Shown in pieces: positions 1 through 64,000 of a DNA stretch of 64,000 bases. The DNA lies in NCBI GenBank assembly GCA_013285445.1, contig CP053448.1:434001-498000 (forward strand), in the 5' to 3' direction. The notes beneath the pieces are model-generated. The model saw nothing but the letters and a program-made list of their open reading frames with translations. It had not been told where the DNA came from and did not search any database. Position 1 is the stretch's first letter. The number at the start of each line of letters is the position of its first letter. Made by a program: the position numbers and the translations under genes. The DNA is from Pseudomonadota bacterium. Lineage in GTDB: Bacteria; Pseudomonadota; Gammaproteobacteria; Xanthomonadales; Wenzhouxiangellaceae.

Positions 1-146
1 CCACGCCCAAGCTGGCCCGCTCGGCCATCGAGCAGGTCAGGCGCGCCGGCCTGGTCGAGCCCGGCGACCGCGTCCTGATGACCCTGGGCGACGAACAGGG
101 CGTGATGGGCGGGACCAACACCATGAAAATCCTGACGGTGGAGTAA
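1..146 (+). CDS. pyk: Pyruvate kinase, C-terminal end (partial at window edge)
   Basis: The reading frame enters at base 3 and stops with TAA at 144-146, giving the last 47 residues of a protein. The sequence ends in a GDRVLMTLGDEQG...GGTNTMKI stretch, the closing beta-strand pair and Gly-Gly-Thr-Asn-Thr signature of the pyruvate kinase C-terminal (allosteric) domain. Pyruvate kinase makes pyruvate and ATP from phosphoenolpyruvate in the cytoplasm. The aldolase gene downstream fits a glycolytic gene group (a pyk-fba neighbourhood is common). Identification rests only on this short tail. Confidence 0.85.
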   Translation, partial: TPKLARSAIEQVRRAGLVEPGDRVLMTLGDEQGVMGGTNTMKILTVE

Positions 147-189
147 GGGTCGCATTTTACTAAGGCCTTGTCGGCTGGCCCATGCGAGG

Positions 190-219
190 TCCCGGATAGG
201 CGCGCCGCGCTTTCCGGGA
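190..219. repeat. Inverted repeat between pyk and aldolase
   Basis: TCCCGGA at 190-196 pairs with TCCGGGA at 213-219; the interior is very GC-rich (GGCGCGCC, GCGC) and can extend the stem imperfectly. It lies 44 bases after the pyk stop. No T-run follows, so it is either a weak terminator or a dispersed palindromic repeat. Confidence 0.45.
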
Positions 220-261
220 TGACAGGGCATGGCTTTCGGGACGACAAGCTCCTTTTTCCGG

Positions 262-290
262 GTGAACTCGGGCCCCGCTCTGGCTACAAT
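262..290 (+). promoter_or_regulatory. Candidate sigma-70 promoter for the aldolase gene
   Basis: A good -10 hexamer, TACAAT, sits at 285-290, with a poor -35 match (GTGAAC, 262-267) 17 bases upstream. The aldolase ATG is 51 bases downstream. This is pattern matching only. Confidence 0.35.
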
Positions 291-340
291 AGCGGACTGG
301 TTTCCCACCCACCTCCAACCCGCGTAGCAGGGGATCTGAA

Positions 341-1366
341 ATGACCGACTTACTCGAACAGCTTGTAGAAACCGCCCAGGCGATGGTTGCCCCCGGAAAA
401 GGCATTCTGGCCATCGATGAGTCCTCCGGCACCATCAAGAAGCGCTTCGACGGCGTCGGCGTGGAGTCGACCGAGGACAACCGCCGCGACTATCGTTCGA
501 TGATGCTCACCACGCCCGGGCTGGGAGAGCACATCTCCGGCGCGATCCTGTTCGACGAGACCATTCGCCAATCGACCGCCGACGGCAAACCGCTGGTCGA
601 GGTGATGAACGAGGCCGGTATCCTGCCCGGCATCAAGGTTGACCAGGGCGCCAAGGCGCTGGCCGGTTTCCCGGGCGAGAAGGTCACCGAGGGCCTGGAC
701 GGACTGCGCGAGCGCCTGGCCGAGTATGCCGAACTGGGCGCACGCTTTGCCAAGTGGCGGGCAGTGATCACCATCGGCGACGACATTCCGTCTCGCGCCT
801 GCCTGCAGGCCAATGCCCACGCGCTGGCGCGCTACGCCGCGCTGTGCCAGGAGGCCGGCATCGTGCCGATCGTCGAGCCCGAGGTGCTGATGGACGGCGA
901 TCACGATCTCGATGCGTCCTACGATGTGACCGAAGCAACGCTCAAGGCGCTGTTTGCCGAGCTCTACGAGCAGAACGTGCTGCTGGAAGGTGCCGTGCTC
1001 AAGGCCTCCATGGTGATTTCCGGCTCCGATGCCCGCGATCGTGCCGGTGTCGAGGAAGTGGCTGAGGCGACCATCGACTGCCTGCTCAACGCCGTGCCGG
1101 CCGCGACCGCCGGCATCGTCTTCCTGTCCGGCGGGCAGGGCGACGTGGAAGCCACCGCGCATCTGGACGCCATGAACAAGATGGGTGAACTGCCCTGGCC
1201 GCTGTCGTTTTCCTATGGACGCGCCCTGCAGGCAGAGTGCCTCAAGACCTGGGCGGCCGATCCGAAGGGCAACCGCGAGCGTGCCCAGCACGTTCTCGCC
1301 CATCGTGCGAAGATGAACGGCCTGGCGGCGCTGGGTGAGTGGAGCGAGGACGAAGAGCGCGGCTGA
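341..1366 (+). CDS. fda: Class I fructose-bisphosphate aldolase
   Basis: 341-residue protein of the eukaryote-like class I (Schiff-base) aldolase family, which reversibly splits fructose-1,6-bisphosphate into glyceraldehyde-3-phosphate and dihydroxyacetone phosphate. Visible family marks are GKGILAIDESSGTI near the N-terminus, the RACLQANAHALARYA helix, the IVEPEVLMDGDH strand, and the Schiff-base lysine in LLEGAVLKASMV (near residue 220). SGGQGDVEAT and the SFSYGRALQ phosphate-binding loop follow. The length is close to the family norm (about 340-360). The start follows GGGGATCTGAA, an acceptable ribosome binding site. It probably belongs to the pyk glycolytic neighbourhood. No class II aldolase is in the window. 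Confidence 0.95.
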   Translation: MTDLLEQLVETAQAMVAPGKGILAIDESSGTIKKRFDGVGVESTEDNRRDYRSMMLTTPGLGEHISGAILFDETIRQSTADGKPLVEVMNEAGILPGIKVDQGAKALAGFPGEKVTEGLDGLRERLAEYAELGARFAKWRAVITIGDDIPSRACLQANAHALARYAALCQEAGIVPIVEPEVLMDGDHDLDASYDVTEATLKALFAELYEQNVLLEGAVLKASMVISGSDARDRAGVEEVAEATIDCLLNAVPAATAGIVFLSGGQGDVEATAHLDAMNKMGELPWPLSFSYGRALQAECLKTWAADPKGNRERAQHVLAHRAKMNGLAALGEWSEDEERG

Positions 1367-1371
1367 AGGTC

Positions 1372-1455
1372 GCGCCGGTGATCGGTAGCCGGTGGTCGGT
1401 GCGTCAGTCGGCCGTGCCGATCACCGGCGCACAGAGTGCTGACGCACCGACCACC
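1372..1455. repeat. Interleaved pair of inverted repeats (A-B-A'-B')
   Basis: Two perfect dyads are interlaced. A at 1372-1385 (GCGCCGGTGATCGG) matches the complement of 1417-1430 over 14 bp. B at 1391-1407 (GGTGGTCGGTGCGTCAG) matches the complement of 1439-1455 over 17 bp. Because the order is A-B-A'-B', both hairpins cannot form as a simple nest; the RNA must choose one or form a pseudoknot. A and B also resemble each other (one mismatch over 13 bases). The element fills the gap between the aldolase stop and the malic enzyme start. Confidence 0.8.
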
Positions 1456-1484
1456 GATGCACGGACGTAGGGATCACTGACCCA

Positions 1485-3794
1485 ATGACCGACCGAGACA
1501 AGTTTCGTGAAGAAGCCCTTGACTACCATCGGCAGTATCCGCCGGGCAAGATCAAGATCACACCGACCAAGGCACTGACCACGTCGAAGGATCTGGCCCT
1601 GGCCTATTCGCCGGGGGTGGCGGCGGCTTCCGAAGAGATTGCGCAGGACCCGCTCAAGGCGCTTGACTACACTGCCCGTGGCAACCTGGTGGCGGTCATT
1701 TCCAACGGCACGGCCGTGCTTGGCCTGGGCGATATCGGCGCGCTGGCATCCAAGCCGGTGATGGAGGGCAAGGGGGTCCTGTTCAAGAAATTCGCCGATA
1801 TCGACGTGTTCGATATCGAGATCGACGAAAAGGACCCCGACAAGCTGATCGAGACGATCGCCCGGCTCGAGCCGAGCTTCGGCGGCATCAACCTCGAAGA
1901 CATCAAGGCGCCGGAGTGCTTCAGAGTCGAGGCGGCGCTCAAGGACCGGATGAACATCCCGGTCTTCCACGATGACCAGCACGGCACGGCGATCATTGCC
2001 GCAGCCGCACTGGTCAACGGCCTGGAGCTGGTCGGCAAGAAAATGGAAGACATCCGGCTGGTCGCATCCGGCGCCGGCGCGGCGGGCATGGCCTGCCTGG
2101 ACCTTCTCGTCACCCTGGGAGTGCGGCGCGAGAATATCGTGGTCTGCGACCGTGAGGGCGTGATTTATGCCGGCCGCGAATCCTACATGGACGAACGCAA
2201 GGCCCAGTATGCGATCGAGACTGATGCGCGCAGCCTTGGCGAGGTCATCGAGGGGGCCGACGTGTTTCTTGGCGTTTCCGCCCCGGGCGTGCTCAAGGCC
2301 GAGATGGTCAAGGCGATGGCCGATGACCCGATCATCCTGGCGCTGGCCAACCCGGTCCCGGAGATCATGCCGGATGTGGCCCGGGAAGCCCGGGGCGACG
2401 CGCTGATTGCCACCGGCCGCTCGGACTTTCCCAATCAGGTCAACAACGTCCTGTGTTTCCCGTACATCTTTCGCGGTGCGCTGGATGTCGGGGCGACGGC
2501 CATCAACGACGAAATGAAGATGGCCTGCGTACACGCCATTGCCGAGCTGGCGCGCATGGAAGCCTCCGATGTGGCCGCGCAGGCCTATGGCGGCAAGGCC
2601 CCCAAGTTCGGTCGCGACTACCTGATTCCGCAACCCTTCGATCCCCGGCTGCTGGTCCACCTGGCCCCGGCCGTGGCCAGGGCGGCGATGGATTCCGGCG
2701 TGGCCGCACGCCCGATCGACGATCTCGACGCCTACCGGGAACGCCTCAGCCAGTACGTATTTCGAACCGGACTGTTGATGAAGCCGGTCTTCGACTCTGC
2801 GCGCAAAGACCCGAAACGCGTTGTTTTTGCCGAGGGTGAGGAAGAGACGGTGCTGCGCGCCGTCCAGACCCTTGTCGACGACGGGCTGGCGAAACCGATC
2901 CTGATCGGCCGTCCGAAGGTGGTCGAGATGCGCATCGAACGTGCGGGGTTGCGCCTGAAACCGGGTCAGGATTTCGAGCTGGTCAACCCGCATGATGATC
3001 CGCGCTACAAGGAATACTGGCAGACGTTCCACAAGATCACCGAGCGCCGCGGCGTCACGCCGGACTCGGCCAAGGCGATCGTGCGCACCCGCAACACCGT
3101 CATTGCCGCCATCATGGTCTACCGCAACGAGGCCGACGCGCTGATCTGCGGCGTGGTCGGGCGCTACCAGAAGAAGCTGCAGTACGTGACCGAGGTGCTG
3201 GGCACGCGAGAGAATTGCCAGACCCTTGGCGCGCTGTCGGCCATGACCAACGAAAACGGCACCTGGTTTGTCTGTGACACCCACGTCAACCCCGACCCGA
3301 CGGCTGATCAGCTCGCCGAGCTGACCGTCATGGCGGCCGAACGCGTGCGCATGTTCGGTATCACGCCCAAGGTGGCGCTGTGCTCGCATTCGAACTTCGG
3401 CAGCCATGTCAACGCCTCGGCTTCGAAGATGCGCCAGGTGTTTTACAAGCTGCGCGAGCTGGTGCCCGACCTGGAGGTCGAGGGTGAAATGCGCGCCGAT
3501 GCGGCCCTGATGCCGGCGATTCGTGAGCGGATCTTTCCCAATTCGCGCCTGGCCGGCTCGGCCAACCTGCTGATCATGCCGAATCAGGACGCCGCCCACA
3601 TCGCTTTTTCCATGGCCAGGGTGATCGGTACGGGCGTGACCATCGGGCCGATGCTGATGGGAGCAGGCCGACCGGCTCACGTACTCACGCCCTCGGCCAC
3701 CGTTCGCCGGGTGGTCAATATGACCGCCATCGCCGTGGTCGATGCCCAGGACTACGAGCGTCGGCGCGAACGCACCGGGCGATTGTTTGGCTGA
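1485..3794 (+). CDS. maeB: NADP-dependent malic enzyme, MaeB type with phosphotransacetylase-like domain
   Basis: 769-residue two-domain protein. Residues about 1-425 form the malic enzyme part, with [12 protein letters not shown], the metal-binding [11 protein letters not shown] loop, and a Rossmann GAGAAG motif for NAD(P). Residues about 430-769 resemble phosphate acetyl/butyryltransferase ([14 protein letters not shown]..., TLGALSAM) and in MaeB proteins serve assembly and acetyl-CoA regulation rather than catalysis. The enzyme oxidatively decarboxylates malate to pyruvate, producing NADPH. The full length matches the usual 750-770. The start is the ATG at 1485, with a weak Shine-Dalgarno. 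It sits downstream of the interleaved repeat, which may influence its expression. Confidence 0.95.
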
Positions 3795-3813
3795 CCCGGG
3801 CACTGATCATTCA

Positions 3814-3831
3814 GCTGGACCCGTGTCCAGC
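3814..3831 (+). terminator. Candidate hairpin terminator after maeB
   Basis: GCTGGAC (3814-3820) and GTCCAGC (3825-3831) form a perfect 7-bp stem with a CCGT loop, 19 bases after the maeB stop. A T-richer tract (TTGTTGTTT) starts about 13 bases later rather than directly, so the terminator is imperfect. Confidence 0.45.
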
Positions 3832-3870
3832 CGGGATGAATCGCTTGTTGTTTGCCAATAGGCTTTCTCA

Positions 3871-5150
3871 ATGCCTTCACGGGAAGCCGGTGTATGGTTT
3901 CAGCTGAACTGCAATGAAGGCTTCGAATTGACATCTGAAAATCAAACCGTGCAGGCTGAAAAACAACGCGTCGTGCTTCGCACCGCGCTCATCTGTCTGG
4001 CGATGCTGCTGGTCGGCGTGCTGATTCTCTACCTGATTTTCTCGACCGAACCCACAGCGCGCCGCGACAGTGCGGTTCGCCAGACCGCATCCCTGGTTGA
4101 TGTGACGCGCGGCGAATTCGGCACCTTCCGGCCGATTGTCGAAGCCATGGGCACGGTTCGAGCGGCGCGGGAGATCACGCTGAGTGCCCGCGTCGAGGGC
4201 GAGGTGCTGGAACTCGGTCAGGATTTCGTGCCGGGCGGTCTCGTCGAAGCCGGTGAGCTGCTGGTCCGCATCGACGACGCCGACTACCAGGTTGCCGCCG
4301 AGCAGCGGCGAACTGCGCTGGATATGGCGCTGGCCGAACTCGAGATCGAGAGAGGCGAGCGTGCCGCGGCGGCGACCGATTATCGGCAGTTCAACCGTGA
4401 ACTGCCACCGGAACGTCGTGCCCTGGTGCTGCGCGAGCCCCAGTGGCAGGCCGCTCAGGCACAAGTCCGGTCAGCGCGGGCCGACCTGCGTCAGGCGGAA
4501 CTGGACCTGGAGCGAACCCGCCTCGAGGCGCCCTTCGATGCCCACGTCATTTCGCGTGAGGTCAATATCGGTTCCATTGTCGGTCCAGGAGCAGCCCTGG
4601 GCCGGCTGGTCGGCATCGACAACTACTGGGTCGAAGCCACCGTTCCGGTGACCCGCCTGCCGTGGCTGCTTCTGCCTGATGGTGGCCGGCAGGGTGCGCG
4701 CGTCGAGTTGAGAAACGACAAGTCCTGGCTGTCGGGTCAGGTGCGCGAAGGTGAGTTGTTTCGACTGATCGGCCAGCTGGACGGCGATACCCGGCTGGCG
4801 CGCGTGCTGATTGCAGTCGACGATCCGCTCGCCAGGCAGTCCGGCCAGCCGCTGCCGCGTCTGCTCCTTGGCGAGTATCTGACCGTCCGGATCGAGGGGC
4901 GCGCGATCGAGAATGTCGTCCGTCTCGAGCGCGATTACATTCGCGCCAACGATACGGTCTGGCTGATGGTCGAGGGTCGCCTGGTCATTCAGCCCGTCTC
5001 GATCGTTTTCGAGGATGAGCGCTATGCCTACATCGATCAGGGGCTGAGCGACGACGATCGGGTCGTGATCACGCGCCTGGCTACGGTGCAGGACGGTCTT
5101 CGGCTGCGGCTCGACGACGGTGGCGACGATATCGGAGAGGGCAGCGCACC

Positions 5151-5154
<4 letters not shown>
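3871..5154 (+). CDS. RND efflux periplasmic adaptor (membrane fusion protein)
   Basis: Membrane fusion protein of the AcrA/HlyD family that bridges an inner-membrane RND pump and an outer-membrane channel. One transmembrane helix lies near residues 37-57 ([19 protein letters not shown]). It is followed by a split lipoyl/barrel-sandwich domain ([19 protein letters not shown]... and [19 protein letters not shown]) around an alpha-helical hairpin of roughly residues 135-215. The ATG at 3871 gives 427 residues. A TTG at 3928, preceded by AAGG, would give 408 residues starting MTSENQTV, a more typical short cytoplasmic head, and may be the true start. The stop overlaps the pump gene by 4 bases (ATGA), so the two are translationally coupled. 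The substrate is unknown. Confidence 0.9.
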
Positions 5155-8267
<3,113 letters not shown>

Positions 8268-8447
8268 GCCTGGCCAGTGCGATCGTCGCAGCCTGGGGCG
8301 TGCGGTCTATCGTGGTGGCCTGAACCCTGCAGAGCGATTGGCTGGCGTTGGCCATCTGGATCCATTGCTGCCTGGCGATTCATGGACCGGTACTCGACTT
8401 CCTGCAGCGGCGCACGGCCCGGCGGCGCTTCGGTACAACCTGAAAAC

Positions 8448-9050
8448 TCAAAGCCAGCCCTGGTCGCGCGCGATGCGGTAGGCTTCGATGCGGTTGTCGG
8501 CCTGCAGTTTGCCGATGGCCTCGGATAAATAGTTGCGGACGGTGCCTTCGGCCAGGTGCAGTCGCCGCCCGATTTCGGCGTTGCCGAGACCCTCGCCCGC
8601 GAGCCTGAGCACCTGGCGCTCGCGCTCGGTCAGCGGATCGCTGCTATCGAAGGCGGTCAGCGCCAGTTCGGGATCGATGACACGCTGTCCGGCGCGGATG
8701 CGGCGGATGGCCTCGGCCAGCTGATCGGCCGGCGTTTCCTTGAGCAGGTAGCCGCGCACCCCGGCTTCCAGCGCTCGCCGCAGATAACCTGGGCGCGCAA
8801 AGGTGGTGAGGATGACCACGCCTGTGTCTGGCGCGTGGCCGCGAACCCACTCGGCCAGGTCCAGGCCGGTGCTACCCGGCATCTCGATGTCGGTCAACAG
8901 CAGGTCGGGTTTCCCGGATTCAACCAGGCATCGGGCTTCGTCGCCATCGGCAGCACGCCCGATCACTTCGATGTCGTCTTCGAGCTCGAGCAGCGAGGCG
9001 AGGGCACCGAGCAGCAGGGTCTGGTCTTCGGCCAGCACGAGGCGGATCAT
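8448..9050 (-). CDS. LuxR/NarL-family response regulator (DesR-like)
   Basis: 200-residue two-domain regulator. The receiver domain (1-120) has the acidic pocket AEDQ, the phosphoacceptor Asp in LLLTDIEMPG (about residue 54) and the switch lysine in LLKETPA. The C-terminal helix-turn-helix (about 138-198) has the LuxR signature LTERERQVLRLAGEGLGNAEI and the recognition helix AEGTVRNYLSEAIGKL. Its start overlaps the kinase stop by 4 bases, so it is the cognate output of that kinase. As last gene in a minus-strand operon with an ABC exporter, it most likely controls that transporter (inference from DesKR/LiaRS-type arrangements). Confidence 0.93.
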   Translation of the reverse strand: MIRLVLAEDQTLLLGALASLLELEDDIEVIGRAADGDEARCLVESGKPDLLLTDIEMPGSTGLDLAEWVRGHAPDTGVVILTTFARPGYLRRALEAGVRGYLLKETPADQLAEAIRRIRAGQRVIDPELALTAFDSSDPLTERERQVLRLAGEGLGNAEIGRRLHLAEGTVRNYLSEAIGKLQADNRIEAYRIARDQGWL

Positions 9051-10153
9051 GCGGCCTCCAGCGGAACGCGGGCGGTCAGGCTGGCCGAACCGCGCAAGCC
9101 GATATCGAGCCGGCCGCCCAGCGATTCGATTCGAGCACGCATGCCCTGAATGCCGTTACCGTCCATGCGGATGCGTCCGCCACCGTCGTCGTCGATGGTC
9201 ATGCTCAGCTCAGCGTTGCTCGTCTCGATCCGGATCCGGCAACGACGGGCCTGGGAGTGGCGAATGACGTTGGTGACCGCCTCGCGCAGCACCAGCGCCA
9301 GCATGCCCTGCGTCTGCGCGGGCAACTCGATGCCTTCGTCGACTTCGATGACCGGGTCGATGTCGGCCGCGCGCAGGCTCAGGCGCATGTGTTCAAGGGT
9401 CTCGCCGAGGGTCTGTCGCTGGTAGCCGCTGATGGCTTCGCGCACATCGGCCAGGGCCTTGCGGGCGCTATCGCCCATGGCGCGGATTTCCTGGCGGGCC
9501 CTGTCGCCATCGCGCCGGACCAGGCGCTCGGCCAGCTCGCTCTTGACGGCGATCATCGACAGCGTATGGCCGAGCACGTCATGCAGGTCACGGGCGATGC
9601 GCTCGCGTTCGGCCACCCGGGCCAGACGCCTGGTCTCGGCCTGGCTCAGCTTGAGTTCTGCGTTCTTGCGTCCCTGTTCGGCGAAGAAAATGTTGGCCAT
9701 GCCGATCATGATGCTGATGAACACGCCCGGCATCCAGTAGAAGGGCTCCGGCCGGGCCAGCGGTGCGATCACCGCGGCAAACGCGGCAATGCCGAGCACG
9801 ACCCAGACGGCCCGTCGGGGCGGGCCGACCAGGTGGGCGAAGGCGGCCGCATAGATGAACATGACGCTCGCGCCGGCGTTGCTGAAGCTCCAGGCGGCGC
9901 CCAGGGCCGCGATCGCCAAAATGTGCCACAGGGCGGCTGCCCCCGCGCGGCGATAGGCACTGAAGTAGAGCACCAGGAATACCGCCACGGTTGCCAGGCC
10001 CAGGCCCAGTTCGAGCGGTCCGACCGGCCTGAAGTACCACTCGACGAAGAAGAATGCGCAATAAACCAGCCACAGGTAGGCCGTCCAGCCCTGGCCGCTT
10101 TCGGGCGGAACCAGCCACTGGTGAACCTTCTTGACGCGTCTGGTCAGGATCAT
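9047..10153 (-). CDS. DesK-type sensor histidine kinase
   Basis: 368-residue membrane kinase of the HisKA_3 class. The N-terminal half (about residues 25-155) is a bundle of five to six hydrophobic segments with almost no extracellular loop, typical of sensors that read membrane state. The dimerisation/phosphoacceptor helix carries RERIARDLHDVLGHTLS (His near residue 192). The ATPase lid has LREAVTNVIRHSQA (N box) and DDDGGGR with a GNGIQGMRARI G2 box. It overlaps both its neighbours by 4 bases. The architecture resembles DesK/YvfT-like sensors; the signal is unknown, and membrane or envelope stress fits the ABC partner. Confidence 0.92.
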   Translation of the reverse strand: MILTRRVKKVHQWLVPPESGQGWTAYLWLVYCAFFFVEWYFRPVGPLELGLGLATVAVFLVLYFSAYRRAGAAALWHILAIAALGAAWSFSNAGASVMFIYAAAFAHLVGPPRRAVWVVLGIAAFAAVIAPLARPEPFYWMPGVFISIMIGMANIFFAEQGRKNAELKLSQAETRRLARVAERERIARDLHDVLGHTLSMIAVKSELAERLVRRDGDRARQEIRAMGDSARKALADVREAISGYQRQTLGETLEHMRLSLRAADIDPVIEVDEGIELPAQTQGMLALVLREAVTNVIRHSQARRCRIRIETSNAELSMTIDDDGGGRIRMDGNGIQGMRARIESLGGRLDIGLRGSASLTARVPLEAA

Positions 10154-10731
10154 TCGGTGCGAACGCCTGCCTGTTGTCGGTCGAGAGTCATCTCGAGCAT
10201 GGGGTACCAGGTCTGTCCCCCGTCGGGTGAGATCTGACCGGTCTCGTGCCAGGTGTCGCCCGAGATTTCGATTTCGAAACGCAAAAGCGAACCCGAGCCT
10301 TCGTCCCGGAACGACCAGCGCATCAGGTCCTGATCATCGATTTCGAGCTCGACTTCATGGGCGCCTCCCCGCATATCGTGCGTCTGGAAATTGTAGCGCT
10401 GTGTGGCGCTGTCGTAGTAGACCACGCCCAGCGCCTCGTGAGTCACGATTTCGCGTCCATTGGGACCGGTGCTGGTGCCCCGGCCCTCGACCAGCAAGAT
10501 GGTGCCACCGAGCCTCTTCGTGACCTGCTCGGTGATCTCGAACGTCTGACGCTGGCCCGGGCCGGACATGGCCCAGCCGCTTCCCTGCCAGATTCCACTC
10601 CAGTGATGCAGGCGGCTGATGGCGTTGAGGTTGTCCTGCGGCGGCGCGTGATTCGAGCCGCTTGCCATGGCGGCCAGCGAGGCGATCGTCAGTATTCCGG
10701 CGATGGCGGTGATTGCGTAGAGGTTTTTCAT
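10150..10731 (-). CDS. Secreted lipocalin-like protein (DUF1579-like), function unknown
   Basis: 193 residues with a signal peptide (MKNLYAITAIAGILTIASLAAMASG). The mature part alternates strands with G-x-W patterns (HWSGIWQGSGWAMSG, YNFQTHDMRGG, MRWSFRDEG, GDTWHETG), suggesting a small beta-barrel of the DUF1579/lipocalin-like kind. I assign this from pattern only. The gene sits between an ABC-2 permease (15 bases upstream) and a sensor kinase it overlaps by 4 bases. That makes a periplasmic accessory role in the same pathway plausible, for example binding the ligand the ABC exporter or kinase responds to. Confidence 0.7.
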   Translation of the reverse strand: MKNLYAITAIAGILTIASLAAMASGSNHAPPQDNLNAISRLHHWSGIWQGSGWAMSGPGQRQTFEITEQVTKRLGGTILLVEGRGTSTGPNGREIVTHEALGVVYYDSATQRYNFQTHDMRGGAHEVELEIDDQDLMRWSFRDEGSGSLLRFEIEISGDTWHETGQISPDGGQTWYPMLEMTLDRQQAGVRTE

Positions 10732-10746
10732 GACCGAAGGCTCCTG

Positions 10747-11481
10747 TCAGGATACGCCGGACAGACGCCGCCAGCCCAGCGCGGTCATCACGGCAAAGCT
10801 CAGGCTGAATACGCCGAGTACGGCCAGGGAGTGGCCCCAGTCGGCACTTTTGGCACCCGTGATATCCAGCGCCAGGGCGGCGAGGTGATAGGGCGGCAGC
10901 CATTCGGCAATTGCCTGAAGCCAGCCCGGGAACATCGCGGATGGAATCCACAGGCCGGAGAGGAACCCGAGCGGTAGGTAGACCAGGTTGAGCACCGCCG
11001 GAGCAGCGTTGGGGCTGAGCCACAGGCCCAGCGCCAGACCCATCAGGCAAAATGGCAGGGCGCCGAGCGTCAAAATGCCGGCCAGGGCCAGCCACTGGCC
11101 GGCCTCGAGCCGAACGCCTCCGAAAGCGGCAGCCAGTGCGCTCATCATGACCACGATAATGATCGCAAACAGAACAGCGCCGAAAGCCTTGCCGGCGATC
11201 ACCGCCGAGACCGGGGCCGGAGATGCCCGCAGAAGCAACAGCCAGCCCTGGGCACGTTCGGTGGCAATCGACACGCCGAAGGAAAACAGCGCGGCCCCCA
11301 TGACGCCGAACGTGGCGAACGTGCACAGCAGCCACAGCGACTGGCCTCTGAGCATCAGCAGACCGAAGAAGCCGTAGAACATCACCGGGAAGAGCAGCGT
11401 GGGCAGTGTGTAGGCTGGCGTGCGCAGCAGATTGAGCCACTGCGCGCGGATGAGCTGGATGGACGGATGGGCGGCGATCAT
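10747..11481 (-). CDS. ABC-2 type transporter permease
   Basis: 244-residue integral membrane protein with six hydrophobic segments and the ABC-2 membrane pattern, including the conserved late stretch LNLVYLPLGFLSGLWIPSAMFPGWLQAIAEWLPPYHL. Such permeases pair with one ATPase to export drugs, lipids or polysaccharides from the inner membrane. Its ATG overlaps the ATPase stop (ATGA at 11478-11481), so subunits are made in step. It is the second gene of the five-gene minus-strand operon. Confidence 0.9.
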   Translation of the reverse strand: MIAAHPSIQLIRAQWLNLLRTPAYTLPTLLFPVMFYGFFGLLMLRGQSLWLLCTFATFGVMGAALFSFGVSIATERAQGWLLLLRASPAPVSAVIAGKAFGAVLFAIIIVVMMSALAAAFGGVRLEAGQWLALAGILTLGALPFCLMGLALGLWLSPNAAPAVLNLVYLPLGFLSGLWIPSAMFPGWLQAIAEWLPPYHLAALALDITGAKSADWGHSLAVLGVFSLSFAVMTALGWRRLSGVS

Positions 11482-12389
11482 GCGGCCTCCTTTTCATTGG
11501 CGTCGAGTCGGGTCAGGGCGAGAAAGGCGGTTTCCAGGTCGGCGCCGGCGACTTCGAGATCCTCAATTGAATCGTCGGCGGCCAGCAGCGCGCGAACCGT
11601 GTCGATGCCGCGTTGGCTGAGGATTTCGGTTCGTTCCTCGCCGACCTGCACGGACTGTACCGCCGGTAGGGTCTCGATCTTCTCGGCCGGCAGCCGGGTG
11701 CGCAGCCGGATCCGGTCGCTGGGCACGCGGCGGCGGATGGTGTCGGGTGTGCCCTGGTCCAGGATGCGCCCGTGATCGAGCACGACGACGTGATCGGCAA
11801 GCCGCTGCGCCTCGTCCATGAAATGCGTGCACAGCAGGATCGAGACACCGAAGCGACGCCGCGCCTCGATGGCCCGCCACAGGATCCGGCGGGCGGCGGG
11901 GTCGAGACCCGTGGTCGGCTCGTCGAGGATCAGCCAGTCGGGCCGGCCGATGACGGCCAGGGCGAAGAGCACGCGCTGCTTCTGGCCGCCCGAGAGGCGG
12001 TCGAAGCGGCGGTTGGCCAGATCGACCAGGTCAAGTTCATCGAGCAGGCCGATCTGCGAATCCGGCTTTGGGTAGAAGCTGGCGAACAGGGCCAGAAGTT
12101 CGGCAACGGTCAGGTTGTCCTGCACGCCGCTGGCCTGGAGCATGACGCCGCTGCGCCGCTGCGCCTCGAAGTTGCCTGGTCCGAGCGCGCCGAACAGCCG
12201 GATCCTGCCGCGCTGCGCGGGCAGGATGCCGAGCAGCAGGTGAATCAGCGTGGTCTTGCCTGCGCCGTTGGGGCCGAGCAGGGCGGTGACGAGACCGCCG
12301 CGCAGGGTCAGGTCGATGCCGGCCAGCGCCAGCGTCGACCCGTAGTCATGACGAAGTGCCGAACACTCGGCGACGATGGGATGGTTCAT
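11478..12389 (-). CDS. ABC transporter ATP-binding protein (DrrA/CcmA-like exporter class)
   Basis: 303 residues. The nucleotide-binding domain shows Walker A GPNGAGKTT (near residue 40), the signature LSGGQKQRV, Walker B WLILDEPTTGLDP, and the H-loop CTHFMDEA. A C-terminal extension of about 80 residues follows, as in exporter ATPases of the multidrug/lipid type. It is the first gene of an operon with an ABC-2 permease, a secreted protein, a DesK-type kinase and a LuxR-type regulator. The leader upstream (12390-12481) holds an imperfect dyad TGTC-N12-GACA at 12410-12429 that could be a regulator site; I would not rely on it. Confidence 0.93.
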   Translation of the reverse strand: MNHPIVAECSALRHDYGSTLALAGIDLTLRGGLVTALLGPNGAGKTTLIHLLLGILPAQRGRIRLFGALGPGNFEAQRRSGVMLQASGVQDNLTVAELLALFASFYPKPDSQIGLLDELDLVDLANRRFDRLSGGQKQRVLFALAVIGRPDWLILDEPTTGLDPAARRILWRAIEARRRFGVSILLCTHFMDEAQRLADHVVVLDHGRILDQGTPDTIRRRVPSDRIRLRTRLPAEKIETLPAVQSVQVGEERTEILSQRGIDTVRALLAADDSIEDLEVAGADLETAFLALTRLDANEKEAA

Positions 12390-12481
12390 TTGCTTTGCTT
12401 CCGATGCTGTGTCGGAAACAGTCTGGACAAACCGGCCTGTTCGTCCCAGTGACGCGCCTCAGGAATCGCTCATGACATTTG

Positions 12482-13108
12482 TCAGGTCGATTCCGATTGC
12501 CGCATGGCCTCCTGCATGAACTGCATGGATTTCTGGTGGGCCGGGCGGTCCTTCAGACCGTCCCAGTATGCCGCGAACTCGGGCCGTTGATCGATGGTGC
12601 CGAACTGCATGCCCCAACCGATGTGGGAGCCGACGTAGACATCCGCGGCGCTGAAACGATCGCCGGCAATGAACTGGCGGTCGCGCACCGCCGAGGCCAG
12701 GGTGTCCAGGGTAGTTTCGAGCGAGCCAAAGCCCAGCATCATCCGCTGTTTCTCGTCGGGTTCGAGCCCGCAGGCCTTCGTGCCGACCGCCGCCTCGAGC
12801 GGGCCGGCGGCGAAGAACAGCCAGCGGTAGTATGCCCCGCGCTCGGGCAGCGGCGGAGCCAGCCCGGCCTCGGGAAAGGCGTCGGCCAGGTAGGCACAGA
12901 TGGCGGCCGCTTCGGTCACGACGTGGCCATCGTGGACGATGGTCGGCACCTTGCCCATCGGGTTGACGGCCAGATAGTCCTCGGACTTCATCGCCGGGCC
13001 GTATTCGAGGACCCGCAGGTCGTAAGGCTGGCCGATCTCCTCGAGCATCCAGTGCACGATGCCGCCGCGCGACATGGGGTTGGTGTAGAAAACGAGGCTG
13101 CCGTTCAT
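12482..13108 (-). CDS. Glutathione S-transferase family protein
   Basis: 208-residue GST. The thioredoxin-like N-terminal domain (1-80) includes the glutathione-binding cis-Pro turn GKVPTIVHDGHVVTEAAAI. The all-helical C-terminal domain has the FSAADVYVGSHIGW N-capping/hydrophobic-staple motif. The start is the ATG at 13108, preceded by AGGACGACC; the longer frame upstream has no GST character. Likely role is glutathione conjugation or reduction of electrophiles in the cytosol. It reads toward, but is separate from, the ABC-kinase operon (92-base gap). Confidence 0.92.
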   Translation of the reverse strand: MNGSLVFYTNPMSRGGIVHWMLEEIGQPYDLRVLEYGPAMKSEDYLAVNPMGKVPTIVHDGHVVTEAAAICAYLADAFPEAGLAPPLPERGAYYRWLFFAAGPLEAAVGTKACGLEPDEKQRMMLGFGSLETTLDTLASAVRDRQFIAGDRFSAADVYVGSHIGWGMQFGTIDQRPEFAAYWDGLKDRPAHQKSMQFMQEAMRQSEST

Positions 13109-13252
13109 GATGGTCGTCCTGTTCCAGTCGTGAATCCATGCTGGCCCGTAGCGCGAAGCCTGACGAGAGCTGCCGGTCAGGCTGCGGCTCCGGCGGCAAT
13201 GCCGAGCCCGCCGATCATCAGGCCACCGGGGCAAGCTCCGATGACGAGCCGG

Positions 13253-13918
13253 TCACCGGCCGCCGCCATCGTCGTCTTCGCTCCCGGCTTCCGGATCGTC
13301 GTCATGATCGGAGGGTTGACCGGTTTCGGTTCCGTCCTCCGGATCGGGGGCTTGGTCGGGTGTAAGGGCCGGTTCAGCGTCCGGTTCGGCTTCCGGTTCG
13401 GGTTCTGGTTCAGGCTCTGCCGGTTCGACCAGCTCGCGGTACTCGCCCTCGGTCAGGCTCGAGGCGGTCTGCAGGAAAGCGATCAGTGCCCACAGTTCCT
13501 CGTCGCTGACGCGTTCGCGTCCGACCGCCGGCATGGCGGACATCTTGATACCGTTTCTGACCACCCAGAACGTGCCGGCCGGGTCTGGCTGGCCGCGGGT
13601 GAGCGCCGGTGGCGGCGGGTCGAAGCTGTCGCTGGGCGGCCGCCCCGGCCGCCCGTGACAGCCGGCGCAGGCCTGGTTGTAGGCAACCGCGCCGGCGGAG
13701 ACTTGCTGCCGGCCGCCCAGCTCCGGCACGTCGATATCGGCCGCCCGCCGGCGGATGGAGTGGCTGCGGACCGTTTCCAGATACCACTGGGTCCAGGGCA
13801 TGTGCCCGGAACCGACCGAGACATCGTAGTGCCCGCTGAAGGCGTAGGCGATGGCCCCGCCGATGACGATAACGAGCAGAATCAGTACGGTGCGAATGAA
13901 TCGTCCGATGGCTTTCAT
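13253..13918 (-). CDS. Membrane-anchored cytochrome c with acidic C-terminal tail
   Basis: 221 residues. An N-terminal anchor or signal (IRTVLILLVIVIGGAIAYAFSG) is followed by one haem-attachment site, CAGCH (near residue 84), and a distal methionine candidate in IKMSAMPAVG. That is the c-type cytochrome fold of the single-haem electron carrier type (residues about 75-155). The last 60 residues are almost entirely Pro, Glu and Asp (repeated PE dipeptides) and should be disordered and strongly acidic. A strong GGAGGAG precedes the ATG. Electron transfer in the periplasm is likely; partners are not evident. Confidence 0.88.
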   Translation of the reverse strand: MKAIGRFIRTVLILLVIVIGGAIAYAFSGHYDVSVGSGHMPWTQWYLETVRSHSIRRRAADIDVPELGGRQQVSAGAVAYNQACAGCHGRPGRPPSDSFDPPPPALTRGQPDPAGTFWVVRNGIKMSAMPAVGRERVSDEELWALIAFLQTASSLTEGEYRELVEPAEPEPEPEPEAEPDAEPALTPDQAPDPEDGTETGQPSDHDDDPEAGSEDDDGGGR

Positions 13919-14040
13919 GACTTCTCCTCCCGCGCTTGTCGGCGCTCATGGTAGCGCTCCGCCGGCAGGATTGCCATTGGTTGTTGGCGGTCGGTTAGAC
14001 TGAAGCGTGAAGTTGAAACGCGCCTGCACGACCCCCGACG

Positions 14041-14310
14041 ATGACCATGCATAAGACCATAGTTCGCCTGTTCGTGAACGCCTGCCTGGTGGTCATGGCG
14101 ACGATGCCCGCCCAGGCGGGCCAGGTCCGAACGGACTCGTCCGAGTTCCACCGTGCCAGTGAACTGCTCGAATCGGCGCCCCTGATCGATGGACACAGTG
14201 ACGTGCCCTGGCAGGTGCGAAAGCGCTTTGTCGGCCGGGTTGATGCGCCGGGATTTGCCGGCGGTAACAGTCTTAGGGTCTGGATCGGGTCGGCTCGGTC
14301 ACTGGAATGA
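14041..14310 (+). pseudogene. Truncated membrane dipeptidase (peptidase M19) remnant
   Basis: 89 residues. A signal peptide (LFVNACLVVMATMPAQA) and then ESAPLIDGHSDVPWQVRKRF strongly resemble the N-terminus of M19 renal-dipeptidase-like enzymes, including the zinc-binding His-x-Asp. The family is normally about 400 residues. Here homology fades after about residue 70 (DAPGFAGG) and the frame stops inside the start of apbE (ATGA overlap). The rest of the enzyme is absent from the window. It is probably a deletion scar that now acts as an upstream coupled ORF for apbE; a short functional peptide cannot be excluded. Confidence 0.72.
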
Positions 14311-15404
14311 AATCGGTTCGCGACCCCATTGTCGACCTGTTTGCGCAGGCGTCGACCTGTCCGCGACTGGCCGTGTTGCTGGTGCTCGTACTGGCGGTTG
14401 CGGCCCAGGCCGGACAATCGTCGCAGCAGCTGCGCATTGCGGCATTCGGCAGCGTAGTCGAGATTGTCGTGCGCTCGGCGCCGCAGGCGCAGGTCGAGGC
14501 GGCGGCGCGTATCATCGACCGCGAATTCCAGGCCATGCACCGCCGCTGGCATGCCTGGGAGCCGGGACCATTGGTCGAGGTCAACCAGGCCATTGCCCGT
14601 GGCGAGCGGACCATTGCCGTGCCCGATGATATCGCTGCGCTGATTGCCGAGTCCCGGCAACTCTACCAAGCCAGCGAGGGCCTGTTCAATCCAGCCATTG
14701 GCGGCTTGCTGGAACTGTGGGGCTTTCAGTCCAGCGTGATGCCGGAAGGTCCGTTGCCAAGCAAGGCGCAGATCAGGCGCTGGCTGGAGCAGTCCCCATC
14801 AATGACTGATCTGCGCCTAACCGGCAATGTGCTGGTCAGCCGCAATCCGGCGGTACAGCTGGATTTTGGTGCCTATGCCAAGGGCGTGGCGGTTGATCGG
14901 GCGATCGACATCCTGCGAGAGCACGGCATTGGCCATGCGCTGGTCAACGCCGGTGGCGACGTGCGGGTCATCGGTGATGCGGGCGGGCGTGTCTGGCAGA
15001 TCGGCGTTCGCCATCCCGAAGGCAATCGTGGCAGCATTCTCGGCACGATTCAGGCCGCCGACGGCGAAGCCGTGTTCACCTCCGGCAACTACGAGCGGTT
15101 CCGAAGCGACGGCGAGCGGCGCTATACGCATATTCTCGATCCGCGCACCGGCTGGCCGGTCGAACGGGTGACTTCGGTGACCGTCGTCGGCCCGCGCGGC
15201 AGCAGCGCCGATGCAGCCGCCACCGCGCTGGTCGTGGCCGGGGTTGATGACTGGCCGCGCATTGCCCGCCGCATGGGGATCGACAAGGTGTTGCTGGTCG
15301 ACGATGCGGGCAGAGTCTGGATGACCCCGAGAATGGCCGAGCGGGTGTCGTTTCGCCGCCCGCCCGACGCCGTTGAGTTGCGAACGCCCGGCTTGTCGAG
15401 GTGA
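14307..15404 (+). CDS. apbE: FAD:protein FMN transferase (ApbE family)
   Basis: 365 residues. A hydrophobic signal (LAVLLVLVLAVAAQAG) directs it to the periplasm, where ApbE covalently attaches FMN to Thr/Ser of acceptor proteins such as NqrB/NqrC or RnfD/RnfG. Family marks are DFGAYAKGVAVDRAID, the GGDVRVIG loop, and HILDPRTGWPV with the Mg-binding Asp. SADAAATALVVAG follows. Length fits the family. The start overlaps the M19 remnant stop by 4 bases. The first 15 residues before the hydrophobic stretch are unusual and may reflect the junction. No flavinylation target gene lies in the window. Confidence 0.93.
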   Translation: MKSVRDPIVDLFAQASTCPRLAVLLVLVLAVAAQAGQSSQQLRIAAFGSVVEIVVRSAPQAQVEAAARIIDREFQAMHRRWHAWEPGPLVEVNQAIARGERTIAVPDDIAALIAESRQLYQASEGLFNPAIGGLLELWGFQSSVMPEGPLPSKAQIRRWLEQSPSMTDLRLTGNVLVSRNPAVQLDFGAYAKGVAVDRAIDILREHGIGHALVNAGGDVRVIGDAGGRVWQIGVRHPEGNRGSILGTIQAADGEAVFTSGNYERFRSDGERRYTHILDPRTGWPVERVTSVTVVGPRGSSADAAATALVVAGVDDWPRIARRMGIDKVLLVDDAGRVWMTPRMAERVSFRRPPDAVELRTPGLSR

Positions 15405-15443
15405 TGATGGCCAACGCCTGGTCAGTCGGCTATAGTCTTGCCG

Positions 15444-16313
15444 ATGAGTGATATGTTCAGGAAATCGTTCCGAATCCGGCAGCTGCTGCTCTGGCTGCTC
15501 CTGGTCTGGCCGCTGGCGGCCGTGGCCCAGGTGTCCGAATCCTTCGTTCGACTGAGCGAGAACGCTGACGGCAAGCCACAGGCCCTTGAGGTCGCCATCG
15601 CGCGATATCAGGACAGGCAGGGGCGCCGGGTCGATCTGGTTGGCGCCATCCACGTGGCTGAACGCGACTTTTATCAAGCGCTCAATCAACGTTTTGCCGG
15701 CTACGACCGGGTGCTCTACGAACTGGTCGGTGACCCCGACGGCGAGGAGCTGCCGGCCAGTCCCGCGCTCGCCGTGGTCGGTCTGATGCAGGGCGGCATG
15801 AAGGAAGCGCTGGGGCTGACGTTCCAGCTCGACGAGGTCGATTACGATCAGCCCCATTTCGTTCATGCCGACATGACCGCGCGCGAGTTCGGGCAACGTA
15901 TGGCCGAGCGCAATGAGTCCATGTTCGGCACCATGATGCAGCTGTGGGCGATGTCGGTGGCGGCCGAAGCGAGCGGTGCCCAGTCTTCCAACGCCATGCT
16001 GCTGCGCGTGCTGCTCGCCAGCGACCGCCGCCAGGCGTTCAAGCGTGTATTGGCCGAATCCCTGGTCGACCAGCAGTTTTTTTTCGAGGCGCTATCCGGT
16101 GATGGCGGTTCGACCCTGATCACCGAGCGCAATATCAAGGCGCTCGAGGTGCTCGAAGCCGAACTGCGCGCCGGTCATACCGAGCTGGCGCTGTTTTACG
16201 GTGCCGGCCACCTGCCTGACTTCCACCGTCGGCTGGTTGGCGAATACGACTTCGAACAGACCCGTGTCGAATGGCTGACCGCCTGGCGTTTCGGCGCCGA
16301 GTCATCGAGATGA
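15444..16313 (+). CDS. TraB/GumN-like family protein, secreted
   Basis: 289 residues with an N-terminal signal peptide (LLLWLLLVWPLAAVAQ). VDLVGAIHVAERDFYQAL and, near the C-terminus, LALFYGAGHLPDFHRRL are the paired Gly/His motifs of the TraB/PrgY/GumN fold, a putative metalloprotease-like or erythromycin-esterase-like domain. An ERNIKALEVLE helix also matches. A frame extends to a TTG at 15438, but the ATG at 15444 is the simpler start. A TATAGT hexamer at 15431-15436 is close enough that a short-leader transcript is possible. The biochemical function of the family is not settled. It is coupled to the next membrane gene by an ATGA overlap. Confidence 0.8.
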   Translation: MSDMFRKSFRIRQLLLWLLLVWPLAAVAQVSESFVRLSENADGKPQALEVAIARYQDRQGRRVDLVGAIHVAERDFYQALNQRFAGYDRVLYELVGDPDGEELPASPALAVVGLMQGGMKEALGLTFQLDEVDYDQPHFVHADMTAREFGQRMAERNESMFGTMMQLWAMSVAAEASGAQSSNAMLLRVLLASDRRQAFKRVLAESLVDQQFFFEALSGDGGSTLITERNIKALEVLEAELRAGHTELALFYGAGHLPDFHRRLVGEYDFEQTRVEWLTAWRFGAESSR

Positions 16314-17527
16314 ATGAACGCGCAATGGGCGACGCCCATCGCCTGCCATCCGTTCGCTTTCGCTATCGTCTCAGCCCGCTCGACCTGAAACGCGGTCTGT
16401 GGATGATGGTTGTCGTTGTTCTGGGACTCGCGGTTCTCGGTGCCCTGGTCGGGGGCGATTCGCCTGAAACACTGCTTGAGGATCTCGGCCGCATGCCCGT
16501 CTGGGCCTGGGGGCTGGCGGCAGCAGGTTCGGCCATGGTGGTGGTGTTGCTGGCCCGCTTGCTGCGCCATGCCGACAACGCCAGACTGACTGTCGATCGT
16601 GACGGGATTCGCTGTTCTCCGCATAAGCTCCACGGCCAGCGGTTCTGGTCGCGCCACGACTGGCAGCTGAGCTGGTCGCAGATCCGCAAGGCGACGCTTT
16701 TTCACCCGCCGCGCAAGAGCCGCGCAGTGCAGGCCTGGCTGCAGACGACGCTCGAGCTGGAAGGCGCCGATCAGAGCGTCAGCATGGGCCTGCTGCACTG
16801 GGAGCCGGAGGGACAGGAACTCGAGCGGCCCTCTTTGACAACGCTGCAGCCATTCAAACAGCTCAGAGTGCTGATTGATGAGCATCCGCTGCCTGCGCTG
16901 CTCGAGCAGGCCGGTGTGCCGCTGCACCGTGAGCGGGTCCGATGGCGTGACCGGCGGCGCATGGCCGATGCAGCACGCGCCGGCTGGCGCACCCCTGAGC
17001 AGGGTGGTGCGGTTGACTTGCTGGCCTGGCCTTCACTGGTTGCCATCCTTGCCCTGATGGTTGTTTTGGGCAGCGCTGCCGCGTTGCATTTCGTGGTGCT
17101 CGACCCCATTCGCCCGCTCTGGGCGCCGCAGCCCGGTCCGCTGCTGCTGGTCGGCGCTGGTGTGTTCGCCGTCGCCGCGCTCGTCGCCCACCGGGCACCC
17201 GTGCGCGAGCGCATGGCGCTGGCCTTGCTGCTTGGTGCGCTGAGCGCGGCGCTGTTTCATCCGTTCCATGCCCGCGCTCTGGTGCTTGCAGCCGGCTCAT
17301 CCGAGACCGTTTCGTATCAGCTCATCGAGGCGGGGCGGTTCCGATCCCTCGACGCGGACTACCCGGCGATGAATCTAAGCAACATCGACATCCCAGAATA
17401 CTGGCGTAGCCTGGCACCGGACAGCGACCACGAATTCGAAATCTACTCGCTCGGCAACGATCGCTACGTGCTGGATCTGGCCGCGTTGTACGAGCGCACA
17501 CGGGCGTTTTACGAGCAATTGGACTGA
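16310..17527 (+). CDS. Conserved-looking multi-pass membrane protein, function unknown
   Basis: 405 residues from the ATG that overlaps the TraB-like stop. Two hydrophobic helices lie near residues 28-75. A soluble domain of about 170 residues follows, with a PH-like feel (ARLTVDRDGIRCSPHKLHG, SWSQIRKATLFHPP). Three further helices lie around 235-325. The C-terminal 80 residues are soluble and end in a Tyr/Leu-rich helix. I recognise no catalytic motif. Coupling to the TraB-like gene suggests a joint role, but nothing in the sequence states it. Confidence 0.7.
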   Translation: MNERAMGDAHRLPSVRFRYRLSPLDLKRGLWMMVVVVLGLAVLGALVGGDSPETLLEDLGRMPVWAWGLAAAGSAMVVVLLARLLRHADNARLTVDRDGIRCSPHKLHGQRFWSRHDWQLSWSQIRKATLFHPPRKSRAVQAWLQTTLELEGADQSVSMGLLHWEPEGQELERPSLTTLQPFKQLRVLIDEHPLPALLEQAGVPLHRERVRWRDRRRMADAARAGWRTPEQGGAVDLLAWPSLVAILALMVVLGSAAALHFVVLDPIRPLWAPQPGPLLLVGAGVFAVAALVAHRAPVRERMALALLLGALSAALFHPFHARALVLAAGSSETVSYQLIEAGRFRSLDADYPAMNLSNIDIPEYWRSLAPDSDHEFEIYSLGNDRYVLDLAALYERTRAFYEQLD

Positions 17528-17663
17528 ACGACGGGCATGCATGGCCCGGCGCGCGATGCTGGTTGCGCGAAACGACTCGAACCCCGGACCGGTCCGTGGC
17601 CCAGCGCAGGCCTGTTGCACCATCCATTGCATGGTTCCACGCCCGGACCCGGCTGATTGCCGG

Positions 17664-17693
17664 TCGGCACGGTCAACCACGTGTCGGTACAAT
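17664..17693 (+). promoter_or_regulatory. Candidate sigma-70 promoter for aceE
   Basis: TACAAT (17688-17693) is a near-consensus -10; TCGGCA (17664-17669) matches 4 of 6 -35 positions with an 18-base spacer. The aceE start is 44 bases after the -10. No PdhR-type operator was recognised. Confidence 0.45.
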
Positions 17694-17736
17694 AGAATAT
17701 CGAGACTTCGATCGCCCCTTGCTCAAGAGGACTGGC

Positions 17737-20409
17737 ATGGTTCAACAGTATCCGCACCCTGACGACATCGATTCCCGGGAGACCCAGGAATGGCTGGAGT
17801 CGCTGGCCGCCGTCGTCGAGCGCGAGGGCCCTGAGCGAGCGCACTTTCTGCTCGAGCGCCTGGTCGAGCTGGCGCGCCGTTCCGGCGCCCACCTTCCGTT
17901 CGACCTGACCACCGCCTACATCAACACCATTCCGCCGCACCGCGAGCCGAGCATGCCCGGCGATGGGGCGCTGGAGCGCCGCATCCGCTCGATCATCCGC
18001 TGGAACGCCATGGCGATGGTGGTGCGCGCCTCGCGTCGCGGCGGCGAGCTGGGCGGGCACATCGCCAGCTTCGCTTCGGCGGCGACGCTCTACGACGTTG
18101 GCTTCAACCACTTCTTCAAGGGCCCGGATCACGAAGACGGCGCCGACCTGGTCTACTTCCAGGGGCATTCCTCGCCGGGCTTCTACGCCCGCGCCTTTCT
18201 CGAAGGCCGGCTGAGCGAGGATGATCTCGACGGCTTCCGCCGTGAAGTCGACGGTGAGGGCATCAGCTCCTACCCGCACCCCTGGCTGATGCCGGATTTC
18301 TGGCAGTTTCCGACCGTGTCGATGGGCTTAGGGCCCATCATGTCCATCTACCAGGCGCGCTTCTTGAAGTATCTGACCAACCGCGGCATTGCCGATGCCG
18401 GCAAGCGCCGGGTCTGGAGCTTTCTCGGCGACGGCGAGATGGACGAGCCCGAATCGCTGGGTGCGATCTCCCTGGCCGGGCGCGAAAAGCTCGACAACCT
18501 GACTTTTGTGATCAACTGCAACCTGCAGCGTCTCGACGGCCCGGTGCGCGGCAACGGCAAGATCATCCAGGAACTGGAAGGGTTCTTCCGCGGCGCGGGC
18601 TGGAACGTGATCAAGGTCATCTGGGGTTCCTACTGGGATCCGCTGCTGGCGCGCGATACCAAGGGGCTTTTGCGCCGGCGCATGGAAGAAGCGCTCGACG
18701 GTGATTACCAGAAGTACAAGGCGCGCGACGGCGCCTATGTGCGCGAACACTTCTTCGGCGCCTACGACGAGCTCAAGGAGATGGTCGCCGACCTGTCCGA
18801 CGAGGACATCTGGCGCCTGAACCGCGGCGGCCACGATCCGCACAAGATCCATGCCGCCTACCATTCGGCCGTGCATCACGAAGGCCAGCCGACGGTGATC
18901 CTGGCCAAGACCATCAAGGGCTACGGCCTGGGCCAGTCGGGCGAGGGCCAGAACATCTCGCATCAGCAAAAGAAGCTCGACGACCAGGGCGTGAAGTACT
19001 TCCGCGATCGCTTCAACGTGCCGCTGTCCGACGACAAGCTCAAGGATGTGCCCTACTACCACCCCGGCGAGGATTCCGACGAAGTTCGCTACATGAAAAA
19101 GCGACGCGATCAACTCGGCGGGCCCCTGCCGCAGCGTCGCGTCGACTACGAGCCCCTGGAAGTGCCCGAGCTCGACGCCTTCGAAAAGATCATGGCCTCG
19201 ACCGGCGAGCGCGAGATCTCGACCACCATGGCCCTGGTGCGCTGCATGACGGTGCTGCTGCGCGACAAGAACATCAAGGACCGCATCGTGCCGATCATCT
19301 GCGACGAGGGCCGCACCTTCGGCGTCGAGGGCCTGTTCCGGCAGATCGGCATCTACGCGCCCTTCGGCCAGCTCTACGAGCCGGTCGATTCCGACCAGCT
19401 GGCCTATTACAAGGAAGCCAAGGAAGGCCAGGTGCTGCAGGAAGGCATCACCGAGGCCGGCTCGATGAGCTCCTGGATCGCCGCGGCGACCAGCTATGCT
19501 TCGAGCGGCGTGCCGATGGTGCCGTTTTTCCTGTTCTACTCGATGTTCGGTTTCCAGCGCGTCGGCGACCTGGCCTGGGCGGCCGGCGACATGCGCGCGC
19601 GCGGTTTCCTGATCGGCGGCACCTCGGGGCGGACCACGCTCAACGGCGAGGGCCTGCAGCACGAGGACGGGCACAGCCAGGTCCAGGCCGGCCTGATTCC
19701 CAACTGCGTGTCCTACGACCCGACCTTCGCCTACGAGCTGGCCGTGATCCTGCAGGACGGCCTGAAGCGCATGTACGCCGACGGCGAGGACGTCTACTAC
19801 TACATCACCGTGCTCAACGAGAACTACCAGCACCCGGACATGCCCGAGGGCGCCGAGGACGGCATCCGCAAGGGCATGTACCTGTTTCGGGAAGGCGACG
19901 GCGACGACTCACCGCGCGTTCAGCTGATGGGCTCCGGCGCGATCCTTCGTGAGGTGATTGCGGCGGCTGAGATTCTGAAAGACGACTATGGTGTCGAGTC
20001 CGATATCTGGTCGGTGACCGGCTTCAACGAGCTGCGCAAGGAAGCGCACGAGGTCAGCCGGCGCAACCGGATCAAGCCCGACGAGTCGCCGAAAACGCCC
20101 TGGATCACCGGCCTGCTCAAGGATCGCACGGGCCCGGTGGTGGCGGCCACCGACTACGTCCGTGGCTTTGCCGACCAGGTGCGCGAGTTCGTGCCGGCCG
20201 ACGACTACATCGTGCTGGGCACCGACGGCTTCGGCCGCTCGGACACGCGCGAGAACCTGCGCCGCTTCTTCGAGGTCGACCGCTACAACGTCGCCTGGGC
20301 CGCGCTGGTCGGCCTCAACCGCCAGGGCAGGTTCGACGACGACAAGCTAATCAAGGCCAGAAGCGCGCTGAATATCGACCCCGACAAGCCGATGCCCCTG
20401 ACGGGATGA
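17737..20409 (+). CDS. aceE: Pyruvate dehydrogenase E1 component, homodimeric type
   Basis: 890 residues (E. coli enzyme 887). This is the thiamine-diphosphate E1 that decarboxylates pyruvate and acetylates the lipoyl groups of E2. The ThDP/Mg motif is FLGDGEMDEPESLG with NCNLQRLDG. SSWIAAATSYAS, SGRTTLNGEGLQHEDGHSQ and YDPTFAYELAVI are all typical of AceE. The start is the ATG at 17737 with AAGAGG seven bases upstream; a longer frame to 17563 lacks homology. The stop codon lies inside a duplicated repeat unit. The E2 gene follows after a 400-base repeat-rich gap. Confidence 0.97.
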   Translation: MVQQYPHPDDIDSRETQEWLESLAAVVEREGPERAHFLLERLVELARRSGAHLPFDLTTAYINTIPPHREPSMPGDGALERRIRSIIRWNAMAMVVRASRRGGELGGHIASFASAATLYDVGFNHFFKGPDHEDGADLVYFQGHSSPGFYARAFLEGRLSEDDLDGFRREVDGEGISSYPHPWLMPDFWQFPTVSMGLGPIMSIYQARFLKYLTNRGIADAGKRRVWSFLGDGEMDEPESLGAISLAGREKLDNLTFVINCNLQRLDGPVRGNGKIIQELEGFFRGAGWNVIKVIWGSYWDPLLARDTKGLLRRRMEEALDGDYQKYKARDGAYVREHFFGAYDELKEMVADLSDEDIWRLNRGGHDPHKIHAAYHSAVHHEGQPTVILAKTIKGYGLGQSGEGQNISHQQKKLDDQGVKYFRDRFNVPLSDDKLKDVPYYHPGEDSDEVRYMKKRRDQLGGPLPQRRVDYEPLEVPELDAFEKIMASTGEREISTTMALVRCMTVLLRDKNIKDRIVPIICDEGRTFGVEGLFRQIGIYAPFGQLYEPVDSDQLAYYKEAKEGQVLQEGITEAGSMSSWIAAATSYASSGVPMVPFFLFYSMFGFQRVGDLAWAAGDMRARGFLIGGTSGRTTLNGEGLQHEDGHSQVQAGLIPNCVSYDPTFAYELAVILQDGLKRMYADGEDVYYYITVLNENYQHPDMPEGAEDGIRKGMYLFREGDGDDSPRVQLMGSGAILREVIAAAEILKDDYGVESDIWSVTGFNELRKEAHEVSRRNRIKPDESPKTPWITGLLKDRTGPVVAATDYVRGFADQVREFVPADDYIVLGTDGFGRSDTRENLRRFFEVDRYNVAWAALVGLNRQGRFDDDKLIKARSALNIDPDKPMPLTG

Positions 20410-20774
20410 GCGGAATGGTGTCGGTATTGTAGGTCGGGGTCGCATCCCCGACGGGCGAGGGGTCTGACGGGTGCGCGGATCTCGAATGTCGACCGTCGCG
20501 GATGCGACCGCGACCTACTCGGCACGGTACCATCTCGGATGCGACCGCGACCTACTCGGCACCGGAAGGTGGGTCGACCTGACGGGATGAGCGGATTGGG
20601 TGTCGGTATTGTAGGTCGGGGTCGCATCCCCGACGGGCGAGGGGTCTGACGGGTGCGCGGATCTCGAATGTCGACCGTCGCGGATGCGACCGCGACCTAC
20701 TTCGGCACGGTACCATCTCGGATGCGACCGCGACCTACTCGGCACGGTACCATCTCGGATGCGACCGCGACCTT
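20398..20774. repeat. REP-type hairpins in a 181-bp tandem duplication between aceE and aceF
   Basis: This fills the 400-base aceE-aceF gap; I see no gene in it. A unit starting in the last codons of aceE (20398) is repeated from 20579, 181-182 bp later. It holds hairpins of one family: GTCGGGG-TCGCAT-CCCCGAC at 20433-20452 and again at 20615-20634, and GTCGCGG-ATGCGA-CCGCGAC at 20495-20514 and 20677-20696. Further copies with a decayed left arm (TCTCGG...) are near 20533, 20716 and 20753. Intact copies carry a flanking GTAG (or CTAC on the other strand), the head tetranucleotide typical of REPs spread by REP-associated tyrosine transposases. Confidence 0.9.
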
Positions 20775-20809
20775 CGCGACGCCAATAGATACAGTATGAG
20801 ATACATGCC

Positions 20810-22285
20810 ATGAGCAAGAAGCAGGAAATCAAGGTCCCGGACATCGGCGATTTCGACAAGGTGCCGGTCATCGAGGTGCTGGTCTCCGAGGGCGACGAGA
20901 TCGAGACCGAGCAGTCGCTGATCACGCTCGAATCCGACAAGGCGACCATGGACGTGCCGTCCACGGCAGCGGGCAAACTCATCGAGCTGAAGGTCTCCGA
21001 GGGCGACGAGGTTGGCGAGGGTGATGTCATCGGGGTCGTGGAGATTTCCGAAGGCGACGGGGAAGCGTCGGACGATGCCGGCTCCGGGGATGAAGATGAG
21101 ACGGGTTCCGGTTTCCGGGTTCGGGGTTCCGGGGGGTCTCCAGATGACTTGGAGAGTGCCGATGAATCCGATGGCTCCGGCAAGAATGACGAAGCCCGCC
21201 CGGAAACCGGAAACCGTAAAACGGAATCCGATTCATCCCGCCCGGAAACCGGAGACCGGAAACCGGACACCTCGTCAGGCGAAGGCGACAAGCAGTCAGC
21301 TGGCAAGGCGTCCGCCAGCGGCGACGATCTCCCGGCGCCCCCGGTGCCCTTCGAGGCGATGGACCAGGATCCGTCGAAGCTACCGCATGCCTCGCCGGCG
21401 GTGCGCAAACTGGCGCGTGAGCTCGGCGTCGACCTGACCGGTGTCGAGGGCTCTGGACGCAAGGGGCGCATCACCGAGGACGACCTCAAGAATCGCGTCA
21501 AGCGCTTGATGGAATCCGGTGGCGCTGCCGCAGCAAGCGGTGCCGGACTGAACATCGCCGAGCCGCCGCAGGTCGACTTCTCGAAATACGGTGAAGTCGA
21601 GGAGGAAAAGCTCTCGCGCATCAAGCAGATCTCCGGACCTGCCCTGCACCGCAACTGGGTGTCGATCCCGCACGTCACGCAGTTCGATGAGGCCGATATC
21701 ACCGAGATGGAGGCCTTCCGCAAGGCCAGCAAGCGGACCGCCGAGGAGGCGGGCAGCAAGATGACCCCGCTGGTGTTTCTGATCAAGGCGCTGGTGGCCG
21801 CCCTGAAGGCATTCCCGCACTTCAATGCCTCACTGTCCAACGACGGCAAGACGCTGATCAGGAAAAAGTACTTCCACATCGGCGTGGCGGTGGATACGCC
21901 CGACGGCCTGGTCGTGCCGGTGATCCGTGACGCCGACCGGAAGGGCCTGATCGAGCTGGCGCAGGATCTGACCGATCTGTCGACGCGCGCACGCGAAGGC
22001 AAGCTCAAGGGCGACGAGATGAAGGGCGGCTGCTTCTCCATCTCGAGCCTGGGCGGCATTGGCGGCACGGCCTTCACGCCGATCATCAATGCGCCCGAGC
22101 TGGCCATCCTCGGCGTGTCGCGTTCGCAGATGAAGCCGGTCTGGGACGGCGAGCAGTTCCAGCCCAGGCTGATGCTGCCGCTGTCGCTGTCCTACGACCA
22201 TCGCGTCATCGACGGCGCGGACGCCGCGCGCTTTACCCGCTACCTGGCCGAGCAGCTCGAGGACTTGCGGCGGCTGCTGCTTTGA
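20810..22285 (+). CDS. aceF: Dihydrolipoamide acetyltransferase, pyruvate dehydrogenase E2
   Basis: 491 residues. One lipoyl domain (about 1-80) has the modified lysine in LESDKATMDVPS. A long Gly/Ser/Asp/Glu-rich linker (about 82-180) leads to the peripheral-subunit-binding domain (HASPAVRKLARELGVD, about 188-225) and the catalytic acyltransferase domain (about 255-491) with active-site His in LSYDHRVIDGADAARF. E. coli AceF has three lipoyl domains; one is common elsewhere. The linker contains a tandem RPETGxRK repeat whose DNA looks like inserted repeat sequence. Its start is 36 bases past the last REP. No lpd gene follows, so E3 must be encoded elsewhere. Confidence 0.96.
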   Translation: MSKKQEIKVPDIGDFDKVPVIEVLVSEGDEIETEQSLITLESDKATMDVPSTAAGKLIELKVSEGDEVGEGDVIGVVEISEGDGEASDDAGSGDEDETGSGFRVRGSGGSPDDLESADESDGSGKNDEARPETGNRKTESDSSRPETGDRKPDTSSGEGDKQSAGKASASGDDLPAPPVPFEAMDQDPSKLPHASPAVRKLARELGVDLTGVEGSGRKGRITEDDLKNRVKRLMESGGAAAASGAGLNIAEPPQVDFSKYGEVEEEKLSRIKQISGPALHRNWVSIPHVTQFDEADITEMEAFRKASKRTAEEAGSKMTPLVFLIKALVAALKAFPHFNASLSNDGKTLIRKKYFHIGVAVDTPDGLVVPVIRDADRKGLIELAQDLTDLSTRAREGKLKGDEMKGGCFSISSLGGIGGTAFTPIINAPELAILGVSRSQMKPVWDGEQFQPRLMLPLSLSYDHRVIDGADAARFTRYLAEQLEDLRRLLL

Positions 22286-22788
22286 ACCCGCAGCGCACCG
22301 GCTTCGGCATGATGCTGGTCGCCGCGGTCGGCGTCCTGCTGCTGCTGACCTTCGTGTTTTCCGGCCTGGTCCAGGACCGGCGCAATCCGAACCAGCAGGT
22401 CCGGAGCCAGCGCGTCGACGGCGGCGTCGAGGTCGTGCTGGAGGCCGACCGCCAGGGCCATTTCGTGGCCGCCGGCGCGATCAATGGTCGAGACGTCACT
22501 TTCCTGGTGGACACCGGAGCGACCCTGGTCTCGGTGCCGGAGGCGCTGGCCGATCGCATCGGCCTGGAGCGCATGGCCCCGATCGGGCTGGAGACGGCCG
22601 CAGGCCCGGTGCAAGGCTGGTTGACCCGTCTCGATGAGGTACGCCTGGGTGATATCGTTCATCATGATGTGCGCGCGGCGATCAATCCCGGCCGACATGA
22701 TACGGCGCTGCTCGGAATGAGCTTTCTGCGCGAGCTTGAGTTGAACCAGAGCGACGGCCGGCTGCGTATTGTCAAGCGCAATCGATAG
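22282..22788 (+). CDS. Retropepsin-like aspartic protease (clan AA, TIGR02281-like), membrane-anchored
   Basis: 168 residues: a single N-terminal membrane helix (MMLVAAVGVLLLLTFVFSG), then an aspartic protease half-fold with FLVDTGATLVSVPEALA (catalytic DTG) and LLGMSFLRELEL. Single-DTG proteins of this sort act as homodimers, like retroviral proteases. The start is taken as the TTG at 22282, overlapping the aceF stop (TTGA), because the RTGFGMM stretch before the helix is typical of the family. An ATG at 22309 is the alternative. The protease target is unknown, and nothing links it to pyruvate dehydrogenase except position. Confidence 0.85.
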   Translation: MNPQRTGFGMMLVAAVGVLLLLTFVFSGLVQDRRNPNQQVRSQRVDGGVEVVLEADRQGHFVAAGAINGRDVTFLVDTGATLVSVPEALADRIGLERMAPIGLETAAGPVQGWLTRLDEVRLGDIVHHDVRAAINPGRHDTALLGMSFLRELELNQSDGRLRIVKRNR

Positions 22789-22794
22789 TCCGGG

Positions 22795-23208
22795 TCAATG
22801 GCGAGTGCTCTGAGTCGCATGGCGGCGCGCTGCGCGCTGGTGTTCGCAGCGACAGTTCTTCAGCTCGGCTGCCAGGTCAGTCAGCAGCGCATAAGCGGCG
22901 CGCCTGGCGGAAGGCGGCAAGAATTCAAGGTAGGCCTGGCTGCGCTGGGGCTCCGTGCAGGCCAGACCCATGGCGCGCAGCAGTGCTTCCTCGGCCGGCC
23001 AAGCGCAACCGTGGCACGGCGGGGCGAAGCACAAATCGTCGGGTAAGGAGGAACGAATCAGCCGGGCGAGACCGAACAGCAGCGCCGCCGTGGATTCGAG
23101 GCAATGCTGCCTCAGCCAGGCTCGGCAATCGAGCGGATGGGCACGATCGCGCGCGCAGATGCGAAGGGCGTGCAGAACAACCAGATGAACCGGCAGGTGT
23201 TGGCACAT
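22795..23208 (-). CDS. Cys-rich small protein in importer operon, function unknown
   Basis: 137 residues from the ATG at 23208, two bases after the preceding gene's stop. No signal peptide. It has nine cysteines, including CFAPPCHGC in the middle and CRC near the end, a pattern that could bind a metal or iron-sulfur centre. The N-terminal half (LVVLHALRICARDRAHPLDCRAWLRQH) is helical. I do not recognise a family. Position as the last gene after a FecCD-type permease and ATPase suggests an accessory role such as releasing or reducing the imported metal complex (inference). Confidence 0.6.
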   Translation of the reverse strand: MCQHLPVHLVVLHALRICARDRAHPLDCRAWLRQHCLESTAALLFGLARLIRSSLPDDLCFAPPCHGCAWPAEEALLRAMGLACTEPQRSQAYLEFLPPSARRAAYALLTDLAAELKNCRCEHQRAARRHATQSTRH

Positions 23209-23210
23209 CG

Positions 23211-23777
23211 TCAGCGGTCCTGGGTCATGCCCAGCAGCAGGCAGCAGGGCCCGGCTTGCAGGCAGGTCGGGGTTTCGATGGGAAACGCATCGGCCAGGCG
23301 TGCGGCCAGCGCCCGAGCAGCCTGCCCCCAGCATCCCGGCACGATACCGATCACCATGGCTCCGCGGGTGAGTCGGCCCGCATAGTCGTCAAGCGATCCG
23401 GCATCCGGGCACACCACCAGGCAGTCAAGCCGGGCGCAGTGTCCGTCACAACCGGCGCAGCGTTCGCGGCGCATGAGCCATTCCAGGCCGGCCTTGGACA
23501 GGGTGTCGAGCATTTCGATATCGGAGTCATCGCGCGGTTGCCAGACCAACAGCGCGCGCTGGTTCTCGGCCAGGGCGCAGGCCAGCGTCAGCAGCGCGGT
23601 TTCCGGCGGTCGACCGGCCAGGGCAGTGGAGCGCGGCCGGCGGGCGCGGACCAGCCAGTACAGGGTACTGTGCGCCGGATTGGCCGGTTCGGCATGCCGC
23701 CCCGGTGTCAGGCTGGACAGATAGCGGCGCACGCGTGGATCGATCGTGCGGGCTGGCAGGTGGCTGTCAGTGACCAT
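23211..23777 (-). CDS. Cys-motif protein in importer operon, function unknown
   Basis: 188 residues from the ATG at 23777; a longer frame reaches 23816 but would begin inside the proposed -10 element. The central region alternates hydrophobic strands and helices (LLTLACALAENQRALLVWQP, MVIGIVPGCWGQAARALAARL). It carries a tight cysteine cluster, CAGCDGHCARLDCLVVC, that looks like a metal or Fe-S ligand set. I do not recognise the family. It is followed two bases later by another Cys-rich gene, so the pair probably acts together downstream of the ABC importer. Confidence 0.62.
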   Translation of the reverse strand: MVTDSHLPARTIDPRVRRYLSSLTPGRHAEPANPAHSTLYWLVRARRPRSTALAGRPPETALLTLACALAENQRALLVWQPRDDSDIEMLDTLSKAGLEWLMRRERCAGCDGHCARLDCLVVCPDAGSLDDYAGRLTRGAMVIGIVPGCWGQAARALAARLADAFPIETPTCLQAGPCCLLLGMTQDR

Positions 23778-23815
23778 TGGTGTTTCGCCATACACTCTGA
23801 CCGAAAACGGCATCA

Positions 23816-23852
23816 AGCGTAACGGGAATCATTCGTAAATGCAAATGATTCC
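23816..23852 (-). promoter_or_regulatory. Internal promoter overlapped by a Fur-box-like dyad
   Basis: GGAATCATT (23825-23833) and AATGATTCC (23844-23852) form a perfect 9-bp dyad with a 10-base spacer, directly after the ATPase stop codon. On the minus strand TTGCAT (revcomp of 23839-23844) and TACGCT (revcomp of 23816-23821) are 17 bases apart and could be -35/-10 for the Cys-rich pair, with the dyad sitting across them. AT-rich ATGATT/AATCAT halves recall Fur boxes; assignment is tentative. Confidence 0.45.
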
Positions 23853-24652
23853 TACTTGAGTTGCTTAGCCCCGCCTGCTGCAACCGCAAACACCTGCTGC
23901 TGACCATCGTCGACCAGTCGTACACGACAGCGATACAGGCGACTGAGATTGCTTTCGGTGAGCATTTGGCGGGTCGGTCCGGCTTCCCATTCACCGTCGC
24001 CGTAGAGCATGAGCACGTGGCTGCAGTAGCAGGTAGCCAGATTGACCTCATGCAGCGCCATGACCGCTGCCTTGCGGGCCTCGCGGACCTGGCGCTCGAG
24101 CACGTTGAGCACGTTGACCTGATTGGCCGGATCGAGGTGGTTGGTCGGTTCGTCGAGCAACATCACCCGCGGGTCCTGAACCAGAACCGTGGCCAGGGCC
24201 AGGCGTCGTGATTCGCCACCGGACAGGTCCATGCAGCTGCGCTCGGCCAGTTCGAGCAGGCCCAGGGCATCGAGCGCATCGCGGGCCCGGTCTCGATCAC
24301 CCGATTGTTCCCGCGACCAGGCACCCAGATGCGGGTGGCGTCCAATCAGCGCCGTTTGCAGGCAGGTGGCATCGAAGGCGTAGTGGGTATGCTGGGTGAG
24401 CATGCCGAGCCGCTGGGCAATCTGGCGTCGGCCCATGGTTGCCATCGGTCGACCCTGCAGCTCGATGCCGCCGCGCACGGGCGGACGAACGCCGGCCAGC
24501 GTGGTCAGCAGCGTCGACTTGCCGACGCCGTTGGGTCCGAGCACGCCCCAGAACTCGCGCCGGCCAATGCTGACATTGAGATCGCGAACGACCTGGACGC
24601 GGCCGATACGCACGTCCATGTCCAGAGCGGTGAGCAGGGCGGCGGCTTCCAT
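23852..24652 (-). CDS. ABC transporter ATP-binding protein, FecE/BtuD class
   Basis: 266 residues. Walker A GPNGVGKST, signature DLSGGESRR, Walker B VMLLDEPTNHLD and H-loop ALHEVN are all present. Between Walker A and the signature, GRHPHLGAWSRE is typical of iron-siderophore/haem/cobalamin importer ATPases. The start overlaps the permease stop (TGATG at 24650-24654). It energises import through the FecCD-like permease. No periplasmic binding protein or TonB receptor gene lies in this cluster, so both must be elsewhere or absent. Confidence 0.9.
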   Translation of the reverse strand: MEAAALLTALDMDVRIGRVQVVRDLNVSIGRREFWGVLGPNGVGKSTLLTTLAGVRPPVRGGIELQGRPMATMGRRQIAQRLGMLTQHTHYAFDATCLQTALIGRHPHLGAWSREQSGDRDRARDALDALGLLELAERSCMDLSGGESRRLALATVLVQDPRVMLLDEPTNHLDPANQVNVLNVLERQVREARKAAVMALHEVNLATCYCSHVLMLYGDGEWEAGPTRQMLTESNLSRLYRCRVRLVDDGQQQVFAVAAGGAKQLK

Positions 24653-25623
24653 CAGCGGATGCGGGCGGCGCGATGGAGCAGCAACAGAAACAGGGGCACG
24701 CCGATCAGCGCGGTCAGCACTCCGACAGGCAGGTGGCGCGGCGCCAGTATGCTGCGGGCCGCGGTATCGGCAATGACAAGAAAAGCGCCGCCGGACAGCG
24801 TGGCTGCCGGCAACAGCGCCCGATGGTCGGCACCGACCAGCAAGCGCATAAGGTGCGGCACGATCAGACCGACAAAGCCGATCGCACCTGCAATCGACAC
24901 TGCAACGGCAGTTAGCACCGAAGCACCCACGTAGATCTCCCAGAAACGAATACGGGTTGGCTCCCCGAGAAGCATTGCCTGCACTTGACCGCCGGTCATC
25001 ACGTTGAGTGCGCGCGCCCGGGCCGCCAACAGCACGGTACTTCCGGCCGGTATCAGCAGCCACCACAGCGACAGGCCGGCGTAGGACAGATCGCCCATCA
25101 GCCAGTACAGCATGCTGCGCAGACTGGCGTCGGGCCCGGTTGCCAGAATGAACGAGATGATGGCTCCCCATCCGGCCGCGACGACAACCCCGGTCAGCAG
25201 TACCCGCGTCGTGCTCCATGCACCCCGGCCCCGGGCCAGCACAAAAACGAGCACCATGCTCAACATGGCACCGGCGAAGGCCAGAGCCGCGACCGGCAGC
25301 GTGCCGATGCCCAGCGTCAGGCCAATCAGCGCAAAGGCTGCGGCGCCGCCGGACAAGCCGAGAATATAGGGGTCGGCAAGCGGATTTCTGAGCAATACCT
25401 GCATCAGACACCCGGCCTGCGCCAGTAATGCGCCGGTCACGAAAGCGGCTATCGCCCGCGGCAGACGCAGCTCCCCGATCAGGAGGCGGGTGCCGGAGTC
25501 GCTGGTCCAGGGCCAGTGCCAGCCGCTGCTGCCCCAGCTGATGGCCAGCAGAAAGGCCAGCAGGGTGGCCAGAATCAGCCCCGACCCGACGGCGATGCGT
25601 TTTTTGGCTGGTGTGCGGGGCAT
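24652..25623 (-). CDS. FecCD/BtuC-family ABC importer permease
   Basis: 323 residues with about ten membrane helices. Family marks are LRLPRAIAAFVTGALLAQAG (start of the FecCD domain), NPLADPYILGLSGGAA, GAIGFVGLIVPHLMRLLVG (the cytoplasmic coupling loop) and PVGVLTALIGVPLFLLLL at the end. It moves ferric siderophore, haem or corrinoid from periplasm to cytoplasm. The start is the ATG at 25623; the frame upstream to 25815 lies across the divergent rppH gene and is not credible. There is no clear Shine-Dalgarno; a Fur-box-like sequence abuts the start codon. Confidence 0.9.
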   Translation of the reverse strand: MPRTPAKKRIAVGSGLILATLLAFLLAISWGSSGWHWPWTSDSGTRLLIGELRLPRAIAAFVTGALLAQAGCLMQVLLRNPLADPYILGLSGGAAAFALIGLTLGIGTLPVAALAFAGAMLSMVLVFVLARGRGAWSTTRVLLTGVVVAAGWGAIISFILATGPDASLRSMLYWLMGDLSYAGLSLWWLLIPAGSTVLLAARARALNVMTGGQVQAMLLGEPTRIRFWEIYVGASVLTAVAVSIAGAIGFVGLIVPHLMRLLVGADHRALLPAATLSGGAFLVIADTAARSILAPRHLPVGVLTALIGVPLFLLLLHRAARIR

Positions 25624-25642
25624 GAATTGATTACTATCATCT
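25624..25642 (-). promoter_or_regulatory. Fur-box-like operator at the importer operon start
   Basis: On the minus strand the 19-mer beginning AGATGATAGTAATCAATTC lies directly upstream of the permease ATG. By eye it matches about 12 of 19 positions of the classical Fur box. Its position over the leader would allow repression by Fe-Fur. It is tentative, but consistent with a FecCD-type transporter. Confidence 0.4.
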
Positions 25643-25696
25643 GCAGTTGAAATAATTGGCGGCACGGTATCACAGCCGGCCGCGGTGATAACCGAC

Positions 25697-26209
25697 ATGA
25701 TTGATCCCGACGGTTTCCGGCCGAACGTCGGAATCGTGCTGGCCCGGGATGACGGTCGCGTCTTCTGGGCGCGACGCGCCGGCAAGGATGGCTGGCAGTT
25801 TCCGCAGGGCGGCATGCATACCGATGAAACGCCGGTCGAGGCAATGTACCGTGAACTGGCAGAAGAGACGGGATTGAAACCCCAGCATGTCGATGTGCTG
25901 GGCGCGACGCCGGGCTGGCTGCGATATCGATTGCCACGTCGGTACCGGCGGCGTCATCAGAAGCCGGTTTGCATCGGCCAGAAACAGGTCTGGTTTCTGC
26001 TGCGTTTTCTGGCCAATGACGACGCCTTCGATCTGGCGGCCGTTGACGACCCCGAGTTCGACCGCTACCGCTGGGTCGACTTCTGGTATCCGGTCAGACA
26101 CGTCATCCCGTTCAAGCGCCGCGTCTACGCGCGCGCGCTCCGCCACCTCGAACCGCTGCTTGAGGCCGGTCCGGAGTCCACCGGGCCATCCTTCGGTCCG
26201 GCACGTTGA
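25697..26209 (+). CDS. rppH: RNA pyrophosphohydrolase RppH (Nudix)
   Basis: 170 residues. The start [15 protein letters not shown] is essentially the canonical RppH N-terminus, which decides the ATG at 25697 over the GTG at 25685. The Nudix box runs from [20 protein letters not shown]. RppH-specific [27 protein letters not shown] and [17 protein letters not shown] follow. It removes pyrophosphate from 5'-triphosphate mRNA ends and so primes RNase E decay. It is divergent from the importer operon and upstream of the M28 peptidase (39-base gap). Confidence 0.95.
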
Positions 26210-26248
26210 TGACCGAAGTGGTCCGATCACCCGTGCAGGGAGACTGAA

Positions 26249-27652
26249 TTGAGTCGATACTTCTTTTCGCTGGTGGCTCTGGGAATGCTGTCGGTTGACA
26301 GCCTCCAGGCCGAAGTGCTGACGGCACCAGACCTCGAAATTGCGCGCGAGCTGCGTGAACAGACTCGGGCCGGTGATGGCGGCTACGAGATCGTGGCCGA
26401 CCTGACCACCCGGATTGGTCCACGCCTGGCTGGCAGCGAGGCTGATGCGCGGGCTGTTGAGTGGGCTGTTGGCCTGTTCGAGAGGATCGGTTTCGACCGT
26501 GTCTGGACCGAGCCGGTTACGTTTCCCACCTGGCATCGTGGCACTGAGCGCGCCGAAGTTGTCAGCCCGGCCCGGCATGAGCTGGTCACTCTCGCGCTGG
26601 GTTTCTCTCCGGCCACGCCGGCCGGCGGCATCGAGGCCGAGGTCGTGATGTTTGATGATCTTGCGGCACTGCAGGCCGCAGCGCCTGATTCGGTTGAAGG
26701 GCGTATCGTGTTCATCCGTAACCGAATGGAGCGAACGCGCAGCGGTGTCGGCTATGGACGTGCGGTTGGCGCCCGGTCGATCGGCAGCCGGGTGGCGGCT
26801 GAAAAGGGCGCCCTGGGGCTGGTCATTCGCTCAATTGGCACATCGAACAACCGATTTGCCCACACCGGGATGCAGCGTTTTGATTCCGATGTGCGGCTGC
26901 TGCCGGCGGTGGCCGTTTCCAACCCCGACGCTGACCTGCTGGAGCGCCTGATGCGGGTTGACGAGCCAGTGCGGCTCAGGCTTGAAGTCGATGCCGAAAC
27001 GGTCGAGGCCTACACATCGCACAATGTAATTGCCGAAATCACCGGCGCCAGTCATCCGGACAAGATCGTGGCGCTGGGGGCTCATCTCGATTCCTGGGAT
27101 GTGGGCACCGGCGCGCTCGATGATGGTGCCGGAGTGGCCATCGTGGTCGAGGCCGCGCGCCGGATTCTGGCGCTTGAGCGGCGGCCGGAGCGGTCGATAC
27201 GGGTCATTCTGTTTGCGGCAGAGGAAACCGGGCTGTGGGGCGGGCGCGCCTGGGCCCAGGCACGCGCCGGGCAGATCGAAAACTACCAGCTGGTCGCCGA
27301 GTCCGATTTCGGCGCCGGGCGCATCTATGCCATTGATGCGCGCGTCTCTGATGCGGCCTGGCCGGTGATCGAAGCCATCCAGCGTGAGCTCGAGCCATTG
27401 GGAATCGAGCTGGGGGGGCGCCAGGCCTCGGGTGGGCCTGATTTTTCGCCGGCTGCTCGGCTGGGCGTGGCTGCGGTCGATCTGCGCCAGGATGGGACGG
27501 ATTATTTCGACTACCACCACACCATCAACGACACGCTCGACAAGATCGATTCGGACGACCTGGCGCAGAATGCCGCCGCCTACGCGGTGCTGGCCTGGCT
27601 TGGCGCCCAGTCGCTGGTCGACTTTGGCTCCGGAGAAACACTGCTGGAGTGA
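26249..27652 (+). CDS. Secreted M28-family metallopeptidase (PA-domain aminopeptidase type)
   Basis: 467 residues with a signal peptide ending near SLQA. A PA-like insert (about residues 120-230) precedes the zinc peptidase core. Zinc ligands are visible: ALGAHLDSWDVGTGALDDGAG (His, Asp), the general-base Glu-Glu in LFAAEETGLWGG, Asp in VAESDFGAG, and His in YFDYHHTINDT. Length fits M28 aminopeptidases (glutamate carboxypeptidase-like). The start codon is TTG at 26249 with GGGAG eight bases upstream. It likely degrades peptides in the periplasm or outside the cell. It converges on the borosin operon, with 107 bases between stops. Confidence 0.9.
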   Translation: MSRYFFSLVALGMLSVDSLQAEVLTAPDLEIARELREQTRAGDGGYEIVADLTTRIGPRLAGSEADARAVEWAVGLFERIGFDRVWTEPVTFPTWHRGTERAEVVSPARHELVTLALGFSPATPAGGIEAEVVMFDDLAALQAAAPDSVEGRIVFIRNRMERTRSGVGYGRAVGARSIGSRVAAEKGALGLVIRSIGTSNNRFAHTGMQRFDSDVRLLPAVAVSNPDADLLERLMRVDEPVRLRLEVDAETVEAYTSHNVIAEITGASHPDKIVALGAHLDSWDVGTGALDDGAGVAIVVEAARRILALERRPERSIRVILFAAEETGLWGGRAWAQARAGQIENYQLVAESDFGAGRIYAIDARVSDAAWPVIEAIQRELEPLGIELGGRQASGGPDFSPAARLGVAAVDLRQDGTDYFDYHHTINDTLDKIDSDDLAQNAAAYAVLAWLGAQSLVDFGSGETLLE

Positions 27653-27759
27653 AAACTCCCCGCCTCTCGTTGATCGAGCGATTCCCTAACCCGGCAGTAA
27701 GGCAGATTTCATTCGGGGCATCGACAGCGCGATCGATAGTGCTGCACGGCTGATAGCCA

Positions 27760-28545
27760 TCACGACAGTCCAGCCAGCCGGGCCGCGCGTGGCCAGAAGA
27801 TCCGGTCGTGCCGTGGCGCTGCAGTCGGCGGAATGACGAGGGTGGTATGTTCGCGAAAGCGGGCCTGGGGCAGGTCACGCAGCGGCATGTTCTCTGCTCG
27901 AACCGCCTCGATGGGCAGCTGGGCCGCTTCGTAGAGGATGATTTCGGTGTCACTGTGGTACCAGCGCCGCAGCTTGTCGACCAGCAGGGCCAGGCGGACG
28001 GGGTCGGGTTCGAATCCCGTACACTCGAGATTACCGGTCAGGGCAACCTGCCACAGGAGCAACAGCGCCGAGGGATCGATGCTGTGTTCATACACCAGAA
28101 ACCGGGTCGCCTCGAATGAATGGACACCGGAGGCTCCGGGATCGATGCCAAGGTCGGCATACAGGCAGGCCTCTGCCGATATTCCCGGTTCCATGCGGGC
28201 GACGCCACCGGCTTGCCGGGTGGCCTCGATGACGCGGTGCGACACTTGCGCGTATACGCCGGGATGACCATAAAAGACGGCGCATACGCGCAGGCCGGCC
28301 CGTACCGGCTGCATGATCGCCGTCTCCATTTCACAGTAGGATTGGCGCCGGTCCTTGGTGTCGGCGTAGCAGCCGGCCAGATTGATCAGGTCCGGGCGAA
28401 GGTCGCGCAGTGATCGCAGCGCCAGCGGATCGGCCAGCGCAAACACCGCGTCGGCAGCCTCGATTTCCGACAGCGCGCGCCGGCTGATGTGGCGCGCCAT
28501 CTGGATCCCGCAGCCGACGACGATCAGCCGGCCAACCGCACTCAT
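27760..28545 (-). CDS. Borosin-type peptide backbone alpha-N-methyltransferase (split, SonM-like)
   Basis: 261-residue SAM enzyme of the tetrapyrrole-methylase fold (N-terminal LIVVGCGI). It is not CobA/RsmI-like; it follows the fungal borosin enzyme OphMA stretch by stretch: VFYGHPGVY, ARMEPGISAEACLYADLGID, SFEATRFLV, CTGFEPDP, and a closing TTLVIPP. Tyr60, Arg66, Tyr70 and Tyr92 sit at the spacing of the OphMA catalytic Tyr66/Arg72/Tyr76/Tyr98 (numbers from memory, constant offset of six). OphMA carries its substrate as a C-terminal tail; this protein ends after the catalytic domain, as in bacterial split borosins, and a separate SonA-like peptide is encoded upstream. The start overlaps the TPR-GGDEF stop (ATGA). 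Expected reaction: iterative methylation of backbone amides in the precursor core. Confidence 0.92.
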   Translation of the reverse strand: MSAVGRLIVVGCGIQMARHISRRALSEIEAADAVFALADPLALRSLRDLRPDLINLAGCYADTKDRRQSYCEMETAIMQPVRAGLRVCAVFYGHPGVYAQVSHRVIEATRQAGGVARMEPGISAEACLYADLGIDPGASGVHSFEATRFLVYEHSIDPSALLLLWQVALTGNLECTGFEPDPVRLALLVDKLRRWYHSDTEIILYEAAQLPIEAVRAENMPLRDLPQARFREHTTLVIPPTAAPRHDRIFWPRAARLAGLS

Positions 28546-30329
28546 GTCGCACCGGGCCGTGCGGCGATCACAACGCTATCCCGGCCACGGTGCTTGGCCT
28601 CGTAGAGTGCCTGGTCGGCTCGCTCGCGCAGGGCCTCGAGCGGTTCGTTGCGGGTCCGTTCGGCAATGCCGAAGCTCATGGTCAGCGGTCGGCCCTTGGC
28701 GCCATAGTCGATTTCCGATAGCTGCTGCCTGAACGTCTCGACGGCGTCGAGTGCCTGTTCAAGGTCGGCGCCGTTCAGGCAAACCGCGAACTCCTCGCCG
28801 CCAATTCGCCCGATGCAGGGCGCCGGGTGAAACGCACGGCGCAGTGCGTCGGCTACGAGACGCAGAGCCTCATCACCGGCCAGGTGGCCATGTTCATCGT
28901 TAACCTGCTTGAAGTAGTCGATATCGGCCAGGATCAGAATCAGCGGCTGATCCTGGCGATGACACTGATCGATCATTGCCCTTGCAGTATCGAAAAAGCG
29001 CGTATGGTTGCTCAGGCCGGTCAGGCCATCCTGGCGTGAAAGGCGCCGGAAATGCCGACGTTCGCGCAACACGTGAATCAACAGCAGGGCCAGGATCACG
29101 AACAGGAAAGCGGTAAACGCATAAACCAGCCAGCGCAGCCGCAGCTGGTTTCGCCTTGACTCCCGCTCAAGTGAAACAACCCGGTTCTGTTCGCGCAGCA
29201 GGGCCAGCTCCTGTTCGCGCGAGCGCATGTCAAAGGCGACCTGCAGATGGGCCAGCTGGCGGGCGCGCTCGAGGTCAAGAAAGCGCCTGTAGGCCTCGAG
29301 CCGCTCGTTCATGTGTCTCAGGGCCTGTTCATGGTTTCCCCGGTCAGCCTGCATGGCACCGAGCATTTCGTGGGCTTCGGCCAGGTAATCCCAGGCTTCA
29401 TCGTGCTCGAGCGGGCCAAGCGCGTCCTGAAGCAGTTCCTGCGCACGCGTCCATTCGGCGCGTTCCCAGTGCAGCCGGGCCTTGTAGAACTGCGCTTCGG
29501 CCAGCCCGAATGCCCAGTCGCTCTCCCGCAGCCGCGAAATGGCCTGCTCGAACAGGGCTTCGGCCCGGTCGTAATCGCCCCTGGCACGCAGCAGATCAGC
29601 CAGCCCGCTCTCGAGTGTGCCGACAACCAGCTGATCGTTGACTGCCAGGCAGCTCGACAGCGCTTCCCGATAATGCAGCTCTGCCAGCTCGGGCATGCCG
29701 GCAGTCTTGTAGACGAAGGCAAGGCGGCCCTGATCGATACACAGATCGCGCCGGTTTCCGTGAGTACGGGCCATTTCAACGCCGCGCTGGCCGTAGTCTA
29801 TGGCCTGTTCGGTCTCCCCGATCTTGGCGTACACATAGGCTGCCAGGCTGAATGGTGCGAGCCGTGATTCTCCGGGCTCCAGATCCTCGGTCAGTTCCAG
29901 TGCGTGACTGAGGAAGCCAAAAGTCTGTTCCCAGCGACGCAGCAGCATCGCCACATTGGCTGCCAGGCTATAGACCCGCAGGCGTTGCTCGTCGGTCAGC
30001 GGCTGATTGAGCAGTGATCCCAGCGTCTCGAGCGCGGCATCGAACTTGCCGGCCAACGACTGGTTGCGGGCCTTGATCAACCAGAATTCAGCTTTCTGCG
30101 CGGGAGTGGCCTCGTCGAGTCGAGGCTGGATTTCATCAAGCAGTGCCTCCGATTCAGTCCACGGGGCGGTGACGCTGCGCTGCCTGGCCTGCTCCAGAAG
30201 CCGGCCAACGGAATCCTCGGCCGGCGCCGCAGCGGACATCAGCCAGAGCAGGACCACAAGCATGCAGACCAGCAACGGCCGACACGCGGACGCCGGCTGG
30301 CTCAGACATGGTGATCGGGTCAGTCGCAA
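28542..30329 (-). CDS. Membrane TPR-GGDEF protein (diguanylate cyclase sensor) within the borosin operon
   Basis: 595 residues. Signal/anchor helix at about 18-34; helical TPR-like repeats at about 40-340, presumably periplasmic; a coiled coil at about 345-399; a transmembrane helix at 400-421; and a cytoplasmic GGDEF domain from about 430 (DGLTGLSNHTRF, ADIDYFKQVNDEHGH, active site GGEEF at 510-514). GGEEF is an active form. The RxxD inhibitory site five residues before it is missing, so product inhibition is not expected. The TTG at 30329 overlaps the last codons of the precursor gene; ATG 30263 is an alternative but loses most of the basic n-region. It is coupled on both sides, so it is part of the operon, not a passenger. 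It probably makes c-di-GMP in response to a periplasmic ligand. Confidence 0.88.
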   Translation of the reverse strand: MRLTRSPCLSQPASACRPLLVCMLVVLLWLMSAAAPAEDSVGRLLEQARQRSVTAPWTESEALLDEIQPRLDEATPAQKAEFWLIKARNQSLAGKFDAALETLGSLLNQPLTDEQRLRVYSLAANVAMLLRRWEQTFGFLSHALELTEDLEPGESRLAPFSLAAYVYAKIGETEQAIDYGQRGVEMARTHGNRRDLCIDQGRLAFVYKTAGMPELAELHYREALSSCLAVNDQLVVGTLESGLADLLRARGDYDRAEALFEQAISRLRESDWAFGLAEAQFYKARLHWERAEWTRAQELLQDALGPLEHDEAWDYLAEAHEMLGAMQADRGNHEQALRHMNERLEAYRRFLDLERARQLAHLQVAFDMRSREQELALLREQNRVVSLERESRRNQLRLRWLVYAFTAFLFVILALLLIHVLRERRHFRRLSRQDGLTGLSNHTRFFDTARAMIDQCHRQDQPLILILADIDYFKQVNDEHGHLAGDEALRLVADALRRAFHPAPCIGRIGGEEFAVCLNGADLEQALDAVETFRQQLSEIDYGAKGRPLTMSFGIAERTRNEPLEALRERADQALYEAKHRGRDSVVIAARPGAT

Positions 30330-30529
30330 GCCTTGATCGTGCTGTTGGACTTCAGCTTGTCGAGACCGCTGAGTTTGCGTATCGTGTCGAGATCCTTGTC
30401 GAGCATGGCGCGGATCTCCTCCTCCGTGAGACCGCGTTCCTGCATCACTGTCTTCGGATCGGCGACGTATGCGTCATGCAGCTTGGCGTTTTCGCCAAGC
30501 TCCATGAGCAAACGAGTCAGTTCGGACAT
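30320..30529 (-). CDS. Split-borosin precursor peptide (SonA-like)
   Basis: 69 residues. Residues 1-55 form the helical borosin-binding domain: SELTRLLMELGENAKLHDAY, then DPKTVMQERGLTEEEI, AMLDKDLDTI and the hinge RKLSG. This matches, helix by helix, the Shewanella SonA leader as I remember it (LGQDAQL, NPEAVMRAHGLT, KLKTLSG). The C-terminal core is LDKLKSNSTIKACD (56-69). Aligning on LSG puts Ser63, Thr64 and Ile65 at the SonA residues that receive methyl groups. AGGGAG lies six bases before the ATG at 30529. The stop overlaps the next gene start. Nif11/NHLP-type leaders have similar helices, but the adjacent borosin methyltransferase decides the call. Confidence 0.9.
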   Translation of the reverse strand: MSELTRLLMELGENAKLHDAYVADPKTVMQERGLTEEEIRAMLDKDLDTIRKLSGLDKLKSNSTIKACD

Positions 30530-30590
30530 GCTAGGCTCCCTTGTAGTCGCCCCGTGACCGGCAATGCCGATCCTTTGGGCACGGGTAACG

Positions 30591-30596
30591 ATTATA
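30591..30596 (-). promoter_or_regulatory. Consensus -10 hexamer for the borosin operon
   Basis: The complement of 30591-30596 is TATAAT, perfect consensus, 62 bases before the precursor ATG and in the divergent gap with the DUF6164 gene. No convincing -35 is 16-18 bases upstream, suggesting an activator or an alternative spacing. Confidence 0.45.
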
Positions 30597-30644
30597 CGCA
30601 CATGGGTATGGCTGCGGGGATAGCGATGATGGAGAAACACGACA

Positions 30645-31016
30645 GTGCCGCGTCTTCTGCTCAATCTGCGTGACGTGCCCGACGACGAGATCGATGACGT
30701 GCTGGCGCTGATGGCCGGGCATGATATCGAATGCTATGAAACCCCCCGGGGTCCCTTCGGGATTACCGCTGGAGCGCTCTGGCTTCGTCGCGCCGCCGAC
30801 TACCCGCGTGCGCGCGAACTCATGGATCAGTACCAGCATGAGCGCACCGAGCGAGCGCGGGCGCGCCGGCAGGAGGCTGCGTTGCGCGGGGATGCCGACA
30901 CGCTCTGGTCTTATGCGCGCCGCCATCCGCTGCGCGTCGTTCTGGTTCTGGCCGGGTCGCTGTTCGTGCTGATGGTCCTGTTTGCGCCGCTGATCGAGCT
31001 CGCCGGCGCGCACTGA
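30645..31016 (+). CDS. DUF6164-like small membrane protein
   Basis: 123 residues with a GTG start and GATGGAG upstream. The N-terminal domain LLLNLRDVPDDEIDDVLALM...IECYETPRGPFGITAGALWL has the ferredoxin-like DUF6164/DUF2007 look. A charged helix (HERTERARARRQEAAL) and one C-terminal transmembrane helix (LRVVLVLAGSLFVLMVLFAPLI) follow. Function unknown. It is divergent from the borosin precursor and its stop abuts the recQ stop. Confidence 0.72.
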   Translation: MPRLLLNLRDVPDDEIDDVLALMAGHDIECYETPRGPFGITAGALWLRRAADYPRARELMDQYQHERTERARARRQEAALRGDADTLWSYARRHPLRVVLVLAGSLFVLMVLFAPLIELAGAH

Positions 31017-32861
31017 TCAGTCCTTTGCAGCGGTCAGGACGGTCAGTACGGCCTGGCCGTACTTGGCCTGCTTGTGCTGGCCGATTCCGCTGATCCTGCC
31101 GAGCTCGTCAAGGGTCCGGGGTCGCCTGGCGGCGATCGCCGCCAGAGTGGCGTCGTGAAAGATCACGTAGGGTGGAACACCTTCCGAGCGGGCGGTTTCG
31201 AGTCGCCACTGCCGCAGCGTCTGCCACAGCGGCGAGCTGGTATCGGTGGATTCAGATGATTGGTCGGCCGACCGGCCCGAGCGGGCCGGCCTCGGGTCGC
31301 GGCGCATGCGGATGGTCTGCTCTCCGCGCAGCAGCGCCCGACAGCGCTCGGACAGCTGCAGGCCGCCGTGACCCTGCGGGTCGGGCACGAGCTGGCCGGC
31401 GGCCAGCAGCTGGCGAAAGACCGAGTGCCAGGTGCGTTTGTCGATGTCTTTGCCAATACCAAAGGTGCTCAGTCGGTAGTGGCCGAGCTGTTCGGCGCGC
31501 TCTGTGCACCGGCCGGTGAGTACGTCGATGACGTGGCCGGCACCGAATCGCTGGCCGGTACGAAAGACGCATGACAGTGCCTTGCGCGCGGCTTCGGTTG
31601 CGTCCCAGGTCTTGGGCGGGTTGAGACAGTTGTCGCAGCGTTCGCAGCCGCCGGGATGGTCCTCGCCAAAATAGCCGAGCAGCGCCGGGCGTCGACAGCC
31701 CGCTTGTTCGCAGTAGGCCAGCAATGCCTCCAGACGCTCGCGCTCGAGGCGCTGCTGGGCCGCGGCTGCTGTCGAGCTGGCCTGCAGCTGGCGAATGCGC
31801 ACGACGTCAGCCAGACTGTAGACCATCCAGGCGTCCGCTTCGAGTCCGTCACGGCCGGCTCGCCCGGTTTCCTGATAGTAGGCCTCGATGCTTCTGGGCA
31901 AGTCGAGGTGCGCAACAAAGCGGACGTCGGGCTTGTCAATGCCCATGCCGAACGCAATGGTCGCGCAGATGACAATACCGTCCTCGTTGAGAAAGCGATC
32001 CTGAACGATCTGGCGCCGCGTGCTCTCCAGTCCGGCGTGATAGGGCAGTGCCGCCAGTCCGGCGGCATTGAGCCACTCGGCAGCCTGTTCGGCCCGCCGC
32101 CTGGACAGGCAATAGACGATGCCCGACTCGCCCCGGTGCCGGCCGTTGATGAAGTCAAGCAGCTGACGGCGGGCGTTGTGCTTGAGGGCGACAGTGTAGT
32201 GGAGGTTGGGGCGATCGAAGCTGTCGATGAATGTCTCGGCTCCATCGGCCAGCAGGGTGCGCCGGATGTCGTCGCGGGTGCGGTCGTCGGCGGTGGCGGT
32301 CAGCGCCACCCGGGGAACGTCCGGAAAGCGCTTGCGCAGAGCGTCGAGCTTGAGATACTCGGGCCGGAAATCGTGTCCCCACTGGGACACGCAATGGGCC
32401 TCGTCGATCGCGAACAAGGCCAGTCGGGTGCGTTCGAGCAGCCGTAGCGTCGACTCGCGCAGCAGACGCTCCGGCGCAATGTAGACGAGCTCGAGGTCGC
32501 CCTCGGCCAGCCGTTGCTCAGTGCGCTGCAGCGCGCGGGCATCGAGCGATGAATTGAGTACTGCCGCTGCCACGCCGTTGTGCCTCAACGCCTCGACCTG
32601 GTCGCGCATCAGTGCGATCAGCGGCGAAACGACCACGGCGGTGCCGGGCCGCATGAGCGCCGGAATCTGGTAGCACATCGACTTGCCGCCGCCGGTGGGC
32701 ATCAGCACCAGCGCATTGTCTCCGGCTGCCACGGTGGCAATGATGCGCGCCTGCTGGCCGCGGAATTGTGGGTAGCCGAACACCTCACGCAGGAGAGTCC
32801 GGGCATCGCTTGGACGATCCCGGGCCGGCGTGAGGATCAGCGAACGGTCCTGCCGCGACAT
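31017..32861 (-). CDS. recQ: ATP-dependent DNA helicase RecQ
   Basis: 614 residues. Helicase motifs: Walker A MPTGGGKSMCYQIPAL (about 52), DEAH box AIDEAHCVSQWGHDFRPEY, motif III ALTATAD, motif V IVCATIAFGMGIDKP, motif VI QETGRAGRDG. The RecQ zinc-binding set is CEQAGCRRPALLGYFGE...CERCDNC, then the winged helix, and a C-terminal HRDC domain (VIFHDATLAAIAARRPRTL). It unwinds DNA 3' to 5' in recombination and fork repair. It is preceded on the same strand by hemH after a 193-base gap (32862-33054) in which I see nothing. Confidence 0.96.
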   Translation of the reverse strand: MSRQDRSLILTPARDRPSDARTLLREVFGYPQFRGQQARIIATVAAGDNALVLMPTGGGKSMCYQIPALMRPGTAVVVSPLIALMRDQVEALRHNGVAAAVLNSSLDARALQRTEQRLAEGDLELVYIAPERLLRESTLRLLERTRLALFAIDEAHCVSQWGHDFRPEYLKLDALRKRFPDVPRVALTATADDRTRDDIRRTLLADGAETFIDSFDRPNLHYTVALKHNARRQLLDFINGRHRGESGIVYCLSRRRAEQAAEWLNAAGLAALPYHAGLESTRRQIVQDRFLNEDGIVICATIAFGMGIDKPDVRFVAHLDLPRSIEAYYQETGRAGRDGLEADAWMVYSLADVVRIRQLQASSTAAAAQQRLERERLEALLAYCEQAGCRRPALLGYFGEDHPGGCERCDNCLNPPKTWDATEAARKALSCVFRTGQRFGAGHVIDVLTGRCTERAEQLGHYRLSTFGIGKDIDKRTWHSVFRQLLAAGQLVPDPQGHGGLQLSERCRALLRGEQTIRMRRDPRPARSGRSADQSSESTDTSSPLWQTLRQWRLETARSEGVPPYVIFHDATLAAIAARRPRTLDELGRISGIGQHKQAKYGQAVLTVLTAAKD

Positions 32862-33054
32862 GCGATGGACTCTACCAGATCGATCATGTGCGCATTAAAG
32901 CCGGCCAGGTGCAGACGGCTCAAGGGGCTTGTGAACACGCCGGATGGGCGCGTTTTCGCCGGCAGAGCCGCATCCATCGGGCGCTTGCTGTCACTCGGGC
33001 CGCCTCCCTGGATTCTCGACTTTTCCGGCTGAAACGCGCTCCGCGAAGGGTGAT

Positions 33055-34223
33055 TCAGAGGCTCCCCAGCTGCTCGGCGGCCCGGACCGCACGGCGGCGG
33101 CGACTGTCAAGCTCGCTGCTGCCGATCGCGCTGCGGCCTTCGAACTCCGGCCAGCCCTGGCCGTGCCGACGACACAACGCGGCCAGCATGTGAGCGTGAT
33201 GCGGCGAGTCGTTGAGGCACGGAATATAGTCCAGTGACCGGCCGCCTGCGGCCAGAAAGGCCTCGCGGTTTTCGTGTGCAATCTCGTCGAGGGTTTCAAG
33301 ACAGTCAACGGCGAAGCCGGGGCAGATCACCTGGACCCGTCCGACGCCTTCGCGAGCCAGTGCCCGGAGCGTCTCGTCCGTATAGGGCCTGAGCCATTCG
33401 GCACGACCCAGTCGGGACTGGAAGGTGACGATCCAGTCGCGCCTGTCCAGTTCGAGCCGCTCGGCGATACGACGTGCGCTGGCCTGGCACTGGCAGTAAT
33501 AGGGATCGCCGGCCATCAGATTGCGCCGGGGAATGCCATGGAAGGAAAACACCAGCCGCTCTGGCGATCCATGCTTGTCCTGATAGGTGGTAATCGAATC
33601 GGCCACGGTGTCCTGCCAGGCCGGATCGTCGTGGTAGTGCGTGATGAAGCGGAATTCCGGCAGCCAGCGTATCCGTTCAAGCGTCCGGCTGACGCGGTCG
33701 AAGACCGACGCGGTGGTCGTTGCGGAATACTGCGGATACAGCGGCAGCACCAGCAGCCGCTGAATGTTGGCGGCGCGCAGGCCGCTTAGGGCGCGTTCGA
33801 TCGACGGCTGGCCGTAATTCATGGCCAGCATGACGCGGACTTTCGGCAGGGTGGTCTGCAGGGCCTGCTCGACCGCGCCGGCGAGGGCCCGACTGGTGAC
33901 CAGCAGGGGGAGCCGTGCTCAGTCCAGATTCGTGCATAGGCGCGCGCCGAGCGCGGTGCCCGAAACGGCAGGATGATGCCGTTGAGTATGCACCACCACA
34001 CCGCCCTGGGCAGTTCGATGACGCGCCGATCAGACAGAAACTCCCGGAGGTAGGGCCGCAGGGCGCGCGCTGTTGGCGCCTCCGGGGTTCCCAGGTTAAC
34101 CATCAGCACGGCGGCCCGGGGAGCCGAGGCGTGGGCCGGTTCATGCTCGACGTCGGCCAGGGTGGTGATCAATGGTTCGGGCTGCTCCATGGCCAGGCGA
34201 TTTCCAGCGGGTTCAGCCTGCAT
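33055..34223 (-). pseudogene. hemH: Ferrochelatase with a single-base frameshift
   Basis: Two overlapping frames together make a full HemH, which inserts Fe2+ into protoporphyrin IX. The upstream frame (34223 down to about 33910) gives [25 protein letters not shown]...[11 protein letters not shown]. The downstream frame gives [16 protein letters not shown]..., [41 protein letters not shown] and CPGFAVDCLETLDE, including the active-site His. The join is a run of five C on the coding strand (33906-33910); six C would restore the frame exactly. So it is a sequencing error, a slippage/phase-variable tract, or a recent mutation. A haem-using organism needs this gene unless another copy exists. Confidence 0.9.
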
Positions 34224-34389
34224 TCTACGCCGAGCCTGTCACCTGGCTGTGGTCACCGCCAGGGCAAGCGTCGCCTGGGGCCGCCAGCGCCAGGAATGAG
34301 CCAGGCTGCCGGCCAGTATGAAGAATTTGCGGATTCTGGTATGATCGGGGGCGTCGGAGACTATAACGATACACAGAAATCAAGTTGCC

Positions 34390-35379
34390 ATGCGCCCCCG
34401 CACGACCACAATCCGGTGTGTGTTGCTGTCCGTATCCCTCGCGGCCAGCGTCGTGGCATGGGCGCAACCGGAAGGCTACGCGATCAACACCCGCGGTGAT
34501 TTTTCCGACAGCAGCCAGGTTGGCGCGCTTTGGTCCATCGACCTGTCCACCGGCGAAGCGGATCTGGAAGGACGCAGCCGAATCAGCAATTATCTGTTCA
34601 TCGAAGGCCTTGCCTTCGGTCCGGATGACAGGCTTTACGGCACCGACGACGACACCAATTCGATCGTTCTGGTTGGCACTCAAAGCGGTAACGCAGTGCC
34701 GCTGGGCGGTGCCGGCCAGTTCGAGAACAACATGGGCCTGCCTGCCGGCAACCATGATTTTGGCGCGACGTTTACCTGCACCGGTGAACTGCTGGTGTCT
34801 GCGGACTCGCCGAGCCTGGGACAGGTCCTGTACCAGGCCGACCTTGAGACCGGCGAACTGACCCTGATTGGTTCCCTCGGGATTCCGATCGTCGATCTGG
34901 CCAGTATCGGAGATACGGTCTACGGTATCGGACGGGGCATCAACGGTGACGGCCAGACCGAGGCGCCGAATCTGTACCGGATCGATCCGGAGACGGCTGA
35001 CAACGTGCTGGTTGGTGGCCTGGGTGATGCCGCCGGGACCTACAACAAGGCCGGTCTGGCTGTTGATGCCGACGGCGTGCTGTGGGGCGTTCTCGAGCGA
35101 CGTGACCCACGTAACCCGGCTGTTTCTATCGCCAGCCGTATCGTGCGCATTGATCCGGCCAGCGGTGCCGCCGAAGCGGTCAGTGATGCATGGGTTGCCG
35201 GTACCGGAGAGCCGCTGGTCGGAATCGAATCGCTGGCGATTGCACCACCGGGTCAATGCCAGGGCGCGCCCGTTTTCGAGCCGGTTGAAGTGCCGTCCGC
35301 CTCTCTCCCGGCGCGCCTGGTGCTGCTGATCCTGCTGGCTGCCTTGGGCGTGGTTCATCTCGGACGGTTGCAGGGCTGA
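34390..35379 (+). CDS. Secreted beta-rich protein with C-terminal membrane anchor, function unknown
   Basis: 329 residues with a signal peptide ending near VVAWAQ. The body has repeated strands of the kind LWSIDLSTGEADLEG, LYGTDDDTNSIVLVG, LYQADLETGELTLIG, LYRIDPETADNVLVGG and RIVRIDPASGAAEA, about six blades, suggesting a beta-propeller. The C-terminus is VPSASLPARLVLLILLAALGVVHLGRLQG-like: short Pro motif, hydrophobic helix, basic end, the layout of IPTL/PEP-CTERM sorting signals, but not a clean match. It stands alone after a 166-base gap with a TATAAC hexamer at 34362-34367. A role at the cell surface is likely; no enzyme motif is seen. Confidence 0.72.
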   Translation: MRPRTTTIRCVLLSVSLAASVVAWAQPEGYAINTRGDFSDSSQVGALWSIDLSTGEADLEGRSRISNYLFIEGLAFGPDDRLYGTDDDTNSIVLVGTQSGNAVPLGGAGQFENNMGLPAGNHDFGATFTCTGELLVSADSPSLGQVLYQADLETGELTLIGSLGIPIVDLASIGDTVYGIGRGINGDGQTEAPNLYRIDPETADNVLVGGLGDAAGTYNKAGLAVDADGVLWGVLERRDPRNPAVSIASRIVRIDPASGAAEAVSDAWVAGTGEPLVGIESLAIAPPGQCQGAPVFEPVEVPSASLPARLVLLILLAALGVVHLGRLQG

Positions 35380-35424
35380 TACACTGGCGGCTGGTCACGC
35401 TGACCGGTTTCCGGGAGAACGACT

Positions 35425-35649
35425 ATGGGCATTGGCAATATCGGCTGGTTCCAGATTCTCGTTATTTTGCTGATCGTTCTGCTGATTTTCGGTACCCGGC
35501 GTATTCGCACGCTGGGCAGCGACCTCGGTGGCGCGATCCGCGAATTCCGAAAAGGGGTGAGTGACGACGAGCCGGGTGACCAGTCCACATCACAGCGGAC
35601 AACGGATTCCGATTCAAGCGAGCGCTCTGCATCCGGCAAGAGCGACTGA
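35425..35649 (+). CDS. tatA: Sec-independent translocase subunit TatA
   Basis: 74 residues. N-terminal membrane helix (GWFQILVILLIVLLIFG) followed by the amphipathic helix RRIRTLGSDLGGAIREFRKG, the TatA hallmark, then a polar Ser/Asp-rich tail. TatA oligomerises to let folded twin-arginine substrates pass the inner membrane. GGGAG lies 7 bases before the ATG. First gene of tatABC. Confidence 0.95.
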   Translation: MGIGNIGWFQILVILLIVLLIFGTRRIRTLGSDLGGAIREFRKGVSDDEPGDQSTSQRTTDSDSSERSASGKSD

Positions 35650-35652
35650 GGC

Positions 35653-35928
35653 GTGGGCGGCATCGGCTTCAGTGAGCTGCTGCTGCTGGCGCTGGTTACG
35701 CTGCTGGTTGTTGGACCCCGGCGGCTGCCGGAAATGGCCCGGCTGGCGGGACAGTGGTCGCGCCGTGCTCGCAGCGCCTGGGAAAGTCTGCGCTCGGAGT
35801 TTCAGGTCGAGCTGGATCGTGACCACAATCAGCGCGTGCTCGATGCCGAGCGCCGCGCGGCCGAGGCCGAAGGCCAGACTGATGCCGACGCGCCAGTGAG
35901 TTCGCATGACCGAACGACCCCGGACTGA
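35653..35928 (+). CDS. tatB: Sec-independent translocase subunit TatB
   Basis: 91 residues from a GTG, three bases after tatA. It begins MGGIGFSELLLLALVTLLVVGPRRLP: the Glu in the helix and the VVGPRRLPE hinge are TatB-specific. An amphipathic helix and charged tail follow (LDRDHNQRVLDAERRAAEAEG). With TatC it forms the twin-arginine signal receptor. It overlaps tatC by 23 bases. Confidence 0.95.
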   Translation: MGGIGFSELLLLALVTLLVVGPRRLPEMARLAGQWSRRARSAWESLRSEFQVELDRDHNQRVLDAERRAAEAEGQTDADAPVSSHDRTTPD

Positions 35929-36667
35929 TCCCGAGCTGTCGCTGATTGATCATCTGCTGGAGCTGCGCAGTCGACTGCTGCGGGCGCTGGCAGCCGTTGC
36001 CGTGGTCCTGCTGGCGCTGGCGCCGTTTGCCCGGTCTCTTTACAGTTTGCTGGCCGAGCCACTCGTCCGCCATCTGCCGGCGGGTGCCAGCATGATTGCC
36101 ATTGACGTCGCCTCGCCGTTTCTGGCCCCGTTCAAGCTGGTGCTGATCCTGGCGGTCCTGGTGGCGATGCCGGTCGTGCTCTACCAGCTGTGGGCATTCG
36201 TTTCTCCAGGCCTTTACCGGCACGAACAGCGGCTCGCGCGACCGCTTCTTTTCATGGCGGTGGCCCTGTTCTATGCGGGCTGCGCGTTTGCCTACTTCGT
36301 GGTCTTTCCAATCGTGTTCGCGTTCTTTGCGGGCATGGCGCCGGAAGGCGTGGCGATGATGACCGACATCAACCGCTATCTGGATTTCGTGCTCACCCTG
36401 TTCCTCGCCTTCGGGATTGCCTTTCAGGTGCCGGTCGCCATCATCGTACTGGTGGCGCTGGGTATCACGACGCCGCAGTCGCTGTGCCGGATGCGTGGCT
36501 ACGTGATCGTCGGTGCGTTTACCGTGGCCATGCTGATTACGCCACCGGACATGATCTCACAGACCCTGCTGGCCGTCCCCGTGCTGGCGCTCTACGAGCT
36601 TGGCATTGTCGCCGCGCGGATCATGACCAGCCGGACGGCGCACGAAAAGGGTCAGGCCAGCAATTGA
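35906..36667 (+). CDS. tatC: Sec-independent translocase subunit TatC
   Basis: 253 residues, six transmembrane helices. Family marks are LIDHLLELRSRLLRAL at the N-terminus, the PFLAPFKLVLI segment, LYQLWAFVSPGLYRHEQR loop, FQVPVAIIVLVALGI and ITPPDMISQTLLAVPVLALYELGI. TatC binds the twin-arginine signal peptide. The gene overlaps tatB by 23 bases and converges on the next gene with a 16-base tail overlap. No other tat gene is in the window. Confidence 0.96.
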   Translation: MTERPRTDPELSLIDHLLELRSRLLRALAAVAVVLLALAPFARSLYSLLAEPLVRHLPAGASMIAIDVASPFLAPFKLVLILAVLVAMPVVLYQLWAFVSPGLYRHEQRLARPLLFMAVALFYAGCAFAYFVVFPIVFAFFAGMAPEGVAMMTDINRYLDFVLTLFLAFGIAFQVPVAIIVLVALGITTPQSLCRMRGYVIVGAFTVAMLITPPDMISQTLLAVPVLALYELGIVAARIMTSRTAHEKGQASN

Positions 36668-37488
36668 TCATCCTTTGCCACGGGTGAGGAATCGATGGGG
36701 CCGAACACATCCCGGAACGCGACGTATTGGGTGCCGACCATGAGCATCTGAATGAACATCGCGGTGACGATGAGCACAACCTGGCCGATGTACTGCCCGA
36801 GGGTGCCGAGCGCCAGGCTGAGGAAAAGCAGCAGAACCATCAGCACCAGCGCCGCGGCGACTGCCAGCCCGATCACCGCCAGTCCCAGGCCGAGAAACGC
36901 CGCCCAGTTGGCCAGCGCGGCGCGCAATCCGGTCACAAGCGCCCTGGGCGCCGAAAGGCGCCCGAAGGCAACCAGCGGGATGGCGAAATACATGATCGTG
37001 ATGACCGCGGCCAGGACGGCAGCGGCCAGCACCAGGCCGCCCCCGAGCGAGACTTCACCGAGCAGCTCGGCCAGCGCTTCGGGCGAGCGCATCGCGGCCT
37101 CGAGCTGATCGGGCGTCACCTGGGTCCCCAGCCAGCCGGCCAGAACAGCAAAGGCAGCCACGCTGCCGATGAGGCCAAAGGCGCCGATCCATATCAAGGC
37201 GGTGCGTCGCGACGCTGGCTGCCACGCAGCCAGAAGGGTCGAAGGTGGCGGCCGACTGCCGGTAGCCACGGCGTGGAAGGCGAGCAGTGCACCGGCCGTC
37301 AGCAGCGGAGTGAGCAGCGCGACGACCAGCTGCCCGGCCACGGGGATCAGGGCCAGCATGGAGACAAGCAGCCAGACTGCGGCGACGCCGGCCAGCGGCC
37401 GCAGGCCGCGTGCCAGTAACTCGCCGCCGGCCGGCAGCCATCCCAGCCCGCGCGCGAAGCCGGCGCGGCGATAGCCTTGCCCGTTCAT
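36652..37488 (-). CDS. BPSS1780-like multi-pass membrane protein, function unknown
   Basis: 278 residues from the ATG at 37488, which overlaps the LOG gene stop (ATGA). Six or seven hydrophobic segments make up most of the protein. The opening GLGWLPAGGELLARGLRPLAGVAAVWLL and QLVVALLTPLLTAGALLAFHAVATG fit the BPSS1780 family of uncharacterised membrane proteins. It follows the LOG-family enzyme in an operon of two. Its C-terminal codons overlap those of tatC on the other strand. Confidence 0.8.
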   Translation of the reverse strand: MNGQGYRRAGFARGLGWLPAGGELLARGLRPLAGVAAVWLLVSMLALIPVAGQLVVALLTPLLTAGALLAFHAVATGSRPPPSTLLAAWQPASRRTALIWIGAFGLIGSVAAFAVLAGWLGTQVTPDQLEAAMRSPEALAELLGEVSLGGGLVLAAAVLAAVITIMYFAIPLVAFGRLSAPRALVTGLRAALANWAAFLGLGLAVIGLAVAAALVLMVLLLFLSLALGTLGQYIGQVVLIVTAMFIQMLMVGTQYVAFRDVFGPIDSSPVAKDDQLLA

Positions 37489-38081
37489 GAATCGCGGCGC
37501 ACGGCGCAGGCCAGCGCGCTGTCTCGGGACCAGGCCGTGGCCCCTTCCAGTGCCGCGGGCACGGCCTCCGGCTGATCGACCCTCTGCCACATGTCCAGGT
37601 GGGTGCGGTTCATGAAGCGTTGCTCGACGCTGTACTGCATGAACTGGAGCAATCTGTCATAGTAGCCGTTAACGTTGACCAGTATGATGGGACCAAGGAA
37701 CTGGCCGAGGCGCTTGAGCGTCATGGCCTCGAACAGTTCTTCAAAGGTGCCGCAGCCGCCGGGCAGGGCTATGACGGCGTCGGCTTCGGCCAGCATCCGG
37801 GCCTTGCGCGTACGCATGTCTGCCACCACTTCCAGACAAGTGAGGCCGCCGTGTCCCCGTTCGACCCGGGTGAGAAACTCCGGAATGATGCCGTGCACTT
37901 CGCCGCCCGCGGCCAGCGCGCCGTCGGCCAGGGCACCCATCAGTCCGGTGCTGCCGCCGCCGTAAACAATGCGCAGACCGGAAACGGCCAACAGATGCCC
38001 CAGCCGGTTGGCGGCTTCAGTGTAGGTGGCATCGAGCGCCTGGCTTGATGCGGCGTATACCGTGACACAATGAACCGGCAT
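37485..38081 (-). CDS. LOG-family nucleoside 5'-monophosphate phosphoribohydrolase
   Basis: 198 residues of the Rossmann-like lysine-decarboxylase-like/LOG fold (TIGR00730). Signature motif ALPGGCGTFEELFEA holds the PGGxGTxxE catalytic sequence; YGGGSTGLMGALADGA and MRTRKARM are family features. LOG enzymes release adenine or cytokinin base from nucleoside monophosphates; in bacteria the role is purine salvage or small-molecule production. Its start is divergent from the cytochrome c gene, with almost no spacer. Confidence 0.92.
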   Translation of the reverse strand: MPVHCVTVYAASSQALDATYTEAANRLGHLLAVSGLRIVYGGGSTGLMGALADGALAAGGEVHGIIPEFLTRVERGHGGLTCLEVVADMRTRKARMLAEADAVIALPGGCGTFEELFEAMTLKRLGQFLGPIILVNVNGYYDRLLQFMQYSVEQRFMNRTHLDMWQRVDQPEAVPAALEGATAWSRDSALACAVRRDS

Positions 38082-38106
38082 GAATGATTCGGAGCACCAG
38101 GAAGAG

Positions 38107-38586
38107 ATGAGCTTTCATTGTAAACGTACTCCGGCTGCGCTGGGGTTGCTTGTGCTGCTGCTGACAGGATGCGGTGATGGTGTAGAGGAGGCGGCCGTTG
38201 AGCTGTCGCCTGGCCAGGAGCCGTACCTGCGTTACTGTGCCTCCTGCCATGGCAACCAGGGCGAGGGACGGGGGCCGTCGTTTCCGCCGCTGGCCGGCTC
38301 GGAGTGGATGGAGCTGCCTGAAGAGGCGCTGGCCGCGATCGTGCTCTACGGACTGCGCGGAGAGATCGAGGTCGCCGGGCAGCGTTATCGCGGTTACATG
38401 CCGCCGCTGTCGCATATCAGCGATACGGATGTCGCGTCGATCATCGCCTTCATCAAGACGCAATGGGGCGACCGCGAGGTTGAACCCGATGTGGATGGGG
38501 TCGCGCGCGCGCGTGCCGAACTGTCGGGAATGCGCCCGCTCGAAGGCCGGCCGGGCGTCGAAGACGCACTGGAGTCACTGCAGTGA
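38107..38586 (+). CDS. Cytochrome c lipoprotein
   Basis: 159 residues from the ATG at 38107 (AGGAAGAG just upstream; ATG at 38080 is the alternative). The signal ends in a lipobox LLTGC, so it should be a lipoprotein. One haem site, CASCH, is near residue 46, and a distal Met candidate lies in RGYMPPLSH. The core HGNQGEGRGPSFPPLAGS is typical of class I cytochromes c. The stop overlaps the rhomboid gene (GTGA). Confidence 0.85.
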   Translation: MSFHCKRTPAALGLLVLLLTGCGDGVEEAAVELSPGQEPYLRYCASCHGNQGEGRGPSFPPLAGSEWMELPEEALAAIVLYGLRGEIEVAGQRYRGYMPPLSHISDTDVASIIAFIKTQWGDREVEPDVDGVARARAELSGMRPLEGRPGVEDALESLQ

Positions 38587-39224
38587 ACATGCCGCCAATC
38601 CAGCCCGGCCGCGCCACCTTGCCGGCCGCGATGATCATTCTGGGGGTGACGGTCGTTGCCTATTTTATCCAGCAGACCGCGCTCAATGAAGCGCTGAGGC
38701 TGTTTGCGCTGTGGCCGCTGGCCAGTTCATCCGAGCTGCCGGCCGGCCTCGGTGTCGGATTCGCTCCCTGGCAGCTGGTGAGCTACGGTTTTCTGCACGG
38801 CGGCATTGCGCACCTGTTTTTCAACATGTTTGCGCTCTATATGTTCGGCCTGCCGGTTGAGCGGGTCTGGGGCATGCGACGCTTCGTGATCTATTATTTT
38901 GTCTGCCTGGTCGGTGCCGGTCTGGTGCAGCTGCTGGTCGCCGCAATGGCCGGTGAGATCTACCCGACGATTGGTGCATCGGGCGCGGTGTTCGGCGTGT
39001 TGCTGGCCTACGGTCTGATGTTTCCCAACAGCACCATCGTGCTTTTGATTCCTCCGATACCGATCAAGGCCAAGTACTTCGTGGTCGGCTATGGCCTGCT
39101 GACGCTGCTGTTCGGGATGACCGGCACGATGTCCGGTGTGGCCCATTTCGCCCATCTCGGCGGCATGTTGTTCGGTTTCGCCCTGATCGTGTACTGGAGC
39201 AGCCGCAAGGGGCGTCGGCGCTAG
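38583..39224 (+). CDS. Rhomboid-family intramembrane serine protease
   Basis: 213 residues, six transmembrane helices. Catalytic dyad: Ser in TIGASGAVFGVLLAYG and His in AHFAHLGGMLFG; the GFLHGGIAHLFFNMFALYMFG His-Asn motif stabilises the oxyanion. It cleaves transmembrane substrates. The start is GTG at 38583 overlapping the cytochrome gene stop; ATG 38589 is an alternative. It converges on hemF across a shared terminator hairpin. Confidence 0.92.
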   Translation: MNMPPIQPGRATLPAAMIILGVTVVAYFIQQTALNEALRLFALWPLASSSELPAGLGVGFAPWQLVSYGFLHGGIAHLFFNMFALYMFGLPVERVWGMRRFVIYYFVCLVGAGLVQLLVAAMAGEIYPTIGASGAVFGVLLAYGLMFPNSTIVLLIPPIPIKAKYFVVGYGLLTLLFGMTGTMSGVAHFAHLGGMLFGFALIVYWSSRKGRRR

Positions 39225-39225
39225 T

Positions 39226-42660
<3,435 letters not shown>

Positions 42661-42770
42661 GTAAACTTAACTGGTTGCTCGGCTGCATGCCCGGCCGCGG
42701 CGGGTGGCCGCCGCGCGGCCGTTCAGAGTCGATCCCGGCATCAGCCAGGCGTCGTCGCGTGGCCGGCACT

Positions 42771-43247
42771 TCAGTGCCGGAATTCTCCTTCCTCGTCAAA
42801 CATCAGATCCTCCATCCACGCGTAGTTGGCCTCCTGGCCGGGCTGATTGAACAGCACCATCAATACCACCCACTTGACGTCGCCGATGCCGATCTCGGCG
42901 CTGTCGAGCGCGGCAAGCCGGTCGATGACCATCTCGCGCCGTGGCGGGTCCAGAACGCCAACGTTTTCCAGATACAGAAGGAAACCGCGCGCATCGACAT
43001 CGAGCCGTCGCATCTCCTCGTTGGTGAATACCCGCAGCGGATTGCGCTCATGGCCGTCGATTTCCGGCAGCCTGCGCTGCTCCGCGAGGCCGTCCAGCCA
43101 GGCAAAGGCGCGCTCGATCTCGCCGCTGGAAAAGCCGGCTTCCTCAAGGCTGTCGCTGAGCTCCTCGCGATCGGGTTCTGCCTCGGGCTCGTCATAGATA
43201 TAGTTCTCGAACAGGTACATCAGCAGGTCGAGTACGTTTTCCTTCAT
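42771..43247 (-). CDS. smg: Smg family protein (DUF494)
   Basis: 158 residues, starting MKENVLDLLMYLFENYIYDE, the Smg hallmark, with an acidic helical body and closing WVVLMVLFNQPGQEANYAWMEDL. The function remains uncharacterised; it is conserved beside dprA and def-fmt in many gammaproteobacteria. GGAAGGAG precedes the ATG, 11 bases after the dprA stop. Confidence 0.93.
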   Translation of the reverse strand: MKENVLDLLMYLFENYIYDEPEAEPDREELSDSLEEAGFSSGEIERAFAWLDGLAEQRRLPEIDGHERNPLRVFTNEEMRRLDVDARGFLLYLENVGVLDPPRREMVIDRLAALDSAEIGIGDVKWVVLMVLFNQPGQEANYAWMEDLMFDEEGEFRH

Positions 43248-43258
43248 CCACTCCTTCC

Positions 43259-44407
43259 TCAGGCATTGCGACTGTAGCGACCGCCAGCATGAGCGACGAC
43301 TGCGCCGTCGAGCTCGAGCATCAGCAGCATGGAGGATACCGCCGCGGGCGTCAAATTGGAACGCTCGATGATCGTGTCGACCGGCGTGGGGTCAAAGCCG
43401 ATCACGTCGAGCAGTTGCTGATAGTCGGGATCTGAGAGGATATGCGGCAAGTCGGGTGATTCATCAAGGCCTTTGTCGTTTCGGCCGCCGTCGAGCTCAA
43501 GCAGATGCTCGAGTGCACCGGCCAGCTCCTGTGCCAGCGGTGCCAGGGCCTCGATAACTTCGTCGGCCGACTCGGTCAGGTGCGCACCATCGCGAATAAG
43601 CCGGTGGCAGCCGCGCGCCTGCGGGTTGTGCACCGAACCGGGAATGGCAAATACCTCCCGGCCCTGCTCGTTCGCCAGGCGGGCGGTGATCAGAGAGCCG
43701 CTGCGCAGTCCGGCCTCGATGACCACGACCCCGAGGCTGGCGCCGCTGATGATGCGGTTGCGAGCCGGAAAATTGCCCGGCAGGGGCGGCGTGCCGGGCG
43801 GAAAGCTGCTGATCAGGGCGCCACCCTCGAGAATGTCCTCGGCCAGACGGCGATGGCGCGCCGGATAGACGCGGTCGGGGCCGGTTCCGGCCACGGCGAT
43901 CGTCTGCCCGCCGGCATCCAGGCAGCCGCGGTGGGCTGCGCCGTCGACGCCTGCGGCCAGGCCACTGGTGATCACGAAGCCGGCGCGGGCCAGCCGATGG
44001 GCAAAGGACCCGGCGTGATCGAGACCGCCGCGCGTTGCGCTGCGACTGCCGACAATGGCGATCTGTGGCCGCACCAGCACATCCGGCTGACCGGCCACGA
44101 ACAGCGCCAGGGGCGGGTCGGGAATGCGTTGCAGCAGGGGCGGATACAGCGGATCGTCGCGGGTGATGAGCCAGTGATGGTCGGCCTCGAGCCAGCGCAG
44201 GCATCGCTGCATGGCGTTTGGGTCGGGTCGGCGCAGCGTTCTGATCAGTGCATCATCGAGACCGGCCGAGCGCAGCGTTTCGTCACCCGCCGAGGGCCAG
44301 TCCAGTGGATCGGGGAGGATTGCCTGCAGACGCTCAAGCCGGCGCGGGCCGAGCCCCTCGGTCAGTACCACGCGCAGCCAGGCTTCAGCTCGTTCCGGTT
44401 GTGGCAC
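43259..44407 (-). CDS. dprA: DNA-processing protein DprA (Smf)
   Basis: 382 residues. The Rossmann-like DprA core has IAIVGSRSATRGG, GFVITSGLAAGVDGAAHRG, FPARNRIISGASLGVVVIEA, and REVFAIPGSVHNPQARGCHRLI. A C-terminal winged helix follows (DVIGFDPTPVDTIIERSNLTPAAVSSMLLMLELDGAVV). DprA loads RecA on incoming single-stranded DNA in natural transformation and also occurs in non-competent species. Confidence 0.95.
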   Translation of the reverse strand: MPQPERAEAWLRVVLTEGLGPRRLERLQAILPDPLDWPSAGDETLRSAGLDDALIRTLRRPDPNAMQRCLRWLEADHHWLITRDDPLYPPLLQRIPDPPLALFVAGQPDVLVRPQIAIVGSRSATRGGLDHAGSFAHRLARAGFVITSGLAAGVDGAAHRGCLDAGGQTIAVAGTGPDRVYPARHRRLAEDILEGGALISSFPPGTPPLPGNFPARNRIISGASLGVVVIEAGLRSGSLITARLANEQGREVFAIPGSVHNPQARGCHRLIRDGAHLTESADEVIEALAPLAQELAGALEHLLELDGGRNDKGLDESPDLPHILSDPDYQQLLDVIGFDPTPVDTIIERSNLTPAAVSSMLLMLELDGAVVAHAGGRYSRNA

Positions 44408-44476
44408 GGTGCTGACTTGGTGCGTTGCCCGTGCCGGGCGAGGCGATGCCGCCGCCCGGCGCAGGAGATCGCGGAC

Positions 44477-45685
44477 TCAGAGCCGGCGATCCGGGTGATC
44501 GAGACGGTCGCCTTCGCTGATCGGGTGCGTGCTGCCCTCGAGCACAATGGCGTAGCTGACGCGGTCGAATGCGCGAAAGACCATGACCTGACCCGCATAC
44601 TCGTCGGGCAGGGTGACGAAGCTGCGGTCGCGCTCTTCGCTCTGGGTCAGATAAACGGCACGGTAGCGCTGCGTGTCGCTGATCGTCTCGCCGGGACGAA
44701 ACGCCGAGAAGGTATGTCCGGGCTGCACGCCGTCGACCTCGCCCAGGTTGATGGCAATGATCTGGTAGTGACCGGCCCCGAACCGGTTCTGCGCCACCGC
44801 CAGCACGCGCGCCCGCTCGGGAACGCGGTCCATGGCGCGCGGGAAGAAGCTGGCATCGTAGATGTGATCGTCAAGCGGCAGCACGACGTCGCCCGCGCCC
44901 ACTTCACGCCCGCCTTCCATGATTTCGAGGATGGTCGGATCACCGGCCTTGAGAACGCGCGCGCGAGCCGACTCCCAAAGCTCGTAGCCGACGATTGGAT
45001 AGTCGAAGCGTTCGAGGCGACCGAACGTGGTCTTCCACACCGCGCCGGAGGGGCGCACGGAGGACGGCACCTGCGCCTTGTTGAGCCGTACGATGTTTCG
45101 CCGCAGCGGGTTATCGCGTCGGGGCTGTTTGCTGCGGTCCTCGAACTGATGCAGCGGGCGGGCAATGATGACCTCTGCGCCGACGCGCGCATCGGTCATG
45201 CCGCGCACGTAGGTGCGGTCCCCGGGCCCGGCGTAGATGCGCTGCTCGTTGTTGGCCACCACGTAGGGCAGGGACTCGTATTCCTCGGCCGACACGACGC
45301 GCGGCCGCGTCAGGAAGGATTCTATGGCGTCGAAGGGAATCGTCGTAATCGGTCCCTCAATGGACTCGCGACGCACCTCCGGTGACAGACGGCGGATCGA
45401 ATCGTCAACCGCGTCGCTGACGGTCAGGCGCGGCTCGCCGCCGACGAATACCAGCGAGATGACGTCACCGGGGTAGATCCGGTGCGGGTTGTCGATCTGG
45501 GGATTGGCGTGCCAGATGGCCGGCCACTGCCAGGGGCGCGTCAGGAAGCGTCCGGCAATGTCCCACAGCGTGTCACCTTCCTGCACCACGTACTCTCTGG
45601 GATGGTCTTCACGCAGCTCGACGTCCTGGGCCTGCAGACTGAACGCCAGCAGCATGGCGATGGTCAAAAACACGAAGCGTTTCAC
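44477..45685 (-). CDS. LysM-domain envelope protein
   Basis: 402 residues from a GTG at 45685 with GGAGGGAG upstream. Signal peptide VKRFVFLTIAMLLAFSLQAQ. A LysM domain sits at about 30-85 (YVVQEGDTLWDIAGRFLTRPWQWPAIW...NPHRIYPGDVI), which binds peptidoglycan. The remaining 300 residues are a beta-rich domain conserved in proteins at this locus, function unknown. It is divergent from def, the standard gammaproteobacterial arrangement dprA-LysM/def-fmt. Confidence 0.9.
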   Translation of the reverse strand: MKRFVFLTIAMLLAFSLQAQDVELREDHPREYVVQEGDTLWDIAGRFLTRPWQWPAIWHANPQIDNPHRIYPGDVISLVFVGGEPRLTVSDAVDDSIRRLSPEVRRESIEGPITTIPFDAIESFLTRPRVVSAEEYESLPYVVANNEQRIYAGPGDRTYVRGMTDARVGAEVIIARPLHQFEDRSKQPRRDNPLRRNIVRLNKAQVPSSVRPSGAVWKTTFGRLERFDYPIVGYELWESARARVLKAGDPTILEIMEGGREVGAGDVVLPLDDHIYDASFFPRAMDRVPERARVLAVAQNRFGAGHYQIIAINLGEVDGVQPGHTFSAFRPGETISDTQRYRAVYLTQSEERDRSFVTLPDEYAGQVMVFRAFDRVSYAIVLEGSTHPISEGDRLDHPDRRL

Positions 45686-45785
45686 GGAGTCACTCCCTCC
45701 AGCAATGCCCACGGGCTTGATTTTCTGAAGACTATCATAAACATTATCATTGTAAAACGCACGCTTAAGCGGTATTTCTAAACTC
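45686..45785. promoter_or_regulatory. AT-rich divergent promoter region, LysM gene / def
   Basis: This 100-base gap is strikingly AT-rich against its surroundings. It contains TTGATT at 45717-45722 and CATTAT at 45742-45747 on the plus strand, and TATGAT (complement of 45734-45739) on the minus strand. Individual promoter elements are uncertain; the region must serve both genes. Confidence 0.4.
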
Positions 45786-46295
45786 ATGTCAACACTCGAC
45801 ATCCTCGAATACCCCGATCCGCGCCTCCGGCGCGTGGCAAAACCGGTCGAAAAGGTCGGTGAACGCGAACGCCAGCTGGCCGCCGATATGCTTGAGACGA
45901 TGTACGCCGAGCGCGGCATCGGCCTGGCCGCGACCCAGGTCAACGAGGGCATCAGGCTGGTGGTCATGGACCTCAGCGACACTCGCGATGAGCCGCGCGT
46001 GTTCGTCAACCCGGAAATCACCGAAGCCTCCGGAAGCCAGCGCTGCGAGGAAGGCTGCCTGTCCGTTCCCGGCGTCTATGCCGAGGTCGAGCGCGCCGAC
46101 AGCGTGCGGGTGCGGGCGCTCGATCTCGATGGTGATGTGTTCGAGCTGGATGCCAGTGGTCTGCTGGCGGTCTGCATCCAGCACGAGATCGACCATCTCG
46201 ACGGCAAGGTATTCGTTGACTACTTGTCACCTCTCAAGCGGCGCATGGTCGAAAAGCGATTGCGCAAGCAGCAGCGCGATAAAGTCACTGCCTGA
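45786..46295 (+). CDS. def: Peptide deformylase
   Basis: 169 residues. The three PDF motifs are GIGLAATQV (motif I), EEGCLSVPG (motif II, metal-binding Cys) and [12 protein letters not shown] (motif III, two His and catalytic Glu). It removes the formyl group from nascent N-termini. It heads the run def-fmt-rsmB; fmt starts by TGATG overlap. Confidence 0.97.
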
Positions 46296-47218
46296 TGGTG
46301 CGGGTGGTCTTTGCCGGTACGCCGGCGTTCGCGGTGCCGGCGCTGGCTGCATTGCTTGACCATCCGCGCTGCGAGGTGGTCGCCGTGCTGACCCAGCCTG
46401 ACCGGCGCGCCGGTCGTGGCCGCAAGCTGCGACCGGGTCCGGTCAAGCAGGTCGCCGAGGCGGCTGGCATCGCGGTTTTCCAGCCCGAGCGACTGAGCGG
46501 CCGACATGCGCCATCGGCGCTGCTGGCCCGGGACATTGATCTGCTGGTCACTGCCGCCTACGGGCTGCTGCTGCCATCCCGGGTGCTGGACTGGCCGGCG
46601 CTGGGCTGCTGGAATCTGCATGCTTCGCTGCTGCCGCGCTGGCGCGGCGCCAGCCCGATCCAGCAGGCCATACTGGCCGGTGACCGCTATGGCGGCATAT
46701 CGCTGATGAAAATGGACACCGGGCTGGACACGGGCCCGGTGATTCTGCAGTCGCCGCTGGCGATCGAAGACGAGGAGACGGCCGGTGAACTGCACGATCG
46801 GCTTGCGGCCCTGGCCGCCAGTCTGCTGCGGGCGGCCATCGACCGGCTCGACGCCGGGACGCTGCCGGTCGGAGCGGCTCAGGATGACCGCCTGGCCACG
46901 CATGCACCACTGATCCGGCGCGAGGATGCGTGGCTGGACTGGCGGGCGCCGGCCGACAGTCTGGCGCGGCGGGTGAGGGCGTTTCATCCCTGGCCGGTCG
47001 CGTTTGGCGAGATTGAGGAGACGACGTTCAGGATTCATCGCGCCCGGGCAGCCGATGGGAGCGCGCAACCCGGTGTGCTGATCGGCGGCGCTGGCCGGGA
47101 TGTCGTCGCTGTCGGCTGCGGTCAGGGTGTGCTCGAGATCCGGGAGCTGCAGGCCCCCGGCCGTCGTCGGGTGTCGGCCCGCGACTGGTGGAACGCGCGT
47201 TCGGCCGGATCGCAGTGA
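46295..47218 (+). CDS. fmt: Methionyl-tRNA formyltransferase
   Basis: 307 residues. FAGTPAFAVPALAALL at the N-terminus, catalytic Asn-His-Asp set in CWNLHASLLPRWRGASPIQQAI and MKMDTGLDTGPV, and the C-terminal OB-like domain. It transfers formyl from 10-formyl-THF to Met-tRNAi. It overlaps def by one base (TGATG) and rsmB by four (GTGA). Confidence 0.97.
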   Translation: MVRVVFAGTPAFAVPALAALLDHPRCEVVAVLTQPDRRAGRGRKLRPGPVKQVAEAAGIAVFQPERLSGRHAPSALLARDIDLLVTAAYGLLLPSRVLDWPALGCWNLHASLLPRWRGASPIQQAILAGDRYGGISLMKMDTGLDTGPVILQSPLAIEDEETAGELHDRLAALAASLLRAAIDRLDAGTLPVGAAQDDRLATHAPLIRREDAWLDWRAPADSLARRVRAFHPWPVAFGEIEETTFRIHRARAADGSAQPGVLIGGAGRDVVAVGCGQGVLEIRELQAPGRRRVSARDWWNARSAGSQ

Positions 47219-48531
47219 CGGTCGCCGGAGCGCTGCCGCGAAGCGTTGCCGCCAGGGCACTGGCGTCGGTGCTCGATCAGGGCCGGGCCCTTGACGAAGT
47301 GCTCGGCGAGATGCTCGCCGCGTGCGCCGATAGCCGCGATCGGTCGCTGGTCAGGCGTCTGTGTCACGGTGTCCTGCGCGACTGGCCGGCACTCGACCGG
47401 CTGATCCGGTTGCTGTCCAAGCGGCCGCCGCGCGGCCGGCAGCGGGTGATCCATTTCCTGCTCGCCGTGGCGCTGCAGGAGCTGCGCGATCGGCGTGAAC
47501 CGGCACCTGCGGTAGTGCATGCGGCCGTTGCCGGGGCGCGCGTGCTGTGCGGGGAGCGGGTGACCGGTGTGGTCAACGCTGTGTTGCGGCGCTATTTGCG
47601 CGAGGCTGCCGAACTCGAATTGCCGGTTGACGACGTGGTGCTGACCACGGGTTACCCGCGCTGGCTGGTCGAGGCGATCGAGAAGGACTGGGGCGAGCGC
47701 TCAGCGCTCATCCTGGCTGCCGGCAACCAGCCGCCGCCGCTTTGGCTGCGCGTCAATCGGCGCCGGCTTTCGGTGGGCCGGGCGCAGGCTTTACTGGCCG
47801 AAGCCGGTCATGACGCGCACCGGATCGCGGGCTTTTCTGATGCACTGCTGCTGGCCAGGCGGGCTGCAGTCAGCGACCTGCCCGGCTTCACCGAAGGTCA
47901 CCTGTCGGTGCAGGATGGCGCGGCCCAGCTGGCAGTGGACTATCTTCGTCTGGACGATGCCCGGACCGTTCTCGACGCATGCGCTGCACCGGGCGGCAAG
48001 ACCGCGCACCTGCTTGAACGCGCCGATGTCGAAGTGACCGCTGTCGAAATCGATGTTCGGCGCATGCGCCGGATGCGGGCCGGTCTGAAACGCCTCGGGC
48101 TGCGCGCCGATCTGGTCGTCGGCGATGCGGCCCGGCCAGAGGACTGGTGGGACGGGCGGCGTTTCGACCGGATCCTGGTCGATGCGCCGTGTTCGGCGAC
48201 TGGCGTCATGCGGCGGCACCCCGACATCCGCTGGCTGCGTCGGCCGGACGATATCGGACGCCTGGTCGGGACGCAGCGCCGTCTGCTCGATGCGCTGTGG
48301 CCCCTGGTGCGCCCTGGAGGTATCCTTGTCTACGCCACCTGCTCGGTGCTTCACGCGGAAAATGCCGGGCAGATCCAAGCCTTTCTGGAGCGCCATGCCG
48401 ATGCCCGAGCGATGGAAGATTGCGCCTGCCCCGGCCGGCCGCCGCCGGCCGGGCCTGGTCGTCAGCTGCTGCCGGGCGACCATGATTGCGATGGTTTTTA
48501 TTATGCTGCCGTTGAGCGCCTGCCGGACTGA
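47215..48531 (+). CDS. rsmB: 16S rRNA m5C967 methyltransferase RsmB
   Basis: 438 residues. NusB-like N-terminal domain (about 1-135), then the Rossmann methyltransferase: SAM motif LDACAAPGGKTAHLLE, catalytic cysteines in DAPCSATGVMRRHPDI and YATCSVLHAEN. The GTG at 47215 (GTGA overlap with the fmt stop) gives the usual start VTVAGALPRS; a GTG at 47188 is further into fmt. The C-terminal codons overlap the DUF4390 gene by about 50 bases. Confidence 0.93.
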   Translation: MTVAGALPRSVAARALASVLDQGRALDEVLGEMLAACADSRDRSLVRRLCHGVLRDWPALDRLIRLLSKRPPRGRQRVIHFLLAVALQELRDRREPAPAVVHAAVAGARVLCGERVTGVVNAVLRRYLREAAELELPVDDVVLTTGYPRWLVEAIEKDWGERSALILAAGNQPPPLWLRVNRRRLSVGRAQALLAEAGHDAHRIAGFSDALLLARRAAVSDLPGFTEGHLSVQDGAAQLAVDYLRLDDARTVLDACAAPGGKTAHLLERADVEVTAVEIDVRRMRRMRAGLKRLGLRADLVVGDAARPEDWWDGRRFDRILVDAPCSATGVMRRHPDIRWLRRPDDIGRLVGTQRRLLDALWPLVRPGGILVYATCSVLHAENAGQIQAFLERHADARAMEDCACPGRPPPAGPGRQLLPGDHDCDGFYYAAVERLPD

Positions 48532-49051
48532 TTCCACCCCCGACTGGCGCGTGGCGCTGGAGTCGATCCAGGTGCAGCGCGCCGCTGGGGAAATCGAGGT
48601 CAGGGCCGGTATTGAACTTCAGCCCAGTCCGGCGATGCTCGAGGCGCTCGAGCGCGGCGTGACCCTGACGTTGCTGGTCGCGCTGCGTGCGCCCTCGGGC
48701 CCGGTCTGGCTGCCGGGCCTCGATGAGCGCCGCCGTCATCGACTGGAGCTCAGTTACCTGCCGCTGAGCCGACATTACGAGCTGGTGGACCTGCACAACG
48801 ATCGCCGCAGCACGTATCCTCGTCTGAGCATGCTGCTTGACGCGCTGCGGCGACCGCGATCATGGTCGATCCCGGTCGACAGGGGCGATGACCCGGCGCG
48901 TGTTCACGCCCGCATCCAGCTTGACCGCACACGGCTGCCCTCACCGATGCGGCTGCCCACCTGGTTCAACCGGCAGTGGCGCCTGTCGAGTCCCTGGTAC
49001 GAGCTTCCGCTGGCTGATCCGGCGGTCCTGGACAGCGCCGATGCTCGGTAG
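48482..49051 (+). CDS. DUF4390 protein, exported
   Basis: 189 residues from the ATG at 48482, inside the end of rsmB in another frame. The N-terminus MIAMVFIMLPLSAC could be a signal with a lipobox (LSAC); the mature part (VALESIQVQRAAGEIEVRAG, LELSYLPLSRHYELVDL, LPSPMRLPTWFNRQWRL) matches DUF4390, which sits with ntrYX in many proteobacteria. It is probably a periplasmic partner of the NtrY sensor (inference). It overlaps ntrY by 11 bases. Confidence 0.82.
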   Translation: MIAMVFIMLPLSACRTDSTPDWRVALESIQVQRAAGEIEVRAGIELQPSPAMLEALERGVTLTLLVALRAPSGPVWLPGLDERRRHRLELSYLPLSRHYELVDLHNDRRSTYPRLSMLLDALRRPRSWSIPVDRGDDPARVHARIQLDRTRLPSPMRLPTWFNRQWRLSSPWYELPLADPAVLDSADAR

Positions 49052-51173
49052 GCGCGGTCGGCGCCGAATCCTGCGCGCGCTGCCGCTGGCGGCAGTGCTG
49101 CTGCTGTTGCTTACGGCCCTGTATCTCGTCTCCACGGTCGAGCAGGAAGCCACCCAGCTGGGTCGTCTGGCCCAGTGGATTCTGGTTCTTGCCGGTGCTG
49201 CGGTGGTCGTGCTGATGGGCGTGATCATCGGTCGCATCGTGCGCCTGGTCAGCCGTCTCAAACGCGGCGAGCCCGGCAGTCGGCTGACCGCCCGCCTGGT
49301 GATCGTGTTTGTCAGCCTGACCCTGCCTCCGGTTGTCATTCTGTTCTTGTTTTCGATCCAGTTCATTAGCGATACGATCGACGGCTGGATGGATGCAGAC
49401 GCTGAGCATGCGCTGGCCAACTCCATCGAACTGGGCCAGATGTTCCTGAGCCTGCGAACCCGGGATGTCAGAAACGAGATCGACCGGCTGTCATCGCGGC
49501 TCGATGTGGCCGACGAGGACCGTCTGTTCGAACAGCTGCTCAGTCAGGTCCGCTCAGCCGGTCCGACCGAGCTGTCGGTGCTGGATGCCTCCGGTCGTGC
49601 CCGGGTCACCGCAAGCATCGAGCCGGGCCGGATCGTGGCCGACCGCCCCGGGGATTTCGCCCTGGCGCAGGCCCTTCAGGACGAGGAGTATGCCGCGGCC
49701 GAGCCGGCCGCGGATGGCATCCAGATCCGGGTGCTCAGACAGCTCGAGCCGGCCGTGTTCGGTGGCGGTGCGCTGGTGCTGCAGGCCATCTATCCGCTGC
49801 CCGAAGAGTTCAGCGAGCTGGCCGAAGGGATCGAAACCGCCTATCACCGTTACCAGAACGTGACCTACCTGCGGGGTCGCCTCCAGCAAAGCCTGGTGCT
49901 GATCCTCTCGCTGGTGCTGCTGCTGACGGTCTTGCTGGCCATGCTGCTGGCGTTCAACGCCGCCCGCCGGCTGACCCAGCCGATTCGCGAACTGGCCGAG
50001 GCCACCGAGGAGATTGCCGCCGGGCGATTTCCCGAGGATCTGGAGGTCACGACCCGCGACGAACTCGGCTTTCTGGTGCAGTCATTCAACACGATGACCC
50101 GGGAGCTTGACAGTAGCCGACAGCAGCTTGAAGCGCAGCGGCGCTATCTCGAGACCGTGCTCGGACGACTGTCGGCCGGTGTCATCGCCATTGATGCCGG
50201 CGAGCGCATCACCGCATTCAACGCCTCGGCACTGGCCATTCTGGGGCTTGATGCGGACATGATTCGCGACCGTCCGCTGTCGGAGATTGAAAACGCGCAC
50301 CCGAGCCTGGCAGCCCTGTTCGATGCGGTGCGCAACCGGCGTTCCGCGCCCGCAAGCGACTGGCGCCAGGAGATCAAGCTCGAGCGCGACAGCCGGCCTC
50401 TGGTGCTGGTGTGTCGTGGTTCCGACCTCCCCTCGGAGACCGGTGGCCATGTGGTCGTATTTGACGATGTCACCGTGCTCGATCAGGCCCAGCGCGACGC
50501 GGCCTGGGCCGAAGTGGCGCGGCGACTGGCGCATGAGGTCAAGAATCCGCTGACCCCCATTCAGCTGGCCGCCGAGCGCCTGGCCCACAAGCTCGGCCCG
50601 GCGCTCGAGCCGCCTGAGCGCGAGCTGCTTCAGCGGGCGACCGGAACCATCCGGGGGCAGGTCGACGCGCTGCGGCGGCTGGTTGACAGTTTTGGCGATT
50701 ATGCCCGACCCGCGCGGCTGAAAAGCGAGCCGGTTGCCATTGAGCGGCTGGTTGGCGATGTTGTCGATCTCTACGCCAGCGGCGAAATGCCAATCGACTT
50801 CCAGGTCGATATCGATCCGTCCACGCCCGAGGTGCGGGCAGACCCGGGCCAGTTGCGACAGCTTCTGATTAACCTCGTGCGCAATGCCCAGGAAGCACAC
50901 CCGCACGGCCAGCCGCAGGTTCGGATCAGCGCGGCCGGGGGTCGGCATGGCGATCAGGATGGTGTGACGCTGCGGCTTGGCGACAATGGCCCGGGTTTTG
51001 CCGCGGACATCGTTGATCAGATCTTCGAGCCCTACGTGACCACCAAACCACGCGGTTCGGGGCTGGGACTGGCCATCGTCCGCCGAATCGTCGATGATCA
51101 CGGCGGTATGATCGAGGTGGCCAATCCGCCGGGCGGCGGGGCGGAAATCGTGATCTGGCTGCCCTCGGCATGA
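49041..51173 (+). CDS. ntrY: Sensor histidine kinase NtrY-like
   Basis: 710 residues. Two N-terminal helices, then further helices near 90-115, a periplasmic stretch and another helix near 290-315. HAMP follows (AFNAARRLTQPIRELAEATEEIAAGR), then a PAS domain. The HisKA motif is RRLAHEVKNPLTPIQ (His near 498) and the HATPase has NLVRNAQEA, GDNGPGFA and GSGLGLAIV. The start ATG at 49041 overlaps DUF4390. Nitrogen, nitrate/nitrite or redox sensing is known for the family. Its partner NtrX follows after a 63-base gap. Confidence 0.93.
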   Translation: MLGRRGRRRILRALPLAAVLLLLLTALYLVSTVEQEATQLGRLAQWILVLAGAAVVVLMGVIIGRIVRLVSRLKRGEPGSRLTARLVIVFVSLTLPPVVILFLFSIQFISDTIDGWMDADAEHALANSIELGQMFLSLRTRDVRNEIDRLSSRLDVADEDRLFEQLLSQVRSAGPTELSVLDASGRARVTASIEPGRIVADRPGDFALAQALQDEEYAAAEPAADGIQIRVLRQLEPAVFGGGALVLQAIYPLPEEFSELAEGIETAYHRYQNVTYLRGRLQQSLVLILSLVLLLTVLLAMLLAFNAARRLTQPIRELAEATEEIAAGRFPEDLEVTTRDELGFLVQSFNTMTRELDSSRQQLEAQRRYLETVLGRLSAGVIAIDAGERITAFNASALAILGLDADMIRDRPLSEIENAHPSLAALFDAVRNRRSAPASDWRQEIKLERDSRPLVLVCRGSDLPSETGGHVVVFDDVTVLDQAQRDAAWAEVARRLAHEVKNPLTPIQLAAERLAHKLGPALEPPERELLQRATGTIRGQVDALRRLVDSFGDYARPARLKSEPVAIERLVGDVVDLYASGEMPIDFQVDIDPSTPEVRADPGQLRQLLINLVRNAQEAHPHGQPQVRISAAGGRHGDQDGVTLRLGDNGPGFAADIVDQIFEPYVTTKPRGSGLGLAIVRRIVDDHGGMIEVANPPGGGAEIVIWLPSA

Positions 51174-51236
51174 GGGTCAGGGTCGAGTGCGCTATGCTTG
51201 GCCCGAGGCACAGTGAGTCATGCAACAATAGCGGCC

Positions 51237-52586
51237 ATGTCTGCAGCCCGAATCCTGATTGTTGACGACGAGCCCGATATCCGGGATCTGGTCGGCGAAA
51301 TCCTGGCCGACGAGGGACACGAAGTGGCGTTTGCCGCCAACGCGGCCGAGGCGCGCGAGGTGCGCAGTCAGCAGCCGCCCGATCTGATCCTGCTCGACGT
51401 CTGGATGCCCGATACCGACGGCATCAGCCTGCTTCGCGAGTGGCGCGATTCCGGTACGCTGGACTGTCCGGTGGTGATGATTTCCGGCCACGGCTCGGTT
51501 GAAACCGCAGTCGAGGCCACGCGCCTGGGGGCGTTTGACTTCGTCGAAAAGCCGGTGTCCATGGCGCGGCTGACCGTTACCGTCGAGAATGCCATCGAGT
51601 CCGGGCGGCTGCGGCGCGAGAACGAGGGCCTCAAGCGCAGTCAGCCATCGGTCATCGAGCCGATCGGTCGTTCATCGACCGTGCAGCAGCTGCGGCAGCG
51701 GCTCGAGCGAATTGCAGCCCATGATGCGCCGGTGCTGATTACCGGCGAACCGGGTGTCGGCAAGCAGGATGCGGCGCGCTGGATTCATGCCCATTCGAGG
51801 CGCAGTGCAGCGCCGTTCGCGGCTGCCGCTACCCGACTGGAAGGGGCCTCATGGTCGACCCTGCTGCTCGGTAACAGCCAGCGCCAGGGGCTGCTGGCCG
51901 AGGCCCAGGGCGGTGTGCTGTTCATCGACGATGTCTCGCGTCTCGATCGCCCGGCACAGTCGGTTCTGCTGAAGGTGCTCGAAAGCGACCGCCTTGACCC
52001 GGACAATTCCGAAAGCAGCGGTCTCGACATGCGCCTGATCGCCGGTACCGGTGAGCCGCTGGAAAAGATGGTGCGCGAGGGGCGTTTCGACGAGACGCTG
52101 TTCTACCAGCTCAACGTGCTGCCGCTCGAGATTCCGCCGCTGCGCGATCGGCAGGAAGACGTGCCTGATCTGGTGCGCTTCTACGCCGAGTATTTTCCGG
52201 GCCGGGATGGCATGCCATACCGGCATTTTTCGGTTGCTGCGCAGAATCGCCTGCGCCAGTATCACTGGCCCGGCAACCTGCGCGAACTCCGGAATCTGGT
52301 CCAGCGACTGCTGATTCTGGGCGGAGGGGAGGAGGTGACGGTCGCCGAGGTCGAAGAAGCGCTGGCCCAGTCCGATACGGGTGAGACGGTTGGCGACCGC
52401 AAGATGCCGGCGCTCTATAATCTGCCGCTCAGGGAGGCGCGCGAGGAGTTCGAGCGACAGTATCTGACTTTCAAGCTGCAGTCGGTTGACGGCAGCGTCG
52501 GCAAGCTGGCCGAAGTCGTCGAGATGGAGCGCACCCATCTCTACCGCAAGCTCAAACAGCTCGGAATCGACCCCAAGCAGGTCTGA
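51237..52586 (+). CDS. ntrX: NtrX-like response regulator lacking the sigma-54 GAFTGA motif
   Basis: 449 residues. Receiver domain with phosphoacceptor Asp54 (LILLDVWMPD) and lysine in FVEKPV. The AAA+ domain has Walker A GEPGVGKQ and Walker B VLFIDDVSRL. Between them the L1 loop, where sigma-54 activators carry GAFTGA, reads TLLLGNSQRQGLLAEAQGG, so the sigma-54 contact is missing. The C-terminal Fis-type helix-turn-helix VGKLAEVVEMERTHLYRKLKQ is intact. It probably acts as a sigma-54-independent regulator, as reported for some other NtrX proteins. Confidence 0.92.
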   Translation: MSAARILIVDDEPDIRDLVGEILADEGHEVAFAANAAEAREVRSQQPPDLILLDVWMPDTDGISLLREWRDSGTLDCPVVMISGHGSVETAVEATRLGAFDFVEKPVSMARLTVTVENAIESGRLRRENEGLKRSQPSVIEPIGRSSTVQQLRQRLERIAAHDAPVLITGEPGVGKQDAARWIHAHSRRSAAPFAAAATRLEGASWSTLLLGNSQRQGLLAEAQGGVLFIDDVSRLDRPAQSVLLKVLESDRLDPDNSESSGLDMRLIAGTGEPLEKMVREGRFDETLFYQLNVLPLEIPPLRDRQEDVPDLVRFYAEYFPGRDGMPYRHFSVAAQNRLRQYHWPGNLRELRNLVQRLLILGGGEEVTVAEVEEALAQSDTGETVGDRKMPALYNLPLREAREEFERQYLTFKLQSVDGSVGKLAEVVEMERTHLYRKLKQLGIDPKQV

Positions 52587-52604
52587 CCAGGGGCAACGAC
52601 CGCC

Positions 52605-53981
52605 ATGCAGATCATCATCCTCGGGGCTGGGCAGGTAGGAACAGGCATGGCGCACAGCCTGTCGGCCGAAGATTTCGACATCACGGTTGTCGACACCAAT
52701 CCCGAGCGGTTGCGCGAGCTGCAGGAAAAGCTCGATATCCGAACGGTGCTCGGCCATGCGGCGCATCCGCATACGCTGATTCAGGCCGGAATCGAAGACG
52801 CCGACCTGCTGATCGCTTTGACCAACTCCGACGAGACCAATATGGTGGCCTGCCAGGTGGCCTATTCGCTGTTCAACACGCCAACCAAGGTCGCGCGGGT
52901 GCGCGCGGCCGATTACCTGGCCTATCCCGAGTTGTTCACGCGCGAGCACACGCCCATTGATGTGCTGATCAGTCCCGAAAAGCTGGTAACCGATCACATC
53001 CAGCGTCTGATCGAGTATCCGGGTGCGCTCCAGGTGCTTGATTTCGCGGACGGTCGGGCCCAGCTCGTTGCCACCCGGGCATTCCATGACGGCCCGCTGG
53101 TCGGGCACGCGCTGAAGTCATTGCGCGACAAGCTGCCGGCCGGTGTCGACGCGCGAGTAGCGGCCATTTTCCGGCGCGACGAGCCGATCATCCCGGAAGG
53201 CGATACCGTCATCGAAGTCGACGATATCGTGTTCTTTCTTGCCGCCCGTGACGATATACCGGTGGTCATGCGCGAGCTCAGACGCATGACCGAGCCCGGC
53301 CATCGCATCCTGTTGGCCGGCGGCGGCAATATCGGTGCCAGCCTGGCCCGTCGCCTCGAGCGCAGCCATCACGTCAAGCTGATCGAACGCGACCCGGTGC
53401 GTGCCGAGCGCATTGCAGAGGATCTCGACACCGCCATCGTTCTGGTCGGCGACTGCGCCGATGAGGACCTGCTGCACGAGGAAGGCATCGATGAGATTGA
53501 CGTATTCTGCGCGCTGACCAACGACGACGAGGCCAACATTCTCTCGTCCATGCTGGCCAAGCGCATGGGCGCCGACAAGGTCATTACCCTGATCAACCGG
53601 CCAGCCTACGTCGATCTGGTCGAGTCCGATCGCATCGACGTCGCCGTCAGCCCCCAGCAGGTCACCATCGGCGCGCTGCTGACCCATATTCGCAAGGGGC
53701 ACATGGTGCGCGTGCATTCGCTTCGGCGAGGCGGGGCCGAAGCGATCGAAGCAGTGGCGCACGGCCGCCCCGGCCAGTCCCGGGTCGTCGGCAAGCGCAT
53801 CGAGGAACTGGATCTCCCGCCGGCCACCACGATCGGCGGTATTGTTCGTGGCGAACAGGTCATCATCGCCCACCATGATGTGGTCATCGAGCCCGACGAT
53901 CACGTAATCCTGTTCGTAGCCGATGCCCGCTCCATCCGCCGTGTCGAACGCCTGTTCGCCGTCGACGTCGTGTTCGTGTGA
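52605..53981 (+). CDS. trkA: Trk potassium uptake regulator TrkA
   Basis: 458 residues in two tandem RCK halves. First NAD-binding motif [13 protein letters not shown] (8-20); second [14 protein letters not shown] (about 238). Each half ends in a TrkA-C domain ([16 protein letters not shown]..., [18 protein letters not shown]). It gates the TrkH channel with NAD(H)/ATP. Its stop overlaps trkH by GTGA. Confidence 0.96.
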
Positions 53982-55444
53982 GCCGGGCCATGCAGCTGCG
54001 CGCCTACGCGCCGGTCCAGCGCATCGTCGGGGTGCTGCTGGTGTTTCTGAGCCTGAGCTTCGTGCCGCCGGCGCTGTTTGCCTTCTTTGCGGATGAAGGC
54101 ACAACAGCCGCCTTCCTGGTCAGCCTGGTTACGATCGCGCTCTTGGGCATTGGACTCTACATGCCGGTGCGACGCTCACGCCGCGAACTCCGGATCAGGG
54201 ACGGGTTCTTGGTGGTGGTGGCCTGTTGGGGAGCGGTGTGTCTGGCTGGCGCCCTGCCTTTTGTGCTGGCAATCGACGCCGACCTGGCCGATGCCGTGTT
54301 CGAGTCGACCTCGGGAATCACCACGACCGGCGCCACCGTCTTCGTCGGTTTGGACGATATGCCTGTCTCTATCCTGTGGTATCGGCAACAGCTTCAGTGG
54401 CTGGGGGGCCTGGGCATTATCGTATTGGCGGTTGCTATCCTGCCGATGCTGCGCATCGGCGGCATGCAGGTGTACAAGGCAGAGGTGACCGGGCCGGTCA
54501 AGGAGCGGCGGTTGACGCCGCGCATCGCTGAGACCGCCAAGGCCCTTTGGCTGATCTATATCGGCTTGACAGTGATCTGCGCCGCAGCTTACTGGGCCGC
54601 TGGCATGAGCTTGTTCGATGCTGTGGTGCACTCGTTCACGACGGTTTCAACGGCCGGCTTCTCTCCGCATGATGCTTCCATCGGGTTTTTCGAATCGCCG
54701 CTGATCGAGTGGTTGGTAGTGCTATTCATGTTCCTCGCCAGCATAAACTTCACCCTCCATTTTCTGGCACTTCGTCACGCTTCGGCGCAGGTGTACCTGC
54801 GCGACCCGGAGTTGAAGCTGTTTGTGGGCTTACTGTTGGTGGTCTGGGCTGCGGCAACGGTTCTGCTATGGCAGCAGAGTGTCTTTGAGAGTTTTTGGGA
54901 GTCCATGCGGCACGCCATTTTCCAGGCTGTGTCATACATGACCACGACCGGCTATGGTACCGATGCCGTCTATCTGTGGCCCGGCACCTTGCCTTTACTG
55001 TTGCTGCTTGTCAGCGCCCTGGGAGGTTGCGCCGGCGCGACCACTGGCGGCTTCAAGATCATTCGCGTCTACCTGCTCACCAAGCAGGGCATTCGTGAAC
55101 TCAAGCGACTCATCCATCCGCGTTCGGTCGTGCCCCTCAAGCTCGGCGGCCGCACCCTCAACCAGGAAGTCGCCAACGCGGTCTGGGGGTTTGTCTCGCT
55201 CTACATCCTGTGCGTTGTGATTCTGACGCTGATTGTCTCCGGCATCGAGGCTGACCTGGTTACCGCCGTATCGGTGGTGTTCTCGGCGATGAACAACCTG
55301 GGTCCTGCCCTGGGGCAAGCCGGGGCTCACTGGGGTGGGCTGGCTGACAGCACCAAGTGGCTGATGAGCTTCGCCATGCTGCTGGGCCGACTCGAGATCT
55401 TCACCATCCTGGTGTTGCTCACGCCGAGCTACTGGAAGCACTGA
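53978..55444 (+). CDS. trkH: Trk potassium uptake channel TrkH
   Basis: 488 residues of the K+ transporter superfamily with four pore loops; filter segments include [38 protein letters not shown] and [11 protein letters not shown]. The intramembrane loop [18 protein letters not shown] follows the third. The GTG at 53978 overlaps trkA; ATG 53990 is possible. The stop TGA (55442-55444) lies inside the first copy of a 47-bp tandem array. Confidence 0.96.
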
Positions 55445-55816
55445 TCGCCAGCTGTCTGTCCGTCGCGGATGCGACCGCGACCTACGCCTGATCGCCAGCT
55501 GTCTGTCCGTCGCGGATGCGACCGCGACCTACGCCTGATCGCCAGCTGTCTGTCCGTCGCGGATGCGACCGCGACCTACGCCTGATCGCCAGCTGTCTGT
55601 CCGTCGCGGATGCGACCGCGACCTACGCCTGATCGCCAGCTGTCTGTCCGTCGCGGATGCGACCGCGACCTACGCCTGATCGCCAGCTGTCTGTCCGTCG
55701 CGGATGCGACCGCGACCTACGCCTGATCGCCAGCTGTCTGTCCGTCGCGGATGCGACCGCGACCTACGCCTGATCGCCAGCTGTCTGTCCGTCGCGAATG
55801 CGACCGCAACCTACGA
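55441..55816. repeat. Eight-copy 47-bp tandem repeat with REP hairpin after trkH
   Basis: Eight contiguous 47-bp units, 55441-55816. Units 1-7 appear identical; unit 8 differs by two G-to-A type changes (GCGAATG, CCGCAACC) and diverges at its last bases. Each unit is a 19-base stretch beginning CTGATCGCC, then the hairpin GTCGCGG-ATGCGA-CCGCGAC and CTAC. The hairpin is the same as in the aceE-aceF gap. No coding frame in the gap 55445-55970 looks real; it holds only this array and the REP copies that follow. Confidence 0.95.
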
Positions 55817-55839
55817 ACCCGGTACCCGCAATCGGGCCG

Positions 55840-55920
55840 GTCGGGGCCGCGTCCCCGACGGACGAGACATCGTCGACCATCACTGCCGCGGAACGGGTAG
55901 GTCGGGGCCGCGTCCCCGAC
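55840..55920. repeat. Two REP copies in opposite orientation to the array
   Basis: GTCGGGG-CCGCGT-CCCCGAC at 55840-55859 and at 55901-55920, the second with GTAG directly upstream (55897-55900). They belong to the family in the aceE-aceF gap with a changed loop. Their orientation is opposite to the preceding array, as in REPIN-type pairs. Confidence 0.85.
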
Positions 55921-55970
55921 GGATGGCTTGATCCGGGCAACGGGTTCGTCAGATCCGATATGCTGTGGCA

Positions 55971-56291
55971 ATGGATCCGGCAGTCATCGAAAGACTCATC
56001 GACCAGGGGCGCGACTCCTACGAAGCGCGGCTGGCGGCCGGCCAGGCACGGCTGAAGGCGGGTGACCTGGCCGAGGCGGTCGCTCACCTCAAGAAGGCGA
56101 CCGAGCACAGGCCCGAACAGACCATGGCCTGGCAGGAACTGGGCCGGGCGTTCAGCGATCTGGGCCGGCCCGAGGCAGCGGGCGCAGCCTGGAAACAGGG
56201 GATGGAGGTCGCCCGGAGCAACGGCGACAAGCAGGCCGAGAAGGTCATGGCCGTGTTCTTGCGGCGACTGGAACGCCAGTCCGGGGCGTGA
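55971..56291 (+). CDS. Small TPR-repeat protein
   Basis: 106 residues from the ATG at 55971 (a GTG at 55965 is an alternative). Residues about 20-90 are two to three TPR helix pairs: ARLKAGDLAEAVAHLKKATEHRPEQTMA and WQELGRAFSDLGRPEAAGAAWKQGMEVA. No signal peptide. It probably scaffolds protein interactions in the cytoplasm; partner unknown. Its stop is three bases from the convergent acyltransferase stop. Confidence 0.8.
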   Translation: MDPAVIERLIDQGRDSYEARLAAGQARLKAGDLAEAVAHLKKATEHRPEQTMAWQELGRAFSDLGRPEAAGAAWKQGMEVARSNGDKQAEKVMAVFLRRLERQSGA

Positions 56292-56294
56292 GAT

Positions 56295-57203
56295 TCAGGT
56301 TCTGCGCCGCCGTCGCTTGCGCGGCGGGTAGGGACTTTCGGCGCCGCCCGGGCGCAGGCTGAAACGCTTGTAGTTCCACAGGTACTGGGCCGGGGTCTCG
56401 CCGATGCGTTGCTCCAGCCAGCCGTGAAAGGCACGCATGGCCTCGCACGGATCGTTGCCGGAGACAATCTCCGGGGCGCTCGTAAACGACAGCTCCCAGC
56501 CACGCCCGCGCGGCAGGCGCCGGCAGCTGGCGAAGAACACGGCGCAGCCGGTATGCCTGGCCAGGCGATTGACCAGGGTCATGGTCAGTGCCGGCACCCC
56601 GAAAAACGGCACGAAGACCCCCTCGCCCTGTTTGGGCTGCTGGTCAGCGAGCAGGCCGATGAGGCCGCCACGCTTCAGCCGGGCCAGCATTCGCCGCATG
56701 GCCGGACTGCCGCTGGCAATCAGTTCCGCGCCGAAGCGCTGGCGAGAGGCGGTGATGGTGCGGTCGAGTGCCTCGCTGGCGGGTGCGCGATACAGCGCAC
56801 TGACGGGGACGCGTGCGGAAATCCACAGCGGCAGGATTTCCCAGTTGCCATAGTGTGCCCCGACCAGCAGTATGCCTTTGCCGCGCTCGGCCGCCTGTTC
56901 AACCGCCTGCCAGCCCTGATGCCGTCGCACGAGACGGTTGATTCGTCTGAGCGAACCGTACCAGACCACCCCGGCCTCCAGCGCCAGTCGCGCCATTTCG
57001 ACCAGATGCTGGCGATGCAGGCGTTCCCTCCAGGCCGCGGTTTGGTCGGGGAAACACAGCGAGAGGTTGGTGTGGATGACCGGATGTTCCCGCCAGGGCA
57101 GGAATCGCCAGAGTCTTCCCAGCGGCACCGCCAGTGCATGTGCAAGCGGCAGCGGCAAGAGGCCCAGTATCCGGAGCAGAACGCTGGCGAGCCAATACTT
57201 CAT
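56295..57203 (-). CDS. Lysophospholipid/lipid A acyltransferase (LpxL/HtrB family)
   Basis: 302 residues: an N-terminal membrane anchor (LASVLLRILGLLPLPLAHALAV), catalytic HX4E motif in LLVGAHYGNWEILPLW, ALYRAPASEALDRTI, and GLLADQQPKQGEGVFVPFFG. This is the LPLAT family that adds secondary acyl chains to lipid A. A Lys/Arg-rich end (YPPRKRRRRR) is unusual. It is divergent from dtd with 164 bases between starts. Confidence 0.9.
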   Translation of the reverse strand: MKYWLASVLLRILGLLPLPLAHALAVPLGRLWRFLPWREHPVIHTNLSLCFPDQTAAWRERLHRQHLVEMARLALEAGVVWYGSLRRINRLVRRHQGWQAVEQAAERGKGILLVGAHYGNWEILPLWISARVPVSALYRAPASEALDRTITASRQRFGAELIASGSPAMRRMLARLKRGGLIGLLADQQPKQGEGVFVPFFGVPALTMTLVNRLARHTGCAVFFASCRRLPRGRGWELSFTSAPEIVSGNDPCEAMRAFHGWLEQRIGETPAQYLWNYKRFSLRPGGAESPYPPRKRRRRRT

Positions 57204-57367
57204 CGGGCGTGGTTTGTCCCCTCAGCCTTGGAGGTTCGACGCGACGGTCAGGCAGTGTAGGATACCGGTTTCGGTACCCCGGGGCCTTGTCGATGTTCGC
57301 GCCCGCTTGCGCTCTTGCCCGGGGTCTTGATCGACAGTCCGGCGGAACCAGCCGGCAGGAGGACAGC

Positions 57368-57808
57368 GTGATCGGATTGCTGCAGCGGGTTCGCGAGGCG
57401 TCGGTGAGCATTGACGACAAGATCGTCGGCGAGATCGGTCCGGGCCTGCTGGTGCTGGTCGGATATCGGCGCGGCGATCGCCCCGAACGCATCGACCGAT
57501 TCGTCGAGCGATGCCTCAACTACCGGGTCTTTGCAGATTCTGCCGGGCGCATGAATGTCAGCCTGCGCGATGCCGGCGGCGGCCTGCTGCTGGTGCCTCA
57601 ATTCACGCTGGCCGCCGACACCGGCTCCGGAAACCGCCCGAGTTTTACGCCGGCCGCCCCGCCCGAACAGGGGCGGGCGCTGTTTAACCAGACGCTGGCG
57701 ACCGCGCGCGCCCGGTGGCCGGATACGGGCGCTGGCGTGTTCGGTGCCGACATGCAGATTGCTCTGGTCAACGACGGCCCGGTCACGTTCTGGCTGGAAG
57801 TGGACTGA
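57368..57808 (+). CDS. dtd: D-aminoacyl-tRNA deacylase
   Basis: 146 residues. Starts GTG with AGGAGG upstream. IGLLQRVREASVSIDDKIVGEIGPG, VPQFTLAAD (active-site region with the SQFTL-like motif) and NDGPVTFWLEVD (Gly-cis-Pro motif) identify DTD. It hydrolyses D-aminoacyl and Gly-mischarged tRNAs. It is followed by a MITE-like palindrome. Confidence 0.96.
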   Translation: MIGLLQRVREASVSIDDKIVGEIGPGLLVLVGYRRGDRPERIDRFVERCLNYRVFADSAGRMNVSLRDAGGGLLLVPQFTLAADTGSGNRPSFTPAAPPEQGRALFNQTLATARARWPDTGAGVFGADMQIALVNDGPVTFWLEVD

Positions 57809-57835
57809 ACGACCCTGCATGTGATCGACAGGGTG

Positions 57836-58006
57836 ACTAGCCCGCATTATTCATGAATCGCCGCGATGATTGCGCAGGGGATTGTTCGCACAGCGGATTT
57901 TCCGACCGAGCGGAATACCAGGCTGTATTTCCGAGGGAGGAACATCCGCTGTGCGGACAAGGCGCAAGCAAGGGCGCGAGTGAATTCATGGATAATGCGG
58001 GCTAGT
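57836..58006. mobile_element. MITE-like long imperfect palindrome (171 bp)
   Basis: Terminal inverted repeats 57836-57858 and 57984-58006 match over 23 bp with one mismatch (both arms start ACTAGCCCGCATTAT when read inward). Inner arms also pair: CGCACAGCGGAT at 57887-57898 and its complement ATCCGCTGTGCG at about 57944-57955, so almost the whole element folds back on itself. It has no coding capacity. Its right end overlaps the ntrC stop codon (58002-58004). It may be a transposase-mobilised miniature element or an extended palindromic repeat. Confidence 0.75.
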
Positions 58007-59381
58007 GGTCAGGTGCTTTGAGCATGCGCGCAAGGGTATTGCGGCTGATGCCAAGCCGGCGGGCCGCTTCTGACTGGTTGCCCGCGCAGACTTCGAGTGC
58101 CGTTCGGGCCAGACAGGCTTCGAAGCGGTCTAGTAAGACCCGGTGCACATCGCCATGCCGGTGGTCCAGTCGCGTTCTCAGTTCCCGTGCGAGGATGTCC
58201 TGCCAGCCGGACGGCGGGCGCAACGAGTCGCCGCCTTCGGCGCGGTACTCGTCGGGAAGGTCGTCGACGCCGACCACCTCGCCCGGCGCCAGGGCGGCCA
58301 GCGATTGGCACAGATGTTTGAGCTCGCGTACGTTGCCCGGCCAGGGCAGCTGAGCCAGGTGCCGGATCAGGGCTTCGTCCGCGCTGCGCTCGGGCAGATT
58401 GAATTCGGCCGCTGCCTCGCGCAGAAAATGATGCACCAGGGCCTCGATGTCGTCGCTGCGCTCTCGCAGCGCTGGCACGTGCAGTTCGATCACCTTGAGG
58501 CGGTGGTAGAGGTCATCGCGGAAGCCGCCGGTTCGAACGCGTTCGGCCAGGTTGCGGTGGGTGGCCGTGATGACGCGCACGTCGGCGCGAATCAGGTCGC
58601 GTCCGCCAAGCCGGTAGTACTCGCCTTCGGCCAGCACGCGCAGCAGACGGGACTGCAGCGCCAGTGGCATATCGCCGATTTCGTCAAGGAACAGGGTGCC
58701 GCCGGCGGCCTGCTCGAAGCGTCCGGCGCGCCGCGATTCGGCACCGGTGAATGTCCCCTTTTCATGGCCGAACAGCTCGGATTCGAGCAGGTCTTCGGGA
58801 ATGGCTGCAGTATTGATCGCCACAAACGGGCCGTCGGCGCGCGGCGAGTGGCGGTGCAGAGCGCGCGCGACCAGCTCCTTGCCAGTGCCGGTCTCCCCGC
58901 GGATCAGCACCGGCACGTCGCTGGCCGACAGGCGGCCGATGGTTCGAACCAGCTGCTGAAAGGCCGCCGAGGAACCGATCAGGCCGACGTTGTGTCGGTC
59001 GCGCGCCGGGCGTGCCGGGGCCGAGCGCAGTGCCTTGACCACCAGCCGTCCGACCTCGTCGAGATCGAATGGCTTGGCCAGAAACTCGAATGCTCCGCCA
59101 CGAAAGGCGCGCACGGCCGAATCGAGGTCGGAGTAGGCGGTCATGATGATGACCGGCAGTTCGGGACGATGCGAGCGCATCTGCTGCATCAGGTCGAGCC
59201 CGCTTTCGCTTTGTAGCCGCACGTCGGCCATGACCAGATCGGGCCGGTCCTGCTCAAGGGCGACGTTGAGGCTGTGGCCGTCGGCAAACGTGCGCACGCC
59301 CAGGTTCTGGCTGCGCATGTATTCGGCCAGTACGTAGCGGATCGCCGGATCGTCGTCGATGATCCAGACCGATTCAGTCAT
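58002..59381 (-). CDS. ntrC: Nitrogen regulation response regulator NtrC
   Basis: 459 residues. Receiver (phosphoacceptor Asp in LVMADVRLQS, about residue 54), sigma-54 AAA+ domain with GETGTGKELVARALHRHS, ESELFGHEKGTFTGA (GAFTGA variant, functional form), GGTLFLDEIGDMPL, and WPGNVRELKHLC. A Fis-type C-terminal helix-turn-helix follows (NQSEAARRLGISRNTLARMLK). The ATG at 59381 overlaps ntrB by 8 bases. It activates sigma-54 promoters such as the one found upstream of glnA. Confidence 0.96.
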   Translation of the reverse strand: MTESVWIIDDDPAIRYVLAEYMRSQNLGVRTFADGHSLNVALEQDRPDLVMADVRLQSESGLDLMQQMRSHRPELPVIIMTAYSDLDSAVRAFRGGAFEFLAKPFDLDEVGRLVVKALRSAPARPARDRHNVGLIGSSAAFQQLVRTIGRLSASDVPVLIRGETGTGKELVARALHRHSPRADGPFVAINTAAIPEDLLESELFGHEKGTFTGAESRRAGRFEQAAGGTLFLDEIGDMPLALQSRLLRVLAEGEYYRLGGRDLIRADVRVITATHRNLAERVRTGGFRDDLYHRLKVIELHVPALRERSDDIEALVHHFLREAAAEFNLPERSADEALIRHLAQLPWPGNVRELKHLCQSLAALAPGEVVGVDDLPDEYRAEGGDSLRPPSGWQDILARELRTRLDHRHGDVHRVLLDRFEACLARTALEVCAGNQSEAARRLGISRNTLARMLKAPDH

Positions 59382-60396
59382 CGCCGAATACCCCGGCCGG
59401 CACCAGCGGTAGACGCACCCGGAATCGGCTGCCCCGTTCGAGCGCTTCATGCTCGACCAGGCCGCCGTGGGCGCGCGCAATCTGCTGCACGATGGCCAGA
59501 CCGAAACCGGAGCCATGATCACGCCCCGAGACCAGCGGCAAGAACAGCCTGTCGCGCAGAACATCGGGGACGCCGCCGCCGTTGTCATCGATGTCGATGC
59601 ACACCGCGTGCCGGCTGGGCGGGTCGACCAGCGCTGACTGATGCTCGATGCGTGAGCGCAGGATGATGTGATCGGCGCCGGCCTGGGCGGCATTGCGCAA
59701 CAGATTGACGAACAGCTGATGAAGCTGGCTGTCGTCGGCGGCCAGCGGCGGAATGCTGGGATCGAAATCGCGGTCGACGCGCAGGGCGCCACCCTGCTCG
59801 GCGGCGATCAGTTCGGCCGACTCGGTCAATACCTGATGCAGGTTGACCGGACCACTGCGGTTTTCGTTGTCCGTGGCAAATCGTTCGAGCAGTCGGGTGA
59901 TACGATCGACCTCGCGCTGGATCAGTTCGGCATGTCGGCGGGCGGTCGCGTCGTCGACGCGCGCGGCGATGAGCTGCGCCGCGCCGCGCACGCCGGCAAG
60001 CGGATTGCGCAGCTCGTGGGCCAGATGGCGCGACAGCAGGGCGACGGCCTGCTGACGGTCCATGCGCTCGGCCCGCTGCCGCTGCACCACGCGCTCGGCG
60101 ACCGGGTGCAGTTCGATCCAGGCCCCATCCCCGTTACGATGCAGAAAAGCGTCGACCACCTGGCTGCTGCACGCCAGGGTGATCTCGGGCGCGTGCAGTG
60201 CCTGTTCGCCGTCGCCGAGTCGTTCAACCCATCGGCCCAGCTGGGCATCCACGCCGGCCAGCGCATGACCTGCTGCGCTGTTGGCCGGCAGTCCCAGCAG
60301 GTCAGCGCCGGCACGATTTGCCCAGACGATTTCGCTGCTTGGGCCCAGGTGAATCAGCCCGGTTGCCAGATCATCCGGATCCAGCCGGTTAGACAT
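59374..60396 (-). CDS. ntrB: Nitrogen regulation histidine kinase NtrB (GlnL)
   Basis: 340 residues, soluble. N-terminal PAS (LATGLIHLGPSSEIVWANRAGADLLG), HisKA motif LLSRHLAHELRNPLAGVRGAAQL with the phospho-His near residue 136, then HATPase NLLRNAAQA, DIDDNGGGVP and GSGFGLAIVQQIARAHGG. It phosphorylates or dephosphorylates NtrC under PII control. It is coupled to ntrC. Confidence 0.95.
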   Translation of the reverse strand: MSNRLDPDDLATGLIHLGPSSEIVWANRAGADLLGLPANSAAGHALAGVDAQLGRWVERLGDGEQALHAPEITLACSSQVVDAFLHRNGDGAWIELHPVAERVVQRQRAERMDRQQAVALLSRHLAHELRNPLAGVRGAAQLIAARVDDATARRHAELIQREVDRITRLLERFATDNENRSGPVNLHQVLTESAELIAAEQGGALRVDRDFDPSIPPLAADDSQLHQLFVNLLRNAAQAGADHIILRSRIEHQSALVDPPSRHAVCIDIDDNGGGVPDVLRDRLFLPLVSGRDHGSGFGLAIVQQIARAHGGLVEHEALERGSRFRVRLPLVPAGVFGDD

Positions 60397-60410
60397 GGTC
60401 GGGACGCGGG

Positions 60411-60902
60411 CTACGGCTCCACCTCGAAGCGAACCGTTTCGGTCGCGGCCAGGACACGACCGCTGGGCGTCTGCAGTTCGGCGCGCAGGCTGTGTGGCCC
60501 CGCCCTGGGCATGTCGATGGCCGTTTCCATGTTGCGGATCGGATCGAGCGGACGGCCGTCGAGAAACAGCACGATCTGCGCTGCCGGCGGAAAGTCGAGC
60601 GCACTGTCGAGCCTGATCGACAGGCCGCCAAGGCTGCCGTCGAGTGTGGCACCGTCGGCGGGTGCGGCGACTCGAAAATCCATGCTGTCGTCTGTTTCCG
60701 CCTGGCTGTTTGCGTCAAACGGCAACTCGTCATCCTCGCCCTGGAGGACGTTGAGTTCGGGCAGGTCCATGGGCTCGGCATCGTCGGACGGCTTGCGGTC
60801 GGTATAGGTCACGTTGCCGTGCTCGTCGACAACGCGATAGATTTCCTGAGCCACAGCGCCCTGGGCCAGCAACAGCAGGACCAGCAGCAATCGGTGGAAC
60901 AT
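60411..60902 (-). CDS. DUF4124-domain secreted protein
   Basis: 163 residues from the ATG at 60902 (GGGAG upstream). Signal peptide FHRLLLVLLLLAQGAVAQ, then the DUF4124 motif EIYRVVDEHGNVTYTDRKPSDDAE, found in many gammaproteobacterial periplasmic proteins. The C-terminal part is an Ig-like strand series (LDGRPLDPIRNMETAIDMPRAG...). It lies between glnA and ntrB, a common position. Function unknown. Confidence 0.88.
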   Translation of the reverse strand: MFHRLLLVLLLLAQGAVAQEIYRVVDEHGNVTYTDRKPSDDAEPMDLPELNVLQGEDDELPFDANSQAETDDSMDFRVAAPADGATLDGSLGGLSIRLDSALDFPPAAQIVLFLDGRPLDPIRNMETAIDMPRAGPHSLRAELQTPSGRVLAATETVRFEVEP

Positions 60903-61012
60903 GGCAGCACTCCCGATGGTCACCATCCGGTCGATATTGTACGAGATGTCGGTGTACCTGCACCCGGCGCCAGGACCGGCGGTCCGGATGACCCGACCAC
61001 CGGCCGCAGCGT

Positions 61013-62422
61013 TCAGCTCGAATAGTACATGTCGAATTCGACCGGGTGGGTCGACATGCGGAAGCGGGTCACTTCCTTCATTTTCAGGGCAATATAGGCG
61101 TCGATCAGGTCATCGGAGAACACGTCGCCGGCCTTGAGGAAGTCGCGGTCGCGGTCGAGCGCTTCCAGCGCCTGGTCGAGCGCGTGGCAGACGCGCGGAA
61201 TGTCACGCTCTTCTTCCGGCGGCAGGTCGTATAGGTCCTTGTCCATTGGCGGGCCCGGGTTGATCTTGTTGATGATGCCGTCCAGGCCGGCCATCATCAT
61301 CGCCGCGAAAGTCAGATACGGATTGCCGGCGGCATCGCCGAAACGCACCTCGATACGGCGCGCCTTGTCGCTGGCCACCCAGGGCACGCGGCAGGAGGCC
61401 GAGCGGTTACGGGCCGAGTAGGCCAGCAGCACCGGCGCTTCGAAGCCGGGAACCAGACGCTTGTAGCTGTTGGTCGTCGAGTTGGCAAAGGCATTGATGG
61501 CGCGGGCATGTTTGAAAATGCCGCCAATGTAGTGCAGCGCGGTTTCACTCAAGCCACCGTAGCCATCACCGGCAAACAGATTGTGGCCGTCACGCGCCAG
61601 CGACTGGTGAACATGCATGCCTGATCCGTTGTCGCCGACCAGCGGCTTGGGCATGAAGGTGGCGGTGCGGCCGTGCCGGTGAGCGACGTTGTGGATCACG
61701 TACTTGGTCAACAGCAGCTCGTCGGCCTTGCGCACCAGGGTGTTGAAGCGCGTGCCGATTTCGCATTGTCCGGCCGTGCCGACTTCGTGGTGATGCACCT
61801 CGACCGGGATGCCGCAGGCCTCGAGAGTCTGGCACATCAGACTGCGCAGATCGGCCAGTCCGTCAACCGGGGGTACCGGAAAGTACCCGCCCTTGACGCG
61901 CGGTCGGTGGCCGTAGTTGCCGTCCTCGTATTCACGATGGGTGTTCCATGCCGCTTCTTCGGAGTCGACCGAGAACGAGCAGCCGGAAATGTCGTTCTTC
62001 CAGCGCACGTCATCGAACACGAAGAACTCGGGCTCGGGGCCAAAAAACGCCTGATCGGCAATGCCGCTTGACTGCAGAAAGGCTTCGGCTCGACGCGCCA
62101 GCGACCGCGGGCAGCGATTGTAGCCCTGCATGGTTTCCGGTTCGAGTACGTCGCATGTGATATTGAGCGTGGCGTATTCGGAAAACGGGTCCCGATAGGC
62201 CGTGGCCGTATCGGGCATCAGCACCATGTCGGATTCATTGATGCCCTTCCAGCCGATGATCGAGGAGCCGTCGAACATCTTGCCTTCTTCAAGCAGTTCC
62301 TCGTCGATGGCGTGTGCCGGCAGGGTAACGTGCTGTTCCTTGCCGAGCGTGTCGGAAAAGCGCAGGTCGACGAAGCAGATTTCGTCATCGCGGATCCGGG
62401 TGAGAATTTCGTTGGGCGTCAT
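61013..62422 (-). CDS. glnA: Glutamine synthetase, type I
   Basis: 469 residues, the same as E. coli GlnA. Starts [22 protein letters not shown]. Motifs are [44 protein letters not shown]-type [14 protein letters not shown], and [27 protein letters not shown]. The adenylation Tyr lies in [14 protein letters not shown], so activity should be switched by GlnE. It assimilates ammonium into glutamine. A sigma-54 promoter lies upstream, and ntrBC lies downstream on the same strand. Confidence 0.97.
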
Positions 62423-62466
62423 AGGAGTCAAACTGCCTTTGTGAGAAAACAGGGTAAGCCGGACCA

Positions 62467-62482
62467 TGCAGGTAACGTGCCA
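62467..62482 (-). promoter_or_regulatory. Near-consensus sigma-54 promoter for glnA
   Basis: On the minus strand, TGGCACG-TTAC-CTGCA: -24 element perfect, four-base spacer, -12 element with one mismatch (C for T). It lies about 45 bases before the glnA ATG. With ntrBC adjacent this is the expected nitrogen-controlled promoter. I did not find a convincing NtrC enhancer dyad. Confidence 0.8.
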
Positions 62483-62677
62483 GTCACGCACCTGCCTTTG
62501 GCTGGTCGGGCAACCGGCGCCAGCTGCTCAAATCTTAAGCGATCCGGCCTGGTGATGCTCAGGATCTGGGCATATTGGTCATCGCTCCGCGTGTGGCTGG
62601 ATCCGGCGAATCGGCCCGGCGCATGGCCTGCCCGGGCTTGCGGCCCGCTCGAACCGGGCACGCCCCGGCAGAGGCGA

Positions 62678-63304
62678 TCAGCGAACGGCCGGGTTGAGCG
62701 TGTAGGTGCCGGTCAGGCTGGCCTGGTCGAGTATGTGACCGGACATTGCCTGATGCAAATCCGTTGCGGTGAACGGTTCGGGCAGGTCCAGCCGGTCCGT
62801 GTCAAGGGCATAGACGGTAAACACATAATGATGCAGGCGCTCGTCGTTCCAGGGCGGGCAGGGGCCGTCATAGCCGTAGTAGCTGCCGGCCATGTCCGGA
62901 TCCCCGGCCATGAACTCGGTATAGTTGTTCAGTCCCTGACGCGCGCCTTCCGGTCCCGGCGGATGCTTCTTGCCGCGCGGCGTGACGCCCTTGCTGCACT
63001 CGCCGGTTGCCAGTTCGGTGATCCCGGACGGAATATCGGCCATCACCCAGTGACAGAAATCGACCCGCGGCATGTCGGCCGGGAGGGACTTGCCTTCCTG
63101 GTTGACGTTGTCGGCCTGGCCCGGCACGTCCGGGTCGTTGCACAGCAGTGCAAAGGTGCGCGTTTCCGCGGGCGCCCCGGACCACTTCAGGTGCGGGCTG
63201 AGGTTGTCAGACAGCGCCATGTGGGCTGCGGGATCCGGCTTGCCGAAGGCAAAGCGAGGTGGAATGGGTGCACCATCGGTCAGATCGCTGGATTCGAGTT
63301 TCAT
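62678..63304 (-). CDS. YbhB/YbcL-type PEBP-family protein
   Basis: 208 residues of the phosphatidylethanolamine-binding/Raf-kinase-inhibitor-like fold. ALLCNDPDVPG is the ligand-pocket DPD motif, FCHWVMADIPSGI the HWV motif, and NNYTEFMAGDPDMAGSYYGYDGPCPPWND the GPxPP region. GGGAG precedes the ATG. Bacterial members are of unclear role. It stands alone upstream of the glnA promoter region. Confidence 0.93.
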   Translation of the reverse strand: MKLESSDLTDGAPIPPRFAFGKPDPAAHMALSDNLSPHLKWSGAPAETRTFALLCNDPDVPGQADNVNQEGKSLPADMPRVDFCHWVMADIPSGITELATGECSKGVTPRGKKHPPGPEGARQGLNNYTEFMAGDPDMAGSYYGYDGPCPPWNDERLHHYVFTVYALDTDRLDLPEPFTATDLHQAMSGHILDQASLTGTYTLNPAVR

Positions 63305-63391
63305 CGTTTAAGCTCCCGTCGTCGAGTGGCTCGTGTTGATCACGCTTGAGTTAGCATAAGGCCAACAGGCCCATCATCCAATGACATCCCG

Positions 63392-64000
63392 ATGCCAATT
63401 GCCAGAATCGCGTTTGCCGGATGGCTGCTCGCCGGTGCTTACGCCGCCCTTGCCCTGCCCGGTATTCCGGGCGATGTCGCTGTCGATCCGGAGATTCCCG
63501 CTCCCGCCACGGTGCTTGGTTTCGAGCCCGGGGAACGTCATCCCCGCCATGACCAGATCGTCCGTTACCTGACCGCTCTGGCCGAAGCCTCCGATCGGTT
63601 GCGGGTCGAGGAGATCGGCCGGACCCACGGCGGCCGTCCGCTGCTGATGCTGATCTTCGCCAGTCCGGCCCGTCAGGCCGAACTGAACGATTTGCGCGCC
63701 CGCAGAGTCGCGGCCTCGCGCAGCGGTGACGGCCCTCCAGTGGTGTGGCTGGGCTACTCGGTGCACGGCAACGAGGCGTCCGGGGCAAGCGCGGCGCTGG
63801 TCGTGGCCTGGTACCTGGCAGCCAGCCGCGACGAGCGGGTGTTGCGCTGGCTGGACGAACTCGTCATCGTGATGGAACCGGCGATCAACCCCGACGGAAT
63901 CGATCGATTCGCCAGCTGGGTCAATCGCCATCGCGGGCGTCATCCCTCGAGCGATTCCGAGGACCGCGAGCATGATGAAGTCTGGCCCAACGGTCGGACC
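63392..64000 (+). CDS. M14-family zinc carboxypeptidase (partial, runs off the window)
   Basis: 203 codons open at the window end. Signal peptide IARIAFAGWLLAGAYAALA. The peptidase M14 metal site is seen in WLGYSVHGNEASG (His-x-x-Glu), with EIGRTHGGRPLLMLIF before it and EPAINPDGIDRFASWVN (NPDG) after. It likely trims peptides in the periplasm or outside. It complements the M28 peptidase gene at 26 kb. A Shine-Dalgarno is weak. Confidence 0.88.
   Translation, partial: MPIARIAFAGWLLAGAYAALALPGIPGDVAVDPEIPAPATVLGFEPGERHPRHDQIVRYLTALAEASDRLRVEEIGRTHGGRPLLMLIFASPARQAELNDLRARRVAASRSGDGPPVVWLGYSVHGNEASGASAALVVAWYLAASRDERVLRWLDELVIVMEPAINPDGIDRFASWVNRHRGRHPSSDSEDREHDEVWPNGRT

Follow-up and report, generated by a model that had tools for sequence, protein, structure and literature searches.

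Crossed inverted repeats in the gap from aldolase to malic enzyme gene are probably a worn and rearranged hairpin of repeated heptamer words

The window analysed here, by which we mean the whole 64,000-nt stretch of DNA, belongs to a Wenzhouxiangellaceae genome that is a 3.49-Mb single contig. Near the start of the window an aldolase gene is followed on the same strand by a malic enzyme gene, and the element described below lies entirely inside the 118-nt gap between them. Its parts and its neighbors are as follows.

341..1366, + strand: upstream gene, class I fructose-bisphosphate aldolase (fda), PF00274
1372..1385, + strand: A, left arm of dyad 1, 14 nt, contains the word GTGATCG
1378..1398, + strand: heptamer run of GTnnTCn type, GTGATCG GTAGCCG GTGGTCG, three in register, with one mismatch in the second
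1390..1407, + strand: B, left arm of dyad 2, 18 nt, contains the word GTGGTCG
1417..1430, + strand: A', right arm of dyad 1, 14 nt, complementary to A
1439..1456, + strand: B', right arm of dyad 2, 18 nt, complementary to B
1485..3794, + strand: downstream gene, malic enzyme with a C-terminal phosphotransacetylase (PTA/PTB) domain, maeB type, PF00390, PF03949, PF01515

The original prediction had placed two crossed perfect dyads, in the order A-B-A'-B', between aldolase and malic enzyme, and both the dyads and the site, the latter now backed by the Pfam domains, proved to be real. Both dyads are 100% paired with 31 nt between their arms, A:A' over 14 nt and B:B' over 18 nt, one base pair more than the 17 first stated, which puts the end of the element at 1456. 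A and B had also been called near-copies of each other, and indeed positions 1374-1386 and 1388-1400 are identical at 12 of 13 nucleotides, at an offset of 14 nt, or 2 x 7; because the two are so nearly identical, a third and weaker pairing exists between 1388-1399 and 1417-1428 (92%). Even a single perfect 12-bp dyad appeared in just 7 of 5000 dinucleotide shuffles of the gap, and the inverted-repeat score of the gap, 18, was reached by none of 100 such shuffles (maximum 10.5).

The RNA folding that had been proposed as a check indicated a stable structure (z = -3.66, with equal stability in 0 of 200 shuffles) in which B:B' is favoured, the gap folding to -58.0 kcal/mol when A:A' was forced and to -63.7 kcal/mol when B:B' was forced. 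In modeled folds of the growing transcript A:A' is present from 1430 to about 1450 and gives way to B:B' from 1455 onward. The end state is predicted to be B:B', with A:A' transient during synthesis, and an exchange of the one for the other during transcription is possible on paper. A full pseudoknot holding both stems (14 and 18 bp, with linkers of 4, 9 and 8 nt) seems unlikely. Most of 1463-1484 lies outside the main stem in the predicted fold. The antisense strand of the gap folds nearly as stably (-61.6), as a plain inverted repeat would.

The alternative-hairpin geometry claimed for the element is therefore correct, and both folds are energetically possible. Mutually exclusive perfect dyads, a predicted order of formation from A:A' to B:B', and the stability of both states are all features that a cis-acting attenuator or riboswitch of maeB could display, in which A:A' or B:B' would be chosen co-transcriptionally and one of the two would permit maeB expression. 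Against such a device, we found no intrinsic terminator (a GC-rich short-loop stem with a T run) and no sigma-70-like promoter in 1250-1600, and no Rfam family matched the element at the gathering score.

A search of the whole genome revealed no second copy of the element, the best match beyond the site being 84% over 35 nt (E = 0.01) in what is apparently coding sequence; the many identical copies that would mark a repeat rather than a switch are thus absent. At the level of words, one-mismatch matches to GTnnTCn numbered 159, compared with 164 in a reversed control, and are at background, while outside the gap the genome has one GTnnTCn array, of four overlapping matches, the only exact array lying at C1:2460001. 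A multi-copy repeat within this genome was rejected on these two grounds, the missing second copy and the background level of one-mismatch words. The suggestion of repeat palindromes, the other idea in the original prediction, nevertheless came nearer than the switch did, since the element matches a family of heptamer words with multiple copies in relatives, although identical copies are lacking here.

A REP- or MITE-type palindrome moved by a transposase is a related proposal, and the element is indeed palindromic and intergenic, in a genome that has GTAG-tagged REP-like repeats (window 20429-20773) as well as MITE-like elements. Yet GTAG-type REPs come in many near-identical copies per genome and this element has no second copy, it is by eye unlike the REP-like sequence of its genome, and word hairpins of one family vary between copies in the order and number of their words, which together make a mobile palindrome highly improbable.

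The REP-like block itself is made up of GTAG-type palindromes, GTAGGTCGGGGTCGCATCCCCGACGG together with inverted counterparts; the genome has comparable copies in L202, L203 and L206. The MITE-like element is found at window 57836-58006, at L204:1171-1339 and 17778-17942, and at L208:4040-4208; its terminal inverted repeats of 20-23 bp (CTAGCCCGCATTATTCATGAAT) flank 125 nt, and it is multi-copy within the 464 kb sampled. Elsewhere in the window, at 21101-21267, an open reading frame contains a GGTTTCC-type word array together with its inverted counterpart, so that this hairpin is translated, apparently (by eye) as a linker after a lipoyl-type domain.

To place the element we compared the fda-maeB gap across 33 genomes of the family, window included, in which both genes are adjacent. 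The gap is closed (-1 to 25 nt) in nine, longer and wordless in five, two of which (G008, G035) have apparently ordinary terminators, and filled by word arrays in 19. These arrays consist of words of 7-10 nt, usually with an evident hairpin, and fall into at least eight families, array labels and families alike being assigned by eye. We picture a word hairpin as two facing arrays of 7-, 9- or 10-nt direct repeats that would pair into a long stem. The occupants of the gap are listed by word.

GTnnTCn: window, G004, G016
GGTTTCA: G003, G005, G032
GGGACTC: G024
GATGAACGCA: G023, G010
CACGAAGGA: G018, G011, G002
CAAGGTT-like: G012, G009, G015, G041
GTGTTAG: G030
GGGACTA: G033
word mixture: G031

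Inverted repeats in 17 of the 24 gaps of at least 40 nt outscored all 100 shuffles, one of the 17 (G035) being a plain terminator-like stem; in G003, G024 and G032 the words are present but make a weak stem, surpassed by 1, 1 and 2 shuffles. The G004 and G016 gaps, which share the word family of the window, hold unmistakable GTnnTCn hairpins. In the sister group of the window genome, G004, G003 and G023 carry three different word families, and on a tree built from the flanking proteins the eleven gap states cannot be explained by fewer than 18 changes, a minimum for one tree in which several deep forks lack resolution. The G018 gap (L107) is identical to that of L021, from a Wenzhouxiangella MAG, of the same genus group as the window genome. 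In G031 the gap (L231) is 414 nt long and has several word families side by side, with long pure runs of CTGAAAC and CGGAAAC.

The words that occupy the gap are also found elsewhere in the genomes concerned. A pattern of three GTnnTCn words followed by GT, counted in 30 genomes of the genus, is multi-copy in several, with 174 overlapping matches in G016, 106 in G022, 88 in G018, 60 in G006 and 58 in G004, counts that mix sub-families in that the pattern also captures other words such as GTCTTCC. Altogether five word patterns were counted per genome, the matches overlapping within arrays and so not being counts of elements. By this measure the family seen in the gap reaches 372 matches in its own genome in G003 (TTCAGG), 174 in G016 (GTnnTCn) and 112 in G015 (CAAGG), and CACGAAG reaches 66, 63 and 60 in G011, G018 and G002. 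Words are also alike within a genome, all 13 GATGAACnC matches listed for G004 being of the GATGAACAC kind and all 27 listed for G010 of the GATGAACGC kind.

After the matches of the gap itself were subtracted, 12 of 13 genomes retained at least five of the family found in their gap, which none of 50,000 permutations equaled; the single shortfall was the window genome, with its four matches. This test covers the 13 of the 33 genomes for which the gap family is among the five counted and all counts are present, and it leaves out G024 and G033 (families uncounted), G031 (mixed), G030 (GTGTTAG uncounted), G032 and G041 (GTnnTC uncounted there) and all genomes without word arrays. Among those left out, G041 agrees with the rule (28 CAAGG matches) and G032 disagrees, having a GGTTTCA gap in a genome with just one TTCAGG match. 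A log-count statistic was equaled by 0 of 50,000 permutations for the 13 genomes, by 1 when G000 was omitted and by 0 for the ten less related genomes, for which the five-or-more count was equaled by 16.

Across the class the GTnnTCn pattern is patchy, occurring in 40 of 370 genomes, with 358 matches in G115, 122 in G366, 60 in G380 and 48 in G202. Some genomes are richer in the reversed control (G147, 224), and heptamer arrays of other words must therefore also exist.

The swapping of word families in relatives extends to two further gene pairs, ahcY-metF and kdsA-eno, which were picked because the window genome has word hairpins at both. Without the window genome, the fixed rule for word hairpins is passed by 14 of 21 loci at fda-maeB, 5 of 22 at ahcY-metF and 11 of 17 at kdsA-eno, 30 of 60 in total, compared with 33 of 370 sampled gaps of 80-800 nt; a p-value for the three sites is indicative only, given the relatedness of the species and the choice of sites according to the hairpins of the window genome. 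One locus per site was dropped for a missing upstream gene (L286 at ahcY-metF, L314 at kdsA-eno). Taken alone, ahcY-metF is only modestly enriched, and L288, among the five loci that pass there, is a simple palindrome. The sampled gaps yielded 4 of 119 in G000, 22 of 137 in G004 (some possibly ordinary palindromes that meet the rule), 6 of 56 in G024 and 1 of 58 in G002.

Word hairpins would seem to lie most often between co-directional genes, where 23 of 214 sampled gaps passed, with 6 of 70 convergent and 4 of 86 divergent gaps, classes that are approximate because gene bounds were set with a simple open-reading-frame picker; in this sample divergent gaps are not significantly depleted (Fisher p = 0.13). 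Arrays differ by whole units, the left arrays of G012 and G009 by 49 nt and two kdsA-eno orthologues by 7 nt. In the ahcY-metF gap of the window genome (L274), a GGTTTCA hairpin fills nearly the entire gap and ends at the metF start codon, leaving no space for a usual ribosome-binding site outside the stem.

These comparisons also bear on the attenuator or riboswitch. That relatives repeatedly have hairpins at the fda-maeB site could be counted in its favor. However, no conserved sequence was found across the related aldolase-maeB gaps, and the gap is nearly absent in 9 of 33 genomes, which thus have no room for such a device. The covariation analysis proposed for homologous gaps gave no help to a switch either, the window hairpin having no alignable orthologue and the signal being weak or absent in other word hairpins. 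Orthologous hairpins at ahcY-metF showed no cell kept by two-sided change, six kept by one-sided change and 15 broken cells; at kdsA-eno, where loops vary more than stems, two-sided kept and broken cells numbered 7 and 48 for the GATGAACGC set and 1 and 5 for the GATGAACACA set, in both cases on a loose alignment. Selection on pairing in orthologous word hairpins thus shows no clear sign, by which we mean no clear support rather than none. Given that the site is unconserved, that neither a terminator nor an Rfam match was found, and that comparable hairpins show no clear compensatory change, the metabolic switch conceived in the original prediction is not supported and was set aside as the leading reading; we consider it very unlikely. 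Nothing points to the detection of a ligand or metabolite, and a stable intercistronic stem would be expected to affect decay or read-through at most.

The relatives instead supply a word for the window element. Among 13 word models scored in register against the gap only GTnnTCn fits, with a score of 3.8 against a shuffled mean of 1.5, a value as high in 1 of 2000 shuffles, for a model that was derived from the G004 gap after both the G004 and window gaps had been viewed. An alternative GTnnTCn score was reached by 3 of 2000 shuffles, and the next-best model, GATGAACGCA, was matched by 175 of 2000. The window element also has the long stem of a word-array hairpin in its 18-bp perfect B:B', and three words stand in register in its left arm. 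That arm shows no significant general periodicity (p = 0.36 at the best lag, 7, and p = 0.14 at lag 14), and the window copy was therefore read as worn; the strict word-hairpin filter did not count it. Its arms are exact complements in swapped order, whereas the words of typical copies pair imperfectly, and no intermediate form turned up in any close relative.

We think it likely, from this combination of word, site and stem, that the window element is a degenerate and rearranged intercistronic word-array hairpin of the GTnnTCn family, acting as a passive RNA stem with no sensing. Arrays of one word family would spread and stay alike within a genome, perhaps by copying between sites, and would gain or lose length in whole units, and the family at a fixed site could give way to another while the hairpin persists. 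The arms of the window copy would have shed most of their words and come to hold two right-side blocks in swapped order: A precedes B in the left arm, but B precedes A in the right arm when that arm is read on its own strand. Such a swap could have arisen through out-of-phase trimming of arms that were once longer and repetitive, or through separate copying of the blocks, and it would explain why there are two mutually exclusive dyads rather than one nested stem. At the RNA level the product would be a stem with a passive role between the two cistrons, aldolase and maeB, B:B' being final and A:A' transient, much like REP-type hairpins. It counts against this explanation that a local source of the words is not evident in a genome with one other GTnnTCn array.

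The exactness of both dyads also allows for recent inverted-copy mutations, either alone or atop a worn array. Two independent template switches, each laying down an exact inverted copy 31 nt away and unrelated to any word family, would fit the perfect pairing, which is unlike that of the imperfect word arrays, the 31-nt spacers of both dyads and the lack of another copy in the genome. The fit of the gap to GTnnTCn and the presence of true GTnnTCn hairpins at the orthologous site in G004 and G016 argue against this account, and we regard it as unlikely by itself; it could be combined with the worn word array as a late inverted-copy event.

On a more speculative level, and with rather less confidence than we place in the worn array, the hairpin might be a persistent intergenic slot filled by whatever word the current repertoire of the genome provides and overwritten family by family. 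Such overwriting would work in trans, by copying, and would be guided by the slot or by its structure and not by its sequence. On this view the window element would be a slot seen after one overwriting and before the next, at a time when little of its former word family is left elsewhere in the genome. As a whole this reading is possible, though doubtful.

Parts of this picture have precedents. Xanthomonas GGGAATC heptamer arrays are described as intergenic direct repeats, mostly by co-directional genes, with 70-75 facing-array sites per genome that are capable of forming stem-loops and 83% of array sites kept between two species with varying array length (Rehm et al. 2015, PMC4692102). The word hairpins resemble them in being intergenic heptamer direct repeats whose facing pairs yield a stem-loop. 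As that system is described, however, one G-rich family occupies homologous sites, whereas here many families of 7-, 9- and 10-nt words replace one another; the window copy differs further in being worn, in its crossed dyads and in its word, the in-register words of the gap being GTnnTCn (GGGAATC itself was unscored). In the P6b stem-loop of the Nostoc trnL intron the class of repeat motif is reported to have been replaced several times across lineages (Kaasalainen et al. 2015, PMC4476775), which is likewise a repeat-motif hairpin at one fixed place with a changing motif. That account concerns two classes in a group I intron, in contrast to at least eight families in gaps between protein genes, and here, unlike there, the occupant usually matches the genome's own repertoire.

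The TAACTGA arrays of Beggiatoaceae are abundant intergenic heptamers near start codons, described as direct repeats of one word that are almost never inverted, unlike the word hairpins (PMC4679880). GTAG/CGTC-tagged REP elements, which are palindromes of fixed form, 20-40 bp long and marked by a tetranucleotide (Di Nocera et al. 2013, PMC3733652), share with the word hairpins an intergenic position and a plausible role as RNA stems, and as described they are not built of tandem words. Heptamer arrays and one case of motif replacement are thus already on record, in the accounts of PMC4692102 and PMC4476775; in the open-access literature we found no prior account of many word families trading places at several gene pairs, nor of such exchanges across three pairs where, at one, the occupant agrees with the stock of the genome.

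The single window element is a minor matter, and it is the setting that counts, orthologous gaps keeping a hairpin while swapping the repeat word from which it is built. This makes the spread and homogenisation of such arrays testable by comparison of strains. It also carries a warning for genomes of this sort, in which hairpins that lie before metabolic genes and show no covariation may not be switches.
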